Positions 1 to 64,000 of a DNA stretch of 64,000 nt are shown in pieces (position 1 is the first letter of the stretch; each line of letters begins with the position of its first letter). The notes under the pieces were generated by a model that was not told where the DNA came from, did not search any database, and worked only from the letters and a program-made list of their open reading frames with translations. The DNA is from Chloracidobacterium validum. Lineage in GTDB: Bacteria > Acidobacteriota > Blastocatellia > Chloracidobacteriales > Chloracidobacteriaceae. Where the stretch lies: positions 727,501-791,500 of the forward strand of contig NZ_CP072648.1 in NCBI RefSeq assembly GCF_018304825.1. Reading direction: 5' to 3'. The position numbers were made by a program, and so were the translations under genes.

Positions 1-2108
1 CGACGGCGCTCGCGCACTTCAATGATCGGTTGTATGTCACCGACCGTGAGCAGCATGCCATCCGACTGGTTCGACTGTACCACGGCGCTTCGCCACTCAA
101 TGTGGCGCTGGAGGGTCCTACCGAACAGTTTGGTGCGCCGCCGGCACCCGAAGACAGCAAGCAGACTAAGCCTTCCGTCGCGGTGATCGTTCCTCAGCCA
201 GGCACGGTGGTTCCACATGGCGTTCCACCCTTCGCCGCGCAAGCCGGATTAACGACAACCGATCTCGATGATTTGGTTGTCGAGGTTGTGACAGGGAGGG
301 CGGCTGGGTTGGTGGATGGCGTTGGCGCCGTCGCTCAACTCAACCATCCCGTCGGCTTGGCCCTTGACGCCGAGGGGGTACTCTACATTGCCGATCACTT
401 CAACCATGCCATTCGCAAGCTCACTCCCGATGGCTATCTACAGACGGTGGCTGGCGGTCACCAGCGCGGGTTTCGGGACGGACGCGGCAATGAAGCCGAA
501 TTCAACGGGCCACTCGGCATTGCCGTCGGGCGACAGGGTGAAGTCTATGTGGCCGACCATCTCAACGCCCGCGTCCGCGTCGTGACACCAGATGGCGAGG
601 TGCGAACCCTTGCCGGAACGGGCGTACCCACAATCGAAGACGGCCCGGTGACCGCTGCCAGCTTTGAAGGACCCAAAGGCCTTGCCGTGGATATGCATGG
701 CATCGTGTATGTTACGGATGGGGTTGTGGTTCGCGTGATAACGCCGGATGGGCAAGTACAAACCCTTGCCGGACAAGCGCGTGGTTTTCGGGACGGTATC
801 GGCGCGCGGGCAATGTTTGGCTGGGTGTATGCCATTACACTCGATGTGTCCGGGCGGTGCTATGTCACGGATGCCGCCAACCATGCCATCCGCTGTGTTT
901 TTCCAGATGGCACGGTAAAAACCGTGTTTGGCGGCGGCCAAGAGCGCCAGTTGAACTTTCCAAACGGATTATCCGCGGATGTGTTTGGCAACCTCTACGT
1001 GGCCGATACCAATCACCATCGCGTCCTGCGTTTGACCCCAACTGGGACAGATACCTACACGGCGGCGCTGATTTGTGGCCAGCGCCGTGGCCGCCAGACT
1101 GGACCCGCACGCGAGGCTGAACTCGATGCTCCACGCGGAATCGTTGTGGGTTTTCACCATGACCTTTACGTTGCGGATTCCAATGCAAACCGCATTCTAC
1201 GGGTTCGATCAGTTCGACTGGAGTCTCCCCCTTCGCCCAGCCACTGGCAGGCAGCTCCGTTGTCTGCGGCTCCGTTGTCTGTTGCTGCGGACGCCCAGAC
1301 TCCGGAGGGGGCACTGAGTGAAGCTGAAACTGTCAGCGAATCGCTGTCCTCACTTGCATTATCTTCCCGACCAAGTTCGGCGCCGGCTGACGTAGCGGCC
1401 TTTACGAAAGAGACAGAGCATGGCGCCGCAGCCCAGCCGTCCGAGCTATCCAGCACGCCGCCCCTGAGCATGCCACCCAGCCAACCAGTTTTAGTCCAAC
1501 CTAGTTTGGTTTCACCGGCAACCCCGCCCGCCTCACACCCGCGGCATGCCGCCGCCACAATACTTGGGTGGGGCGTCGAGCTGTCGGGCAACAATCTCAT
1601 TCGGACCGAGCCAGATGGGTCCCTGTTGCTTGATACGACCTACAGCGCGGAAAACAGTGCTTTCTTTTACTTGCCGTGGGATGTCACCGCCGAGCAGAAG
1701 GTCGTTATTGAAGTCAGGATGCAGCTTGTGGCTTACGTCGGTGAGCGCGATGCCACTGGTTGCGCCATCTGGTTTGAAAATGACCGTCACGCTGATGCGC
1801 TGTTGATTCAGCCAGAGGGCATCCGGTTGCTGCGTGTGCCGACATTGGCCTATGCGTGCAATCCCTGCGCCGGCATCAACACCTATACCATCGTGCTGCA
1901 CGGGGCTGATCTCCGCATTGGCTTCAACGGGGTGGCACGGATTCACGGCGATGGCAAGTTTTGGTCGCGCCCGGCTGCCCGCGATGGTCGTCCGCTTCGG
2001 CGATGGCTCGCTTTCGGGGATGGTTCCTCATCCGCCGGCAGCATTTCACGGTGGCAGCGGGTCACGTATCAGGTCATCCCACCAGATTCGGATACGTTGC
2101 CGTTATAA
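1..2108 (+). CDS. NHL-repeat beta-propeller protein, 5' end outside window
   Basis: The reading frame is open from base 3 with no start before it, and its first codons already read as part of an NHL-type repeat, so the gene begins upstream; about 701 residues are visible. Roughly residues 1-400 are repeated NHL blades of the form 'G-L-A-x-D-x-x-G-x-L-Y-V-A-D-x-x-N-H-x-I-R', each followed by 'P-D-G-x-V-x-T-x-A-G'. A Pro/Ser/Ala-rich linker follows (about 400-515), then a beta-rich C-terminal domain of about 185 residues resembling a lamin-G/concanavalin-like fold. NHL propellers usually serve as protein or ligand binding scaffolds. The linker plus lectin-like tail suggests an exported or surface protein, but the N-terminal signal cannot be seen. 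No partner gene is evident. Function is unassigned. Confidence 0.8.
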   Translation, partial: TALAHFNDRLYVTDREQHAIRLVRLYHGASPLNVALEGPTEQFGAPPAPEDSKQTKPSVAVIVPQPGTVVPHGVPPFAAQAGLTTTDLDDLVVEVVTGRAAGLVDGVGAVAQLNHPVGLALDAEGVLYIADHFNHAIRKLTPDGYLQTVAGGHQRGFRDGRGNEAEFNGPLGIAVGRQGEVYVADHLNARVRVVTPDGEVRTLAGTGVPTIEDGPVTAASFEGPKGLAVDMHGIVYVTDGVVVRVITPDGQVQTLAGQARGFRDGIGARAMFGWVYAITLDVSGRCYVTDAANHAIRCVFPDGTVKTVFGGGQERQLNFPNGLSADVFGNLYVADTNHHRVLRLTPTGTDTYTAALICGQRRGRQTGPAREAELDAPRGIVVGFHHDLYVADSNANRILRVRSVRLESPPSPSHWQAAPLSAAPLSVAADAQTPEGALSEAETVSESLSSLALSSRPSSAPADVAAFTKETEHGAAAQPSELSSTPPLSMPPSQPVLVQPSLVSPATPPASHPRHAAATILGWGVELSGNNLIRTEPDGSLLLDTTYSAENSAFFYLPWDVTAEQKVVIEVRMQLVAYVGERDATGCAIWFENDRHADALLIQPEGIRLLRVPTLAYACNPCAGINTYTIVLHGADLRIGFNGVARIHGDGKFWSRPAARDGRPLRRWLAFGDGSSSAGSISRWQRVTYQVIPPDSDTLPL

Positions 2109-2124
2109 GTTGGAACTTAGATTT

Positions 2125-2137
2125 GAAAACCGTTTTC
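2125..2137. repeat. 13-bp interrupted palindrome
   Basis: GAAAAC-C-GTTTTC lies 16 bases after the stop of the NHL-repeat gene and 48 bases before the start of the 29-codon micro-ORF. It overlaps a weak candidate -35 element (TTGAAA, 2123-2128) with a poor -10 (TAGTCT) 18 bases further on. It could be a weak terminator stem for the upstream gene or an operator; the sequence alone does not decide. Confidence 0.35.
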
Positions 2138-2184
2138 GATTTAGAGTAGTCTAGCGCCAGGTTTTCTTGGCAAGGAGCTAGGCC

Positions 2185-2274
2185 GTGATACTCAGTCGAA
2201 GCAAGCGCAAAGACAAGTGCTGTAAAAAGTTCAAAAAGTGCGGCAAGCATTGTAAGGGTTGCCCACGACTGTAG
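2185..2274 (+). CDS. Cys/Lys-rich 29-residue small protein
   Basis: A GTG-initiated ORF of 29 codons preceded by an AAGGAG Shine-Dalgarno (2172-2177) at normal spacing. The product is very basic and has six cysteines in its last 18 residues, arranged C-C-x5-C-x3-C-x2-C with one cysteine pair adjacent (DKCCKKFKKCGKHCKGCP core), plus one histidine, which looks like a compact metal-binding knuckle. The strong SD, the biased composition and the otherwise gene-free gap argue for a real gene. Similar short '-CC-K-K-x-G-K-x-C-K-x-C-P' proteins are, to my recollection, scattered in bacteria without assigned function, but I cannot verify that here. It sits between the NHL-repeat gene and the convergent Oar receptor and ends 121 bases before the receptor's terminator. 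Confidence 0.6.
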   Translation: MILSRSKRKDKCCKKFKKCGKHCKGCPRL

Positions 2275-2394
2275 TCTCAGCGTTGACACTGCAACCTTAC
2301 CAAGCACAAAGCCAGTTGTTTGGTGCTGTGTGCTTCAGCTCGCCTTCGGTTCATGGCCCTAAGAAGCAGTTAAGCACAAGAGCGTGTCGTTCAG

Positions 2395-2429
2395 CAAAAA
2401 ACCGGGCGCGGGAAGTCTCCACGCCCGGT
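2395..2429 (-). terminator. Rho-independent terminator of the Oar-like receptor gene
   Basis: On the minus strand an 8-bp perfect stem (ACCGGGCG at 2429-2422 pairing with CGCCCGGT at 2408-2401) with a 13-base loop is followed by a run of T. It begins about 30 bases after the receptor stop codon at 2459. Confidence 0.85.
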
Positions 2430-2458
2430 GATGGTTTTGCCGGCTCCGAGCGGACCGA

Positions 2459-5400
2459 TTAGAACCGTACCTTCAGGCTGAACTGCATGATCCGCGGTCC
2501 GCCAATAGTATTGGTGATGGTTCCAAAGTCACCCGGATCCTGTAGGTCATTGCCTGGCAACGCAAAGTTCACGTTGTTGAAGGCATTGAAAATATCCCAC
2601 CGGAACTCAATCCCGACGCGCTCTGTGATCGAGGTGTTCTTTGCCAGGCTGAAGTCCACCCGCTTCTGAAACGCGCCGCGCAAGATGTTTCGACCTAGGT
2701 TGCCGTGATCACCAAGTGGTGAGGCCAGTGCTGCCGGGTTGAAGAACTGCGCAGTTGGTTCAGGTCCCCGTCGCCGCAGGTCGCTAATCGTTGCGCCAGG
2801 CGCGAGATTTGGACGTCCAAAGCCCGGTCGGAACAAACCGCCCGAACCCAGGCGCAGGCTGGTAAAGTTCGCGCCGTTCGTACCTACGGCCGAGATTTCA
2901 GGCTCACCGGAGAAAATGCTGAAGGGCGCTCCCGATTGAACCTGGATGAAGGTTGAAAATGCCCACCCTTTGACAAAGCGGTTGGTCAAACCAAAGGTTG
3001 GGAAATCGTACACGGCCGTCGCACTGAAGCGATGTGTCCGGTCAAAATCAGATGGACCACGGTTGGCGCGAAGGTTACGGGGATTGCCCGAAGCCACGAA
3101 GCCAACGTTAGGCGTATCCGGGCGGGCGTTCCCGGCCGTGCTGCCGGGGTCGGCGGAGATGTCGTCAATGGACTTCGACCACGTGTAGGCCGCAAAGTAG
3201 CTCAACCCACCATAAGACTCGTTGAAGTTGAAACGCTGCTGCGTTGACAACTGGAGTGAATGATAAATAGAGCTTGCCGAAGATGTGAGCAACACCGCTT
3301 CGGGGATGTTCAGCCCAAGGTAGAATCCACGGGCCTCAAAAGGCAGGACTGAGCCAGCCGTGTTGGCAACGTTGAGGTCCATGGTGCGCCGGGGGTCACC
3401 AACCGGAAATGCCACGTTCGGAAACCCAAACGCCCGTCCCATGCCACGTTGGCGGGCCGTTGCGCCCGGATTGAGTGGCCCGTTGGGGCTACCGGCCGCG
3501 ACATAGGCCTGGTTGAACCGCTCATAAATCAAGTCCGGTGTGCTGGGGTCATTGAGGTCAAAAACGGGATTGAGGATGAGCGCCTGAAGCAGCTTCGTGC
3601 CCTTCGTGCCAATGTAGCGGGCTTCCACGATCCAGTCCCGGCGCAGCTCGTACTGCACGCCCAAGTTCCACTGTTGGATATAAGGCGTTCGCAGCCGGCG
3701 GTCAACCGCGCGAAACTCAAAAGTTTCTGCAACATTGCCGAGGAATGGTTGGCCGGTTGCCGGGTCAATCGGATTGAGTGAGCCATCCGCCTGCCGAGTT
3801 ACGCCCGTGCCATCCCGAATGGTATAGGTTCCGGTTGCGCCGGCTGTCCGCACTACGCGCAAGCCAGGAATGCCCTGGGCTGGAAGACCAGTGAGGAACT
3901 GGAAGAAGGGGCGGTTCGGGTCCTGCTGCGAAAAGGCAGTCGTGAACGGCACGTTGCCGGCCGGAGCCGTCACTTCGATTTCCCGTAGGAAAGGATAGTT
4001 GCTGAACACCGTATTGATGAACGCCGCCGACGGACGGTCATAGAAAAACCCGTAGCCACCGCGGACGACAAACTTCCCATCGTTGAAGGGCGTCCAGGCA
4101 AAGCCAACCCGCGGCGCGAAGTTGTTTCGGTCATCGTTGATGGTGCTGCGGCTGTTGGCCCGCACCGAACGGTCAATCGAGGTGTCAATGGCCGCGAAGC
4201 CAGTTGGCTTGGCATTCGACGGCACGACGAAGCCGGTGATGATGTTATTGGGGTCGGTGACCAAGTCTGGGTAAAAGTTCCCGAACCGCCCGCGTTTTTC
4301 ACTTGGCGTCCCGAAGTATTCATACCGGACACCATAGTTGAGCGTGAAGTTATTCGTAATGCGCCAGTCGGCGGCCGCAAACAGGCTTACGTCAAAGAAA
4401 CGGAAGTTCTTTTGCGTGAAGCCATACTGCGTGTCGGCTTCCGTGACGCGCCCGGCGAGAAACTGGGTGAAGTTTTCAAGCTTTTCAAACTCCAGCCCCT
4501 GTTCTTCTGGCAAGTCAGTGTCAAAGAAATGACGTTTGTACTCACCCCCAAACCGGAAGGTCTGATCGCCTTTGACCCAGGTCAGCGTGTTGAAGAGCGA
4601 GTAGGTGTTCTGGAGGCGCTTGTTGAACGCATCGTTCGGACCATTGATGGAGAAGTTACTGGCGCGTGTCACGATGCGGGGAAGACGAAAAGAGTTCGTT
4701 CCTGAGTCAAAAATTGAGGCTGGGTTGAAAGCCTGTGGGCTGGTTGCGTTGAAGGTGCGGGCAACTTCGTCTGGCTGGACAAGCAACGGTGTGTCCAACG
4801 CGCGTGAATTGCGCAACCGGAAGTAGCCAAACCGAAACTCGTTGATGAGGGTTGGCGAGAAGGTGTGCACGTCTGAAATCGCCACCGAGTAGTTTTGGTC
4901 AGCGCGGCGAATGGTCGCCGGTGAGGCAAGGTTTGTCGGCGAGGTGAACGGATCGAAGCCCGGGAAGTCGGCAAAGAAAAAGACCCCGCTTAGGCGGTTA
5001 TTGCCGGCAATTTGCCAGTCTAGGCGTGAGTTGACTTGATCCTGGGTGAAATTTGCCGGTTGTACGATCCGCTCCTGGAGCATTGGATTGCCGCGTGTGC
5101 CGCCGGCTGACCCGGTATTGACATTTCGGGTCGTTCCCGTGGCGCTATTGGTAAAGGTGACGGTGACGTTGTTTCCAGTGACGTTGGTGGGCAGCCCAGG
5201 CAGCCCCGTCCCGCTATCCGTCCCGATCAGCCGCGCGTTTGGTCCGGGAGTAGGAATGAGAAACCCGCCGGTAACTGGATTGCGGCGATTGAGCAAGTTG
5301 AGCGCCACCGGACTAATTTCAGACGGGAGCAGGTTCAAACCAGGATTGAGCTGGTTGACCGCCGCGGCAATCCGCGCCGCCGACCGGTCACTGCCAATGA

Positions 5401-6415
5401 TCTGGAGAAACTGCGGCAAGACGGTAAGACTGCTGGCCGTAGGCACAAACGCTGTGCTGGCCTGGGTTCGCTGATAACCGCCAAAGAAGAACAACCGGTC
5501 TTTCAGGACGGGGCCGCCAATCGTGAAGCCGCCTTCGTTCCGCCGGGCGCGCGGACGGTCAATCCCATCGCGGTTGAAGAAGAAGTCATTGGCGTTGAAG
5601 ATTTCGTTTTGCAGATAATGATAGGCGGCGCCGTGAAACTCATTGGTTCCGCTCTTGGTGACAAGCTGAAAGTTCCCACCGCCGGAGCGCCCGGTTGAGG
5701 CATCATAAAGGCTGGTCTGGAGCTTGACTTCGGAGAGGGTTTCCGGCGCGGGCGAAATGTTGCCATCGAGTGAGCCTTCGTTGCTCGTGATGTTGGTAGC
5801 GTCAATCCCGTTGAACTGCAAGCTGGTGCTGGTCGTGCGCGTCCCGTTGACGGCCGGTGAGACGTTGCCATTGCCGTTGACCGACACCGGTGGCAAATCG
5901 GCGGCCACGCCGGCTTCGGTTGAAAGCAGGTGCGTGAAACTGCGCGTTGACGTTGGAACCTTGGTGAGCTGTTCCGCATTGATCTGGCGGAAGGTCGCCG
6001 CCGTCGTCGTCACGACTTGCAGCGGCACGTCCTCCGTGATGGTGATGGTTTCGGTGACAGCACCGGTTTCAAGCTTGACATCAACCGTCCGTGGCACGGC
6101 GGCTTCGACCTCAACCCCCTTGCGGTCAAGCTCCTTGAAGCCATCCCGGCGATAGCTGATTTGATAAATCCCAGTTGGAAGCACCGGCACGAGCCACCGA
6201 CCGTTGTTGTCGGTTTGTACGGTGCGCTCGACCCCGGCATCTGATTTAACCGTGACGGTGACGCCCGGTAGCGCCGCGCCGCTCGGGTCCTGCACGACGC
6301 CGCCAAGACTGCCGGTCGCCCCAACCTGGGCCGACGCACTGGAAAACGCGCCGAGCGCTAGGGCGACCGTCCAGATGACGGCGCACAGCATACGAGTCAG
6401 GTATTGCCTGAACAT
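2459..6415 (-). CDS. Oar-like TonB-dependent outer-membrane receptor
   Basis: A 1318-residue outer-membrane protein. The start at 6415 has GAGGAGG about 7 bases upstream; a longer in-frame reading begins at 6457 but has no SD. Residues 1-30 form a Sec signal peptide ending near ASA-Q. Residues about 35-120 are a carboxypeptidase-regulatory-like (Ig-like) domain with 'G-x-V-x-D-x-S-G-A-x-L-P-G-V-x-V'. A plug-like domain (about 130-260) and a long beta-barrel follow, ending in a terminal aromatic (VRF). This architecture is the one seen in the large Oar/SusC-like receptor families of Acidobacteria and Myxococcus, thought to take up large substrates with TonB-ExbBD energy. No substrate-binding partner (SusD) is adjacent. 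The gene is monocistronic, bounded by its own terminator and by an inverted repeat in its promoter region. Confidence 0.9.
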   Translation of the reverse strand: MFRQYLTRMLCAVIWTVALALGAFSSASAQVGATGSLGGVVQDPSGAALPGVTVTVKSDAGVERTVQTDNNGRWLVPVLPTGIYQISYRRDGFKELDRKGVEVEAAVPRTVDVKLETGAVTETITITEDVPLQVVTTTAATFRQINAEQLTKVPTSTRSFTHLLSTEAGVAADLPPVSVNGNGNVSPAVNGTRTTSTSLQFNGIDATNITSNEGSLDGNISPAPETLSEVKLQTSLYDASTGRSGGGNFQLVTKSGTNEFHGAAYHYLQNEIFNANDFFFNRDGIDRPRARRNEGGFTIGGPVLKDRLFFFGGYQRTQASTAFVPTASSLTVLPQFLQIIGSDRSAARIAAAVNQLNPGLNLLPSEISPVALNLLNRRNPVTGGFLIPTPGPNARLIGTDSGTGLPGLPTNVTGNNVTVTFTNSATGTTRNVNTGSAGGTRGNPMLQERIVQPANFTQDQVNSRLDWQIAGNNRLSGVFFFADFPGFDPFTSPTNLASPATIRRADQNYSVAISDVHTFSPTLINEFRFGYFRLRNSRALDTPLLVQPDEVARTFNATSPQAFNPASIFDSGTNSFRLPRIVTRASNFSINGPNDAFNKRLQNTYSLFNTLTWVKGDQTFRFGGEYKRHFFDTDLPEEQGLEFEKLENFTQFLAGRVTEADTQYGFTQKNFRFFDVSLFAAADWRITNNFTLNYGVRYEYFGTPSEKRGRFGNFYPDLVTDPNNIITGFVVPSNAKPTGFAAIDTSIDRSVRANSRSTINDDRNNFAPRVGFAWTPFNDGKFVVRGGYGFFYDRPSAAFINTVFSNYPFLREIEVTAPAGNVPFTTAFSQQDPNRPFFQFLTGLPAQGIPGLRVVRTAGATGTYTIRDGTGVTRQADGSLNPIDPATGQPFLGNVAETFEFRAVDRRLRTPYIQQWNLGVQYELRRDWIVEARYIGTKGTKLLQALILNPVFDLNDPSTPDLIYERFNQAYVAAGSPNGPLNPGATARQRGMGRAFGFPNVAFPVGDPRRTMDLNVANTAGSVLPFEARGFYLGLNIPEAVLLTSSASSIYHSLQLSTQQRFNFNESYGGLSYFAAYTWSKSIDDISADPGSTAGNARPDTPNVGFVASGNPRNLRANRGPSDFDRTHRFSATAVYDFPTFGLTNRFVKGWAFSTFIQVQSGAPFSIFSGEPEISAVGTNGANFTSLRLGSGGLFRPGFGRPNLAPGATISDLRRRGPEPTAQFFNPAALASPLGDHGNLGRNILRGAFQKRVDFSLAKNTSITERVGIEFRWDIFNAFNNVNFALPGNDLQDPGDFGTITNTIGGPRIMQFSLKVRF

Positions 6416-6511
6416 AAGTCCATCCTCCTCAGGGCCACGAGGGCCGTTGAAACACAAGTCCGCCTTGTGGTGGCGGTGACGATTTGCGACTGAGGAAGAC
6501 GCTAAATAGGG

Positions 6512-6545
6512 GACGTAACATTCTTCTAAACAACAATGTTACGTC
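6512..6545 (-). promoter_or_regulatory. 11-bp perfect inverted repeat upstream of the Oar-like receptor (operator candidate)
   Basis: GACGTAACATT at 6512-6522 and its exact complement AATGTTACGTC at 6535-6545 are separated by 12 bases. The element lies about 100-130 bases before the receptor start at 6415 and downstream of the preceding gene's terminator. On the minus strand a TATTTA hexamer (6509-6504) immediately follows the element and could be a -10, so a dimeric regulator bound here would overlap the promoter. No U-tract follows it in either direction, so it is not an intrinsic terminator. Confidence 0.55.
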
Positions 6546-6611
6546 GTGTTTCGAGAGTGTAACCTCCCTGTAAAGTGCCAGGTGATACCTCTGCGTCCAG
6601 TTGATGCCAAG

Positions 6612-6645
6612 CAAAAAATGCCCGCCGGCTGTGCCGGGGATGGCA
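6612..6645 (-). terminator. Probable terminator of the TPR-protein gene
   Basis: On the minus strand a GC-rich hairpin (CCCCGGC-ACA-GCCGGCGGG with an internal mismatch) is followed by six T residues, about 27 bases after the TPR gene's stop. It separates that gene from the receptor gene. Confidence 0.6.
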
Positions 6646-6671
6646 CTTGGCTCCGTTGCCTGGATTGGCCG

Positions 6672-8360
6672 TTACTGTGGTGTCGTGAGCAGGAGGCGTT
6701 GCACGGCCTGCGCGTCAGGGTCGTTGGGACTGAGGTCAAGGGCCTGCCGAATGTGAGCTGCGGCCCGCGCGCGCTCTCCCTGCGTCAGCAGAATGCGACC
6801 AAGCAAGACATGCGCCGCCGTAAGCTTGGGATTCCAAAAGACGGCTGCCTTGAGCGCATTGACGGCGGCCGGCAAATCCCCGCGTCGTTCGTGAACACGC
6901 CCCAGCAGGAAGTGGGCATCACTGTAATCCGGTGCGATTTGAATGACTTGAGCCAACTTCTCAGCGGCAAGGTCAGACTGATTTTCAAGAAAGGCCGTCT
7001 GCGCTTCACGCATCAGCGATTCGACGCGCTGGAGTGCCGACACGCCAAGAAAGGCTTGCTGGCGACTTTGTTCTTCGCCGCGCGCGAAACGGTGAAAGGC
7101 TTCGCGGTTGAAGCGGGTCTTGACGTAGGGCAGCCACGGGGGCTTGCCGCTGGTTTCCCACTTGGCGAAATCCGGCGCATAGCGCTTGGCGGCATCCAGA
7201 GCTGCGGCGGCCTCATCGGCACGCCCGACCTTGGCGTAGCTCTTGGCCAAGACGTACCAGGCACGTCCCTCTGTTGCCGTTCGCTTGGTCAAGGTCTCCA
7301 GTGGCGCGATGGCTTCTGTCGGACGGCCGTCGCGCCAAAGTGCATAGCCATAGTTGAAAAGCGCTTCGTCGTCGAGTGGGACGGTATCGGAGGCCAGCTT
7401 GGTCAAGCGCGCAGCTTCAGCAAAGTTGTTTTTCTGCATCTGCGCGACACCGGCGTTGACATAGGTCTCAAAAAGTGGCATCGGCCCAAGAAGGGCAGTG
7501 TGTGTTTTGATAGCGGCGTCGGTCTGATTGGAGAGGATTTGGCAGACGCCCAAGTAGAAGCTGGCTTCGAGTCCACGGGGATCAGTCGGGCGAACCCGTT
7601 CAAGCCAAGTTAGAGCTTCGCCGTGGCGTCCAGCCCGGTAGTGGGTCAGCCCAAGTTCAAAATATGCCTGTGGAAAGGTCAATTGCGCGTTGCGCGTCGC
7701 ATCTTCAATGGCTCGGATGAGCAGCCGCGTTCGATCAGCGCCATCTTCAGTAACCAAGGCTTTGACATAAATTTCATAGGCGCTGGGCGCGGTACGGGTC
7801 GCCCGCGCAATGATTCGGTCACGCGAAAACGGGAGTGCCGGGTTCCGTTGGTAGAGCAACTCCCACGCCAGCTTGCCCTGGACAACCTGGAGATCGGCCA
7901 ACGGAGCGCTGAGGACATGCTCGCTGCCAAGGAGCTTACCTTCGCGCAGGGAAATCATCTGTGCCCGGACGGTCAACGTGCTGTCCTTGCCGTCGCCGGT
8001 CACCGCGTATGTGCCGCGCACCAGAAGGTCAGCGCCAACGGCTTCGCCCAGCTTGATTTCGGTGGCGCGGGTCAGCAGAGCAGTACGTGACAACCCAAGT
8101 TTCTCATACGCCAGGTGGCATTCATCGAGCGGAACAGCAATCAGTCCCGGCGAGTCGAGTAACTCCGCTAGGGCAACCGTAAAGCTCTCCCGAATCCAGT
8201 TATGCTCAGGTCGCGCTGTTGTATGTTCGAAGGGAAGGGTCAGGACAACGTCCGTCGCCATCGCCGGACGGTCCAGTAACCCAGCGACAAGCCACATTCC
8301 GACCAGGAATACCCCGGCCATCACCTGCCAACCCGACTGCCTACCTGTTTGCCAAGTCAT
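6672..8360 (-). CDS. Tetratricopeptide-repeat protein, exported or membrane-anchored
   Basis: A 562-residue protein; the start at 8360 is chosen because AGGAG lies 8 bases upstream, whereas the longer reading from 8396 has none. A hydrophobic segment at about residues 13-35, ending PAMA, is a signal peptide or anchor. Residues about 40-170 form an alpha/beta domain resembling the TolB-N/FlgO-like region found in front of TPRs ('VGADLLVRGTYAV...LTVRAQMI'). The remainder is at least seven TPR units, including two clear tandem ones at the C-terminus ('DAHFLLGRVHERRGDLPAAV', 'AAHVLLGRILLTQGERARAA'). TPRs mediate protein contacts; no partner is identifiable. It is divergent from clpB, with about 260 bases between the starts. 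Confidence 0.75.
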   Translation of the reverse strand: MTWQTGRQSGWQVMAGVFLVGMWLVAGLLDRPAMATDVVLTLPFEHTTARPEHNWIRESFTVALAELLDSPGLIAVPLDECHLAYEKLGLSRTALLTRATEIKLGEAVGADLLVRGTYAVTGDGKDSTLTVRAQMISLREGKLLGSEHVLSAPLADLQVVQGKLAWELLYQRNPALPFSRDRIIARATRTAPSAYEIYVKALVTEDGADRTRLLIRAIEDATRNAQLTFPQAYFELGLTHYRAGRHGEALTWLERVRPTDPRGLEASFYLGVCQILSNQTDAAIKTHTALLGPMPLFETYVNAGVAQMQKNNFAEAARLTKLASDTVPLDDEALFNYGYALWRDGRPTEAIAPLETLTKRTATEGRAWYVLAKSYAKVGRADEAAAALDAAKRYAPDFAKWETSGKPPWLPYVKTRFNREAFHRFARGEEQSRQQAFLGVSALQRVESLMREAQTAFLENQSDLAAEKLAQVIQIAPDYSDAHFLLGRVHERRGDLPAAVNALKAAVFWNPKLTAAHVLLGRILLTQGERARAAAHIRQALDLSPNDPDAQAVQRLLLTTPQ

Positions 8361-8541
8361 CCCACTCACTCCTGACTTGATGCGACGTCTGTGCAAACGC
8401 CGAGATCAAGGCTCAAGTTCAAAACCTAGCAAAGCGCCTTACGAAGCCAAAGTCGTACCCCCCGCAATCCAATGTTTGGTTCATCCGTTTGGTTCATCGG
8501 GAGGGCAGACCCTGTACCAGGTCAATCCAGGAAAATTAATC

Positions 8542-8571
8542 TTGACAATGAGTGACTAAGATTTTTATATT
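8542..8571 (+). promoter_or_regulatory. Sigma-70-type promoter upstream of clpB
   Basis: A perfect -35 TTGACA (8542-8547) and a TATATT -10 (8566-8571) with 18-base spacing, about 50 bases before the clpB start. The surrounding bases are markedly AT-rich compared with the flanking genes. No CIRCE (HrcA operator) is present: a GAGTG-x-CTAA half-like string overlaps the spacer, but there is no left arm. Confidence 0.7.
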
Positions 8572-8620
8572 AGCCTCGGACTAAGAAAGATGGCTGGTTC
8601 CCCCAGTAACGAGGTTTGCC

Positions 8621-11248
8621 ATGCGACACGATCAGTTTACCCTCCGCGCCCAAGAAGCCATTGCCGCCGCTGTGACCATGACCCAGGAGCGGCAGCACCC
8701 CCAGGTTGAACCCGAACACCTCCTGGTCGCCCTGCTTGAACAAAGCGACGGTATCGCCAAGCCCATGCTGGAAAAGATTGGCGCGCCGGTGCCACGCATC
8801 CTCAAAGAAACCCAGGACGCACTCGGCAAGCTGGCGCAAGTAACCGGTGGTGAGCGTTACTTCTCCGGCCGGGTCTCCACGCTGTTTGTCAATGCGCGCA
8901 AAGAGGCTGACAAGCTTCAGGATGCCTATGTGAGCACGGAGCATTTGCTCCTGGCTTTGGCTGAAGACAAGGAAAGTCAGGCTGGTCGGATTCTCCGGCA
9001 GCAGGGGGTTACACGTGACGCTATTTTGAAAGTCATCAAGGAGCTACGCGGTAACGAGCGAATCGTTGACCAGGACCCGGAGTCAAAGTACCAGTCACTT
9101 CAGAAGTATGGGCGCGACCTCACCGAACTGGCGCGAGCGGGCAAGCTCGATCCAGTCATCGGCCGTGACGACGAAATTCGTCGGGTCATTCAGGTCCTGT
9201 CCCGCCGAACCAAGAACAACCCGGTTCTGATTGGTGAGCCAGGCGTTGGTAAGACGGCCATCGTTGAAGGCCTGGCCATGCGGATTGTGTCGGGGGATGT
9301 GCCGGAATCACTCAAAAACAAGCGGCTGATGACGCTCGACTTAGGTTCGATGCTGGCCGGTGCCAAGTACCGCGGTGAGTTTGAGGATCGCCTCAAGGCA
9401 GTGCTCAAAGAAGTTGTGCGCTCCAACGGCGAAATCATTCTGTTCATTGATGAACTGCACACGCTGGTTGGGGCCGGTGCCAGCGAGGGCGCACTTGACG
9501 CCTCGAACATGCTCAAACCGGCACTGGCGCGGGGTGAGTTGCACTGTGTTGGGGCGACAACGCTCAACGAGTACAAGAAGCACATCGAGAAGGATGCCGC
9601 CCTAGAGCGGCGCTTCCAGCCCGTGTATGTACCCGAACCAACGGTGGAAGACACGATTGCCATTTTGCGCGGACTGAAGGAACGCTATGAGGTTCACCAT
9701 GGTGTCCGCATCAAGGACGCCGCGATTGTGGCGGCAGCCACCCTGTCGAATCGTTACATTGCCGACCGCTTTCTGCCGGACAAGGCCATTGACCTGATTG
9801 ATGAGGCCGCGTCCCGGTTGCGGATTGAGATTGACAGCCTGCCGACTGAGATTGACGAAATTGAGCGCGACATCATGCAGCGCGAAATTGAACGCCAGGC
9901 ACTCCAGCGGGAAGATGATCCGGCATCCCGTGAGCGGCGGGCCAAGATTGAACAAGAGGTTGCCGAGTTACGCGAACGGAGCGCCGCGCTCAAAGCCCGG
10001 TGGACCAATGAGAAAGAAATCATCGAGTCCATTCGTGCAGACAAAGAAACGCTCGAAACTCTCAAACTCGAAGCTGAACGCTATGAACGCACTGGTGACT
10101 ACGCCAAGGTGGCTGAAATTCGCTATGGCTCAATGAATGAGGTGCGACAACGCATCGAAGCCAACCGTGCCAAGCTCGTTAGCCTGCAATCAGCCGGCGC
10201 GATGCTCAAGGAAGAAGTGGATGAAGCCGACATTGCTGCGGTCATTGCCAAGTGGACCGGGATCCCGGTTGCCAAGATGCTCGAAAGCGAAGTGCAGAAG
10301 CTCGTCCACATGGAAGAACGGATGGGGCAGCGGGTGATTGGGCAAGCCGATGCGCTCCGCGCCGTCGCCAATGCGGTACGGCGGGCGCGTGCCGGACTTC
10401 AGGACCCAAACCGTCCGATTGGCTCCTTTATCTTCCTCGGGCCAACCGGCGTTGGCAAAACGGAAACGGCCCGTGCCCTGGCGGAGTTTCTCTTCGATGA
10501 TGAACAAGCCATGGTTCGGCTCGATATGTCGGAGTATATGGAAAAACATACCGTCGCCCGGCTCATCGGGGCCCCTCCCGGCTACGTGGGCTACGACGAA
10601 GGTGGGCAGTTGACCGAGGCGATCCGTCGCCGGCCCTACTCCGTCATCCTGCTGGACGAAATCGAAAAAGCTCACCCAGATGTCTTCAACGTACTGCTCC
10701 AGGTCCTGGATGACGGACGCCTCACTGACGGCAAGGGCCGGACGGTGGATTTCAAAAACACGGTCATTATTATGACCTCAAACATTGGCAGCGGCGAAAT
10801 TCTGGACTGGGGCGGTGATCCTGAGACCGACGCTGACGTGCGCCAGCGGGTGCTCACCTTACTGCGCAGCGTCTTCAAGCCGGAGTTCCTCAACCGTGTC
10901 GACGAAATCGTCATCTTCCACCCGCTCGGACGCCGGCAACTGCACCAGATTATCGGAACGCAACTGGAACGGCTGCGGGCGATGTTGGCCGAGCGGCAAA
11001 TCAACCTGCACCTGACCGATGCGGCTAAGGACTTACTGGCCAGTGAAGGGTTTGACCCGGCCTATGGCGCGCGCCCACTCAAGCGCGCGATCCAAAACTT
11101 GCTTCAGAACCCACTGGCCCTGAAGTTGCTCGATGGTACGATCCTTGATGGGCAGACCATTCGAGTGGATGTCAACGAGACTGGTGAGGCATTTACCTTT
11201 ACGCCTGAAGCAGTGGTCGAGGCCGTGGCGGAAACGGTCAATGCCTAG
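8621..11248 (+). CDS. clpB: ATP-dependent disaggregase ClpB
   Basis: 875 residues, the standard ClpB size. Order: Clp-N repeat domain (about 1-150), AAA-1 with Walker A GEPGVGKT at 205-212 and Walker B LFIDE, a coiled-coil middle domain rich in E/R/L (about 410-525), then AAA-2 with Walker A GPTGVGKT at 607-614 and LLDEIEK. After the second Walker B the sequence runs '[11 protein letters not shown]...[11 protein letters not shown]' with no (I/L/V)G(F/L) ClpP-docking loop, as expected for a disaggregase working with DnaK rather than a protease partner. First gene of a chaperone cluster with hsp20 and grpE, preceded by a good sigma-70 promoter. Start ATG has an 'AACGAGGT' SD. Confidence 0.97.
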
Positions 11249-11299
11249 CCAACTGCCTGAACCTGTTGTTTTGCCTGTTGTTTTGGAGGTAATCAAGCC

Positions 11300-11749
11300 A
11301 TGACACTGCAACGTTTTGATCCATTTCGTGAACTCATCACCCTGCAAAATCGGATGAACAGCCTCTTCAGCGAGGCCGGTTTGCTCCCGCGTTCAACGGC
11401 GCAAGATGAAGCAGCGGCGACTTGGTCGCCGGCGGTGGACATCTACGAAACCGAAAAGGAAATCGTCCTCAAGGCCGAGCTGCCCGATGTCAAGCAAGAA
11501 GATATCCGCGTGAGCGTGGATAACAACCGTCTCTCGGTAACTGGCGAGCGGAAGTTCGAGTCCGAGGTAAAACGTGAGAATTACCACCGCATTGAACGGT
11601 CTTATGGTAGTTTTGCGCGTACTTTCACCTTGCCGCCGACGGTTGACCAGGACGGCATTCGGGCGGAATACAAACAGGGCGTGCTGACGGTTTCACTCCC
11701 GAAGCGTGAAATGGCACAGGGTAAGAACATCAGCATTCAGGTTAGCTAA
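11300..11749 (+). CDS. Small heat-shock protein of the Hsp20/alpha-crystallin family
   Basis: 149 residues with an N-terminal 'FDPFRELITLQNRMNSLF' arm, an alpha-crystallin domain from about 45 to 138 containing the 'W-x-P-x-V-D-I-Y-E-T' opening and the 'A-E-x-x-x-G-V-L-T-V' signature near the end (here AEYKQGVLTVSLPK), and a short C-terminal tail. GGAGGT sits 9 bases before the ATG. These proteins hold unfolding clients as oligomers for ClpB/DnaK. It follows clpB by 51 bases; the gap carries a tandem copy of CCTGTTGTTTT just before the SD. Confidence 0.95.
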   Translation: MTLQRFDPFRELITLQNRMNSLFSEAGLLPRSTAQDEAAATWSPAVDIYETEKEIVLKAELPDVKQEDIRVSVDNNRLSVTGERKFESEVKRENYHRIERSYGSFARTFTLPPTVDQDGIRAEYKQGVLTVSLPKREMAQGKNISIQVS

Positions 11750-11810
11750 CCGTATTCAAGTCAGCTAACCGTGTGGTTGGCGAAATTGTTCTCGCCTGAG
11801 CCTTCATCGG

Positions 11811-11846
11811 ATGATGAACAAAGCCGTTTCCAGCTTTGTTCATCGT
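11811..11846 (+). repeat. 14-bp stem-loop between hsp20 and grpE
   Basis: GATGAACAAAGC at 11813-11824 pairs perfectly with GCTTTGTTCATC at 11833-11844 across an 8-base loop; the flanking T-G and A-T add two more pairs. No U-run follows, so classical intrinsic termination is unlikely. Candidate roles are transcript processing or stability, or tuning of grpE expression relative to hsp20. Confidence 0.6.
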
Positions 11847-11903
11847 CCGACCGATTGAACCAAACTGTGATTGGACAAAACTTTCCCCGCTAAGGAGCTG
11901 GAC

Positions 11904-12575
11904 ATGAGCGATGAACCACGCGAAACAACCGACGCCACTGTGCCGGTTGTTCAGGTTACGGACAAGCGCCGGTTGTACATGGATACTGAGAACCCAGAAT
12001 CGGCTTCCACCGCAGCCGTGGAGGGAGCTACTGGCTCGCTTGATTCGGACTCGCCCACGCTTGAGCAGCTTCAGATGCAACTTGAAGAGCGTGAAGCTCA
12101 ACTCGCGCGCCTCCGGGCGCAGGTTGTCGAATTTGAGTCCAAAACCCAGGCGGAGCTGCGCGAAACGCGCCGCCGTCTGGAGCGTACCTTTGAGCAGCGG
12201 GTGGTGAGTGAACGTCTCGCGCTGATTGAGGATTGGTTAGCTGTGTTTGACAACCTAGATTTGATGGTGGCCGGTGCCGAGAAAGCCACCAAAGATGACC
12301 TTCTGACCGGAATTATGGCCATGCAGCGGCTTCTCAGCCAGGCGCTTCAGCGCCATAATATCGAGCGCATCGAGGCCGTTGGGCAACCTTTTGACCCACA
12401 GGTTCACGAAGCGGTCGAGACCACCACGGTGAGTTCGGAGCAGGATGGGCAGGTTGTCGCTCAGACTCGTCCGGGCTACCGTTTAGGCGAACAACTGATT
12501 CGGCCGGCCCTGGTTTGCGTTGGACGGGCTGAAACCTCGACGGCTGTGCTTTCAGAAACGGAAATTCCGGCATGA
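11904..12575 (+). CDS. grpE: Nucleotide exchange factor GrpE
   Basis: 223 residues. The start at 11904 is preceded by AAGGAG (11892-11897); an upstream in-frame ATG at 11871 has no SD. About 55 acidic/polar N-terminal residues precede a long coiled coil (about 60-120, 'LEQLQMQLEEREAQLARLR'), then the GrpE beta domain with 'VFDNLDLMVAG', 'GIMAMQRLLSQALQRHNIERIEAVGQPFDPQVHEAV' (broken by me for length only in description) and the terminal 'PGYRLGEQLIRPALVCVG' signature. GrpE exchanges ADP on DnaK; dnaK and dnaJ are not in this window, so the cluster groups only part of the chaperone system with ClpB and Hsp20. Confidence 0.93.
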   Translation: MSDEPRETTDATVPVVQVTDKRRLYMDTENPESASTAAVEGATGSLDSDSPTLEQLQMQLEEREAQLARLRAQVVEFESKTQAELRETRRRLERTFEQRVVSERLALIEDWLAVFDNLDLMVAGAEKATKDDLLTGIMAMQRLLSQALQRHNIERIEAVGQPFDPQVHEAVETTTVSSEQDGQVVAQTRPGYRLGEQLIRPALVCVGRAETSTAVLSETEIPA

Positions 12576-12731
12576 CCTAGGTAAAGAACCATTCGACGTA
12601 ACCAGCGTGTATGGTATTCTCGCTTCTGGCTTACCCACTCCCCGCCGGCAGGTACGTTGCGTCTCCACAGGCTCTCGTCGGTTGGATGCGCATCACATAA
12701 ACGACCCATATCATCCTCACCGAGGCACGCT

Positions 12732-15029
12732 ATGATTGACTTTGGCGATTTCGCAGACCGATTTTCAGAAAGCGGACAGCGCGTCATGCGCCGCGCCTAT
12801 GAGGAATCGAAAAACCGCGAGCATAACTTTCTTGCGCCAGAACACATTTTCCTTGCCCTGACGGAAGTCGAGCGTCCGCTTCTCAATGAGATCATGCAGA
12901 GCCTTAATCTCGACCCGCAGGCCATTCGCAACGCGCTGGATGGTCGTCTAGCGATCCAACGTCAGTTTGTTGGCAAGCGGATGAAACTCCACGATGCCAC
13001 ACGTGACATTCTCAACAAAGCCATGCGTCGGGCGCGTCAGAATGGGCGACAGGCGATAGACTCAACTGACTTGCTCATTTCACTCTTTCAAGACGAGGAC
13101 GGCGTAACGGTTTCCGTGCTTCGGCAGTTTGGGGCCGACCCGCAAGACGTCATCGAGCGGGTGGGTTCGCGGCTCAAGTCGCGCGAGGAGCGCGAGGCGC
13201 GCATCAGCCGGAAGTTTGAGTTGCCGCCTTACATCAAGCACTTCGGAACGAGCCTCAACAAGCTGGCGCGTGAAGGGAAGTTGCCACCGGTGATTGGTCG
13301 GGAGCGAGAAATCCAGCAGATGATTGAAATCCTCTGCCACCGCGAACGCGCCAACTCGCCTATTTTGATTGGCGAGCCGGGCGTTGGGAAAACGGCGGTC
13401 GTCGAGGGTCTCGCTCAACTCATTGAGCTGGAACCAGACCGTGTGCCGCGTCGCCTCCGTAATGCGCACATTGTCTCGATGCAGATTTCAAATGTCGTGG
13501 CCGGGACGATGCTACGCGGCATGTTTGAGGAGCGCATTCAAGGCGTCATCAACGAAGTCAAAGAGCGTGAAAACCTCATTCTGTTCATTGATGAGGTTCA
13601 CACCATCGTTGGCGCTGGCTCGGCCATGGGGGCGGCGGCTGACGCAGCGAACATGTTCAAGTCGGCGCTTGGGCGCGGTGAACTACGCATCATCGGGGCC
13701 ACGACCACGACTGAATATAAAGAATATATCGCCGAAGATGAGGCCCTTGCCCGCCGTTTTCGCCCAGTGGTCATTGCCGAGCCAAGCGTTGAGGACACAC
13801 GCAAAATTCTGCATGGGGTTCGGCCACGCCTCGAACAGAACTACGCTGTGGAGATTTCTGACGAAGCCCTGGAAACGGCTTTGGAGATGGCCCCGCGCTA
13901 TATTCGTAGCTTGCACATGCCGGACAAAGTCATCGGCTGGCTGGACACCGCGTCAGTCAAGGTGGAGATCAACCAACCCGATAACCCGCGGGTTCTGAAG
14001 CACCATGTGATTGATGTGATTGCCCAGGAGTCGCGTATCCCACACGACATGATCTTCCGCGAAACGACCGAACGCTTTGCCAACATGGAAGCCGAACTGG
14101 CCAAGCGGGTCATTGGGCAACGCGAAGCCGTCGAGAGTGTGGCGCGCCGCCTCCGGCTCAACAAGGGTCCGCTCAAAGAAAACTTCTACAAGCCAGACGG
14201 CGTGCTGTTGTTCCTCGGCCCGACCGGTGTCGGCAAGACTGAGCTGGCCAAGGCCGTGGCTGAGTTCATGTTCGGCGATGAGCAAAAGATGGTGCGGATT
14301 GACATGTCCGAGTACCAAGACGGCGTCGTTGCGGTCGAAAAGCTAATCGGCATGCCGCGCGGCATCGTTGGTTCAGAGCGCGGCGGCATTTTGACCGAGC
14401 GTCTCCGGGACAATCCCTACACGGTTCTGCTCCTCGACGAAATTGAGAAGGCGTCACCATATCTGCTCAATCTGTTCCTTCAGGCTTTTGACGAGGGGTG
14501 GTTGACGGATGGCCGTGGTAAGAAGGTCTATCTATCCGATGCCATTATCATCATGACCTCGAACCTCGGTAGCGAGAACTTCAAGAAGTACATGAAGCCG
14601 CTTGGTTTTGGCGTCAAATCGCTTGGCGACATGAAGGAAATCAAGAACGAAGTGCTGAAAGCCGCCGAGACGCGCTTCTCGCCGGAGTTTCGGAACCGGA
14701 TTGATGAGATTGTCGTCTTCTCGCCGCTGACGCAGGACGAAGTGCGGCAGATAGCGGTGCTCTACCTCAAGAAAATCGAGCGGCAGATGGCCAAGTTTGG
14801 CAAGTCCATGCAAGTCACCGAAGCCGCCATTGACCAGCTCGTGCAGCAGGGCTTCAGCCCGGCCTATGGCGCGCGTTTCCTCAAGCGGACGATTGATGAA
14901 AAGGTCAAACTCCCGATTACGCTTCAGTGGAGCGCCGCGAATGCCTTTACCGTGGATGCGCGCGACGGGCAGGTGGTGGTGACTGAAGAACGGGCTGAAG
15001 CCAGTCCGGTTTCCTTTTCCGTCAACTGA
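12732..15029 (+). CDS. Clp ATPase with LGF loop, ClpA/ClpC-like unfoldase lacking a coiled-coil middle domain
   Basis: 765 residues from the ATG at 12732 (a longer frame from 12657 reads through the promoter region). Clp-N domain about 1-145, AAA-1 with [14 protein letters not shown] and 'LILFIDEVHTIVGAG', then only a short connection before AAA-2 with [14 protein letters not shown] and 'LLLDEIEK', so the ClpB/ClpC coiled coil is missing. Leu624-Gly625-Phe626 lies exactly between 'MTSNLGS' and 'FSPEFRNRID', where ClpA/ClpC carry their ClpP-docking IGL/VGF tripeptide. This suggests it feeds ClpP, unlike the neighbouring ClpB. It is 156 bases after grpE and may have its own promoter. Which Clp subfamily it belongs to needs a phylogeny; it resembles neither canonical ClpA nor ClpC closely. 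Confidence 0.85.
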   Translation: MIDFGDFADRFSESGQRVMRRAYEESKNREHNFLAPEHIFLALTEVERPLLNEIMQSLNLDPQAIRNALDGRLAIQRQFVGKRMKLHDATRDILNKAMRRARQNGRQAIDSTDLLISLFQDEDGVTVSVLRQFGADPQDVIERVGSRLKSREEREARISRKFELPPYIKHFGTSLNKLAREGKLPPVIGREREIQQMIEILCHRERANSPILIGEPGVGKTAVVEGLAQLIELEPDRVPRRLRNAHIVSMQISNVVAGTMLRGMFEERIQGVINEVKERENLILFIDEVHTIVGAGSAMGAAADAANMFKSALGRGELRIIGATTTTEYKEYIAEDEALARRFRPVVIAEPSVEDTRKILHGVRPRLEQNYAVEISDEALETALEMAPRYIRSLHMPDKVIGWLDTASVKVEINQPDNPRVLKHHVIDVIAQESRIPHDMIFRETTERFANMEAELAKRVIGQREAVESVARRLRLNKGPLKENFYKPDGVLLFLGPTGVGKTELAKAVAEFMFGDEQKMVRIDMSEYQDGVVAVEKLIGMPRGIVGSERGGILTERLRDNPYTVLLLDEIEKASPYLLNLFLQAFDEGWLTDGRGKKVYLSDAIIIMTSNLGSENFKKYMKPLGFGVKSLGDMKEIKNEVLKAAETRFSPEFRNRIDEIVVFSPLTQDEVRQIAVLYLKKIERQMAKFGKSMQVTEAAIDQLVQQGFSPAYGARFLKRTIDEKVKLPITLQWSAANAFTVDARDGQVVVTEERAEASPVSFSVN

Positions 15030-15057
15030 GCCAGCTTGCAGCTTCAACGCTTATCTT

Positions 15058-15081
15058 GGGGACACCCGGCCGGGTGTCCCC
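15058..15081. terminator. Perfect 24-bp palindrome, probable bidirectional terminator
   Basis: Twelve bases (GGGGACACCCGG) are followed directly by their exact complement, between the convergent Clp ATPase gene and argD. On the plus strand it is followed by AAATATTTT. As RNA it would fold into a hairpin with a small loop for both transcripts. Confidence 0.65.
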
Positions 15082-15119
15082 AAATATTTTGGCATCAGTG
15101 ACTTCCTACCTGCGACGAC

Positions 15120-16337
15120 TTAGATGCTCGGCGAGCAGAGAACTTCCGTCAGGACCCCGATGGCGAAAGCCAAGTCGGCTTCGGTCAGAATGAGTGGTGG
15201 GAGGAGGCGGATGACCTGCGTGCCAGCATTGAGCACCAGAAGCCCCCGCGCTTGCGCGGCCGCAATGTATGGGGCGGCTGGTTCGGTGAGTTCAACGCCG
15301 ATCATGAAGCCACGTCCGCGAACGTCCCGAATACGCTCGCTTGGGATGGCGCGAAGCTGCTCAAGAAACCATGCGCCACGCGCTGCGACCTGGGCCGGGA
15401 GCTGCTCCGCTCTGAGAATGCGCAGGGTTGCGCGGGCTGCTGCGCAGGCCAGGGGCGCGCCGCCAAACGTCGTCCCATGCTGACCCGGTGATAGCTTCAC
15501 GACGCGCTCCCCTAACGCCACGGCGCCCATTGGAAAACCGCTGGCAATGCCCTTGGCCATGGTCAGGATGTCGGGCTGAAGGCCAACGGACTCACAAGCA
15601 AAAAACGTCCCAGTTCGCCCAAAGCCCGATTGCACTTCGTCCACGATGAGGAGCGCCCCACGGTCTGAACACAGGCGTTGAGCGCGCTGGAGAAAATCGG
15701 CCGTCCCCGGCTGGACGCCGCCCTCTCCCTGGATGACTTCGAGAATGACGGCGCCGACGTCATCGGTCACGGCCGCTTCAAGCGCCGCGAGGTCATTGTA
15801 GGGAATATAGTTGAAGCCGGGTAGCAACGGCTCGAATGGCTCGCGGTACTTTGGCTCCCAGGTTGCGGTCAACGCGCCGGCCGTGCGTCCGTGGAAGCCA
15901 CGCATCGCCGCAACGACACCGGTGCGGCCGGTCGTCAAGCGCGCGAACTTGAGCGCGGCTTCGTTAGCTTCGGCCCCGGAGTTGCAGAAGAAGACTCGTG
16001 TTAGCCCGGCCGGAAGGACGGTGGACAGTTCGGCATAAAGTTGAGCGCGTTGGTCGTTGCCGAACGAGCCAGAGCAGGCAATGAGCGTTGCGGCCTGGTG
16101 GCTGATTGCCGCCACGACGGCTGGATGGCAGTGGCCGAGGCTAGCCACGCCGTAGGCGGCCGTACAATCGAGGTAGCGCCGTCCATCGGCGTCCCAAACA
16201 TAAGCGCCTTGCCCGCGGGTCAGGGTGATGCCCCGCGGCACGTACAAGCCTAAGCCATGCCGTGACTCAAGCGCCGCAAACGTTTCCTCTCCGGGGTCAA
16301 CCTGCGTGGCAGTTCCATTGAGTACGGCGTCACGCAT
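15120..16337 (-). CDS. argD: Class-III aminotransferase, acetylornithine aminotransferase type
   Basis: 405 residues of a PLP-dependent fold-type I enzyme. The start at 16337 overlaps the stop of the upstream response-regulator gene by eight bases (ATGCGTGA), implying translational coupling. Visible motifs: 'DADGRRYLDC', 'LGHCHPAV', 'FFCNSGAEANEAALKFAR', 'GFHGRTAGAL', 'VILEVIQGEGG', 'LLIVDEVQSGFGRTG' with the PLP-nitrogen Asp, and the Schiff-base Lys in 'TMAKGIASGFPMGA'. ArgD converts N-acetylglutamate semialdehyde to N-acetylornithine; members also act in lysine synthesis (DapC or LysJ type), and sequence alone does not separate these. No other arg or lys gene is nearby. Confidence 0.85.
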   Translation of the reverse strand: MRDAVLNGTATQVDPGEETFAALESRHGLGLYVPRGITLTRGQGAYVWDADGRRYLDCTAAYGVASLGHCHPAVVAAISHQAATLIACSGSFGNDQRAQLYAELSTVLPAGLTRVFFCNSGAEANEAALKFARLTTGRTGVVAAMRGFHGRTAGALTATWEPKYREPFEPLLPGFNYIPYNDLAALEAAVTDDVGAVILEVIQGEGGVQPGTADFLQRAQRLCSDRGALLIVDEVQSGFGRTGTFFACESVGLQPDILTMAKGIASGFPMGAVALGERVVKLSPGQHGTTFGGAPLACAAARATLRILRAEQLPAQVAARGAWFLEQLRAIPSERIRDVRGRGFMIGVELTEPAAPYIAAAQARGLLVLNAGTQVIRLLPPLILTEADLAFAIGVLTEVLCSPSI

Positions 16338-18567
16338 TCGACCCCCGCTGGCCGACGCCATTGGCAAGGTGTTTTTTGATGAGCAGCTCGGCCAGGTCGG
16401 GCACGACTTCCCAGGCAATTTCGCGGATCACCTGGTCAGAAATTTCGGCAACGACACGCCGCACGATGTCATCCACCACGGCTTGCGGCAAGGTGAAATT
16501 TGACCAATCAGGAGCGCCGGTTGCTAGCTCGGCAGCCGGCGGCATGGTCAGGGTCGGCGCGGTTTCAGTCGGTGTCGGCGCCCGGTCGGTCAGCATCGGC
16601 TGCGCTTCGGCTGGAAGCGCCTGGTCAGTCGGTGTGACCGTCACCGGCAGGCTTTCCATGGCTGGCGAAGCGCCCACGCTTTCAACCACCGTTGGCTCGA
16701 CCCCTATTGGGGCTGAAGCAGGCGCAACGCTCGTCGGTTGAGGCAAAGCCGGTTCATGGATGGTCGCATCCACTCCCGTGGCCATCTCGGTGGCCATCTC
16801 GGCGGGTGGCGCTGATTCCGCTTCACTGACTGGGGCTGCCTCTTCATCGAGCGGCGGCAAAGCAAAGACCGGTGGCAGGCTCGCCTCGGTCGCGGTCAGT
16901 GGCTTGGGCTGAACTGGCGTGTCTAGCGCGGCGCTGGCATCTGCTTCCGGCGCAGCTTCTGGCACGGATGGGGTGGGGGACGCCGCAAAGAGCGTAGCCG
17001 ATGGGATCGGCTCCGGCGTGAAAGGTTGAAAAACAGGCTCCTCGACCGTGGCCGGGGCAGTAGCCGTCACCACTGGCGGCGAGGTAGTGTCTGGGACGGG
17101 TTCGACTTGCTGCTGGTTTCGGATGGCAAGCAACTCGTCTGGGAGCAGGTCCGTACCGCGGACGGGAGGCTCGTCCTCCATCACGACTTCAAAAACCGGC
17201 ATCGTTGCCATCCCCGCTGGTTCGGGCGAAGTCGTGGCCGTTGCCAAGCTGGGCGGCGGTTCATCTGGCTGGCTTTCGACCGAAGGCGCGGGTGGTTCGG
17301 TCGGTGCCGGTGGCGAAACCAGTCCGGTGAGAAAATCAGGCGGCGGAATCGGTTCGTTGAGCAGCGCGCTGGTTTGGGTGGCTTCAAGTGAGGACGTCAC
17401 GGGACTCAGTGACGATGTTTCAGCCTGTGTTTCGAGCGGTGTGGTGACTGGCGGCTCAACTGTCACCGATGGCGACCAGGGTGGTGCGACCTGGACTGGC
17501 GGCGTCACAACCACGTCCGGGGTCTCGATTGGGGCTGGCTCGACCAGCGCACTCACGCTGCTGACCGGGGCGATGTCTTCGGCGGCCGTCGCCGGAGGTG
17601 CTTCAGTCACTACTGGCGGCGGCTCGGCCGGGACAACCTGAGATGACTCAACCTGAGACGACTGGGCGGCCGGCAGCGGCGCGTCATCCAGCTCCAGTGG
17701 TGAGTCCACATCAACCGAGGGCGGCGCAACCGCAGCCCCAAGCAACTCTGGCAACTCAGAAGGAGTAAACCGAGCTGTTTTCGTCCCAAGGTCCGGGGTG
17801 GGCATCTGGGAGAAAGTTGGCCGCGCGATTGGTGACGAGAGGGTTTTGGGCGGTTCTGGGTAACTCAGCACCGGCGGGGCTTGTTCCGGCGGCGGCAGGT
17901 CGAGAATAAAATCCGTGGCTTCTTCGGTTGTCTGGGCTGGCGGCGCGGTATCGAGCGGCAAAAGCGGCTCCAGGTCCGGTAGTCGCCCATCATCCAGCAT
18001 TGAAGGCAGCATTGAGGGCGAAACCTTGATGGTCGGCGGTGGAACTTCCGAACTGGGGTCACCGACCGGGCTGCCAAAGTTAAACTTTGGCAAGCTACTG
18101 CCGAGCGCGGAAGGTTCCTTGGGCGCGACCGGCGGTGAAACAGAGCCTAAAATTTGCGTCTGCGCTATTGGTGTTGGTGGAGCGGCAGCGTTCTTGCCCG
18201 CGCGTTCCAGGGCCGTCTGAATGAGCGAAACAAACTCCTGTTCCCCGATGGGCTTGATGATGTGCCCATCGGCCTTGACACGCTCAGCTTCTTTCTCGTC
18301 ATAAGGCTCGAACTTGCCACTCAGAAGCAAAACGGGAATGTGCTTGAAACCTGGATGCTGCTTGACGTACTTACACACCTCATAGCCGCTGCGCCCCGGC
18401 ATAAAGACGTCGGCCAGAATGAGATCGGGGCACACATTGGGAAGCTTCGAGATCGCCATTTCGCCATTACTGGTCGTGATGATATCGATGTCGTATTTTT
18501 CAAGGTACAGCCCGAACATCTTTTGGATGCTCAAGCTGTCATCTGCCAGCAAAACTTTACGACGCAT
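16330..18567 (-). CDS. Response regulator with a very long Pro-rich linker and conserved C-terminal helix
   Basis: 745 residues. Residues 1-122 are a CheY-like receiver with D9, D10, phospho-acceptor D53 ('LILADVFMPG') and K105 ('IIKPIG'), all intact. Residues about 125-690 are low-complexity, dominated by Pro, Ala, Thr, Ser, Val and Glu, and presumably disordered. The last 50 residues form an amphipathic helix region 'VVDDIVRRVVAEISDQVI' plus 'EIAWEVVPDLAELLIKK', a tail I associate with Acidobacteria and Deltaproteobacteria regulators but cannot name. No DNA-binding output domain is present, so output is probably through protein contact. A 12-base tandem duplication (GTGGCCATCTCG twice, 16779-16802) sits in the linker. 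It is divergent from the HD-domain gene and overlaps argD. Confidence 0.8.
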   Translation of the reverse strand: MRRKVLLADDSLSIQKMFGLYLEKYDIDIITTSNGEMAISKLPNVCPDLILADVFMPGRSGYEVCKYVKQHPGFKHIPVLLLSGKFEPYDEKEAERVKADGHIIKPIGEQEFVSLIQTALERAGKNAAAPPTPIAQTQILGSVSPPVAPKEPSALGSSLPKFNFGSPVGDPSSEVPPPTIKVSPSMLPSMLDDGRLPDLEPLLPLDTAPPAQTTEEATDFILDLPPPEQAPPVLSYPEPPKTLSSPIARPTFSQMPTPDLGTKTARFTPSELPELLGAAVAPPSVDVDSPLELDDAPLPAAQSSQVESSQVVPAEPPPVVTEAPPATAAEDIAPVSSVSALVEPAPIETPDVVVTPPVQVAPPWSPSVTVEPPVTTPLETQAETSSLSPVTSSLEATQTSALLNEPIPPPDFLTGLVSPPAPTEPPAPSVESQPDEPPPSLATATTSPEPAGMATMPVFEVVMEDEPPVRGTDLLPDELLAIRNQQQVEPVPDTTSPPVVTATAPATVEEPVFQPFTPEPIPSATLFAASPTPSVPEAAPEADASAALDTPVQPKPLTATEASLPPVFALPPLDEEAAPVSEAESAPPAEMATEMATGVDATIHEPALPQPTSVAPASAPIGVEPTVVESVGASPAMESLPVTVTPTDQALPAEAQPMLTDRAPTPTETAPTLTMPPAAELATGAPDWSNFTLPQAVVDDIVRRVVAEISDQVIREIAWEVVPDLAELLIKKHLANGVGQRGSNA

Positions 18568-18619
18568 TGGCCGCTCTCTCCCCTTTCACGATGAGGGCTG
18601 AATCAACTTTGAGTACGAA

Positions 18620-20068
18620 GTGGAAAGCGAGCGAAAATTAACACCCTTGTCGAAGCCTGTCAAAACCTTCACCAACCAATTACGGGCTGCTCGTCGTCCG
18701 CCCACGACCGCTGCCAGTCGCGCCGACCGGTCGGGGAAGACCATCCGCGATGCCGTGCATGGCGATATGGTCTTTTCATCTGACGAGATACGGTTGCTCG
18801 ACACCCGCGCCATGCAGCGGTTGCGTGGGGTCAAACAGCTTGGACTCAGCAACTTAGTTTATCCTTCCGCAGTCCACACGCGCTTTGAGCACTCGCTCGG
18901 CGCTTGTCACCTAGCCGGAAAAATCATTGAAAGCCTTGAACAAAAAGGTGTGCATCGCTTCAGCCAGGACGACCGGCGGCACGTCCGGGCAGCCGCTCTG
19001 CTACACGACATTACCCATGTTCCATTCGGCCATACCTTCGAGGACGAGCGGCGCATTGCCCCGCGCCACGATGCCGACCCATCCCGGCTGGAAAACGCTT
19101 TGGCTGATGGGGTTGGCGATGAACTCAAGCGGCAGGGGCTGCTCCCGGCCATCCGCCCCTACCTCACCGGCGGCATATTGGCAACGACTGAAGACCAATT
19201 TCTACGGGATATTTTCGCCGGGACGATTTGCGCCGACCTACTCGACTATCTCCGACGCGACGCTGCTTTCTGCGGGCTGACGATTGATTACGACAACCGA
19301 ATTTTTTCGCTGTTCACGCGCCTGGGCGGACGCCTTGCGCTCGACCTCCAACGCCATGGACTGTTTCGTCACGATGCGCTGTCGGAAGTCGTCCAGGTTT
19401 TGCGGATGCGTTACCTTCTGACGGAGCGCGTGTATTTTCATCACGCCAAAGTCGCGGCCGGCGCGATGTTGTCAAAAGCTTTGGAACTGGCGATTGCCGC
19501 CGGACACTTTCGCTACGCCGATCTCATTCAGTTGCGGGATGATGCCTTTTTGCATGTGTTACAGGAACGGGTTGAGTCCCTGCCAGATGTGCGGCAACTA
19601 TTGACATCACTGGCTACGCGCCAGTTGTATAAGCCAGTTTTTCTGTGCACGCGCGATGGGTTGGACGATGACTACCTGGAGGGCCTCAGGCGACAGTTTC
19701 ATGAAAATGCAGATGGTGCGCGGACTAGGTTAGAGGACGAGCTATGTACTGCGGTTGGCGTCCCCAATGGAAGTATCATTGTGTATTGTCCGTCGCCCGA
19801 TATGGCGCTCAAGGAAGCCAACGTCACCGTTCAGCTATCAGAAAACCATTCGGCTCAACTCGCATCACTCCACCATCCTGAGATTGAGACCCTACTTCTG
19901 CGCCATCGTCAGCTCTGGCGGCTAGTGGTGCTGGCCGGCCCGCACTTTGGGCGACACGACGCCAAAATCCGGCGCGCACTGGCCCACCTTTGCGAGGAAC
20001 GGCTCAACCTTCCAAACCAGATTGCGCGCGCCCGGAGCCTTCAAAAGGCGCTTATCTTTCCGGCCTGA
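18620..20068 (+). CDS. HD-domain phosphohydrolase, SAMHD1/dGTPase-like
   Basis: 482 residues from a GTG; a weak SD leaves the exact start open, and an internal ATG just before 'VFSSDEIRLLD' is possible. The HD metal-binding set is complete: H91 ('TRFEHSLG'), H129-D130 ('LLHDITHVPFGHTFED'), D206 ('ICADLLDYLRRDA'). The opening 'IRDAVHGDM...LLDTRAMQRLRGVKQLG' is typical of the COG1078/SAMHD1 group, whose characterised members hydrolyse dNTPs to nucleosides and triphosphate. The substrate here is inferred, not shown. It lies divergent to the response regulator and converges on hisG with a 10-base gap. Confidence 0.85.
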   Translation: MESERKLTPLSKPVKTFTNQLRAARRPPTTAASRADRSGKTIRDAVHGDMVFSSDEIRLLDTRAMQRLRGVKQLGLSNLVYPSAVHTRFEHSLGACHLAGKIIESLEQKGVHRFSQDDRRHVRAAALLHDITHVPFGHTFEDERRIAPRHDADPSRLENALADGVGDELKRQGLLPAIRPYLTGGILATTEDQFLRDIFAGTICADLLDYLRRDAAFCGLTIDYDNRIFSLFTRLGGRLALDLQRHGLFRHDALSEVVQVLRMRYLLTERVYFHHAKVAAGAMLSKALELAIAAGHFRYADLIQLRDDAFLHVLQERVESLPDVRQLLTSLATRQLYKPVFLCTRDGLDDDYLEGLRRQFHENADGARTRLEDELCTAVGVPNGSIIVYCPSPDMALKEANVTVQLSENHSAQLASLHHPEIETLLLRHRQLWRLVVLAGPHFGRHDAKIRRALAHLCEERLNLPNQIARARSLQKALIFPA

Positions 20069-20078
20069 TGGGGGTGGC

Positions 20079-20723
20079 TCACGGGCCGTCGCCCTGGTCG
20101 TTGGACGGCGCAAGGCGCTTCAATAGCTGTGTGATGCGCGCGCGGTCAAGGTGAAACGCTGCCCGATTGACGATGCACCGGGCGCTGACCGTGGCAATTT
20201 CTTCGAGCATTACCAATCCGTTTTCGGCCAGCGTTTGACCGGTTTCAACAATGTCCACAATACAATCTGCCAGTCCCAATACCGGCGCAAGTTCGACTGA
20301 ACCGGTGAGTGGAATGATCTCGACCGGCGTCGCGCGGGTTTGAAAGTGGCGCTGAGTGACATTTGGATACTTGGTCGCTACCCGCATCTTTGAAAGGCGG
20401 TTGGTTTGTCGCCAGTCCGCGTTGGGATAACCGGCGACCACCAGCCGGCAGACGCCAAAGCCAAGGTCAAGCGGTTCATAGACATCCGGTTCAGTTTCAA
20501 GAAGTACGTCGCGCCCACAGACCCCGGCCTGGGCAACGCCATGCTCAACGTAGATCGGCACATCCCCCGGCTTGACAAGCAAAAAGCGATATTCTCCGGC
20601 TGCATCGGTCAGCACCAGCCGCCGACTCTCAAGCTGCTCTGGGCTGACGACAATGCCAGCTTGGGCCAGGCGGGCAAGCGTTGCGTCCTGGAGGCGGCCC
20701 TTAGCCAACGCCAGCGTGGTCAC
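20079..20723 (-). CDS. hisG: ATP phosphoribosyltransferase, short form (HisGS)
   Basis: 214 residues starting at a GTG that overlaps the stop of the upstream gene (GTGA). It opens 'LALAKGRLQDATL' and carries 'GVAQAGVCGRDVLLE', 'RVATKYPNVTQRHF', and 'GLADCIVDIVETGQTLAENGL', the catalytic and PRPP-binding block. It ends shortly after 'IVNRAAF', so the C-terminal ACT-like regulatory domain of the long form is missing. HisGS catalyses the first step of histidine synthesis and in known cases requires HisZ (a HisRS paralogue) for activity; no hisZ is in the window. Confidence 0.92.
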   Translation of the reverse strand: MTTLALAKGRLQDATLARLAQAGIVVSPEQLESRRLVLTDAAGEYRFLLVKPGDVPIYVEHGVAQAGVCGRDVLLETEPDVYEPLDLGFGVCRLVVAGYPNADWRQTNRLSKMRVATKYPNVTQRHFQTRATPVEIIPLTGSVELAPVLGLADCIVDIVETGQTLAENGLVMLEEIATVSARCIVNRAAFHLDRARITQLLKRLAPSNDQGDGP

Positions 20724-21472
20724 TGTGGGTTGCTCGCTCGCCGCGCGCGCGTCACGTTGGGAGGCGTGGAACGGGCGGCATCAGAAGCGTCGCGCTCCTC
20801 CTGGTCGCGAGGCGCGGCGGTCGCCGGTTTGGCATCGTCACCATTGTTTTTGTTCTTCATCCGGCGGGCAATCTGCGGCGCATATTCCTTGGCGGCGGCG
20901 GCCAGTCCGAGATAGACCGTCTGGAAGGCTTCAAAGGTGATGGCCATTTCCGTCCGCAGCGACCACTTCAGGCCGATATCCTGTTCCTTGTCCACGAAGA
21001 AACTCCCAAAGGCGAGCGCCTCGTTGGCATTGAGCAGGAGCGTCCGTAGGTCGTCGGCATCGCTGGCATCGGCCAGGTTGCCAAAGGCGTAGGAGTACAG
21101 TCCAACCATTTTCTTGCGCGGTGAGTGGATCACCACAATGTCAACCTCTTCGCCGGTGGTCATTCGGTAGCGGCTCACGATGGTGTTTGGGTCTTTGTCG
21201 GCCCGCTCCAGCCGGACGCCTTTGATCTGCCGCAAATACCCGCGCAGCGTCTCATGGAGCGGCTTAGGTCTAGGCGCATTCGGATCGGGCGGCGTTTGAC
21301 CGGTTGTGGCTGGTTTGGCGGTTGCCGGTGGCTTGGCCTGGGTGTTTGCGCCTGGCGTCCCAGCGCTTGGCGCGGATGGTGCTTTGCGACGGGTTGGGGC
21401 AGTCTCCTGGGCTACGACCTCCGCGCCAATGAGCGCGATGCCCAATGCCGCCAGCATCACGTGACGTCTCAT
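20720..21472 (-). CDS. Secreted protein of unknown function, possibly YbjN-like
   Basis: 250 residues with a short signal peptide (about 1-21, ending VVAQE), a Pro/Ala/Thr-rich stretch to about residue 70, and one alpha/beta domain about 70-200 ('RGYLRQIKGVRLERA...EVDIVVIHSPRKKMVGLYSY...LLLNANEALAFGSFFVDKEQDIGLKW'), followed by a charged tail. The domain's pattern of a strand with a G-x-F-x-x-D turn followed by a long helix recalls the YbjN/type III chaperone-like fold, but this is a weak impression. It overlaps hisG by four bases, so the two are co-transcribed, though a functional link with histidine synthesis is not obvious. Confidence 0.6.
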   Translation of the reverse strand: MRRHVMLAALGIALIGAEVVAQETAPTRRKAPSAPSAGTPGANTQAKPPATAKPATTGQTPPDPNAPRPKPLHETLRGYLRQIKGVRLERADKDPNTIVSRYRMTTGEEVDIVVIHSPRKKMVGLYSYAFGNLADASDADDLRTLLLNANEALAFGSFFVDKEQDIGLKWSLRTEMAITFEAFQTVYLGLAAAAKEYAPQIARRMKNKNNGDDAKPATAAPRDQEERDASDAARSTPPNVTRARRASNPQ

Positions 21473-21589
21473 GAGTGCATCCCCGCAGGTTCAAAAGTTG
21501 AAGGCGTTCAACCGGCCAACAACGCTATCATGCCTGAGCCAAGTTGGGCATGACGGACTTCAGGAGAGGCATCAAAGCATAGCTACCTT

Positions 21590-22762
21590 TCAAGCCGCAT
21601 CATAGCGAAACCTTTGTCCACGTCGAATGAAAGGCTTTTCAAAGTATTCCCAAGAAAGCTTGGCCAACCAGATAACGACAACCGCAGCGGCGCTTGTCAC
21701 CAGAATGCGCGGCAGCGTCTCCAAATTGGGCGGGCCACCAAACACGACGGCATGCGCCAGCCCCAGGACTGGAACATGCATGAGGTAGAGTCCGTAGGAA
21801 AATTCGCCCACCCAAACAAACCACGACCACCGAAAGAAGCCCGCCAGCCGTCCACTCTGGCGCGTCAGCACCAACCAGAACAGCATGGTGTAGGCCACGG
21901 CTTGGGCAAAGTAGAACGTCGCCACCTGGGCTGGCGCGTAAAAACTCAACCGCCGACTGTAGAGCAGAAACAGCCACCCGCTGGTGACGGCAAGCATGGT
22001 CCACCACCAAGGTCGTTGCCGCGTCAGCCAGTCCCAAGCCGAGGCGTCCCGGTAGAGGAGCGCCGTGAGCACCCCAAAGCCCAGCGCGTCAAAGCGCAGT
22101 GGCGTGAGAACGTACTGCGCCGTTGCGTTGCCATAGGGCGTCAGCGCTAGCCCAAAACGCAGGATGGGCGCAGCCATGATAAATCCCAGCACGACCCCCC
22201 GCAGCCAGCGCGCCGGAACGTAGCGAATCAGCAGCGGCAACCCCAGGTAAAACTGTTCCTCGACGGCCAGCGACCAAGTCGGCGATAACCAGTACGCGCC
22301 GTATTCGCCGGCATAAGCCATGGCGAAGTTTTGAAGGTAAAGCCAGTAGCTGATAAACCAGCGCCCATCCGTGGCATTCAGGGTGCTGACCGGCCGTTGG
22401 ATGAGCCAGTGGAGCGCCTCCAGCCCACCGGCCCACGCCACCAGCCTGGCGATGAGAAATAAACCGACGACCGCATAGTAAAGCGGAAAAATGCGCAGCA
22501 GGCGTCGCAGGTAAAAGGTTTTGAAGTAGTTGGGTTTTAGGCGAGCATCATACAGGACGCCTGCAATCAGAAACCCTGACAGGATGAAAAATAAATCCAT
22601 GATGCCAATGGTCCAGCCAAGATAGTCGGCGGCATGCTTGAGCGGACTGGGTGGTGACTGGCGCGTGATCAGGTGGACGTAGTGAAAAAGCACCACGACC
22701 AGGGCCCCAAAACCGCGAATGCCATCCAACTCGACGAAGCGTTTCGTTCCTGGGTTAGCCAT
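21590..22762 (-). CDS. Acyltransferase 3 family membrane protein (OafA/YrhL-like)
   Basis: 390 residues with about ten hydrophobic segments. The N-terminus has the family opening 'VELDGIRGFGALVVVLFHYVH' with the catalytic-type His in the first helix, then 'MDLFFILSGFLIAGVLYDAR' and 'YLRRLLRIFPLYY' (R-x-x-R-I-x-P). 'TWSLAVEEQFYLGLPLL' and 'GEFSYGLYLMHVPVLGL' complete the signature. Such enzymes transfer acetyl or other acyl groups to cell-surface sugars. No glycosyltransferases adjoin it, so the acceptor is unknown. It precedes the secreted-protein/hisG pair by 117 bases. Confidence 0.88.
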   Translation of the reverse strand: MANPGTKRFVELDGIRGFGALVVVLFHYVHLITRQSPPSPLKHAADYLGWTIGIMDLFFILSGFLIAGVLYDARLKPNYFKTFYLRRLLRIFPLYYAVVGLFLIARLVAWAGGLEALHWLIQRPVSTLNATDGRWFISYWLYLQNFAMAYAGEYGAYWLSPTWSLAVEEQFYLGLPLLIRYVPARWLRGVVLGFIMAAPILRFGLALTPYGNATAQYVLTPLRFDALGFGVLTALLYRDASAWDWLTRQRPWWWTMLAVTSGWLFLLYSRRLSFYAPAQVATFYFAQAVAYTMLFWLVLTRQSGRLAGFFRWSWFVWVGEFSYGLYLMHVPVLGLAHAVVFGGPPNLETLPRILVTSAAAVVVIWLAKLSWEYFEKPFIRRGQRFRYDAA

Positions 22763-22991
22763 GCCAAAACTGTAACTGTCCTTGTTGATTGTTGATGTCC
22801 ACTGTCCTCAAGCCGAACTAGAAAAATCCAGTCTTTTCAGTAACAAACTGTTTACATGGTGGGCATAACATTTAGCTCACTCTACAAGACATTTGTTCCC
22901 CATGAACGTTTTTTTCCATTGCTTCGCTGCCGCCGTTCGCCACGCTTGTCACGGGGCAGCCAGGCCTCAGGTTCAAGGAGTCAAAGCAAAC

Positions 22992-25900
22992 ATGCAAAGC
23001 TTAAGAATCCATGCGCGTCAGTCCCGCCGGGCACTGGCGCTGGCGACAAGTGTGGCCTTGGCATTGGCCGCGCTCTGGTTGCCGTGGGGGCGGTCAACCC
23101 AGGCTGATACCACGGTCGGGAGTCTCCCAGCCGCGTCGGTCACGACCGCCTCAACCACATCGGTGATGATCCCTTACACTGAAACCTTCGATGGTATCGG
23201 TAGCGGTTTGCCCGCCGGGTGGACGGTGCGCACCGGGGCTACCGCCACCTCACTTGGCACTGCGGTGTCGTTTTCAACATCGGCCATTGACTGGGCGAAT
23301 ACCAGTGGTGCCTTCAAAAATTTTGCTTCCGCCAACAACACCGGTTTCAGCGATACAACCCCAGCCGGAACCCAAAACAGCGCGCCGGACCGGGCGCTGG
23401 GCATTCGCCAGACTGGTGCGTTTGGCGACCCCGGCGCAGCATTTACCTATCAACGCGACACCACCGGCGAAACCATTGATACCATTAGCTTTGACGCGCA
23501 GATGTTGAGTGTCCAACCGCGCAGCACCACCTGGACGCTCCAGTATGGCGTTGGCGCTGCGCCCACGTCATTCGTAACGCTGGCAACCTACAGCGATCCT
23601 GGCGCGTGGGGCAACACCAACATTTCAGTCACCTTGACGCCGACGCAATCGGCCGATGTCAGTAACCAACCGAGCGTGTTTTTCCGGGTTGTGGCCCTGA
23701 CCGCTTCAACTGGCTCTGGCAGTCGCGACAGTTTTGGAATTGACAACTTCACGCTTTCCAACTCGAGCGGTCCGCCGCCGACCTCCCCAATCGTGCCATC
23801 CTGTCCCGGCACGGTTGCGGCATTTCAGGGGACGACCGCCGTGGCCTGTGGATTGAGCGCGACCGACGCCGACAGCATCGTGAACAGCGCGACGGTTTTC
23901 AGCGTGACCCCGCCGACGAGTGGATTCTCGATCATTGGTTTTACCCCGGCCGGCAGTGTCGGCGGCACTGCGACGGCAACCCTCCAGATTGACAACACGG
24001 TTCCAACCGGCACCTACAGCGTGGTGGTTCGCTGGTCCAACGACGATACGCCGACGCCCCAGACGGCCGATTGCACGATCACGGTCAATGTCGTTACCGC
24101 CACATCGGTCACGCCGATCAACCAGATTCAGGGCACGGGCAACACCTCCCCGCTCGTCAGTACGGTACAGACGACTGAAGGCGTCGTTTATGGCCTGCGC
24201 AGCAACGGCTTCTTTATTCAGACGCCGGATGGTTCGTCACTGGATGATGGAAACCCAAACACGTCGGAGGGGATTTTTGTGTTCACGGGCAGCACGCCAC
24301 CGGTGCAGATTGGCAACCTCGTGCGCGTGCGCGGAACGGTAGCCGAGTTTGTCCCAGCGGCCGATCCACAACAACCATCGGTCACCCAGCTTTCAGGCAC
24401 GCTGACGATTGCCCGGCTTGCCTGTAGCGCCCCCTTGCCGGCGCCAACAATGATTACCCCGGCCATTGCAAACACACCTTCGCCACTCGAACCGGCGCTG
24501 CCGCTGCGCTATGAACGGTTTGAAGGCATGCGGGTGTCGGTCGAGCACTTGGCCGTCGTCTCGCCAACCGGTGGTAGTATCAACGAGACGAATGCCACCT
24601 CGACCACCAACGGCGTTTTCTTCGGCGTTGTAGCCGAGGTATGCGGCAGTGATTTCTGTTTTTCGCGTCCGTTCCGCGAACCAGGCATTCGGTTCCCTGA
24701 CGCGGTGCCAGGTGGCGGAGTTACCGGAACCCTTCCGGCCCCGATCAACGTGCCCCGGTGGGATGCCAACCCGGAACTCCTTCGGGTCTTCAGCACAGGA
24801 CAGCCTGGCACAACAGCCCTCAACGTGCCGGCCGGAAATCCGCCGGGTAACTTACCCAAGCCGGCAATTGTGACCAATCTCGTCGGCGCGATGGATTATG
24901 CCTTCCGCACCTTTACCATCCTGCCGGAGTTGGCCAATCCGCCGGTCTTCAGCAACAGCAGCGATCCGGCGGTTGGCGCGGCCGTGCCGCTAGCGGTTCA
25001 GCCGTCCGGCCGGGTAACGATTGTCTCGATGAACCTTCAGCGGTTTTTTGATAACCGGAATGATCCAGGGCGCGGTGAACCGGTTCTGACGACTACGGCC
25101 TACAACAACCGCCTCAACAAGTTTTCGCTTCAGGTGCGGGACATCCTTCGTAACCCGGATGTCATCGGGTTGCAGGAGGTGGAAGCCCCGACAGATAACC
25201 TGTCGGTGGTCATCAACGACATGGCGGCACGGCTCAATACCGACAATGGGAATCCGTCCAATGGCGATCCAAGCCTGCCTTTTTATGTGGGCTACATCTT
25301 CCCGACCAACGACGTGGGCGGTATTGCGGTGGCCTACTTGGTCAACACGAACCGCATCACGGTCAACAGCGTGACCCAGGTGGGTGCCAGTGACACCTAT
25401 GTGCGGCCGGACAGTTCAACGGCGATTCTCAATGACCGCCCACCGATTATTCTGGAAGGGACACTGGGCACCTATGCCTTTACCGTCATCAATCTCCACC
25501 AGCGTTCGTTGAACGGCGTTGCTGATGGGGGCGCGCCGGTCAACGGCTATCCGAATGAGGGCTACCGGGTACGTCACAAGCGTCAGTTGCAGGCGGAGTT
25601 TGTCGCCAATCTCATTCGCCAGCGGCAAATCCTGAACCCCAGTGAGCGCATGGTCGTGATCGGTGATTTCAACGGCTTCCAGTTCAACGATGGTTACACC
25701 GACATCTACAACACGATTCTGGGCAATCCGCCGACGCCGCCAGCCAGCGGCGCGAACGATACCCGCGTTGTGTTGGCTCCGACCGGAGCGTGGAATCCGC
25801 CGACGCCACCGCTGGTCAGTCTCACCGGGACAGCCGCGACGGTTTCTAACTATTCGTTCCTGTTTGACGGTAGCGCCCAGACGCTCGACCAAGTGGCTGT

Positions 25901-26654
25901 GACGCAGAACGTGAGTGACGAAGGCGCATTTTCGGAGACGGCGCGAGTCAATAGCGACTTCCCGGAAGTTGACCGCAACAACCCGTCGTCGCCAAGGCGG
26001 TTGTCCGACCATGATCCGAAGCGGGTGGTGTTGGTTGTGCCAACGGCTGCGCCAGTTCTCCAAAACTGCCGGGTGTCGCTCAATGTGACTGGGCAGGTGC
26101 TTTCGGGCAACACTTGTGGTTTGCCAGACTACGCCGGCGACTTGGTGCTGACGGCCGTGCTGACCAACACTAGCTCGCAGACGATCTCGGATGTTTCCAT
26201 CCAGGTTGCGGGCTTGGGCTACCCGGACAGCACGCCGACGGGCGTGATCGTGCCGTCGCCGCCGCACCGCCTGTTGACGGCGGATGGGGCGACCTGTAGC
26301 AGTGGCGGACAGGCCGGCGCCAGCCAGTCCACGGTCAACGGTCAAGCGCCGATTGGCAGCAATACACCGATTGGGACACTCAACCCAGGTGACACGCGCA
26401 CCATCACCTTCCGCATCGCGTTGCCGCAGGTACGGCGGCTGCGGTTCTACGTCAACGTGTTTGGGGTTGGGGGGACGGCGTGTCCGGTAGCCTCAAATGA
26501 GACGCGGTTGACGGGGCCGGTGATGGCAACGATGACGCAACTGGAAGGTCCGGCGCTGGGCTTTGAGTTGCTACGCGACAAGGGCGGCGTGACGGTCAAG
26601 CCGGTGGAGTCGCGTCTGACCAAAGGCGAGCAGCCAACGGCTGGACGGCGGTAA
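22992..26654 (+). CDS. Large secreted endonuclease/exonuclease/phosphatase-family protein, ExeM-like
   Basis: 1220 residues; the start at 22992 follows AAGGAG (22975-22980), while the longer reading from 22893 lacks an SD. A signal peptide spans about residues 1-40. Residues about 50-260 form a beta-rich jelly-roll-like domain ('ETFDGIGSGLPAGW'), 270-370 an Ig/cadherin-like block, and 385-500 an OB-fold of the type found in ExeM/YhcR nucleases ('VVYGLRSNGFFIQTPDG', 'GNLVRVRGTVAEF'). The EEP domain covers about 675-1015 with a complete catalytic set: N681 (MNLQRFF), E729 (GLQEVE), D892/N894 (GDFN) and D1006-H1007-D1008 (SDHDP). The C-terminus is another beta domain. It probably degrades extracellular DNA. 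It ends in a strong terminator. Confidence 0.88.
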   Translation: MQSLRIHARQSRRALALATSVALALAALWLPWGRSTQADTTVGSLPAASVTTASTTSVMIPYTETFDGIGSGLPAGWTVRTGATATSLGTAVSFSTSAIDWANTSGAFKNFASANNTGFSDTTPAGTQNSAPDRALGIRQTGAFGDPGAAFTYQRDTTGETIDTISFDAQMLSVQPRSTTWTLQYGVGAAPTSFVTLATYSDPGAWGNTNISVTLTPTQSADVSNQPSVFFRVVALTASTGSGSRDSFGIDNFTLSNSSGPPPTSPIVPSCPGTVAAFQGTTAVACGLSATDADSIVNSATVFSVTPPTSGFSIIGFTPAGSVGGTATATLQIDNTVPTGTYSVVVRWSNDDTPTPQTADCTITVNVVTATSVTPINQIQGTGNTSPLVSTVQTTEGVVYGLRSNGFFIQTPDGSSLDDGNPNTSEGIFVFTGSTPPVQIGNLVRVRGTVAEFVPAADPQQPSVTQLSGTLTIARLACSAPLPAPTMITPAIANTPSPLEPALPLRYERFEGMRVSVEHLAVVSPTGGSINETNATSTTNGVFFGVVAEVCGSDFCFSRPFREPGIRFPDAVPGGGVTGTLPAPINVPRWDANPELLRVFSTGQPGTTALNVPAGNPPGNLPKPAIVTNLVGAMDYAFRTFTILPELANPPVFSNSSDPAVGAAVPLAVQPSGRVTIVSMNLQRFFDNRNDPGRGEPVLTTTAYNNRLNKFSLQVRDILRNPDVIGLQEVEAPTDNLSVVINDMAARLNTDNGNPSNGDPSLPFYVGYIFPTNDVGGIAVAYLVNTNRITVNSVTQVGASDTYVRPDSSTAILNDRPPIILEGTLGTYAFTVINLHQRSLNGVADGGAPVNGYPNEGYRVRHKRQLQAEFVANLIRQRQILNPSERMVVIGDFNGFQFNDGYTDIYNTILGNPPTPPASGANDTRVVLAPTGAWNPPTPPLVSLTGTAATVSNYSFLFDGSAQTLDQVAVTQNVSDEGAFSETARVNSDFPEVDRNNPSSPRRLSDHDPKRVVLVVPTAAPVLQNCRVSLNVTGQVLSGNTCGLPDYAGDLVLTAVLTNTSSQTISDVSIQVAGLGYPDSTPTGVIVPSPPHRLLTADGATCSSGGQAGASQSTVNGQAPIGSNTPIGTLNPGDTRTITFRIALPQVRRLRFYVNVFGVGGTACPVASNETRLTGPVMATMTQLEGPALGFELLRDKGGVTVKPVESRLTKGEQPTAGRR

Positions 26655-26680
26655 GCCGGTTAGTTCAGCTCCTAACCTTG

Positions 26681-26713
26681 GCGGGTGGTGAGTTCCTCAC
26701 CACCCGCTTTTTT
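26681..26713 (+). terminator. Strong Rho-independent terminator
   Basis: An 11-bp perfect stem (GCGGGTGGTGA / TCACCACCCGC) with a 5-base loop followed directly by six T residues, 27 bases after the EEP-protein stop. Confidence 0.95.
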
Positions 26714-26977
26714 AGCCACCTCATTTGGTTCGAGCTTCGTGGATACTACCGCCCTCGACGGTTTTTTCCCCGAGTCTTATTGTCGGCAAGCCCTATCCTT
26801 GAGGGTGGTAAAGGGTGCGTTCAGGTGCCGCCGGCATCGCACAAACGCAGGTTACTTCTTGCGAGTTGTTCTATTTGAACTTTCGTGTCATGCTACGCAG
26901 CTACCGTTTCGTCCGCAACAGCTTGATGGCTTGCGGTGGCACGGTATGAGTCATCGCGAAATTTTCCAGGATAGAGT
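26714..26977 (+). other. Noncoding stretch before mltG
   Basis: 264 bases between the terminator and mltG. No ORF here has an SD or recognisable product. A short ACCG/CGGT stem followed by six T at about 26748-26770 might be a secondary terminator. The mltG promoter must lie here, but I cannot point to a convincing -35/-10 pair. Confidence 0.5.
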
Positions 26978-28039
26978 ATGGCACATTTGCGCCGCCGGAT
27001 AGTTGGATTGGCGATACTGCTTGTCGCGCTGATGGTTGCGATAGGTGTCGGGGTCAGTGCGTACCAAAGTCTTCGACAACCAGTAAGTCACCGAGCGGCT
27101 GAAGAACTGATTACGGTTGAGCCAGGGATGGGTGCGCGTGAGGTGGTAAATTTGCTCTATGAACGGGGCGTCATCACAAATCGCTACCCGGTGCTGCTCT
27201 ACTTGCTGATCAACCCGGTCGGGCGACGCCTGCAAGCCGGCGATTATGAGTTTGAGTCACCGATCTCGCCAGTAGCAGCACTCGACAAAATCCGCCGAGG
27301 CGCGGTGGCAACCCGCAAAATCATGTTCCGGCCGGGGCTGACCATTTATGAAGTCAACGAACTTCTGCCGAACCGCCCTCCAGAGGGCAAACTCGATCCG
27401 GCACTCCTGGACGTACGCTTGATTGCTGACCTTGACCCAACTGCCAGAAGCCTAGAGGGGTACATTTTCCCGGATACATACATTGTCCCGAAGCGGGCGA
27501 CAAATGCAGAAATTCTGGCCGAGGCCGTGGCACGTTTTCGCAGAGCCTGGACGCCGGAGCTGCGCCAACGCGCCGAAGGATGCCGTCTGACGGTGCGCGA
27601 GGTGGTCACGTTGGCCTCGCTCATCGAGGAAGAAGCGGCGGATGATGCAGAACGTCCATTGGTGTCGAGCGTTTTTCACAATCGGTTGCGCAGGGGCATG
27701 CGGCTTGAGTGCGACCCAACGTTCATTTACGGGGCGAAGCTCAACGCGACTTGGGATGGCAATGTGAATAACCCGGCCCACCGTCGTTTGCTGTCTCCCT
27801 ATAACACCTACCTTTACCCAGGACTACCGCCAGGCCCGATTGCCTCGCCAAGCGAAAAGTCACTCCGGGCGGCGCTTCAGCCAGCGACAACTGACTACTT
27901 CTACTTCGTTCTAAGCGCTGGTGGCCGACACCGCTTCTCCCGAAACGAAACCGAACACCAGGCCGCCGTCGCCGAATACCGCAAGCTCCAGCAAGTGCAG
28001 CGACAGTCCCTGCACACGCAGGACATCAACAAAAAGTGA
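26978..28039 (+). CDS. mltG: Endolytic murein transglycosylase MltG
   Basis: 353 residues: one N-terminal transmembrane helix (about 8-28), a LysM-like region ('VEPGMGAREVVNLLYERGVI') and the YceG catalytic domain with 'LEGYIFPDTYIVPK', 'VTLASLIEEEA' where E217 is the expected catalytic residue, 'VSSVFHNRLRRGMRLECDPTFIYG' and 'YNTYLYPGLPPGPIASPS'. MltG cleaves nascent glycan strands at the inner membrane and sets glycan length. Its stop overlaps the GTG of the next gene (GTGA), so it is co-translated with a serine hydrolase that may also act on the cell wall. Confidence 0.95.
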   Translation: MAHLRRRIVGLAILLVALMVAIGVGVSAYQSLRQPVSHRAAEELITVEPGMGAREVVNLLYERGVITNRYPVLLYLLINPVGRRLQAGDYEFESPISPVAALDKIRRGAVATRKIMFRPGLTIYEVNELLPNRPPEGKLDPALLDVRLIADLDPTARSLEGYIFPDTYIVPKRATNAEILAEAVARFRRAWTPELRQRAEGCRLTVREVVTLASLIEEEAADDAERPLVSSVFHNRLRRGMRLECDPTFIYGAKLNATWDGNVNNPAHRRLLSPYNTYLYPGLPPGPIASPSEKSLRAALQPATTDYFYFVLSAGGRHRFSRNETEHQAAVAEYRKLQQVQRQSLHTQDINKK

Positions 28040-29181
28040 GCCGGACAAGAACCCACGTCTCGATGGACGCCGAGTTGCAGAATCCGCCCGCGTTGCGAGA
28101 ACTGCTTGAAGCCGCGGTTGACACTGGTGAAATACAAAGCGCTGTCTGGCTGGTGTCCGACCGGGGAAAGCCGATTGCGGAAGGCGTGGTTGGGGCAGCG
28201 CAACCGGACACGATCTATGATTTGGCATCACTGACAAAGCCGCTGGTGACGGCGCTCCTATGTGCCCGGCTGATCGAATGTGGTGACTGCGCGGCGCAGG
28301 ACACGTTGGGCAAGTGGTTGCCGGCGCTGCGTGATAGTCCCTATGCGCGCGCCTCGATAGAGCAAGCCCTGACCCACACGGCCGGTTTTCCGGCCTGGCT
28401 TCCGCTCTATGTCCTGTGCGGCAATCCAGGCGAGGCCCTGGCCGTCATCGCGCAAACTCCACCGGTTGCCGCGCCTGGAACCGAAGTCGTGTACAGCGAC
28501 CTGGGCTACATCGTGCTGGGACAACTGCTCGAACGGTTGACCGGGCAGCCGCTGGACGCCTCATTCGATGAACTCGTGGCGCACCCGCTGGGGCTAACGT
28601 CCACCCGTTTCTGTCCACCGCCGGATTGGCGCTACCGGGTTGCCCCAACGGAAGACGGCAACGCCCATGAGCGCCGGATGACCGAGCAGCTCGTGACCGA
28701 TGGGCGACTGGCGAACCCTGATGCCCAGGCACGCCTGCGCCGCTATGCGGGATGGCGCACGTCCCGCATCCACGGCGAAGTTCACGATGGCAACGCTTAT
28801 TTTCTCGGCGGTGTGTCCGGTCACGCCGGACTGTTTTCAACCGCCACGGAAGTCTGGAAACTGGTGCAAGTGTTTTTGCCGGACAGCCCGTTGTTGCGCC
28901 CCACGACCTGCCGGTGGTTTACCACCAACTTCACACCGGGCAAGGCGGAAGACCGCTCCTTCGGTTGGATGCTCGCATCTTCACCAAACGCAACCGGTGT
29001 CGGACTGTCGCCCACTGCCTTCGGTCACTTGGGTTTCACCGGAACAAGCGCCTGGTGTGATCCCCAGACCACGCGCGTCTATGTGCTGCTTGCCAACCGA
29101 ACCTTTCCCTTTCGGGCCAGTTTGCAGGATGTCCGCCGGTCCTTCCACGCCCTGGCGTCGTCAGTGGGCAACCACGGCTGA
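28036..29181 (+). CDS. Beta-lactamase-family serine hydrolase (penicillin-binding-protein-like)
   Basis: 381 residues starting at a GTG overlapping mltG's stop; an ATG at 28063 is an alternative. The S-x-x-K motif is present in 'DLASLTKPLVTALL', the second motif reads 'VYSDLGYIVLGQLLERL' (Y-S-D in place of Y-x-N), and 'FGHLGFTGTSAW' supplies the H-x-G third motif. 'HTAGFPAWLPLY' is typical of class C-like esterases and DD-peptidases. No signal peptide is visible, so the enzyme may be cytoplasmic, as are some muropeptide-recycling or ester hydrolases of this fold. The coupling to mltG suggests a role in peptidoglycan turnover, but the substrate is not determined. Confidence 0.85.
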   Translation: MSRTRTHVSMDAELQNPPALRELLEAAVDTGEIQSAVWLVSDRGKPIAEGVVGAAQPDTIYDLASLTKPLVTALLCARLIECGDCAAQDTLGKWLPALRDSPYARASIEQALTHTAGFPAWLPLYVLCGNPGEALAVIAQTPPVAAPGTEVVYSDLGYIVLGQLLERLTGQPLDASFDELVAHPLGLTSTRFCPPPDWRYRVAPTEDGNAHERRMTEQLVTDGRLANPDAQARLRRYAGWRTSRIHGEVHDGNAYFLGGVSGHAGLFSTATEVWKLVQVFLPDSPLLRPTTCRWFTTNFTPGKAEDRSFGWMLASSPNATGVGLSPTAFGHLGFTGTSAWCDPQTTRVYVLLANRTFPFRASLQDVRRSFHALASSVGNHG

Positions 29182-29289
29182 ATCGTTTGGTGGAATGCGC
29201 TATGCTTCCGCCGTTGCTCAACCATCATCTGCCCGCACGGTCACAAGGTTGCTCAAGAATGTCTTTTATCTCGGAAAGGATGTTGCCCC

Positions 29290-29583
29290 ATGCCAGTCAA
29301 TCCGGTTGATGCCAAGAAACTTGCCACGGAAAAAAACACCACCGATTTGCGCCAGATGCTGGAGCAATCCGATGAGTTGATGCGCGTCGTCATGGAAAAG
29401 GGTGACATGGAAACCGCTGAGAAGGCCGCCCAAGAGGCCGCGGCCGCGGCCGCGGCGCTTATCGTGCGGAAGCAAGGCGGGGTACGGGAATTGGCCAAGC
29501 GCGTCCGTGAGCGCGTTGCCGGTGAAAAAGATGACGCCGAAGATGAAAATACGCAGCCAACGACTGGCGACGCCGGACAGTAG
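29290..29583 (+). CDS. Small helical protein of unknown function
   Basis: 97 residues, ATG preceded by GGAAAGGA. Predicted entirely helical: 'LRQMLEQSDELMRVVMEKGDMETAEKAAQEAAAAAAALIV' region (residues about 20-59), then a basic helix and an acidic, Asp/Glu/Thr tail. Seven consecutive alanines and neighbours are encoded by a run of GGCCGC repeats at about 29435-29457. No cysteine, no membrane segment. I do not recognise the family. It stands 108 bases after the serine hydrolase and about 100 bases before the type III polyketide synthase gene, same strand. Confidence 0.6.
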   Translation: MPVNPVDAKKLATEKNTTDLRQMLEQSDELMRVVMEKGDMETAEKAAQEAAAAAAALIVRKQGGVRELAKRVRERVAGEKDDAEDENTQPTTGDAGQ

Positions 29584-29687
29584 CGCGTCTGACGGGTCGC
29601 CTTGCCTGTTAGGATGGATGCACATTCCCTTGTTGCGCGCTTCACTTCCAGCGCCGGTGGCTCGTGACAACCGGCGCGGATGCCTTC

Positions 29688-30812
29688 ATGCCAATCTTTC
29701 TCTATGACTTTCGGCGCTGGCTGCCGGCTCATGTGACGCCGCAGGCGGTCATTCATGAGTGGCTAGCGCAAGCGCATGCCAAGGCGGGGGCAGGCGATGA
29801 ACCCACCTTGGCTGCGGCTCGCATGCGTCGCGCTTTTGAGCGGTTTGGTTGCGCCCCAGACCGCGTTGCCCAGCGCTTCCACGCGCTCGAAGACTTTACC
29901 CACCAGGACTGGGGGCGGATGCGAATTTTCGACCTCACGATGGCTTCCGAAGGTCACTCGCTGTCAGCTCGGACGGCCTATTTCGCGGAAGTTTCTTCCC
30001 AAGTGCTGGCGCAGTTGTATGCCGATGAAGCGGCTGCGCCGTCCCATCTCATTCATGTGACCTGCACGGGATATGCGTCGCCCAGCGCCGCCCAACGACT
30101 CGCGGCGGCCAAGGGGTGGTTCACGACCGTGGTGACGCATGCCTACCATATGGGCTGCTACGCCGCGTTTCCGGCTGTTCGGCAAGCCGCCGGTTTTTTG
30201 CTGTTGGATGGCGCTTCCGGTCGGGCCGATGTCGTACACACCGAACTGTGCACGCTGCACCTCAACCCGGCGCTGCACGACCCGGAGCAGCTCGTCATTC
30301 AGAGCCTTTTCGCGGATGGTTTCATTCGCTACACCGTCGAAGCCACGCCTCCAGCCGCCACATGTTTCGAGCTGTTGGCTGCCGTCGAAGAAATCGTGCC
30401 GGATTCATCAGACGCCATGACTTGGCAGTGTGCTGAGTGGGGATTTCACATGACGCTGGCGCGCGACGTGCCGGCCCGGTTGGCGCAGGCGCTCCCTGGC
30501 TTTGTGGCGCGGCTGGCAAGAAAAGGCGGACAAACCGAAGCCGCCGTCCGCAACGCGGTGTATGCCGTACACCCCGGCGGGCCGAAGATCATCGAGCAGG
30601 TTCAGGCGGTACTCGAACTCGACGCATCACAGGTGGCGGCTAGCCAGCAGGTGCTTCGCCAGCATGGCAATATGTCGTCCGCCACGCTGCCTCATGTTTG
30701 GGCGACGCTCCTTGGCGATGCTGCCATCCCAGATGGCGCGTTGATTGTCAGCCTGGCGTTTGGTCCGGGCTTGACCCTGTGCGGAAATCTGTTGGTGAAG
30801 CGATGGTCATGA
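29688..30812 (+). CDS. Type III polyketide synthase (chalcone/alkylresorcinol-synthase-like)
   Basis: 374 residues from the ATG at 29688; a GTG at 29664 would add eight residues. The catalytic triad of the chalcone-synthase family is present: C157 in 'HAYHMGCYAAFPAV', H295 in 'YAVHPGGPKII' and N328 in 'QHGNMSSAT', with the terminal 'IVSLAFGPGLTLCGNLL' (GFGPG-like loop, here AFGPG). The 'VTCTGYASPSAAQRLAA' block matches the 'V-T-C-T-G-x-x-x-P' strand. Type III enzymes extend a fatty or aryl CoA with malonyl-CoA to give pyrones, resorcinols or related rings; bacterial ones mostly make lipid phenols. The gene overlaps the next one (ATG at 30803), giving a tightly coupled set with a membrane protein and a methyltransferase. 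Confidence 0.9.
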   Translation: MPIFLYDFRRWLPAHVTPQAVIHEWLAQAHAKAGAGDEPTLAAARMRRAFERFGCAPDRVAQRFHALEDFTHQDWGRMRIFDLTMASEGHSLSARTAYFAEVSSQVLAQLYADEAAAPSHLIHVTCTGYASPSAAQRLAAAKGWFTTVVTHAYHMGCYAAFPAVRQAAGFLLLDGASGRADVVHTELCTLHLNPALHDPEQLVIQSLFADGFIRYTVEATPPAATCFELLAAVEEIVPDSSDAMTWQCAEWGFHMTLARDVPARLAQALPGFVARLARKGGQTEAAVRNAVYAVHPGGPKIIEQVQAVLELDASQVAASQQVLRQHGNMSSATLPHVWATLLGDAAIPDGALIVSLAFGPGLTLCGNLLVKRWS

Positions 30813-31273
30813 TGGTTCACGGATGGCTGGCCGCGCCGTTTCTCATCCAGGGCGCCGCCATGCTGGTGGATGAGTTCTGGTTTCACCGGCGGCGCGGATT
30901 GGGACGCTGGGAGCGGGTTGGTCACCCGCTCGATACCCTGACCGTGCTGCTCTGCTATGCCATCGCGCTTTTCGTTCCCTATTCACCCGACAGGCTGCCG
31001 TGGTATGCCGGTTGCGCGATCTTTTCCATGCTCTTTGTGACCAAGGATGAATTCGTGCATGCCAAGGCCTGTTCGGCCGAAGAGCATTGGTTGCACGCGC
31101 TGCTGTTTGGGCTGCACCCGGTAACGTTGGCAGCCGCCGCACTCATTTGGATGGACCTTCCTTCGGGCGCTGCCGCCGGGCGCGGGTTTCTGGCCGGGAC
31201 GTTTGCCTTGGTGATGGGGTTTGGGCTTTATCAGGTGCTTTACTGGAACTTCTGGAAGGCGCGGCAACCATGA
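30803..31273 (+). CDS. Polytopic membrane protein with conserved-looking His/Glu motifs, type III PKS operon
   Basis: 156 residues; start ATG at 30803 inside the end of the PKS gene (30809 and 30812 are in-frame alternatives), stop overlapping the methyltransferase ATG (ATGA). Four hydrophobic segments are visible at about 8-25, 45-65, 72-88 and 100-150 (the last is probably two). Between them lie 'LVDEFWFHRRRGLGRWERVGHPLD' (split by a turn) and 'TKDEFVHAKACSAEEHWLHALL'. Two D-E-F-x-x-H type motifs plus E-H-x-x-H and a final LHP are reminiscent of di-iron membrane hydroxylases and desaturases, but the protein is too short for the canonical eight-histidine set and I do not recognise it. Position implies it modifies or carries the polyketide product. 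Confidence 0.75.
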   Translation: MVMMVHGWLAAPFLIQGAAMLVDEFWFHRRRGLGRWERVGHPLDTLTVLLCYAIALFVPYSPDRLPWYAGCAIFSMLFVTKDEFVHAKACSAEEHWLHALLFGLHPVTLAAAALIWMDLPSGAAAGRGFLAGTFALVMGFGLYQVLYWNFWKARQP

Positions 31274-32001
31274 CGACCGTCAACAACGCGCTCTACGACA
31301 CGCTTGGCAACCGGTGGTACACCGCGCAGGATGACCCGGTGGCACTGCTCCGCGCCGAAGGCAACCTGCGCAATCCGTGGATTGCGACGGCAATTGCCAC
31401 TCGGTGTGGAACGGGCGCGGCCGTCCTGGATATTGGCTGCGGCGGTGGCTTCTTGTCGAACGAGTTGGCACGCGCTGGTTTCACCGTGACCGGATTGGAT
31501 CAATCGGTGGAAAGCTTGGCCGTGGCACAGGCATACGATGCCACGCGCAGTGTTCACTACGAGGCCGGGAGCGCCCTGGAACTACCTTACCCAGACAAGT
31601 CATTCTCGGCCGTCTGCGCCATGGACTTCCTCGAACACATCGAAGACCCGGCGCGGGTTATCCAGGAAGCGGCCCGTGTGCTGCGGACGGGTGGGTTATT
31701 TTTTGCCTCGACTTTCAATCGCAACTGGCTGAGCTGGCTGATTGTCATCAAAGGCGTCGAGTGGTTCGTTCGCAATACGCCACCAAACATGCACATCCTG
31801 CGGCTGTTCATCACGCCACAGGAGATGACGCAATACTGCCACGCGGCCGGACTGGTCAACGTGGCGTTTCGCGGGATGCGACCGCGCCTAAACGCAGCCT
31901 TCTGGCGCATGCTGTGGACGCGCGAGGTGCCGCCGGATTTCGAGTTTACATTTGTGCCGTCGCTCCTGACGGGCTACCTGGTCACGGCCGAAAAAGCCTA
32001 A
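31270..32001 (+). CDS. UbiG-like class I SAM-dependent O-methyltransferase
   Basis: 243 residues; ATG overlaps the preceding stop. Motif I 'VLDIGCGGGFL' (residues about 52-62), the acidic ribose-binding position in 'VTGLDQSVES', and 'DFLEHIEDPARVI' are intact. The segment 'FASTFNRNWLSWLIVIKGVEW' and 'FITPQEMTQYCHAAGL' match UbiG/Coq3 more closely than generic methyltransferases. UbiG methylates catechol-type hydroxyls of quinone precursors. This organism appears to use menaquinone (mqnA nearby at 39 kb), so the more likely substrate is a phenolic product of the adjacent type III polyketide synthase. Ends 7 bases before the convergent PIN-TRAM gene. Confidence 0.85.
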   Translation: MTTVNNALYDTLGNRWYTAQDDPVALLRAEGNLRNPWIATAIATRCGTGAAVLDIGCGGGFLSNELARAGFTVTGLDQSVESLAVAQAYDATRSVHYEAGSALELPYPDKSFSAVCAMDFLEHIEDPARVIQEAARVLRTGGLFFASTFNRNWLSWLIVIKGVEWFVRNTPPNMHILRLFITPQEMTQYCHAAGLVNVAFRGMRPRLNAAFWRMLWTREVPPDFEFTFVPSLLTGYLVTAEKA

Positions 32002-32008
32002 GCCTGGC

Positions 32009-33124
32009 TCAGGGCAGTTCCGAAGATGCCGGTACCACGGGCGTGCCAACGGATGGCGTATTCGTCTGGCGCAAACGCTCAGGACGTTCCGAGCGGTCGC
32101 TCAATCCGCGGTCACCACCCACGCGCTGGCCGGGTTCCTCGATCAGTTTGCCAAAAATCATTTTGCCGGCCGTTGTTTGCAAAACGCTCGTCACGCTGAT
32201 GTCCACGGCGCGTCCGATCTGTCGCCGCGCATTGTCCACGACGACCATGGTGCCATCATCGAGGTAGGCCACCCCCTGGTTGTATTCCTTGCCTTCTTTC
32301 AGAATGAAGACCTGCATCGTTTCACCCGGCAGGACGACCGGACGCAGCGCGTTGGCCAGTTCGTTGATATTGAGCACCAAGACGCCACGCAGTTGCGCGA
32401 CTTTGTTGAGGTTGAAATCGTTGGTGACGATCTTGGCGTCGAGCTGCTTGGCAAGTTCGATGAGCTTGAGATCGACTTCCCGAACATTCGGGAAGTCCAT
32501 GTCGGTGATGATTGTGTCGAGCTTTTTGTTTTTTTGAAGGCGTTGCAGGATGTCAAGTCCACGCCGTCCGCGGTTGCGCTTGGTTGCCTCGGCGCTGTCG
32601 GCGACGTGTTGCAGCTCCCGAAGCACGAACTGGGCAATGATCAGGCGCTCGCCCAAAAAGCCGGTCTCGGCGATGTCAGCAATGCGTCCGTCAATGATGA
32701 CGCTCGTATCGAGAACCAGATTCAGTGGGCGACCATCTGCGCCCGCCGCGCTTTTCGTCGAGGCGCCAAGCAGCTCCCACCACCGGTCGCTTGCGCCGCC
32801 GCGCACCATGCCCAAGTAGCCAAGGCCGAGCAAAGTCATCAATGCGACATACGTCTTGATTGAGTCCGGCAAGCCTGGCTGGAGGCTGATGATGAGGCCG
32901 ATCAGCGTCGCCGCGGCCAGTCCGGCCAAGAGTCCGAGCAAGCCCCCAAGCAGCGTTGTCATCGGACGCGATCGCAGATGGTATTCAATGGCCACGACCG
33001 CGCCGCCAACACCTAGTCCAAGGGTGGCCGACCAGAGTGCCGATTCAGATGGTTTTACCAGTAGGGCAATTCCAAGTGAAAGTAGCACCAAAATGAGTTG
33101 CGTAAACAATCGAGCACTATGCAT
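32009..33124 (-). CDS. Membrane-anchored PIN-TRAM domain protein (YacL-like)
   Basis: 371 residues. Four transmembrane segments (about 5-20, 28-45, 58-80, 88-105) precede a PIN nuclease domain about 130-255 with the acidic set in 'LVLDTSVIIDGRIADIAE', 'VLRELQHVADS', 'IITDMDFPNVREVDLKLIELA' and 'AKIVTNDFNLNKVA'. A TRAM RNA-binding domain follows ('VFILKEGKEYNQGVAYLDDGTMVVVDNARRQIG'), then a Ser/Arg/Pro-rich tail. Bacillus YacL is the usual name for this architecture; the family is thought to be an RNase, and its physiological substrate is unclear. The tail-to-tail neighbour is the methyltransferase; the 5' side faces an FtsX-type permease. Confidence 0.9.
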   Translation of the reverse strand: MHSARLFTQLILVLLSLGIALLVKPSESALWSATLGLGVGGAVVAIEYHLRSRPMTTLLGGLLGLLAGLAAATLIGLIISLQPGLPDSIKTYVALMTLLGLGYLGMVRGGASDRWWELLGASTKSAAGADGRPLNLVLDTSVIIDGRIADIAETGFLGERLIIAQFVLRELQHVADSAEATKRNRGRRGLDILQRLQKNKKLDTIITDMDFPNVREVDLKLIELAKQLDAKIVTNDFNLNKVAQLRGVLVLNINELANALRPVVLPGETMQVFILKEGKEYNQGVAYLDDGTMVVVDNARRQIGRAVDISVTSVLQTTAGKMIFGKLIEEPGQRVGGDRGLSDRSERPERLRQTNTPSVGTPVVPASSELP

Positions 33125-33315
33125 ACGGTAGTATCAAACCTGATTGGCTGGCGATGGGGTGGCAGCCAGCTCGCAATAAGCCTGTTATGTGTGGAATGTG
33201 ACTGATTCAATAGCCTGCCGCAAGCTGGACTGACGGTCACCGCGCATTTCAAAATCGGGCCAGGTCAGGCAAAGTGGAAGTCTTCGGTAAGGTCTGATGA
33301 GGGGGATGAGTTTTC

Positions 33316-34419
33316 GTGCAATCTCTTGCCTGGGCTAACCTTCAGCATCGCCCGGCTCGCTCGTTGGCGACGGTTTTTGGCGTCGCGGTTGGCACCGTGC
33401 TGGTTTTACTGACGACTGGGTTGGCGCGTGGCATCATTGCCGAGCGCGCCGAGCGCGAAGCGCGGGTTGGCGCGCACGTCATGGTGCGCCCGCCCGGCTC
33501 GTTCGGCGGTGGGGTCGTGTCCAATCAGCCGGCCTATCCGCTCGACAAGATACCGCGCATGGCAGCTATTCCCGGCGTGCGGGCGGTCGTGCCGGCCATC
33601 CAGTACGCGCTGCCGTCTGACAGCGGCATCGGCTTCCGCTTGCTCGAAGGCGTCCCGTGGCCAGACTATGCCGCCATGAGCGGCGTTCAGATTGTCGCCG
33701 GCCGCGCGCCCCAGGGTCCAGATGAAATTGTGATTGACCAGGAGCAGGCGCGCAGCCGTGGCTTTGAGTTAGGCGCGCGGGTCACACTTTCCAAGCATGC
33801 GTTTACGGTCGTTGGTATCTATGCTCCCCCCAGCGGAGCCCGCATCAAAGCCCCACTAGAAACGCTTCAATCCATGCTGGAAGCGCCGGGTCGGTGCTCG
33901 TTGGTATTCGTGCAATGCCAAGCGGCCGGTGAGCAGGAAGCCGTCTATCAGCGATTGCGCGAGGCGTTCCCCACGGACCAGATCATTTTCATGCGCGACT
34001 TGCCCAGCCTTTACGCTGGAGGTTTGCCGGCGCTCGATACGTTTCTGCGGGTTGTCGTCGGATTGTCATTGATTATCAGCCTACTGATTGTGTCGCTGGC
34101 GATGTACACCTCGGTCATCGAGCGGACTCGTGAAATTGGCATCCTCAAGTCACTTGGCGCGACCAATACCTTTATTTTGCTGGCGATTGAGCAAGAGGCA
34201 CTCCTACTGAGCAGCTTGGGTGCCGTGCTAGGCATTGGGTTGGCCTACCTCGGTCGCTGGTGGATTGTCAGCTTCACTGCCTTTCGCGCCATCGAGTTTG
34301 ACCCCGTATGGTTCGCTACCGTGGCCGTTGTGGCGCTCATTGGCGGCGGCGGTGGCGCACTCTATCCTGCTTGGCGCGCGATGCGGCTCGATCCGGTTGA
34401 AGCGCTGCGCTACGAATGA
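33316..34419 (+). CDS. FtsX/MacB-type ABC transporter permease
   Basis: 367 residues from a GTG. One transmembrane helix near the N-terminus ('LATVFGVAVGTVLVLLTTGLA'), a large extracytoplasmic MacB_PCD-like domain (about 40-235, 'IPGVRAVVPAIQYALP', 'DEIVIDQEQARSRGFELGARVTL'), then three helices of the FtsX domain with 'ERTREIGILKSLGATNTFI' and 'YPAWRAMRLDPVEALRYE' at the C-terminus. This type works as a dimer with a LolD/MacB-like ATPase, moving lipoproteins, antibiotics or peptides or acting as a mechanotransmitter. No ATPase gene adjoins it, which is unusual for the family. Confidence 0.9.
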   Translation: MQSLAWANLQHRPARSLATVFGVAVGTVLVLLTTGLARGIIAERAEREARVGAHVMVRPPGSFGGGVVSNQPAYPLDKIPRMAAIPGVRAVVPAIQYALPSDSGIGFRLLEGVPWPDYAAMSGVQIVAGRAPQGPDEIVIDQEQARSRGFELGARVTLSKHAFTVVGIYAPPSGARIKAPLETLQSMLEAPGRCSLVFVQCQAAGEQEAVYQRLREAFPTDQIIFMRDLPSLYAGGLPALDTFLRVVVGLSLIISLLIVSLAMYTSVIERTREIGILKSLGATNTFILLAIEQEALLLSSLGAVLGIGLAYLGRWWIVSFTAFRAIEFDPVWFATVAVVALIGGGGGALYPAWRAMRLDPVEALRYE

Positions 34420-34458
34420 CTGGGGCGCTGGGGTGACGGCGTCTGGGGGCCGTCAGGG

Positions 34459-35796
34459 GTGCGCAATACCGACACACAAATTGCCGCAGTAAGCTTCACG
34501 CGCATGGCAACCATCGGGTACATCGAACTTCTGCGCCGGAATCCCCGCTTCCGAAGGGTCTGGTTTGCCCAAGTCGTCAGTGAGTTGGGCGACTGGCTCA
34601 ACTATGCCGCGCTGATGCAGTTGGCGCGGCAGTATGGTGGCGGCGCGGAAGTCGCCGCGCTCATCATCGCCATTGAACTCCTTCCGTTTCCGCTCTGGAG
34701 TCCGGTGGCCGGCATGGTTGCCGATCGCTTCAACCGGCGGCACGTCATGATGGTTGCCGACGCGCTGCGCGCCATCATCGTTTTGGGGTTCCTGCTGGTT
34801 GATCGGCCTGAACGCCTCTGGCTGATTTATGTGCTGTCGGCACTTCAGTTTTCACTCGCGGCCTTTTTTGAGCCGGCCCGGCAGGCGCTGATCCCCTCGG
34901 TAGCGCGACCGGAAGAACTCATTACGGCCAACCAGCTCACAAGCCTGACTTGGTCCTTTACGCTGGGGTTGGGGGGCTTTTTGGGGGGCGTGGTCGCCAA
35001 CGCCTTTGGGTTGACGGCCGCCTTTTTTGTGGACGCCGCTTCGTTTCTGGTTTCCTTTGCCATCCTGTTCGGCATGCGCGACGCTCCCGCTGTGGCCGAG
35101 ACGAAGGGTATGGCGTTCGATACGGGGTTCTGGGTCGCCGTCAGGTATCTGTTCGCGCATCCGGTGACGCTGGCCGTAGCGCTAGTTAAAACCGGGATTT
35201 CGATTGCGGGCAGCGGCGTTTGGCTGTTGGCGGTCGTCTATGGTCAAACGGTCTTCCCGTTTGGCAAGGACGGCGCGCTGGCGGTCGGGATTCTCAACGG
35301 CGCGCACGGCCTTGGCGCACTCATCGGCGCGTTGACGGCCGGCTGGTTCATGCGCCGCCAGTTCAACATTGCCTGGAGTATCTTCTGGCTTTTTATGTTG
35401 CGCGGGCTGTTTTTTGGTCTCTGGGCCGGCGCGTTCAGCCTCTGGGTGGTTGCTTTGGCCACGATTCTGATTACGATCTGCGGCAGCTTGCTCTGGGTGG
35501 TCAGTACCACGTTGCTGCAACGGCTGGTCCCGGATGCCTTGCGCGGGCGCGTGTTTGCCATTGAGTTCGGCGCATTGACATTTGCGATGGCGGGTTTTCT
35601 ATGGTTGACCGGACGGGCGCTCGATAGCTGGGGCTGGACGCCGACCCTGACCGTGCTGGCCACCGGCGCGTCGGCGTTTCTCGTGGCGGCCGGCTGGTTG
35701 CTCCTGATGGGGGTGTCGTCCCTGACCAAGCTTTCTGCCGAGACGACAGCGGATACGGTCGCCAATAAACCGGCTCGGGAACCCGGCGTGGCTTGA
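34459..35796 (+). CDS. MFS exporter, EntS-like (MFS_3 type)
   Basis: 445 residues (GTG at 34459; ATG at 34504 is equally plausible since neither has a good SD). Twelve hydrophobic segments; 'VSELGDWLNYAALMQLA', 'GMVADRFNRRHVMMVADALRA' (the loop 2-3 motif A-like D-R-x-x-R-R) and 'EPARQALIPSVARPEELITANQL' are characteristic of the EntS/MFS_3 group. Members export siderophores, macrolides and other small molecules; the substrate is not predictable here. It follows the permease gene by 40 bases, same strand, and leads into the serpin gene by 48 bases. Confidence 0.88.
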   Translation: MRNTDTQIAAVSFTRMATIGYIELLRRNPRFRRVWFAQVVSELGDWLNYAALMQLARQYGGGAEVAALIIAIELLPFPLWSPVAGMVADRFNRRHVMMVADALRAIIVLGFLLVDRPERLWLIYVLSALQFSLAAFFEPARQALIPSVARPEELITANQLTSLTWSFTLGLGGFLGGVVANAFGLTAAFFVDAASFLVSFAILFGMRDAPAVAETKGMAFDTGFWVAVRYLFAHPVTLAVALVKTGISIAGSGVWLLAVVYGQTVFPFGKDGALAVGILNGAHGLGALIGALTAGWFMRRQFNIAWSIFWLFMLRGLFFGLWAGAFSLWVVALATILITICGSLLWVVSTTLLQRLVPDALRGRVFAIEFGALTFAMAGFLWLTGRALDSWGWTPTLTVLATGASAFLVAAGWLLLMGVSSLTKLSAETTADTVANKPAREPGVA

Positions 35797-35844
35797 GTGC
35801 GTCAACGCACCAGACACATTCTGCTACGTCCCGGAGCGCACATC

Positions 35845-37155
35845 ATGCCAACCTTTCCACGCTTGCTTACGGTTCTCGTTTTGGCACTTTTTCTGGTTAC
35901 GAGCCATGACGCTTTTGGACAGAAACGCAAGCGCCGTCCGGTTTCCCGCCCGACATCTGGCTCACCAGTGGTCGCTTCCCCTATTTCCAAGGAGTCATCC
36001 ATGAACCCCGCAACCGCCCCTCAAGAAGCCGCCGGTGGCGTCAACCGCTTTGCGGTGGCATTGCACCGGCGACTTGGTCAGCAAACCGATGGCAATCTGT
36101 TTTTCTCCCCATACAGCATCAGTTCTGCCTTGGCGATGACGGCGCTTGGCGCACGCGGCGCGACCTTGTCAGAAATGAATACTGCGCTTCAGTTCCCGTC
36201 CGGCATTCCCCATGCGGCTTTCACTGCGCAGGACAACCTCATCAAAACGCCCAACGCGCCCTATGTGTTGGCGGTGGCGAACGCACTGTGGGGGCAGCGC
36301 GGGCTGGGCTTTGCGTCAGACTTTCTGGCAGCCACGAAGACGTATTACGGAGCGGGATTTGAAGAAGTTGATTTTCAGGGAAACCCGGAAGGCTCACGCA
36401 CCCGAATCAACGATTGGGTGGCCGGCCAAACCAAGGGACGCATCCCGGATTTGTTGCCGCCGGGCTTCGTGACGCCCCTGACCCGTTTGGTATTGACCAA
36501 TGCGATTTATTTCAAGGGGGACTGGGCGACCGCTTTCAACCGTGATGGCACGAATGAGCAAGACCGTTTCCAACTGGCCCGGGGCGGCACGACGACGGTT
36601 GCCATGATGAATCGGACGGGCCGCTACGCGCATTTTGACGGTGGCACATTCCAAGCGCTGACGCTGCCTTACCGTGGTCAGGAATTGGCGATGGTCATAC
36701 TGCTGCCCAATACCACCGATGGACTGCCCGCGCTGGAGCAGTCGTTGACGGCGGAGCGCCTTCAGGAAGTGACGACGAAGGCTATTGCGCGCGAGGTGCA
36801 GGTCAGTATCCCGCGCTTCAAGCTCACCTTGCGCGTGGATAGTCTCGTCAACGACCTCAAGGCGTTGGGGATGCCCTTGCCCTTCACTGAAAGCGCCGAT
36901 TTTTCCGCCATGACCAAGCAAACCAAGCTGTGGATTGATGGCGTGGTTCACAAAGCCTTCATCGAGGTCAACGAAGAGGGAACGGAAGCTGCCGCCGCTA
37001 CTGGCGTCGGGATGCGGACGACTTCAATTGCCGTCGAACCGGTGCGCCCGCTCGTGTTCCGGGCCGATCACCCATTTTTGTTTGTGATTCGGGACAACCG
37101 CAGTGGCGCGGTGTTGTTCATGGGGCGAGTGATGAATCCGTCCGCGCAAAACTGA
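35845..37155 (+). CDS. Secreted inhibitory-type serpin
   Basis: 436 residues from the ATG at 35845 (GGAG upstream); a longer frame from 35797 lacks support. Signal peptide about 1-25 ending AFGQ, a basic Ser/Pro linker to about 60, then a full serpin domain ('NLFFSPYSISSALAMTALGARGAT', 'LTNAIYFKGDWATAF', 'MVILLPNTTDGL', 'FLFVIRDNRSGAVLFMGRVMNP'). The hinge of the reactive loop, E377-E378-G379-T380-E381-A-A-A-A-T386, fits the consensus of inhibitory serpins. Counting P17 at E377 puts P1 at Thr393 and P1' at Ser394; Arg391 would be P1 if cleavage occurs two residues earlier. It probably inactivates host, grazer or self serine or cysteine proteases outside the cytoplasm. Its last 38 bases overlap the convergent MFS gene. 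Confidence 0.94.
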   Translation: MPTFPRLLTVLVLALFLVTSHDAFGQKRKRRPVSRPTSGSPVVASPISKESSMNPATAPQEAAGGVNRFAVALHRRLGQQTDGNLFFSPYSISSALAMTALGARGATLSEMNTALQFPSGIPHAAFTAQDNLIKTPNAPYVLAVANALWGQRGLGFASDFLAATKTYYGAGFEEVDFQGNPEGSRTRINDWVAGQTKGRIPDLLPPGFVTPLTRLVLTNAIYFKGDWATAFNRDGTNEQDRFQLARGGTTTVAMMNRTGRYAHFDGGTFQALTLPYRGQELAMVILLPNTTDGLPALEQSLTAERLQEVTTKAIAREVQVSIPRFKLTLRVDSLVNDLKALGMPLPFTESADFSAMTKQTKLWIDGVVHKAFIEVNEEGTEAAAATGVGMRTTSIAVEPVRPLVFRADHPFLFVIRDNRSGAVLFMGRVMNPSAQN

Positions 37156-38413
37156 CCCACCGCGGCGCGCGCCAGTGACGCAATCCCGCGCTGCGGTGAC
37201 GTTCTTTGGGGAGCCAGATCACCAGGACGGTGCTCAAGGTCGTAAACAGCGCCGTCCCAACGATGACGCCGTGGTAGCCACCAACCAGCGAGGCCAGCGG
37301 CTCGAAGGCGCGTGGTGCGAGTGACCCAACGCCCCAGGCAAAGCCCATCATGAGCGCCGATACGGTGGCCGTTCGCTGGGGAACGAGTTCCTGCGCCATG
37401 GCGACGTTCACTGGAATCGTTGCGCCCAGGGCAAAGCCGCCGCACACGAGCAAAGGGAGCGTCCAGTGGGTTGGCGCAAGAAAGGCCGCGGCCAGCAACG
37501 GCCCTGACGTAATGCCTGAAAGCACCGTGACGGCGCGTCCGCCGATGCGCTCGGCAAAGAAGCCGCCGGCCAGCCCGCCAATGCCCCCGGCTAACAAAAA
37601 GACGGTAAGGGCGTTGCCGATCTGGGTCAGCGAGGCCCCCTGGGCTTGCAAAATAAACGGATAGTACGCATTGACGAGCATCTGCGTCGCGGCCCGCGCG
37701 ACCGTAATCGCGTAGAGTGCCAGAAGCGGAACACTTGCCAACTGCAATGCCTGCACCAAACCCGGTTGAGTTGGTTCGGCTGGAGCTGTGGTAGATGGGC
37801 GAGGTGGTGGCGTCGGGAGCGGCGGAAGCCAAAAGAACAGACCCGTCATGATCGCGACGCCGGCAATGGCCAGATACCAAGTACTCCCCAGACCGGCGAG
37901 TTCAATGGTTTGCGTGACCATCAACGGCCCACAGGCCACGCCGATCGTTCCCGCGGCTGAGAACAGCGCCATGCCGATGCGCCGGCGCTGACCACTGGCG
38001 AGAGCCGCCATCGCCGCTCCCTGTGGGTGGAACATGCCCACGCCCATCCCCCCGACGACTAAAACCAGGATCAACCAACCGTAGCCGGTGGCTTGGCCAA
38101 TCGCCGACAGACAGAGCGCCGCCAGCAGCGGACCTACGAGGGCAAAGCCGCGCCGCGACCAGCGATCAGACAGCATCCCATAGGCCGGCTGGAGGAAGTT
38201 TGAAAAGAGCGCGTAGATGGGAATGAGCCAAAACGCTTGCGCCGCCGACAAGTGCAGGTGCGCCGTCATCAGCGGCAGCAGCGGGAAGATAAAGCTTGAG
38301 TAAGCATCGTTGACAAAGTGCGCCAGACAGGCCAGCCACAGTGCCGTCGGATTGGCAAAATTCGATAGACGCGGTGCGGAAATGGGTGAAGAGACTGAAG
38401 CCGTCGCTGCCAT
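37118..38413 (-). CDS. MFS transporter, fosmidomycin-resistance (Fsr)-like
   Basis: 431 residues with twelve hydrophobic segments. 'LACLAHFVNDAYSSFIFPLLPLM' and 'FLQPAYGMLSDRWSRRGFALVGPL' with 'GVGMFHPQGAAMAA' are the hallmarks of the Fsr/FsmR and related MFS_1 members, which have a conserved F-H-P motif in helix 4. The C-terminal 40 residues are hydrophilic. Proposed role is efflux of a small toxic or antibiotic compound; substrate unknown. The final 38 bases are shared tail-to-tail with the serpin gene. Confidence 0.85.
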   Translation of the reverse strand: MAATASVSSPISAPRLSNFANPTALWLACLAHFVNDAYSSFIFPLLPLMTAHLHLSAAQAFWLIPIYALFSNFLQPAYGMLSDRWSRRGFALVGPLLAALCLSAIGQATGYGWLILVLVVGGMGVGMFHPQGAAMAALASGQRRRIGMALFSAAGTIGVACGPLMVTQTIELAGLGSTWYLAIAGVAIMTGLFFWLPPLPTPPPRPSTTAPAEPTQPGLVQALQLASVPLLALYAITVARAATQMLVNAYYPFILQAQGASLTQIGNALTVFLLAGGIGGLAGGFFAERIGGRAVTVLSGITSGPLLAAAFLAPTHWTLPLLVCGGFALGATIPVNVAMAQELVPQRTATVSALMMGFAWGVGSLAPRAFEPLASLVGGYHGVIVGTALFTTLSTVLVIWLPKERHRSAGLRHWRAPRWVSFARTDSSLAP

Positions 38414-38554
38414 AAGATGCGCGACCTTAGCATGGCTTGCGTCTGGATGAGTGCCGTTTTGCCGGATAGCCGCGAAGCCGTAAACCCGCTGAGATGCATT
38501 GCGTGGCAGTGCTATGCTGTTGCATACCAGATTGCGTGAAGGGAATGGCAGACC

Positions 38555-39058
38555 ATGAAACGCGAAATTGTCAAATACGGGTCAAAGGTTTTGACGGAAA
38601 AAGCTGCGCCGGTAACGGAATTTGATGACGCTCTGGCGCAACTGGTCGCCGACATGTTTGAAACGATGTATGACGCGCCAGGCGTCGGGTTGGCCGCGCC
38701 GCAGGTCGGGGTTTCCAAACGCCTCTTTGTGATGGATTGCAGCAAGGAGAGAAATCGGCAATTTGTTTTCATCAATCCAGAAATCATCCAGACCGAAGGC
38801 TCACAGACTGGAGATGAAGGCTGCCTGAGTTTTCCCGGAATTTACTTTGATGTGGAGCGCGCCGCGCGGGTGATTGTTCGGGCGCAGGATGTGAAAGGTA
38901 CGTGGTTTGAGGCTGATTTTCTTGACCTCGAGGCCCGATGTGTTCTGCACGAGTACGACCACCTCGAAGGCGACCTCTTCATCGAGAAAGCCAGCCCACT
39001 TCGCCGGGAGCTGGTCAAGCGTAAAATCTGGAAGCTCAAGCGGGAAGGGAAATGGTGA
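38555..39058 (+). CDS. def: Peptide deformylase
   Basis: 167 residues, GAAGGGA SD. All three PDF motifs are intact: GVGLAAPQ (43-50), EGCLS with metal ligand C90, and HEYDH (132-136) with H132, H136 and catalytic E133. It removes the formyl group from nascent N-terminal formyl-methionine, acting before methionine aminopeptidase (map, at 61.4 kb). fmt, which is often adjacent, is absent; mqnA follows after 6 bases. Confidence 0.97.
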   Translation: MKREIVKYGSKVLTEKAAPVTEFDDALAQLVADMFETMYDAPGVGLAAPQVGVSKRLFVMDCSKERNRQFVFINPEIIQTEGSQTGDEGCLSFPGIYFDVERAARVIVRAQDVKGTWFEADFLDLEARCVLHEYDHLEGDLFIEKASPLRRELVKRKIWKLKREGKW

Positions 39059-39064
39059 GCTGAC

Positions 39065-39880
39065 GTGGGGGATGCCTTACCCTCGATTGCTGCGTCGGAC
39101 TACCTCAACTCGGCCGTCCTCATGGAGGACTTTCTCACCGGCGCGCAGCGCGAGTCTTGCCACTTGATAACGGATGCCGCGCCGGCGCGATGCGCCGAAC
39201 TACTCCGGCAGGGCGAAGTTACCGCGGCGTTGATCCCCGCCATCGAGTATCAGCGCCTACCCCATCTGTTAGCCGTGCCCGGTGTGGCAATTGCTTCCAA
39301 ACGCGCTGTGCGCAGCGTCGTCCTGGTGGCCAAAAAGCCGCTGCCCGAAGTCAAAACCGTTGCCCTCGATACGTCATCGCGGACGTCGGTTTCACTCATT
39401 CGTATTTTGTTTGCCGAGTTTTATCGCCAACCTGCGGCCTTTCATCCGGCACCCCCAGACATCCCACAGATGCTTGCCGACGCCGATGCGGCGGTCATCA
39501 TTGGCGATCCGGCACTGACATTCGATCCGACTGGGTTGTACGTGTTTGACTTGGCCAGCGAATGGCGGCGCTTCACGGACTTGCCCTTTGTGTTTGCCAT
39601 CTGGGCCGTCCGCGAGGCTGCGCGTGACCAGGTCGCGACACTTGACTTCATCGCTGCGCGAGACGCTGGTTTACAGGCGCGTCCGGCATTGGCGGCGCGT
39701 TACGCTCCGCGGCTTGGCTTGCCCGTTGAGACACTCAACACGTACCTGCTGGAAAACATTCACTACCGATTGGATGCTGACGATCTAGCCGGTTTGATGC
39801 GCTATTGGGAGCTGGCGGCCAAACATCGGTTGATTGACGAGGCGCACCCAGTTGTTTGGCTGAATCCGGCTGAAGGCTAG
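39065..39880 (+). CDS. mqnA: Chorismate dehydratase MqnA (futalosine menaquinone pathway)
   Basis: 271 residues from a GTG. The periplasmic-binding-protein-like fold shows 'SDYLNSAVLM', 'ELLRQGEVTAALIPAIEYQRL', 'VALDTSSRTSVSLIRILF' (T-S-x-T-S substrate-binding turn), 'ADAAVIIGDPAL' and 'DLASEWRRFTDLPFVFAIWAV'. MqnA converts chorismate to 3-enolpyruvylbenzoate, committing it to menaquinone via futalosine. The other mqn genes are not in this window. The gene ends on a CTAG shared with the convergent FAD-oxidoreductase gene. Confidence 0.92.
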   Translation: MGDALPSIAASDYLNSAVLMEDFLTGAQRESCHLITDAAPARCAELLRQGEVTAALIPAIEYQRLPHLLAVPGVAIASKRAVRSVVLVAKKPLPEVKTVALDTSSRTSVSLIRILFAEFYRQPAAFHPAPPDIPQMLADADAAVIIGDPALTFDPTGLYVFDLASEWRRFTDLPFVFAIWAVREAARDQVATLDFIAARDAGLQARPALAARYAPRLGLPVETLNTYLLENIHYRLDADDLAGLMRYWELAAKHRLIDEAHPVVWLNPAEG

Positions 39881-41058
39881 GCTGGCTTGAGTCGCGCCAG
39901 GTCGAAGCGCGCCGGTGGGCATCCGGTTTGCACCATTTCGGCGGCCAACCGACCGACTTCGAGGCTAAAGCCCATGCCGTGGCCATGGCAGGCCAGGGAG
40001 AACCATACCTGGGGGTGATTGGGAAGTGTCCCTAGAAGCGGCAATCCATCCGGCGTGAAGCCCATGACGCCCGCCCAGCGATAGTCAATGGGCAGACCCG
40101 ACAGCTCTGGAAAGTGCCGGTCTTTGAAGCTTTCGAGAAAACCCTGGACCTCGGCCGTCGGCGTTTCATCCGTCCCGATTTCGGTGGAGGCAAACGCGCG
40201 ACGGCCGCCCCCAAAAAGAAACCGACCATCCGGCAACTGACGGAAGTACTCATAGCCATGGTTGGCATAGACAACCTCCGCCAAGAGCCGCCTGGGGTAG
40301 GCAGCGGTGACGAAAATCTGCCCACGGGTTGGAAAAACCTTGTCGGCAAAGTCTGGACTGAAATGGACGGCCTCACCATTGAGTGCCAAAAGAATGCGCT
40401 CGGCGCGGAGGCTCCCCCTGGGGCCGTGCGCCCGAACCCCATCGGGGGTTGTTTCGAGTGCCGTTACGGGCCAATGCTCGAAAACTTCTGCCCCGGACTG
40501 TTCAATCAGGGCCCGGACGAGCTTGACCGGGTGAATGCCGGCGTCGTGGGGATTGTGGATTGCCGCGTAAAAACCACGTCCGAGCGGATCGCTCGGCAGG
40601 AAGGTCACGTTGAATCCGTCTTCGCGCAAAAGTTCGGCTGACTGTGCGAGGACGTTGGCTTCGTCGGGTGTTCCCGCCAACGTCAAGCTGCCGCAGGGCA
40701 GGTAATCGCAGGCTACGGTCGGGTAGCGCGCCAGGAACGCCCGAATGTGGTCATGACTGGCAACCGTGGTTGCAAACACGTCACGGGCGGTCGCGCGGCC
40801 GTACTTGGCAACTGACACCGCGTAATGATCAGCCGTGCCAGCGAGTAAGAAACCGGCATTTCGCCCGGTTGCGCCGCCGCCAATCTGACGTCGGTCAACG
40901 ACGGCCAGTTTCCAAGCCGGTTTGGCCTGGGCCAAGGCATAGGCGGCTGCTCCCCCGGCAATACCACCGCCGATGATGAGGCAGTCAAACGTCTGCGCGG
41001 TAGGTGATGGTGGTTGCCAGGGTTCAGCCGTGGCCTGCCAAAACGATGCGGAGGTCAT
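39877..41058 (-). CDS. FAD-dependent amine/amino-acid oxidoreductase (DAO family)
   Basis: 393 residues. N-terminal Rossmann 'DCLIIGGGIAGGAAAYALA' (about 25-43), then 'GGGATGRNAGFLLAG' and the C-terminal 'RWAGVMGFTPDGLPLLGTLP' with 'GHGMGFSLEVGRLAAEM', all typical of the D-amino-acid-oxidase/PuuB-like group. Its ATG overlaps the hemA stop (ATGA), so it is translated with glutamyl-tRNA reductase. Related enzymes oxidise gamma-glutamylputrescine, glycine or sarcosine. The coupling to hemA might suggest a step near tetrapyrrole precursors, but that is only positional. Confidence 0.85.
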   Translation of the reverse strand: MTSASFWQATAEPWQPPSPTAQTFDCLIIGGGIAGGAAAYALAQAKPAWKLAVVDRRQIGGGATGRNAGFLLAGTADHYAVSVAKYGRATARDVFATTVASHDHIRAFLARYPTVACDYLPCGSLTLAGTPDEANVLAQSAELLREDGFNVTFLPSDPLGRGFYAAIHNPHDAGIHPVKLVRALIEQSGAEVFEHWPVTALETTPDGVRAHGPRGSLRAERILLALNGEAVHFSPDFADKVFPTRGQIFVTAAYPRRLLAEVVYANHGYEYFRQLPDGRFLFGGGRRAFASTEIGTDETPTAEVQGFLESFKDRHFPELSGLPIDYRWAGVMGFTPDGLPLLGTLPNHPQVWFSLACHGHGMGFSLEVGRLAAEMVQTGCPPARFDLARLKPA

Positions 41059-42386
41059 CGGTAGGTGCGCGCGCCCGCTTGCTCTGAACGCGCTGCGACC
41101 TGCTCAGGGGTGTGCGGCGCGGCATCCAGGGCAAACGCCCGGCGCAAGTCAACCAGTTCAGAATCTTGTTTGGCCGCTTCACGGAGTCCCAGAATGAGTG
41201 GGTGAAGGGTCTTGTTGACAATGCCCATGAGTAGAAACTCCCGAATGGCCGCTTCTTGTTCGGGTGTCAGGGCGCCAAGGCGCTTGCGATGACGCTCAAA
41301 CTCAGCTTCGCAAATCTCGGTCAGGCATTCCTTGAGTGCCGCAACGGTCGGTCCAATATCAAGCCGGTCCGCGTCCGTCAGGAAGGCAACCATCTCGGCT
41401 TCGACAATTGCTTCCGCGCGTTCGGCTTCCCGTCGCCGTTCGCGCTGGTTGGCGGCGATGACCCGCTGTAAGTCGTCGAGGTCAAAGACAAAAGCGCCGT
41501 CAATCACCGCAATGTCGGGCGCAATCGTCCGGGGAACCGAAAGATCAAACAGCAAGAGCGGGCGGTAGCGCCGCCGATCCAGCGCCGCGCGAACCATCGT
41601 CGTGTTGATGTGATAGGTCATGGCACCGGTTGAAGCCACAACGATGTCGGCCTCGTGGAGCCGGAGCGGTAGTTCGTCAAGTCCGAGCGCGCGCCCCCCG
41701 CCGTGGAAGCTATCCGCAAGGTGCTGGGCATGGGCAAGCGTCCGGTTGGCGACAAAGAGCGTATCAACCCCGGCTTCAAAGAAGCATTTGGCGGCCAGTT
41801 CGGCCATTTCTCCCGCGCCGATGAGCAGCAGGGCTTTGTTCGTCAGATGGTCGAACACTTTCCTGGCCAATTCGACGGAAACCGAACCAAGGGAAATGGC
41901 ATGTGCGCCAATACCGGTTTCTGTCCGAACTCGTTTGGCGACGGCAAAGGCTCGCTCGAAAAGGCGTCGCAGGTGGCGCCCTAGGGTGTTGGCCGCCGTT
42001 GCGATGGCGTAGGCGCGCTTGACCTGTCCCAGGATTTGGGCCTCGCCAACAATCATTGAATCGAGGCTGGCCGTGACGCGCATGACGTGCCTGACCGCGG
42101 CGCTTGACTGGTGAACGTAGAGATGCGGGCGGACTTGTCCACTTGGGAGATCGTGAAAGTCGCACAGGAAGGCCGTCACTGCTTCAACGGCTTCGGCCGT
42201 TGGCACGCAGGGAACGACGACCACTTCGACCCGATTGCAGGTCGAAACAATGACCGCCTCGCTGACGCGGCCACCAGACAGGAGTCGCTGGAGAGCCACT
42301 GCCATCCCGTTCTCGGAAAAAGCCAGCCGCTCGCGCACGCTGACTGGCGCTGTGGTGTGATTGAGTCCGACGAGGAGCAGGTTCAT
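41055..42386 (-). CDS. hemA: Glutamyl-tRNA reductase
   Basis: 443 residues. Catalytic C50 lies in 'VIVSTCNRVEV', 'SLDSMIVGEAQILGQVK' is the specificity region, the NADPH-binding domain opens 'ALLLIGAGEMAELAAKCFF', and a C-terminal helical dimerisation domain follows. The enzyme reduces glutamyl-tRNA(Glu) to glutamate-1-semialdehyde, the first step of C5-pathway tetrapyrrole synthesis feeding heme and, where present, chlorophylls and cobalamin. It lies downstream of a HemX/CcsA-like gene (143-base gap) and overlaps the FAD-oxidoreductase gene. Confidence 0.97.
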   Translation of the reverse strand: MNLLLVGLNHTTAPVSVRERLAFSENGMAVALQRLLSGGRVSEAVIVSTCNRVEVVVVPCVPTAEAVEAVTAFLCDFHDLPSGQVRPHLYVHQSSAAVRHVMRVTASLDSMIVGEAQILGQVKRAYAIATAANTLGRHLRRLFERAFAVAKRVRTETGIGAHAISLGSVSVELARKVFDHLTNKALLLIGAGEMAELAAKCFFEAGVDTLFVANRTLAHAQHLADSFHGGGRALGLDELPLRLHEADIVVASTGAMTYHINTTMVRAALDRRRYRPLLLFDLSVPRTIAPDIAVIDGAFVFDLDDLQRVIAANQRERRREAERAEAIVEAEMVAFLTDADRLDIGPTVAALKECLTEICEAEFERHRKRLGALTPEQEAAIREFLLMGIVNKTLHPLILGLREAAKQDSELVDLRRAFALDAAPHTPEQVAARSEQAGARTYR

Positions 42387-42529
42387 GGAGCGCGGTACTA
42401 ACTAGCGGTGATGGTCGGGGGGCGCACTGCTCACCAAGCGACTTTGAATAAATCAGCAACGGCCTCGCGCGCAAAGCTGGCGGCTGAAAGGCTGGCAACC
42501 GCGCGCACTGACAAAAGCCCAAGAGCATT

Positions 42530-43354
42530 CTAACCGATGGCGTGAAATCCGTTAAACCAACCAATGCCAACCAGGCTTACGATCACGATGGCAAATCCAA
42601 CGATGCCCAACCACGCGGCTTTCCGTCCCCGCCATCCGGCGGTAAGACGGTAATGAACCACACAAAAGTATATTAGCCAAGTCGCCAGGGAAAGAAATTC
42701 AAGTGGGTCGCCGTGCCAATAGACGCCATTGAGACGGCGCGATCCGACAATCCCGGTCAGTATCCCCAGCGTAAGCAGCGCAAAGCCGATCATCAGCGCC
42801 TTGGTGCTTACGTCATCACAGGTATCCAGGGATGGAAGGCGCGACCAGAGGGGGCCAAACTGTTTTCGCTTAAGCTGGCGCTCCTGCACGATGTACAAAA
42901 TGGCCGCCACAAACAGAATGGCAAACGCCGCATAAGCGAAAACGAAAAGCACCGCATGCAGTGTTAGAAGTGAAGCGGTCTGACCATAAAACTTCAGGAC
43001 GGCGGCGGTGTCACTTGGCGCTGGCAAAAGCCAAGCTGCCAATGCAAAAAGGAACACCATCGGCATCGCAAAGGCCGCAAATGACTGCGAGCGATACCAG
43101 GCATAGGCTCCGAGAAAGTAGGCTGCAATCGCCCACCCCAGAAATGAACAGACCTCTTGGTAACTCAACAATGGGCAACGGGCGACTTCCCAGCCGCGAA
43201 CCACAACCGAAGCTGTGTGCGCTGCAAAACCGGCACCCATCAACCACAGGGCCAGCCAAAACCAGCGCGGACTGAGTGGACGCCATAATGCAGCCAAGGC
43301 ATGGCCAGCGCCAAAGGCATAGCAGGCAACGGCAATGAGAAGCAGCGCAGACAT
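42530..43354 (-). CDS. HemX/CcsA-family cytochrome c assembly-like membrane protein
   Basis: 274 residues with about eight transmembrane helices. 'CPLLSYQEVCSFLGWAIAAYFL' and 'HAVLFVFAYAAFAILFVAAILY' and 'GIVGSRRLNGVYWHGDPLEFLSLATWLIY' are the conserved stretches of the CcmC/CcsA/HemX family; the WWD heme-handling motif of CcsA is not evident, so a HemX role (modulating HemA amount) fits better with its position in front of hemA. Whether it handles heme export, cytochrome c maturation or HemA control cannot be settled from sequence. Confidence 0.85.
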   Translation of the reverse strand: MSALLLIAVACYAFGAGHALAALWRPLSPRWFWLALWLMGAGFAAHTASVVVRGWEVARCPLLSYQEVCSFLGWAIAAYFLGAYAWYRSQSFAAFAMPMVFLFALAAWLLPAPSDTAAVLKFYGQTASLLTLHAVLFVFAYAAFAILFVAAILYIVQERQLKRKQFGPLWSRLPSLDTCDDVSTKALMIGFALLTLGILTGIVGSRRLNGVYWHGDPLEFLSLATWLIYFCVVHYRLTAGWRGRKAAWLGIVGFAIVIVSLVGIGWFNGFHAIG

Positions 43355-43534
43355 AGGAACTATCTCAAGACAGCTTGACTCTAACGTATGCCACTAGGCT
43401 TACGTCATAGACGTGTGTCATGGTACGCACGATCAGCCGCGCACTCAATTCGTCCAACCACGCGGCTCCGCGCTCCACGAAAATGATTGCGCAGGGCAGG
43501 ACACGATGACCTTGAGAAATAGGTTGCATTTACC

Positions 43535-44443
43535 ATGAAGGAAAACTTTCAGGGCGGCTTGCTGGGGGCTGCCATCGGCGATGCGTTAGGGTTTCCATTC
43601 AAAGGATTGAGCGCCGCAGAAGTTAGCGAGTATGGTCGTTTCGAGTCACTGCGTGAACTCCAGCCCGTCCCGTCTGTCCGCGCCTTGCCTGGCGAATTAG
43701 CCGACGAGGGGCAGCAGCTCTTGCTGACGCTTGAGGGAATCTGCACGCAGCGCGCGCTCGATGTGCCAGACCTTACTCGGCGGCTCAAAGGCTGGTTTCG
43801 GAGTCATCCAAAGGACATGACGCCGCTTGTCCGGCATGTCCTTACCCGTCTCGATGCTGGCGAAGTTGCGGACGAAGCGGCTGAAGGGGCGTCGTTCGAT
43901 GCACAGTTTAACCCACCCGATGGTGGGCATCTCACGCGCTGCATCCCGGTGGCGCTGTACCGGGTCAGGGATGCCGACCGTCGCCGGGCGGACGTCACGG
44001 CCGTTGCCCGTCTGACCCACTGGGATCCGGTCGCTGTCCAGGTTGCCTTGGTGGTGGGAGAACTCTTGGTGCAACTCGTCCAGGGCAAGTTGGGTTCACT
44101 TGACACCTGTCTCCCCCCCGATGCGTTGCCGGAAGTGCAGGCGGTTGTTCGGTCATCTCGTGAAGCCGAACAACTAGATGTGTCAGGCAGCGCTCTTGGG
44201 GTACTGGGGGTTGGATTGTGGGCGCTGAACAGGTCCAAAACCTTCGAGGATGGCTTGGTTGAGGTTGTTTCCCTTGGCGGAGCAACGGATACAAATGCGG
44301 CTGTCGCGGGCGCACTGCTCGGCGCGAAATTCACCCGTCTCGCGCTTCCTCAGCGCTGGGTATATCGTCTGGAAGGGCATGCCCGACTCGAGGTCCTCGG
44401 AACGCGCTTATTTGAGCTGGCAACCCTTGTGACTCAGCGTTGA
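43535..44443 (+). CDS. ADP-ribosylglycohydrolase (DraG-like) homologue with altered metal-site motifs
   Basis: 302 residues. The N-terminal G-A-A-I-G-D-A-L-G (11-19) and the C-terminal 'GGATDTNAAVAGALLGA' identify the DraG/ARH fold. Two positions that normally coordinate the di-magnesium centre differ: the usual T-D-D-T after the first helix reads A56-D57-E58-G59, and the usual G-G-D-T-D-T reads G-G-A250-T-D252-T. This may be a catalytically impaired or repurposed family member. It is flanked by hemX (divergent) and an ABC ATPase (convergent, 13-base gap). No mono-ADP-ribosyltransferase is nearby. Confidence 0.82.
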   Translation: MKENFQGGLLGAAIGDALGFPFKGLSAAEVSEYGRFESLRELQPVPSVRALPGELADEGQQLLLTLEGICTQRALDVPDLTRRLKGWFRSHPKDMTPLVRHVLTRLDAGEVADEAAEGASFDAQFNPPDGGHLTRCIPVALYRVRDADRRRADVTAVARLTHWDPVAVQVALVVGELLVQLVQGKLGSLDTCLPPDALPEVQAVVRSSREAEQLDVSGSALGVLGVGLWALNRSKTFEDGLVEVVSLGGATDTNAAVAGALLGAKFTRLALPQRWVYRLEGHARLEVLGTRLFELATLVTQR

Positions 44444-44456
44444 TCGGGGCGCGCGG

Positions 44457-45548
44457 TTATGTGTCGTCTGGTTTGACGATGACGGCTTGGGATGGCGGCC
44501 AGAAAACCTGAACTCGCGTGCCTACCGCCCAGTCGCTGGTTGGCGTGTGGCGGAGTGCGGCTGTGATGACTTGTCCATCCGATAAGCGGATAGTCCAGTA
44601 GGTTTCAGACCCGGCATACGCTCGTTCAGTAAGTTGCCCAGTGAGCGCTGTCCGATGGTTGGAGAGGACGTCGGACAGGGATGCAACCTGAATACTTTCC
44701 GGGTGGACAGCAATGGTTACTGTCTGCCCCGGCTTTGTCGGGAGATGGTTATTGGCGACGTTCACTAGGTGTTCCCCGATGACAACGGTGCAGGTGTGGT
44801 GCTCCGTGCGGCGCACTTCACCTCTCAGTAGATTGCAGTTGCCGATAAAAGACGCCACAAAGGCCGTGCTCGGTGTGGTGTGCAGTTCTTCAGGGGTTCC
44901 GACCTGTAGTATTCGTCCACTATGCATGACGGCAATGCGGTCTGAGAGGGTCAAGGCTTCAACTTGGTCATGGGTGACAAGAATAAAAGTCATTCCAAGT
45001 TGACGTTGGAGCGCTTTCAACTCACGTCGCATATGGCGGCGCAGGTGTGGGTCAAGCGCGGACATCGGCTCATCGAGTAGTAACACTGGCGGCTCACAGG
45101 CGAGCGCGCGGGCAAGGGCAACGCGCTGTTGTTGCCCGCCAGACAGTTCGTGTGGGTATTGGTGGTGAATGCCCTCCAACCCGACGAGCTTGAGCATGGC
45201 TTCGACCCGCTGCCGAATGACGGACTGGGGCTGCCCCTTCCGCATCAGCCCAAAAGCAATGTTGTCGCCCACATTCAGATGGGGAAACAGCGCATAGTTC
45301 TGGAAGACAGTATGAACTGGACGGCGATACGCTGGCTGGTTTGTGATGTCTTGCCCGGCCAGGTGAATGCGCCCAGTGTCGGGATGCTCCAGCCCGGCGA
45401 TGAGGCGCAGGAGGGTTGTCTTACCGCATCCCGACGGTCCCAGGAGTGTCAGAAACTCCCCGGCATCAACCTGTAGCGAAATATCGGCGAGTGCAATCTG
45501 TGAACCGAATCGCTTGGTAAGCGTGAATAACTCAACGGCAGGTAGCAT
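44457..45548 (-). CDS. ABC transporter ATP-binding protein, PotA/FbpC/MalK type
   Basis: 363 residues: Walker A GPSGCGKT at 37-44, Q-loop 'VFQNYALFPHLNV', signature 'LSGGQQQRVALARAL', Walker B 'VLLLDEPMSALD', H-loop 'ILVTHDQVEAL', and a C-terminal TOBE domain ('VTIAVHPESIQV...LTGQLTERAYAGSETYWTIRL'). The TOBE arrangement fits the spermidine/putrescine or ferric/sulfate importer group. No permease or binding protein is adjacent, so its partners must be encoded elsewhere. It is divergent from the ribosomal superoperon with 591 bases between. Confidence 0.92.
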   Translation of the reverse strand: MLPAVELFTLTKRFGSQIALADISLQVDAGEFLTLLGPSGCGKTTLLRLIAGLEHPDTGRIHLAGQDITNQPAYRRPVHTVFQNYALFPHLNVGDNIAFGLMRKGQPQSVIRQRVEAMLKLVGLEGIHHQYPHELSGGQQQRVALARALACEPPVLLLDEPMSALDPHLRRHMRRELKALQRQLGMTFILVTHDQVEALTLSDRIAVMHSGRILQVGTPEELHTTPSTAFVASFIGNCNLLRGEVRRTEHHTCTVVIGEHLVNVANNHLPTKPGQTVTIAVHPESIQVASLSDVLSNHRTALTGQLTERAYAGSETYWTIRLSDGQVITAALRHTPTSDWAVGTRVQVFWPPSQAVIVKPDDT

Positions 45549-45989
45549 GACGCACGGCGGGCGATAGCTGAGGAGTTATTATGCTGTGCTAAAAGGTGGT
45601 GTCTTTGAAAGAAGTGTTACTGATCGTCAGTCATGAAGTCGGTTCAATACTACTGCCGCACGCAAAAAACGGAAGCAGAAAGTACCGTTTCAAAAACTTT
45701 GCATGGATATCGCATTCCTGCCTCCATGCAAAGGTTTAGCCGTCACGCCACTTGACTCGATACATCCTGCTTCCCTTGACTTCAAATCATTCTCAGGTTT
45801 GTTGCTTCGCTATTGCAGGCAGGGTCGGCGCTCCAAAAAAACCTGTTTGAAGCTTGTTTTCTCTTTGACTTGCGCCGTTTTCACCCGTATCCCCTCACCC
45901 AGTGGGTTTCTTGAGGGATTTTGCTTTGCGGTGCTTGGCGACTCGTTCCTGCCTCAGTTCAATGCGCCGTGATTTTGATGGATTAGGGC
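45549..45989 (+). other. Noncoding region with several stem-loops upstream of the str operon
   Basis: About 440 bases without a convincing gene; an 89-codon frame at 45703-45972 has no SD and low-complexity, unrecognisable content. On the plus strand three stems are visible: AAACGG/CCGTTT (45667-45672 with 45685-45690), CTTTGCATGG/CCATGCAAAG (45697-45706 with 45724-45733, 17-base loop) and a nested CCCTCA-CCC-AGT-GGG-n5-TGAGGG structure (45892-45917) followed by ATTTTG. A structured RNA encoded here is possible. It also must contain the promoter of the minus-strand ABC ATPase. Confidence 0.4.
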
Positions 45990-46019
45990 TTGACAAGGCT
46001 TGTCGGCTGTTCGTAGTAT
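45990..46019 (+). promoter_or_regulatory. Promoter of the rpsL-rpsG-fusA-tuf operon
   Basis: A perfect TTGACA -35 (45990-45995), 18-base spacer, and TAGTAT -10 (46014-46019), about 120 bases ahead of rpsL. The palindrome GACAAG-G-CTTGTC (45992-46004) overlaps the -35 and could be an operator. Confidence 0.65.
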
Positions 46020-46139
46020 AGGCGTTTCGTCACTCGAAAAGTTACCGAGTCGCTCACGAATGCGAACGTTAGAAGTTTTGGGGTGGCGGGTCGCTTCCTG
46101 GCGACTGCTTGCGTTTTGAGAGAGTTTTTGGAGGTCAGC

Positions 46140-46556
46140 GTGCCAACGATCAATCAACTCGTTCGCAAGGGACGAGAAAAGGTCAGATACAAGACGAGTA
46201 GCCCAGCGCTCCAATCCTGCCCACAGAAGCGTGGTGTCTGTACGCGCGTTTACACACAGACGCCCAAGAAGCCAAACTCTGCTCTGCGTAAAGTGGCGCG
46301 TGTGCGCTTGGTCAATGGGATTGAGGTGACGACCTACATCCCTGGCATCGGACATAACTTACAGGAGCACTCGATCGTGCTCATTCGGGGCGGTCGAGTC
46401 AAAGATTTGCCCGGCGTGCGTTACCACGTCGTGCGCGGTACGTTAGATTCGGTAGGCGTTGCCAATCGCCGCCAAGGTCGCTCGAAGTACGGGGCGAAGC
46501 GTCCGAAAGAAGGCGGCAAGGGCGCTCCAGCCAAGGGTCCAGCGAAGAAGAAATAG
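46140..46556 (+). CDS. rpsL: 30S ribosomal protein S12
   Basis: 138 residues from the GTG at 46140, which has GGAGGT 5 bases upstream and matches the family N-terminus '[11 protein letters not shown]'; a longer frame from 46083 is discarded. The decoding-centre loop '[17 protein letters not shown]' with the conserved lysine and '[12 protein letters not shown]' with '[18 protein letters not shown]' are intact. The first gene of the str operon. Lys at the streptomycin-sensitivity position suggests wild-type sensitivity. Confidence 0.98.
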
Positions 46557-46628
46557 TTTTGGGAAAAAGAGAGTCCAGGCGGAAAGTCGGGCTGCCGCTT
46601 CCCGCTAGCGTATGGAGCAGGGTGATGT

Positions 46629-47102
46629 ATGCCACGAAGACGAGTCGCTGAGAGACGGGAAGTACTCCCCGATCCGATATACAATAGTGAAATCGTGACA
46701 AAATTTATCAACTGCCTGATGTGGGACGGCAAGCGCTCTGTAGCTGAAAACATATTTTATCGCGCTATGGAGAGCATCCGCGTCAAGACGGATGATGACC
46801 CACTCAAGATTTTTAAGAAGGCTCTCGACAATGTTCGCCCGCGCGTGGAGGTCCGTTCGCGGCGCGTTGGTGGTGCGACCTACCAGGTGCCAATTGAAGT
46901 TGATTATCGGCGGCGTGGTAATGCTTTGGCGATTCGGTGGCTCATTACTTATGCCCGTCAACGCGGCGAGAAGGCAATGATTGACCGACTGGCTAATGAG
47001 CTTCTTGATGCTTCTAACCTGCGTGGCGCGGCCGTCAAAAAACGTGATGAAGTTCACCGTATGGCTGACGCTAATCGCGCTTTCGCACACTACCGTTGGT
47101 AG
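46629..47102 (+). CDS. rpsG: 30S ribosomal protein S7
   Basis: 157 residues, 72 bases after rpsL, with the family start '[10 protein letters not shown]' and the '[14 protein letters not shown]', '[24 protein letters not shown]' and '[21 protein letters not shown]' blocks. S7 nucleates assembly of the 30S head and contacts mRNA at the E site. In many bacteria S7 represses its own operon; the 72-base rpsL-rpsG gap is the place where such a site would lie. Confidence 0.98.
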
Positions 47103-47126
47103 TTTTCACAGGGTGATGGGGGCGTT

Positions 47127-49241
47127 ATGGCAAGAAAGGCTCCGCTCAGCAAATTTCGTAACATTGGCATCATGGCACACATTGATGCTGGTAAGACGAC
47201 TACCACTGAGCGAATTCTGTACTACACCGGCCGCAATCATAAGTTGGGCGAAGTCCACGAGGGCGCGGCGACCATGGACTACATGGTTCAAGAACAAGAG
47301 CGTGGTATTACGATAACCTCGGCTGCAACGACTTGTTTCTGGCGACTCGGTGGCGCTACGGAAGGTGAGCAGTTCCGTATCAACATTATTGATACGCCGG
47401 GACACGTAGACTTCACAATCGAAGTGGAGCGTTCCTTGCGCGTTCTGGACGGCGCGGTTGCTGTATTTGACGCAGTGGCTGGTGTTCAGCCTCAGTCGGA
47501 AACAGTGTGGCGTCAAGCAAATAAGTATGGTGTTCCGCGTATCGCCTTTATCAACAAAATGGATCGCGCCGGAGCCGACTTCTACAAGAGCACTGAGTCT
47601 ATTCGTACTCGCTTGAGTGCTCGTCCTATCCCAGTTTTTCATCCGATTGGTGCAGAAGATGCTTTCGAGGGGGTCGTTGACCTCATTACCATGCAAGCAG
47701 TCCGGTGGGACGAAGAAAGCAATGGACAAAAAATGCTCTTTTCAGAGCCAACCGGCGACTTGCTTGAGGAAGCAAAGGCGGCTCGCGATCGGATGATTGA
47801 GCTGCTTGCGGATGTGGATGATCAAATTGCCGAAAAGTATTTGGAGGGTGCGGATATACCTGAGGCCGATCTGCGCGCGGTGCTGCGACGCGAGACGATA
47901 GCCATGAATATCGTCCCTGTTTTGTGTGGCTCGGCTTTCAAGAACAAGGGAGTCCAGCAGCTTCTCGACGCAGTTGTTTATTACTTGCCTTCACCGATTG
48001 ATATTCCGGCTGTCCAGGGAGTTCTTCCAAGGAGTGAGGAAACGAGTAGTCGTCGGGCCGCAGATGATGAGCCATTCTCAGCGCTTGTTTTCAAGATTTT
48101 GTCTGACAAGCATATTGGACAACTCGCCTTCTGTCGCATTTACTCAGGCGTTCTTACGTCAGGTTCCTATGTTCTGAACTCAACCAAGGAAACTAAAGAG
48201 CGTGTTGGCCGCGTGATGCAGATGCACGCGAACAAGCGCGAAGACCTTGAAGAAGCCTACGCCGGGGAAATCGTTGCCGTTGCAGGACTAAAAAATGTCG
48301 CAACTGGAGATACTATTTGCGATGAGAAATCTCCAATCATTCTTGAGGCAATGGAGTTTCCAACACCAGTTATTGAAGTGGCGATAGAGCCGAAGACTAG
48401 ACAAGATCAGGACAAGTTGAGCGTTGCTCTTGGCCGTTTAGCTCAAGAAGACCCTTCGTTTAGAGTCAAGACCGATCCTGAAACTAATCAAACCCTAATT
48501 GCCGGCATGGGCGAACTTCATCTCGAAATTATCGTTGATCGCCTACGCCGTGAATTCAATGTGGATGCCAACGTTGGTCGTCCACAGGTTGCTTATCGGG
48601 AGACGATTCGCATGCCGGCAGATGGTGTCGGGAAGTATGTGCGTCAAACTGGCGGCCGGGGTATGTACGGGCATGCTGAGATCAAGTTATACCCACTTGA
48701 CCCAGGCTCTGGCTTTGTTTTTGAGAATAAAATTGTTGGCGGCGTTATCCCACGTGAATACATACCCGCTGTCGAGTCTGGAATCAAAGAAGCCATGGAG
48801 CGAGGAATTCTCGCTGGCTATGAAGTTGTTGACGTAAAAGTTGAATTAGTTTTTGGTAGCTACCACGAAGTTGACTCAAATGAAATGGCTTTCAAAATCG
48901 CAGGCTCAATGGCGTTTCAGGAAGCTGCAAAAAAAGCAAAGCCGGTTTTACTTGAGCCGGTTATGGCAGTAGAGGTCGAATCGCCTGAGGAGTACTTTGG
49001 TTCAGTGACCGGGGATTTGAGTTCACGTCGTGGGCGAATCGAGGGTTTTTCAGAGCGAGCTGGATCACGAGTTATCTCGGCTGCCGTTCCACTCTCAGAG
49101 ATGTTTGGTTACTCAACGGTTTTGCGTTCTATGTCGCAAGGGCGAGCTATTTATACCATGCATTTCAAATCTTATGAGGAAGCACCACGGTCTGTTGCAG
49201 AAGAGATTATTGCGAAGGCAAAGGGTGCAACTGGCAACTAA
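47127..49241 (+). CDS. fusA: Translation elongation factor G
   Basis: 704 residues, the normal EF-G length. G domain with '[15 protein letters not shown]', switch 2 'DTPGHVDF' and '[11 protein letters not shown]'; domains II-V follow. It drives translocation and, with RRF, ribosome recycling. G+C declines visibly from the 5' half to the 3' half of the gene, marking the beginning of a compositional shift that deepens after tuf. Translation signals: GGTGATGGGGG before the ATG, 24 bases after rpsG. Confidence 0.99.
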
Positions 49242-49285
49242 GTGTAAAAGTATCTGAAGTGGCATTGATTTTTGAGGAGTGATGT

Positions 49286-50473
<1,188 letters not shown>

Positions 50474-50511
50474 GCTGTTTGGGTTTTGTAGGTCTCACCA
50501 GGAGAAATAAA

Positions 50512-50835
50512 ATGAGTGATAAGATACGAATTAGGTTAGAGGCATACGACCACAGGATACTTGACCAATCTGCCTTAGAAATTGTTGAAACCGCACGCCG
50601 AACTGGGTCACGTGTGGCTGGTCCTATTCCTTTGCCTACGGCAATGAGCCGTTTTACAGTTCTTCGTTCACCGCACGTAGATAAAAAGTCACGTGAGCAG
50701 TTCGAAGTTCGTACCCACAAACGTCTGGTGGATATTTTGATGTCTACGCCTCAAACAGTAGATGCATTGATGAAACTGGACTTGCCGGCTGGGGTTGATG
50801 TTCAAATAAAGACCTTCTTCAAAGAAAAAAGATAG
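50512..50835 (+). CDS. rpsJ: 30S ribosomal protein S10
   Basis: 107 residues from the ATG at 50512, which has AGGAG 7 bases upstream; a 33-base longer frame from 50479 lacks an SD and breaks the conserved N-terminus '[18 protein letters not shown]'. 'GPIPLPT', '[18 protein letters not shown]' and 'THKRLVDIL' are conserved. S10 is also NusE, part of antitermination complexes. It opens the S10 cluster, 38 bases after tuf, with no terminator or clear promoter between. Confidence 0.97.
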
Positions 50836-50855
50836 ACTCTATTCGGTGAGAAACT

Positions 50856-51491
50856 ATGGCAAATGGTATTCTAGGCATAAAACTTGGCATGACACAGGTC
50901 TTTCAGAGTAATGGGACGGTAGTTCCAGTGACGGTGATAAAAGCCGGACCCTGTGTTGTAACCCAACACAAAACCCAAGCTAAGGATGGCTACAATGCTA
51001 TCCAAGTTGGACTGGTAGAAGCAAATCCTCCTAAAAAAGTAACTAAGGCTCTTCGCGGACATTTTGAAAAGACGGCTAGTGGAACTCCTCCCACGCGACT
51101 TCTTAGAGAGTTTCGAGTCGAGGATGTAGAGAAGTTTCCGATAGGATCTACTATCTTGGCCAATGTATTTAGTCCAGATGAACTGGTTACCGTCAGTGGT
51201 AACTCAAAGGGACGGGGATTTGCAGGTTTCATCAAGCGTCATGGTTTTGGTGGGGGGCGTGCAACCCACGGATCAATGTTCCACCGTGCCCCTGGTTCGA
51301 TCGGTGCCTCGGCATTCCCATCGCGAGTTTTCAAGGGAAGTCGTATGGCAGGTCACATGGGCAATGAGAAATGTACCGTAAAGAATCTAAAAGTTATCAA
51401 GGTGGACGAAGACCTTGGCATCATACTTGTTCGTGGTGCTGTGCCCGGTGCGAATGGAACTTACTTGATGGTAAAGAAAGCTTCTTCATAA
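50856..51491 (+). CDS. rplC: 50S ribosomal protein L3
   Basis: 211 residues: '[13 protein letters not shown]' at the start, '[15 protein letters not shown]' and '[25 protein letters not shown]' (tip loop near the peptidyl-transferase centre), '[15 protein letters not shown]'. A primary 23S rRNA binder. 20 bases after rpsJ with a GGTGAG SD. Composition is AT-rich for this genome. Confidence 0.98.
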
Positions 51492-51518
51492 AAAAGATTG
51501 ACAGTGTGAGAAATAAAA

Positions 51519-52163
51519 ATGACCACGGTAAAGATGCGAACCTTAGACAATGACCAAGTTTCTGATTTAGAAATAAGTAGTGTGCTGTGGCAATTCCCAT
51601 TAAATACCACGCTAATATCAGAAGCTATTCATGAGTACCGTGCAAGGGGACGTGCTGGTACTGTAGCTACTAAGACCAGAGGTGATGTCTCTGGTTCAGG
51701 TAAAAAGCTGTGGAAGCAAAAAGGAACAGGTCGCGCTCGCATTTCTAGCATTCGCTCTCCTTTATGGAAGGGAGGTGGGAATGTTCACGGTCCTCAGCCA
51801 CGAGATTGGTCATACAACCTTCCAAAGAAAAAACGCTGGAAGGCAATTGCGACAATTTTCGCTGAACGTCTAAGAGAAAACAACGTTCTTGTTGTTAGTG
51901 ATCTCTCACTTTTCTCTCATAAAACTAAACTCTTAAAGTCGAAGATAGATACACTTGGTCTCTTAGGACATAAAATTTTAATTATTGATTCAACTGAAAA
52001 TAAGAATCTGATCCTTGCATCGAGAAATCTTCCTGGAGTTAAGGCTATCACCTCTCTGGGCGTTAACGTTTATGATTTACTCTTCCATGAGAAGGTACTG
52101 ATTAGTAAATCAGCGCTCAACACGTTGTCAGATAGTCTGTCTCGTATACTTAATGGAAAGTGA
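51519..52163 (+). CDS. rplD: 50S ribosomal protein L4
   Basis: 214 residues: central loop 'TRGDVSGSGKKLWKQKGTGRARISSIRSPLWKGGGNVHGP' (described in part) lines the exit tunnel; the C-terminal alpha/beta domain ends 'KSALNTLSDSLSRIL'. In E. coli L4 represses the S10 operon through the leader; the equivalent leader (tuf-rpsJ gap, 38 bases) is too short here for that hairpin. Confidence 0.96.
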   Translation: MTTVKMRTLDNDQVSDLEISSVLWQFPLNTTLISEAIHEYRARGRAGTVATKTRGDVSGSGKKLWKQKGTGRARISSIRSPLWKGGGNVHGPQPRDWSYNLPKKKRWKAIATIFAERLRENNVLVVSDLSLFSHKTKLLKSKIDTLGLLGHKILIIDSTENKNLILASRNLPGVKAITSLGVNVYDLLFHEKVLISKSALNTLSDSLSRILNGK

Positions 52164-52175
52164 TTGTGTACTAAA

Positions 52176-52478
52176 ATGAATGTATTTGAAGTTATAGAGA
52201 AACCACTAGTTAGTGAGAAAGCTCTTAAACTCAAAGAGCAGGCTGTCAGCTCAAACCAAGTCATTGCGCTTCGCGTCGCTAAGAAGTCTGATAAGGCAGA
52301 TATTAAAAATGCAGTAGAGCTCCTCTTTAACGTAAAAGTTAAATCGGTCAACACAATGAATTATGAAGGGAAAAAAGTGCGTCGTGGCCGGTACACAGGG
52401 AAGAAGAATGATTGGAAGAAAGCTTATGTTACGCTGGCTTCTGGGTATAGTATAAATGATTATCTAGAGTCGTTGTGA
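52176..52478 (+). CDS. rplW: 50S ribosomal protein L23
   Basis: 100 residues from the ATG at 52176; an in-frame TTG at 52164, abutting the rplD stop, would add four residues. 'VIEKPLVSEKALKLKE', 'VIALRVAKKSDKADIKNAVELLFNVKVKSVNT' and 'RGRYTGKKNDWKKAYVTL' identify it. L23 sits at the tunnel exit and docks SRP and trigger factor. Confidence 0.96.
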   Translation: MNVFEVIEKPLVSEKALKLKEQAVSSNQVIALRVAKKSDKADIKNAVELLFNVKVKSVNTMNYEGKKVRRGRYTGKKNDWKKAYVTLASGYSINDYLESL

Positions 52479-52523
52479 GATATTTATTTGGTTCATAGAT
52501 GATAGAGATTTGAGGCTACCAAC

Positions 52524-53348
52524 ATGTCAGTCAAGACTGTAAAACCTACATCTCCTGCTAGGCGTTTTCAGACATTTATTGTTGATCCTAGTCTGTCTCG
52601 TGAACGCCCACTAAAATCTCTAACTGAGAAAAAGGAAAAAATCTCAGGAAGAAATAATGACGGACGCGTTACCACTCGTCATCGTGGCGGTGGTCACAAG
52701 CGTCTTTATAGAATCATAGACTTCAAGCGAAATAAATTGGGTGTGCCTGGTAAAGTGGAAAGAATTGAATATGATCCAAACCGTTCTTCGAGGATTGCGC
52801 TGATCAGCTACCTTGATGGTGAAAAGCGCTACATACTTGCTCCGGTTGGACTTACGATTGGACAGCTTGTTATGGCAGGTCCCGACGTAGACATTGTATC
52901 TGGTAATGCTTTGCCCCTGAAAAAGATACCGCTTGGCACAGAAATTCACAACATAGAGTTGAGACCAGGCAAGGGAGGCCAAGTTGTGCGAGCTGCGGGA
53001 GCAAAAGCACAACTGATCGCCAAAGACGATAAAATGGCACAGATTCGGATGCCTTCAGGTGAGGTAAGGAAAATACTTGTTACCTGCTACGCAACAATCG
53101 GCCAAGTCGGAAACCTAGATCACGAAAACGTTTCGCTTGGTAAGGCTGGTCGAGCCCGTTGGCGTGGGTTGCGTCCCGAAGTACGGGGCGTTGCTATGAA
53201 TCCTGTGGATCACCCGCATGGCGGTGGAGAGGGAAGAACTTCTGGCGGCCGGCATCCTGTGACACCCTGGGGTATTCAAACTCGAGGGTACAAAACACGC
53301 CACAATAAGCAAACAGAGAAATATATCGTCCGTCGCCGTGGTAAGTAG
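52524..53348 (+). CDS. rplB: 50S ribosomal protein L2
   Basis: 274 residues. '[22 protein letters not shown]', '[19 protein letters not shown]' and '[30 protein letters not shown]' with the essential His are all present. A core 23S rRNA binder, needed for peptidyl-transferase assembly and subunit bridge B7b. 45 bases after rplW. Confidence 0.99.
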
Positions 53349-53394
53349 TTATGCGGGTAGTAGTGCGAGTGGCTTGTGACAAATGGAGGATTGA

Positions 53395-53682
53395 ATGCCG
53401 CGTTCGATAAAAAAAGGTCCGTTCGTTGATAATTCTGTTCGTGACTTGGTTTCTCGCTTGAACGAAGTTAACGAACGACGTGTTATTAAGACTTGGTCAA
53501 GACGTTCAACTATCATCCCTGATATGGTTGGCCACACATTTGCAGTTCATAATGGGAAAAAATTTATCCCTGTTTTTGTATCCGAGAACATGGTCGGACA
53601 TAAGCTTGGCGAGTTTGCTCAGACCCGATCTTTCAAAGGGCACGCTGGTGATAAAAACGAAAAGTCAGCCAAACGGAGATAA
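53395..53682 (+). CDS. rpsS: 30S ribosomal protein S19
   Basis: 95 residues: '[14 protein letters not shown]', '[26 protein letters not shown]' and '[23 protein letters not shown]' are canonical. S19 forms part of the 30S head with S13. The start has GGAGG 5 to 10 bases upstream. Confidence 0.98.
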
Positions 53683-53698
53683 GAAAGGTTTTTGAAAA

Positions 53699-54058
53699 AT
53701 GCGCTCCACTGCTCTCCTTCGATCATCAAAAGGTTCACCCCAGAAAGCTAGATTAATTATAGATCAAATCCGCGGGCGCAACGTCACCGAAGCCTTGGCT
53801 CTGCTTAATCTCAGCAGAAAAAGATTAGCTCCTATCCTAAGAAAAGTTTTATGGTCTGCTATATCTAATGCTGAATATCGTGCCGAGCAGAATAATATAC
53901 AACTTAATATGGAGCAACTTTTTGTCGAAGAATGTTCAGTCGAAACAGGCTTAACCAAGTATCGCCGCCGTGTGCGACCTGCTCCCATGGGAAGGGCTTA
54001 CAGAGAGCAACGACGACTCTTCAATGTGAGAGTTGTTCTTTCTGACGATAAAAAATAA
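53699..54058 (+). CDS. rplV: 50S ribosomal protein L22
   Basis: 119 residues with 'SPQKARLIIDQIRGRNVTEALALLNLSRKRLAPILRKVLWSAISNAE' features and the tunnel-loop 'RRVRPAPMGRAYR'. L22's extended hairpin lines the exit tunnel and is a known macrolide-resistance site. Starts 16 bases after rpsS. Confidence 0.97.
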   Translation: MRSTALLRSSKGSPQKARLIIDQIRGRNVTEALALLNLSRKRLAPILRKVLWSAISNAEYRAEQNNIQLNMEQLFVEECSVETGLTKYRRRVRPAPMGRAYREQRRLFNVRVVLSDDKK

Positions 54059-54079
54059 TACGACATTTGGTGAAAAATA

Positions 54080-54757
54080 ATGGGACAAAAAGTTCATCCT
54101 TACGGATTCCGACTAGGTGTTGTTCGTAATTGGCGATCAACTTGGTACTCCAATAAGGCGACCGAGTTTGCAAAGTTGATTGCAGAAGACTTTTATCTAC
54201 GTAAGGAGTTGAAGAAGCGTTTTTCTGGTGCAGGCGTCGCGTCTATTGACATTGAGCGTGCTGTAAACAAGCTGAAGATAATAGTCCACACTTCACGACC
54301 GGGTGTGATCATTGGCAGGAAAGGTTCTGAAATAGACAAACTCAAGTCAGAAATACAACAAAAAACAGGACGTGATGTGATTATCAATATTCAGGAAATA
54401 CAGAAGCCGGAGTTAAACGCTCAATTGCAGGCTGAACAAATAGCATCTCAAATTGAGAAACGCATTGCGTTTAGACGTGCAATGCGAAAAGTTACGGAAA
54501 GCTCTCGTAGATTCGGTGCGCAAGGAGTAAGAGTTATTGTTTCGGGAAGACTCAACGGGGCAGAAATTGCAAGAAGTGAGCAATACTTAGAAGGTAGGAT
54601 GCCGCTCCACACATTACGTGCTGATATTGATTATGGTTTTGCTGAGGCACATACTACATATGGTGTTATTGGAATAAAAGTTTGGATATACAAGGGAGAA
54701 ATCTTTTCAATAAGACGTGCCGCCAACCAAGGAGAGTCCTGGAAGGCTCAGAAATAA
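54080..54757 (+). CDS. rpsC: 30S ribosomal protein S3
   Basis: 225 residues: '[24 protein letters not shown]', the KH domain '[22 protein letters not shown]' with G-R-K-G loop, and '[53 protein letters not shown]'. S3 forms the mRNA entry tunnel. Overlaps nothing; 21 bases from rplV and 21 to rplP. Confidence 0.98.
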
Positions 54758-54778
54758 TGAGCAAAGTGGAAATTAATC

Positions 54779-55216
54779 ATGGCTGAATATAAATCACCAA
54801 AGAAAACAAAGTACAGAAGACAGCAACGTGGGCGACGCTCTGGTTTAGCTACGGCTGGCTCTAGTATCAGTTTTGGACAGTTTGGACTCAAGGCACTTGA
54901 GGCGGCCTGGATAACGAGTCGCCAAATAGAAGCTGCGAGAATTGCTATTTCCCGCTCTTTGAAGCGAGGTGGTAAAATATGGATTCGCATTTTTCCAGAC
55001 AAACCCATTACGAAGAAACCAGCGGAAACCAGAATGGGAAAAGGTAAGGGGGCTCCAGATGGCTGGGTTGCAGTTGTAAAACCTGGCAGGATTCTATTTG
55101 AAGTTGAAGGCGTCAGCGAAACACTTGCTAGAGATGCCATGTACTTAGCGGCCCAGAAATTACCGATAAAGGTAAAATTTGTCCTCAGAGATTCTGAGAA
55201 TGGGATGATACTATGA
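54779..55216 (+). CDS. rplP: 50S ribosomal protein L16
   Basis: 145 residues; '[17 protein letters not shown]', '[74 protein letters not shown]' pattern throughout. L16 positions the CCA end of tRNA. A few extra residues precede the family start. Its stop overlaps the rpmC ATG (ATGA). Confidence 0.98.
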
Positions 55217-55422
55217 TGATGGTCACAGATATACGCTCCAAATCTATTGTTGAGTTAGTCCCCTTAGCAAAAGAGATGCGCAGCGAACTTGCTAGGCTAC
55301 GTATCAAGAAAAACTTAGGTGTGACTGAAGCTGCCGCAAAAATAGCATCTACGAGAAAGACCATTGCGAGAATTGAAACTATAATAAAAGAAAAAAGTAG
55401 GATTGGTGATGTAAATGAATAA
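55213..55422 (+). CDS. rpmC: 50S ribosomal protein L29
   Basis: 69 residues: two-helix protein with '[26 protein letters not shown]' and '[14 protein letters not shown]'. Sits by L23 at the tunnel exit. ATG overlaps the rplP stop; its own stop overlaps the rpsQ start region by eight bases, so rplP, rpmC and rpsQ are translationally coupled. Confidence 0.94.
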
Positions 55423-55660
55423 TAGACGTATCGAAAAAATCGGGTTTGTTATCAGTGCAAAAACAAGAAAAACTGTTACTGTGAAAATTGAAAGACTAAT
55501 CATGCATCCGATATACAAAAAATTTATCAGAAGACGTTCTAAATTTCTAGCACATGATGAGTTATCGTGCAATGTTGGCGATAAAGTGAAGATAGTTGAA
55601 TCTCGTCCTTTGTCAGCAAGGAAGCGGTGGATAGTAAAAGAAATTTTGCACAAAGCTTAG
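55415..55660 (+). CDS. rpsQ: 30S ribosomal protein S17
   Basis: 81 residues: OB-fold with '[40 protein letters not shown]' pattern, '[26 protein letters not shown]'. Binds 16S helix 11 early in assembly. Start lies within the end of rpmC. Confidence 0.96.
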
Positions 55661-55707
55661 TTTTAGATGCACTCATACATGTGCAGGGATTTGAGAGGGA
55701 ATTCTAT

Positions 55708-56085
55708 ATGATACAAATGCGCACTTTACTCGATGTAGCAGATAATTCAGGAGCAAAGAAAATATCTTGCATCCTCCCACTTGGTGGATCTGTTGGAAGG
55801 CGGATCTCGCTTGGAGACATTATTACTGCTAACGTTAAGGAAGCTTCTTCAGATGGAGCAGTGAAAAAAGGACAGGTAGTGAAAGCCGTTGTTGTGAGAA
55901 CCCGTAAGGAAGTTCGCAGAAGAGATGGTAGTTATGTGCGCTTTGATCAGAATGCAGCTGTTCTAGTCAAGAAGGGGAGTGAGGGGTGGGATCCAGTTGG
56001 TACACGTGTTTCTGGTCCGATAGCCCGCGAGTTACGAGATAAAAAGTTTATGAAGATAGTTTCACTAGCACCTGAGGTAATATGA
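55708..56085 (+). CDS. rplN: 50S ribosomal protein L14
   Basis: 125 residues from the ATG at 55708, matching the family N-terminus '[18 protein letters not shown]'; a longer frame from 55627 overlaps rpsQ and is not supported. '[35 protein letters not shown]' and '[22 protein letters not shown]' are conserved. Its stop overlaps the rplX start (ATGA). Confidence 0.97.
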
Positions 56086-56321
56086 AAAGTAATAAGCTCA
56101 AAAAGAATATCAGAGTAAATGACCAGGTAGTCGTAATCTCTGGACGCGACAAAGGAAAGTCAGGGGCGATTAAAAAAGTTGACCGCACAAACCTTATCGC
56201 CATAGTTAGTGATATTGCTCTCAATAAAAAACATGTGAAAAGAGACTCATCCAGTCAAGATAATGTTGGTATCATAGAAAAAGAAGCATGGGTATCACTG
56301 TCAAAATTGCGAAAACAATAG
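56082..56321 (+). CDS. rplX: 50S ribosomal protein L24, C-terminally short
   Basis: 79 residues against a usual 100 or so. The KOW motif is intact ('[23 protein letters not shown]'), as is '[15 protein letters not shown]', but the protein stops there, lacking the final 25 residues that normally carry 'D-P-K-T-G-K-P-T-R-V'. L24 initiates 50S assembly. No frameshift is evident: the stop is followed by 36 bases of spacer then rplE. Confidence 0.92.
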
Positions 56322-56357
56322 ACTTTTATACTTTGATTGATTGAGGTGAGGCTAAAA

Positions 56358-56900
56358 ATGTTAGACTTTGAGAGAAAAGAAAAAATTATAAGCAGGATGC
56401 GTGAAGTATTCAATTATAAGAATGTTATGTCTGTGCCGAAACTTGAAAAGATAGTCATCAACATGGGACTTGGTAAAGACTATATATCATCAAAAAACAT
56501 AAAGGTGCTGGAGTCTGGCCTTTTAGAGCTTTCTCTGATTACTGGGCAAAAGCCAGTTATAACAAGGGCAAAGCTTTCTATTGCTGCATTCAAGTTAAGA
56601 GAAAAAGATCCAATTGGTGTAATGGTAACTCTGCGTGGAAGGCGGATGTACGAATTCTTCGAGCGTTTAGTCAATATAGCCTTGCCAAGAGTTCGTGACT
56701 TTCGAGGCGTACCTGCTAAGTCGTTTGACGGGCGTGGTAATTACACTCTCGGTATAAAGGAACAGATTATGTTCCCTGAAATAGATATAACCAAGGTTGA
56801 AAAATTTCGAGGCATGAATGTGACTTTTGTCACATCAGCTAGAACTGATGAAGAGGCCAGAGAGTTACTTGCCTGTCTTGGAATGCCTTTTAGAAAGTAG
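56358..56900 (+). CDS. rplE: 50S ribosomal protein L5
   Basis: 180 residues from the ATG at 56358, with GAGGTGAG 8 bases upstream; a TTG frame from 56337 is disfavoured. '[18 protein letters not shown]', '[40 protein letters not shown]' and '[31 protein letters not shown]' are canonical. L5 binds 5S rRNA. rpsN, which normally follows, is absent: only 62 AT-rich bases separate L5 from S8. Confidence 0.98.
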
Positions 56901-56962
56901 CTTGCAGTCACTCTCCAAATAGCAAAATCTTTTGATATTATAGATATGTGTAGGTAGCAAAG

Positions 56963-57355
56963 ATGCATGACCCTATTAGTGATCTCCTAACGAGAATAAG
57001 AAACGCAATTAGAGCTGGACACTCCAAGGTAGATGTTAGCTACTCTAAAATTAAGGTCGAGATTGTAAGAATTTTGAGAGAAGAAGGCTACATCAACAAT
57101 TATAAAACAACAGGTGAAGGGGTTAAGAAAACAATACGTATATACATAAGATACGCTCAATCCTCTGAATCTGCTATTCAGTGTCTTCAAAGAGGTTCTC
57201 GCCCAGGCAAGCGAGTTTATGTAGGTGTGAATCAAATACCTCGCCCGCTCAATGGGCTTGGCATCTGTATTTTGAGTACATCTCAGGGAATACTCACTGG
57301 AAAAGAAGCTTACCAAAAACAGATTGGAGGAGAGCTTCTTTGTATTATTTACTAG
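56963..57355 (+). CDS. rpsH: 30S ribosomal protein S8
   Basis: 130 residues: 'DPISDLLTRIRNAIRAGHSKVDVSYSKIK' start, 'REEGYINNY', 'RISRPGKRVY'-like segment here 'RGSRPGKRVYVGVNQIPRPLNGLG', and the terminal 'GKEAYQKQIGGELLC'. S8 binds the central 16S domain and in E. coli represses the spc operon. Confidence 0.97.
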   Translation: MHDPISDLLTRIRNAIRAGHSKVDVSYSKIKVEIVRILREEGYINNYKTTGEGVKKTIRIYIRYAQSSESAIQCLQRGSRPGKRVYVGVNQIPRPLNGLGICILSTSQGILTGKEAYQKQIGGELLCIIY

Positions 57356-57379
57356 TCTACAAACTCAGGTAGCTAAACT

Positions 57380-57946
57380 ATGTCAAGAATAGGAAAACGC
57401 CCAATTCCTCTATTGAATTCAACTGTTCGCACTGAAAATAAAAGTGTCTTTGTAAGTAGAGGGCAACACCTCATTGAAGTAAAAATCCAAAATGGATTGG
57501 ATGTAGAGCTACAAAATAACAGTTTGGTTGTCGTAGCAACTGATCAATCTAATTGGCAATACCAAGGGCTGACAAGAACCCTTATCGATAATGCTATACG
57601 AGGTCTAGATTCCAGTTTTTCAATTAACTTGGATTTAGTCGGGGTTGGTTACAAAGTTGAAAAGAAAGACACAAAATTAATTTTTAATCTTGGCTACTCG
57701 CATCCTATAGAATTTGAATTACCTAGTGGTATAGAGTGTAGTATAGAAAAACTACAAAAGCCAATACAACAATACCAGACAACGCTTACAATAAAAGGCT
57801 CGAATAAAGCAGAAGTTGGGCAGGTTGCTGCTGACCTAGTCAAATTGCGTAAGCCCGATGCTTATAAGGGGAAAGGTATTCGTTACGCAGCCAAGACCCT
57901 GGTCCTGAAACCTGGCAAATCGGGTGGAAAAGGTGGGAAGAAGTAA
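57380..57946 (+). CDS. rplF: 50S ribosomal protein L6
   Basis: 188 residues with the two L6 repeats: 'SRIGKRPIPLLNSTVRTENKSVFVSRGQHLIEV' and 'LDLVGVGYKVEKKDTKLIFNLGYSHPIEFELPSGI', ending 'LRKPDAYKGKGIRYAAKTLVLKPGKSGGKGGKK'. L6 lies near the sarcin-ricin loop. The AT bias is strongest here: one 60-base line (57661-57720) is 16/60 G+C. Confidence 0.97.
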   Translation: MSRIGKRPIPLLNSTVRTENKSVFVSRGQHLIEVKIQNGLDVELQNNSLVVVATDQSNWQYQGLTRTLIDNAIRGLDSSFSINLDLVGVGYKVEKKDTKLIFNLGYSHPIEFELPSGIECSIEKLQKPIQQYQTTLTIKGSNKAEVGQVAADLVKLRKPDAYKGKGIRYAAKTLVLKPGKSGGKGGKK

Positions 57947-57986
57947 CCTCCCCCCTCAGCTTTATAAGTTAGGAGGTATTAACAAC

Positions 57987-58325
57987 GTGCGAAAAGGAAA
58001 GAAAAATATAATTTTGCCCACTCGTTTTCGCCTTTGTGTGCATCGCAGTTCAAAGCATATTCGAGCACAGATAATTGATGACAAGATAGGGGTAACTATT
58101 TGTTCTGCAAGCTCTCTTGGAAAAAATGTTCAAAACCTGGAGCTAGTGAGCGAAGCAAACCTTTCAACAAAGATCAGATTCGCCAATCATGTGGGTACGG
58201 AAATAGCTAGAAAAGCAAAGGAAAAGGGTATCTTTGAAGTTTTTTTTGATCGAAACGGCTACAAATACCATGGAAGAATTAGGCAGCTCGCGGAAGCCGC
58301 CAGGAAAGAAGGGCTCAGCTTTTAG
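57987..58325 (+). CDS. rplR: 50S ribosomal protein L18
   Basis: 112 residues from the GTG at 57987, preceded by AGGAGGT 9 bases upstream. A longer frame beginning inside rplF (57924) lacks an SD. 'RLCVHRSSKHIRAQIIDDK', 'NHVGTEIARKAKEKGIFEVFFDRNGYKYHGRIRQLAEAARKEGL' fits L18; the N-terminal basic tail is shorter than usual. It binds 5S rRNA with L5. Confidence 0.93.
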   Translation: MRKGKKNIILPTRFRLCVHRSSKHIRAQIIDDKIGVTICSASSLGKNVQNLELVSEANLSTKIRFANHVGTEIARKAKEKGIFEVFFDRNGYKYHGRIRQLAEAARKEGLSF

Positions 58326-58355
58326 GGAGCCGACTTCAAGGTTAGGATTATAGAC

Positions 58356-58859
58356 ATGAAGAATAAAATTGTGAGAAGCTCGGATGAACTTGAACTAAAG
58401 GACTCCGTAATTTCAATAAAGCGAGTCACTAAAGTGGTCAAAGGTGGTAAGAATATGAGCTTTAGTGCACTTGTCATTGTAGGTAATGGTAACGGTATAG
58501 TTGGCTTCGGAAGTGGCAAGGCATCAGAAGTTCCTATCGCCATAAAAAAAGGTATAGAGTCTGCCAAAAAAAATTTGATAAAAGTTACTTTGCACAAAGG
58601 GACATTGCCGCATGAAGTAGTTGGTAAGTTTGGCGCTGGCAAAGTGCTCATAAAACCAGCTAAAGAAGGTAAAGGGGTCATAGCTGGTGCGGCTCTAAGA
58701 TCTGTTCTGCAGGTTCTTGGTGTTCGAGATGCCGTTACAAAAGTTCTTGGTTCAAATAACCCTGCAAACATCGTGAGAGCTACATTTAATGGTCTGTCAA
58801 ATGTACGTTCAAGAGAACAGGTTGCTCTTGCAAGGGGAAAAAACTTAACTGATATCTAA
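58356..58859 (+). CDS. rpsE: 30S ribosomal protein S5
   Basis: 167 residues: '[51 protein letters not shown]', '[62 protein letters not shown]' patterns. S5 borders the mRNA entry tunnel. rpmD (L30), usually next, is absent; rplO starts 22 bases later. Confidence 0.98.
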
Positions 58860-58881
58860 AACAGACAAGGACTAAGAGAAG

Positions 58882-59310
58882 ATGCTCAGCTTGAGTAGCC
58901 TGTCACAAGTTGTAAGAAGCTCCAAAAAAAGAGTCGGTCGTGGACCTGGCTCTGGCCTAGGGAAAACATCAGGTCGAGGTGTCAAGGGACAGAAGTCAAG
59001 GTCTGGTTTTACCTCCAAGCGCGGATTTGAAGGTGGACAGATGCCTTTACATAGGCGGCTTCCGAAGAGAGGTGATTTGCGGGGAAGGAAAAATGTGGAA
59101 AATAAAAATGCCGCCATCCTTGATATTGCAAAACTGCTCTCTTGCTATGAGTCAGATGCCCAGATATCTATCCAGTCTTTGATAGATAAGGGGCTTGTCA
59201 AAGGTGAGAAGAAAAAAGTAAAAATAATAGGATCTGCAACCAGTGATAAAAAATTCAATTTCATAGATGTAATGACTTCTTTGAGTGTGAAGTCTAACTT
59301 TGGGCAGTAA
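58882..59310 (+). CDS. rplO: 50S ribosomal protein L15
   Basis: 142 residues: the Gly/Arg-rich N-terminus '[26 protein letters not shown]', '[18 protein letters not shown]' and a C-terminal '[19 protein letters not shown]' domain. A late-assembling 23S binder. Ends 4 bases before secY. Confidence 0.96.
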
Positions 59311-59314
59311 TGTA

Positions 59315-60736
59315 ATGAGCATAATTGATACTACAAAAAGTGTTATTACCAACATAGCACAGTCAAAAGATGTTCGGAGTAGATTAATATTTGCCCTGGG
59401 CATGCTCTTGATTTATAGGTTAGGCAGTCACGTACGTGTGCCAGGGATAGATCAGGATCGACTTAAACTAATTTGGCAGAATTTACAAGGATCATTAGTT
59501 GGTGTTCTTGACTTATTTTCAGGTGGAAACCTAAAAGTCATATCTATATTTGCTTTAGGCATTACACCATACATAACAGCTTCAATAGTTATCCAGCTAC
59601 TCACCGTAGCTATTCCATCATTGAAAAAATTGCAAGAAGAAGGCGATGCCGGAAGGCGTAAAATTAACCAATATACAAGATATTCGACTATAGGACTTTC
59701 ACTTATTCAGTCTACAGCCATAACATTTTGGATATTATCACAACCAGGACTTGTCAATATAACTCAAAGCATTTTTGTCCCAGTTGCAGTTATAACACTG
59801 ACTACTGGAACAGCGTTGGTCATGTGGATAGGAGAGCAGATAACAGAGAGAGGAATTGGTAATGGTATTAGTTTGCTGATATTTGCTGGGATAGTGGTTA
59901 GGTTCCCATCCACGCTCCTTCAATTCTTCGACAAGCTTGGAAATGATCCTGTCTCTGCACTTGAGTCCTTACTCATAGTAGCTCTGCTCTTAGCTCTTGT
60001 CATTACAATTGTTTTCGTGGAAAAAGCATACCGCGCTATTCCTATAGAGTATGCCAAGCGTAAGATGGAAGGATCTCAGTCCAAATCTTCTTATATACCC
60101 TTGAAGATCAACATGTCAGGTGTCATTCCCGTCATTTTCGCTTCCTCTTTACTTGCATTTCCACTGACGATAGCCCAATTTTCCAACGTAGATAGTTCAG
60201 TTGCCGACTTCTTGACTAGAGTATTACGCCCAAGCCATCCCATATACGAACTGGTCTTTACTATTGGAATTATATTTTTCTCGTTTTTTTATGTTTCTGT
60301 GATATTTGATGTCCAAGAAGTGTCTAACAATCTTCGCAAGTATGGCAGTTATATTCCAACTGTGCGGCCTGGGAAATCAACAGCTGATTACCTTTCACTT
60401 ATTTTGAATAGGCTTACCCTAGTAGGGGCAATATACCTATCCTTTATTTGTTTTGTGCCACAGTTTATTGCAAGTGGCTTGGATGTGGCAGAGCTTCCGA
60501 TAATAGGAGATTGGTTATATACTGCCATCTCTACAAACAATGTGTTATCTTGGATAGTAAAAGGTTTTGGCTACACATTTTACTTTGGCGGAACATCTCT
60601 ACTGATTGCCGTTGGTGTTTCTATGGACACTGCTCAGCAGGTAGAGGCACGACTTCTTACTAAAAAATATGAATCTTCAAGTGGGGTTAGGGTAAGGGGG
60701 CGGCGAGCTTTGCAGGAGGCTAATGATGCGCAGTAG
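59315..60736 (+). CDS. secY: Protein translocase subunit SecY
   Basis: 473 residues from the ATG at 59315 (a frame from 59300 overlaps rplO). Ten transmembrane helices; 'GSHVRVPGID', 'LFSGGNLKVISIFALGITPYITASIVIQLL', 'GIGNGISLLIFAGIV' and 'NMSGVIPVIFASSLLAFP' are SecY hallmarks, with the C-terminal 'GTSLLIAVGVSMDTAQQVEARLL'. The pore of the Sec translocon in the inner membrane. Its last 14 bases overlap adk. Confidence 0.98.
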   Translation: MSIIDTTKSVITNIAQSKDVRSRLIFALGMLLIYRLGSHVRVPGIDQDRLKLIWQNLQGSLVGVLDLFSGGNLKVISIFALGITPYITASIVIQLLTVAIPSLKKLQEEGDAGRRKINQYTRYSTIGLSLIQSTAITFWILSQPGLVNITQSIFVPVAVITLTTGTALVMWIGEQITERGIGNGISLLIFAGIVVRFPSTLLQFFDKLGNDPVSALESLLIVALLLALVITIVFVEKAYRAIPIEYAKRKMEGSQSKSSYIPLKINMSGVIPVIFASSLLAFPLTIAQFSNVDSSVADFLTRVLRPSHPIYELVFTIGIIFFSFFYVSVIFDVQEVSNNLRKYGSYIPTVRPGKSTADYLSLILNRLTLVGAIYLSFICFVPQFIASGLDVAELPIIGDWLYTAISTNNVLSWIVKGFGYTFYFGGTSLLIAVGVSMDTAQQVEARLLTKKYESSSGVRVRGRRALQEANDAQ

Positions 60737-61409
60737 AAAACCTCTTGTAATTATCATGATAGGCCCTCCTGGCTCAGGTAAGGGAACTCAATCGAGTAAG
60801 ATAGGAGCATCACTTGGTATACCGAAAATTTCAACTGGTGATATTTTGCGTGCTGTTGCCTCAGAGAAAACTTTGTTTGCTGAAAGTATAAGAAATACAA
60901 TATCTTCAGGTGGTTTAGTTTCTGATGAGATATTGGCTACATTAATTAAATCAAGACTTGCTTCTTCTGATTGTGAAAATGGGTTTATTTTAGACGGTTA
61001 TCCACGAAATACTGAGCAAGCAATCTATCTCGAAAGCCTGTTATCTGAGGCTAAGTATTACATAGTTGTAGTTGAAATCGATCTGCCAGAAGATGTTTTG
61101 ATAAAGCGAGTGACTGGACGTTTCTCTTGCAAGCTCTGCGGCGCTATATACAATAAGTACTTTCGAGAAACAAAGAAGAAAGGCGTTTGTGACGAGTGTG
61201 GAAGCTTAGAATTTGTATATCGCTCTGATGATAGTGAAGTAGTTGTTACAGAAAGGCTGAGAGAGTATGCTCGTCAGACACTGCCAGTTATAGATTTCTA
61301 CAAATCGAAAAAGATGCTACATAAGATTGATGGGAATAAAACTGCTTGTGATGTTTATACCGACCTAATGTCTATATTTTCACAACTGAATGAGTCAGCT
61401 GGTCAATGA
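60723..61409 (+). CDS. adk: Adenylate kinase with zinc-binding lid
   Basis: 228 residues; the start lies within secY after a GGAGG (60714-60718). P-loop GPPGSGKGT at 14-22, 'ISTGDILRAV', 'GFILDGYPRNTEQA', and an extended lid with two C-x2-C pairs ('FSCKLCGAIY' and 'GVCDECGSLEF'), the structural zinc form common outside Enterobacteria. Catalyses ATP + AMP to 2 ADP. Its stop overlaps the map start (ATGA). Confidence 0.98.
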   Translation: MMRSRKPLVIIMIGPPGSGKGTQSSKIGASLGIPKISTGDILRAVASEKTLFAESIRNTISSGGLVSDEILATLIKSRLASSDCENGFILDGYPRNTEQAIYLESLLSEAKYYIVVVEIDLPEDVLIKRVTGRFSCKLCGAIYNKYFRETKKKGVCDECGSLEFVYRSDDSEVVVTERLREYARQTLPVIDFYKSKKMLHKIDGNKTACDVYTDLMSIFSQLNESAGQ

Positions 61410-62158
61410 TCATAACAAAAACCTCTCAGCAGATAAAAAAAATGCATTCTGCTGGTAGGTATCTAGCAGAGTTGCTCTTAGTGCTTAAAGAAGAGACTTT
61501 GCCTGGCATCACGACTTTGCAGCTGGATAAAATTGCTGAAGAATGGTTGCACTGTAAACGTTTATATTCTCCCTTCAAAGGCTATCGTGGCTACCCGTCA
61601 AGTATATGCGTGTCTATTAATGAGCAAGTTGTTCATGGCATTCCTGCTAAGCGATTGATAAAGGAAGGTGATATTGTTAGTATAGATGCAGGCGTTGTCT
61701 TTGATGGGTATGTTGCCGATTCTGCGATTACTATTCCAGTAGGGGAGGTTTCAAAAGACATTCAGAACTTGCTTAGCGTGACAGAGTCCTCGTTGCGTCG
61801 AGGTATAGAGCAAATGGTCGAGGGAAACCGGCTTTATGACATTACATATGCGATACAATCTTATGTTGAGTCTAGTGGGTATAGTTTAGTCAAGGAATTT
61901 TGTGGCCACGGTGTGGGTCGTAAGATGCACGAAGAGCCACAGGTTCCTAACTGTGGGCACAAGCCAAATACTGGCCCACGTCTTCGTAGTGGGTGGGTGT
62001 TGGCAGTTGAGCCTATGGTTAACATGGGCTTGCCAGATGTGAAAATTGAAAGTGATGGATGGACAGTTGTTACTTGTGACGGTCTGCCTTCGGCTCACTT
62101 CGAGCATACGATTGCAATAACTCCAAATGGTCCGTTGGTGCTTACTGATTTATCCTAG
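61406..62158 (+). CDS. map: Methionine aminopeptidase type I
   Basis: 250 residues. All metal ligands of the pita-bread fold are in place: D94 and D105 ('SIDAGVVFDGYVADSA'), H168 ('CGHGVGRKMHEEP'), E202 ('AVEPMVNMG') and E233 ('HFEHTIAI'), plus catalytic H77. It removes initiator Met after deformylation by def (38.6 kb). No N-terminal zinc finger extension (type Ia). ATG overlaps adk. Confidence 0.98.
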   Translation: MIITKTSQQIKKMHSAGRYLAELLLVLKEETLPGITTLQLDKIAEEWLHCKRLYSPFKGYRGYPSSICVSINEQVVHGIPAKRLIKEGDIVSIDAGVVFDGYVADSAITIPVGEVSKDIQNLLSVTESSLRRGIEQMVEGNRLYDITYAIQSYVESSGYSLVKEFCGHGVGRKMHEEPQVPNCGHKPNTGPRLRSGWVLAVEPMVNMGLPDVKIESDGWTVVTCDGLPSAHFEHTIAITPNGPLVLTDLS

Positions 62159-62196
62159 TAACACATTGAGATTTATGGCTTGCTAGGGGAGGGGTT

Positions 62197-62415
62197 GTGC
62201 CTAAGGAAGATTCAATTGAGGCCTCAGCTTTCGTTTTAGAGGCTCTTCCAAATGCTACTTTTCGTGTTGAGCTTGAGAATAAACACGTAGTTCTTGCTCG
62301 AATTTCAGGCAAAATGCGGAAAAACTTTATTAAGATATTGCCTGGTGATAAAGTTTTAGTTGAGCTTTCGCCTTATGACTTGACAAGAGGGAGAATTGTT
62401 TACCGTTATAAGTAA
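62197..62415 (+). CDS. infA: Translation initiation factor IF-1
   Basis: 72 residues from a GTG with a purine-rich SD (AGGGGAGGGG). OB-fold '[64 protein letters not shown]' features are conserved throughout; the family is 72 residues long. IF-1 blocks the A site during initiation. Confidence 0.97.
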
Positions 62416-62450
62416 GTTTAGCGATATACTAGCTGAAAGGTTTAACTATC

Positions 62451-62564
62451 ATGAAGGTTAGAGCATCTGTTAAGAAAATATGCAAATCTTGTAAGATTAT
62501 TACGAGATTTGGTGTCGTCAGAGTCATATGTATTAACCCTAAACACAAACAAAGACAAGGTTGA
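62451..62564 (+). CDS. rpmJ: 50S ribosomal protein L36
   Basis: 37 residues, the standard length: '[17 protein letters not shown]' then '[14 protein letters not shown]'. The zinc ligands C11, C14, C27 and H32 are all present, so this is the zinc-binding (C+) form. Start has GAAAGG 10 bases upstream. Sits between infA and rpsM as in most bacteria. Confidence 0.95.
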
Positions 62565-62597
62565 TAAACTTACACGTAATTATTTTGGAGTAGTTTT

Positions 62598-62981
62598 ATG
62601 GCACGCGTTGCTGGTGTAGATCTTCCAGAAGACAAAAGAGTTGAGATTGCCCTAACCTATATATATGGCATAGGTAGGTCTTTGTCATCTAAAATACTTG
62701 AAAAGGCCAATGTCGATCCAGGTATAAAAATGCATAACCTGTCTGAGGATGAACTAGGCCGTATAAGAGCTGTTATTGACACCTCTATTGTTGTGGAGGG
62801 TGATCTAAGAAAACAAATCCAGTTGGATATAAAGCGGCTAATGGAGATTCAGTCTTATCGGGGTTTGAGACACAGAAGAAGTCTTCCCGTACGTGGGCAA
62901 AGAACGCATACAAATGCAAGAACGCGTAAAGGTCCTCGAAGAGCAACAATTGCTAAGAAGAAGGCTCCTGGGAAGAAGTAA
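62598..62981 (+). CDS. rpsM: 30S ribosomal protein S13
   Basis: 127 residues: '[28 protein letters not shown]', '[28 protein letters not shown]', '[36 protein letters not shown]'. S13 makes bridges B1a/B1b to the large subunit. GGAG 9 bases before the start. Confidence 0.98.
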
Positions 62982-63013
62982 TCTAAATTAAACCCGAAAC
63001 AAGGTTCACTACT

Positions 63014-63430
63014 ATGGCGAAAAAGAATAGTCAGTCTAAACCTTCTTTGAAGAAAAAGACGTTCAAGAAAAAAGAAAAGAAGAATATCCCACAAGGAATA
63101 GTCCACATTCAAGCTTCTTTCAATAATACTCTAGTAAGCATAACGGATCTGAATGGTAATCTATTAGCTGCTAGTAGCTCTGGTGCGCTTGGCTTCAAGG
63201 GATCAAGGAAAGGTACTCCGTTTGCAGCACAGCAGGCAGCTGCTAAAGCAACGGCAGTTGCAAAAGAATCAGGTTTGCAATCTTGCGAGGTTCGTATCAG
63301 TGGACCTGGTTCTGGTCGAGAGTCTGCGATAAGAGCTATTCAAGCTAATGGCGTGGAGGTTCGTCTCATTCGTGATGTTACTCCTATCCCACACAATGGT
63401 TGTCGTCCGCGCAAGAAGCGAAGGGTTTAA
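63014..63430 (+). CDS. rpsK: 30S ribosomal protein S11
   Basis: 138 residues with an unusually Lys-rich first 24 residues, then '[49 protein letters not shown]' pattern and the terminal '[19 protein letters not shown]'. S11 lines the platform by the E site. Confidence 0.97.
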
Positions 63431-63481
63431 CTCTCCGACTTAGGGTACTTTGAGTATTGAAATAAGATAGGAAGGTGTACT

Positions 63482-64000
63482 TTGGCAAGATATCGTGATG
63501 CTGTTTGTCGTCTTTGTCGTCGTGAGGGGGCTAAGCTCTTTTTGAAAGGGAATAGATGCTATAAACCCTCTTGTCCAATAGAAAAGAGAGGGACATATCC
63601 ACCTGGTCAGCATGGTAAAGACTCTAAGCGAGGAAAGCTGACGGGATATGGTGAACAATTACGAGAAAAGCAAAAAGTGAAGCGTATATATGGGATGCTG
63701 GAAGGTCAGTTCAGGAGTTATTTTGAGAAGGCATCTCGTCAGCGTGGTATTGTTGGAGAGAATCTACTAGTTTTACTTGAAAAACGACTCGACAATGTTG
63801 TTTACAGGATTGGTTTTGCAACCTCTAGAGCACAGGCCCGCCAGTTAGTAAATCATGGACATGTGAGAGTGAATGGCAAAAAAGTAGATATCCCCTCTTT
63901 TCAGGTAAAAGTTGGAGATATTATATCAATAAAGGATGAAAGTGCGAAAAACCCTCACATACTGCATGCATTTGAAACGGCTGTCGGGCGAGGCCGTCCA
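63482..64000 (+). CDS. rpsD: 30S ribosomal protein S4, 3' end outside window
   Basis: The first 173 codons are visible from a TTG at 63482 (GGAAGGTG upstream); the frame is open at the window edge. N-terminal zinc-type cysteines C9, C12, C26 and C31 are present ('VCRLCRREG', 'RCYKPSCP'), then '[32 protein letters not shown]' and '[45 protein letters not shown]'. S4 starts 16S 5'-domain assembly. rpoA and rplQ would be expected just beyond the window. Confidence 0.96.

Follow-up and report, generated by a model that had tools for sequence, protein, structure and literature searches.

Operons built around a type III polyketide synthase (PKS) that yield phenolic lipids are already known, and SrsC, encoded in one of them, is a flavoprotein. 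Streptomyces srsABC and Mycobacterium smegmatis pkqABC encode a type III PKS, a methyltransferase, and an oxidizing enzyme, which convert a resorcinol into a methoxyquinone (PMC9927152), and the tricistronic hidABC operons of cyanobacteria and planctomycetes (hierridin) combine a PKS, a methyltransferase, and an FAD oxidoreductase in the biosynthesis of alkylresorcinols (PMC10896814). In Azotobacter vinelandii, the ars cluster supplies the phenolic lipids of cysts through ArsB, an alkylresorcinol synthase, and ArsC, an alkylpyrone synthase. Hydroxylation of a lipid phenol followed by O-methylation also occurs in ubiquinone biosynthesis, where UbiG/Coq3 works with the hydroxylases UbiH/I/F and Coq7, and one account of that pathway (PMC5069965) gives a precedent for quinone pathways recruiting unrelated hydroxylases.

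The locus described here lies in a 64,000-nucleotide stretch of Chloracidobacterium validum DNA (the window; NZ_CP072648.1, positions 727,501 to 791,500), from a two-contig genome, and consists of three genes:

29688..30812, + strand: PKS, type III polyketide synthase of the ArsB/ArsC clade, predicted alkylresorcinol synthase, 374 aa (PF02797, PDB match, triad, tree)
30803..31273, + strand: MEM, five-helix membrane protein, predicted membrane metalloenzyme, 156 aa (no family match; motifs; AF2 model)
31270..32001, + strand: MT, UbiG-like class I SAM-dependent O-methyltransferase with a UbiG-type membrane-binding insert, 243 aa (TIGR01983, 4kdc alignment)

The three open frames, their coordinates, and the start-stop overlaps between them (about 10 nt for PKS/MEM and 4 nt for MEM/MT) had been reported in an earlier note on this DNA, and we confirmed them on the sequence. 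PKS starts at ATG 29688, with GTG 29664 also possible, and stops at 30812; MEM could also start at in-frame ATG 30809 or 30812, the latter giving the best alignment of its relatives. The gene after MT (32009-33124) lies on the opposite strand, and a promoter scan was uninformative. Just 5' of the operon, a small 97-aa ORF at 29290-29583 (+), with no Pfam match, is conserved at the equivalent position in another member of the genus (L017 4628-4921; the same gene is L026 4557-4850). Further along the window, an ORF at 35797-37155 (+) appears serpin-like (serine protease inhibitor) by eye and is conserved in the genus (L016 2-1153).

PKS combines the catalytic triad with the C-terminal chalcone synthase domain (PF02797, 78.7 bits against a Pfam cut-off of 27) that together define type III PKSs of the chalcone synthase superfamily. 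The intact Cys157-His295-Asn328 triad described in the earlier note is present and, like W246, invariant in 89 homologues. The best PDB matches were to Azotobacter ArsC (3vs9/3vs8, 223/217 bits; next match 94 bits), entries titled just 'Type III polyketide synthase' that we take to be ArsC and its Gly-to-Trp variant. W246 aligns with the Gly/Trp column of these two structures, where ArsC (3vs8) has Gly, and it is this residue, W281 in ArsB (resorcinols) and Gly in ArsC (pyrones), that separates the product types (PMC9927152). A tree built from 65 type III PKSs places the trio enzymes together with those of the Ars type, separated by a 100/100 branch from other type III PKSs of Acidobacteriota, an Srs-type enzyme from Deinococcus, and Steely1. 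This trio and Ars clade takes in ArsC and the plasmid-borne Ars-type PKSs from Methylosinus and Beijerinckia; because Steely1 sits on a long branch and the bootstrap had not fully settled, detail within the clade is unsure. PKS therefore groups with the ArsB/ArsC phenolic-lipid enzymes and not with an unrelated product class. The comparison with SrsA/SrsB drawn previously holds as a functional analogy only, but it is to Azotobacter-type ArsB/ArsC, not SrsA, that PKS is most closely related. Since PKS is placed in the Ars clade and carries an invariant Trp246, as ArsB does at that position, alkylresorcinol is the best prediction for its product.

MT (METHYLTRANSFERASE) scores 132 bits against the NCBIfam UbiG equivalog TIGR01983 (cut-off 103), which bears out its earlier assignment to a UbiG pattern, and it is the sole locus above that cut-off in its own genome. 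Its alignment to E. coli UbiG (4kdc) runs through the insert at E. coli residues 165-187, which in UbiG binds the membrane (PMC4796655). MT thus shares the family score and the membrane insert with UbiG/Coq3, but a role in ubiquinone biosynthesis does not fit it. The quinones reported for Chloracidobacterium strains are the menaquinones MK-8(H2) and MK-8(H4), and no quinone besides MK-8 is reported in that analysis, which may not have sought alkylquinones (PMC12816986). Since Chloracidobacterium is reported with menaquinones, the substrate of MT should not be a ubiquinone precursor. Elsewhere in the window, at 39065-39880 (+), we observed a gene of the MqnA/MqnD family of the menaquinone (futalosine) route (PF02621, 167 bits), which fits a menaquinone-making organism.

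The earlier note had described the middle gene product as an unrecognized membrane protein. Profile searches with MEM and 28 relatives returned no credible Pfam or NCBIfam match, MEM gave no credible PHROG match, and neither sequence nor fold comparison identified a PDB relative (the best fold E-values, 0.07 and 0.23 for two models, belong to meaningless helical-bundle matches). That description captured the lack of a known family, but it missed a metal-ligand pattern, gene fusions, and a wide spread across phyla. The AlphaFold2 model of MEM, built from 29 sequences, is a confident one with five helices (pLDDT 93.7, pTM 0.88). MEM has four [D/E]xxxH motifs (E24-H28, E37-H41, D82-H86, and E94-H98), besides D44 and H105; the four motifs, one on each of helices 1-4, are found in 98/98 homologues, and only 0.025% of shuffled sequences contain at least four such motifs. 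Residues D23, E24, H28, R31, E37, H41, D44, K81, D82, E83, H86, E94, H98, H105, Q144, and W148 are invariant or near-invariant in these 98 homologues; outside that set, E24 is replaced by Thr in one fused MEM of the acidobacterial family f27 (L154). Apparent MEM stops in two genomes (G358, G373) were considered as signs of pseudogenes and rejected, as the checked stretches translate unbroken.

Each motif lies 2-9 residues from helix ends that meet at one side of the membrane. Since Lys and Arg are concentrated in the helix 1-2 loop (3.1) and the C-terminus (2.7) compared to the helix 2-3 loop (0.35) and the N-terminus (0.2), this side is predicted to be cytoplasmic. A helical-face test on the motif residues alone was no more than suggestive (P 0.015-0.26 per helix). 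Since four invariant [D/E]xxxH motifs gather at the same helix end, a metal site is likely, and a bundle of helices bearing four carboxylates plus four or five His would supply the needs of a binuclear one. We therefore consider MEM, with moderate confidence drawn from sequence and helix order, to be a metalloenzyme. Its [D/E]xxxH motifs differ from canonical ExxH di-iron and His-box motifs, and neither profile searches with 29 family members nor fold comparison matched it to known membrane di-iron hydroxylases (fatty acid hydroxylase/desaturase, Coq7/AOX); another type of metal enzyme, or a non-catalytic role, is possible.

A MEM-based scan of 85,000 species genomes yielded 131 stretches encoding relatives, of which 80 were kept. 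The earlier note had proposed looking for the three-gene order in other phyla and counted its loss in relatives as evidence against the reading; the order is clearly kept, as PKS-MEM-MT, in 67/80 loci, with PKS in 73/80 and MT in 73/80, and three exceptions, L045, L046, and L067, are located at the ends of contigs. All 7/7 genomes of the genus keep the order, so the arrangement is not due to chance, and the hosts span at least seven phyla (Acidobacteriota, Chlamydiota, Bdellovibrionota, Myxococcota, Verrucomicrobiota, Fibrobacterota, and Pseudomonadota), as named in records that are mostly MAGs and in which single assignments may be wrong. The median PKS-MEM gap is -1 nt. Among 297 Acidobacteriota, 15 carry MEM and 14 of these also have a type III PKS, compared to 110/297 overall (hypergeometric p 5e-6, kinship ignored). 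Across 78 loci, the pairwise distances of PKS, MEM, and MT rise together (r 0.68-0.80) to a degree that no permutation reached, a correlation that stems partly from shared ancestry. No MEM was found on the plasmids scanned, and no conserved fourth partner gene was found at trio loci; recurring neighbors that by eye resemble Tpx, a TauE-like permease, and malic enzyme are mainly confined to Chlamydiota/Verrucomicrobiota loci.

MEM and MT share a single uninterrupted frame in six f27 genomes, in one of which a contig end truncates it, and are also fused in four myxobacterial, deltaproteobacterial, or oligoflexial loci (L034, L055, L088, L092). A long MEM frame in L081 was rejected as a further fusion, being an upstream run-on. 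In three genomes (G011, G013, G212) PKS is found elsewhere while MEM and MT are still adjacent, and MEM-MT without an adjacent PKS also occurs at L056, L057, L061, L099, and L101. PKS-MEM lacks an adjacent MT at L069 and L102-L104, one of which, that of Bdellovibrio bacteriovorus kdesi (L102), comes from a complete genome, and MEM stands alone at L093 and L025. Because some genomes keep pairs or MEM alone, the trio is not strictly obligatory. Because of the fusions and the persistence of the pair without PKS, MEM and MT are the tightest pair of the trio, as expected for consecutive tailoring steps. Together, the conserved order, the MEM-MT fusions, and the distance correlations support the earlier reading of the three genes as one pathway.

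Several of the loci that depart from the trio merit description in their own right. In G212, the detached trio-clade PKS overlaps, start to stop, a FabF-like ketosynthase gene assigned by eye (L159 4946-7337), a neighbor that suggests a dedicated starter supply. The PKSs found elsewhere in the MEM-MT genomes G011 and G013 (L160, L161) branch beside Ars and not with the trio, and replacement of the PKS is possible there. One genome that is 99% complete (G007) has a MEM-MT pair (L022) and no type III PKS match at all, so either its substrate comes from another enzyme or its PKS lies in an assembly gap. The stand-alone MEM copies (L025 7451-8062, in G026, and L093 6001-6525) adjoin neither PKS nor MT, and G026 also has a complete trio.

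Set against the described systems, the trio resembles srsABC and pkqABC in having three genes with a PKS and a methyltransferase, but where those operons have an oxidizing flavoprotein it has an unrelated membrane protein. MEM likewise stands where hidABC has its FAD oxidoreductase, and the hid genes run in the order methyltransferase-oxidoreductase-PKS. A Deinococcus plasmid operon (L164) also joins a PKS and a methyltransferase with an FAD oxidoreductase. Across the pkq, Streptomyces, hid, and L164 operons, the partner is flavin-dependent wherever its family is stated or tested; no FAD-dependent oxidoreductase accompanies PKS and MT in the trio, and MEM takes that place. We looked for a flavoprotein in the place of MEM next to orthologous PKS and MT genes, but the Deinococcus operon is only analogous: its PKS and MT fall in other branches than those of the trio, and its MT belongs to another family. 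The Azotobacter ars cluster shares the 100/100 PKS clade and, in ArsB, the Trp, and the ars-type clusters of Methylosinus and Beijerinckia contain a type I PKS and a phosphopantetheinyl transferase with no adjacent MEM or UbiG-like MT. Compared to the UbiG/Coq3 system, the trio shares the MT family and membrane insert, but it has no ubiquinone pathway around it, and neither the sequence nor the fold of MEM matches flavoproteins of the UbiH type or di-iron enzymes resembling Coq7.

Our leading interpretation, which we hold at about even confidence, is that the operon makes a methoxylated alkyl-hydroquinone/quinone (a 'polyketide quinone'-type membrane lipid), with MEM as the hydroxylase. By homology and the Trp rule, PKS would extend a fatty acyl-CoA with malonyl-CoA and close the ring by aldol condensation to give a 5-alkylresorcinol. 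MEM would then hydroxylate the resorcinol ring at its predicted binuclear-type site, in place of the Srs/Pkq/Hid flavin hydroxylase; we assign it this step because it holds the place of the oxidoreductase/hydroxylase in comparable PKS and methyltransferase operons. UbiG-type enzymes require a catechol-like hydroxyl, which ring hydroxylation of a resorcinol would supply, and MT, again by homology, would O-methylate it at the membrane surface. The product may serve as a lipid-soluble redox carrier beside menaquinone in O2-respiring bacteria, the weakest step of the scheme. The class of pathway is well supported; hydroxylation by MEM and a respiratory role are inferences.

Other functions for MEM have to be weighed against this. 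It may act on the phenolic lipid as something other than an aromatic hydroxylase, such as a metal-dependent decarboxylase, dehydrogenase, isomerase, or alkyl-chain desaturase, so that the product would be a methylated alkylresorcinol or phenol and not a quinone. The invariant acid/His pattern says that MEM is an enzyme and not which one, and MEM has no homology to any oxygenase; however, the extra partner in comparable three-gene operons is an oxidoreductase/hydroxylase, and the MEM-MT fusions and the persistence of the pair point to MEM as the source of the hydroxyl used by a UbiG-type O-methyltransferase. We regard this alternative as somewhat unlikely, yet one to be taken seriously. A non-catalytic part for MEM, in which it recruits PKS and MT to the membrane as an anchor or lipid carrier, would suit a small, membrane-embedded protein that is sometimes fused to MT, but an anchor would not be expected to keep a dozen charged or His residues unchanged across phyla, and MT carries a UbiG-type membrane insert of its own, which makes this reading improbable.

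The two enzymes on either side of MEM raise alternatives of their own. PKS could be an alkylpyrone synthase and the operon product O-methylated alkylpyrones, given that its best solved match, ArsC, is a pyrone maker (PMC9927152) and that type III PKSs often make both product types. With Trp rather than Gly at the deciding position in the query and all 89 homologues, and with a UbiG-type methyltransferase acting on phenols, we think this doubtful, with only a small chance of being right. It is hardly credible that MT belongs to ubiquinone biosynthesis and sits beside PKS incidentally: it does exceed the UbiG equivalog cut-off, but Chloracidobacterium makes menaquinone (PMC12816986), MT co-occurs with and fuses to MEM across phyla, and UbiA (UbiA_proteo) was above the cut-off in 0/100 Chlamydiota genomes searched, 22 of them MEM carriers.

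Several observations fit a second quinone beside menaquinone, without proving one. All 22/22 MEM carriers among the 100 Chlamydiota genomes have a menaquinone route. Futalosine genes are rarer in these carriers (2/22 compared to 30/78 of the others; Fisher p 0.009, kinship ignored), and MenD is present in the other 20 (one partial). The trio as the sole quinone route in Chlamydiota was accordingly rejected, since MenD fills the futalosine gap and the carriers make menaquinone. A terminal oxidase (haem-copper or bd-type) is found in 45/46 MEM carriers, but such oxidases are common anyway and the figure has no matched control, so the link of the trio to O2 is weak. A type II NADH:quinone oxidoreductase lies directly upstream of PKS-MEM at two Bdellovibrio loci (L102 3516-4826, L103 3331-4602), a direct genomic link to quinone metabolism, though one seen in a single genus. 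The trio product may also be a phenolic lipid with a structural or protective role.

MEM is the unusually well-conserved, unexplained component of an otherwise familiar operon type. We found no description of the MEM family or of the cross-phylum trio in the open-access literature, and the sections of one survey that list T3PKS clusters in some Chlamydiae do so without further analysis (PMC9666466). The earlier suggestion that the pathway may be new is thereby narrowed to a variant that appears new, with a middle protein in no known family. Speculatively, and as a joint claim that we consider rather unlikely, MEM would be the founding member of a family of binuclear metal oxygenases embedded in the membrane, and the trio would be a widespread second quinone pathway, giving menaquinone-only lineages (Chloracidobacterium, environmental Chlamydiota, Bdellovibrionota, and Myxococcota) a methoxy-alkylquinone for aerobic electron transport. 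If true, this would add an undescribed membrane enzyme family to quinone and phenolic lipid biosynthesis, predict that many menaquinone-only bacteria, intracellular Chlamydiota and predatory Bdellovibrio among them, contain a redox lipid not yet reported, and explain 'UbiG' annotations in organisms without ubiquinone. As for such annotations, MT and its homologues are likely misnamed UbiG by automatic annotation, the window's host being a menaquinone organism.
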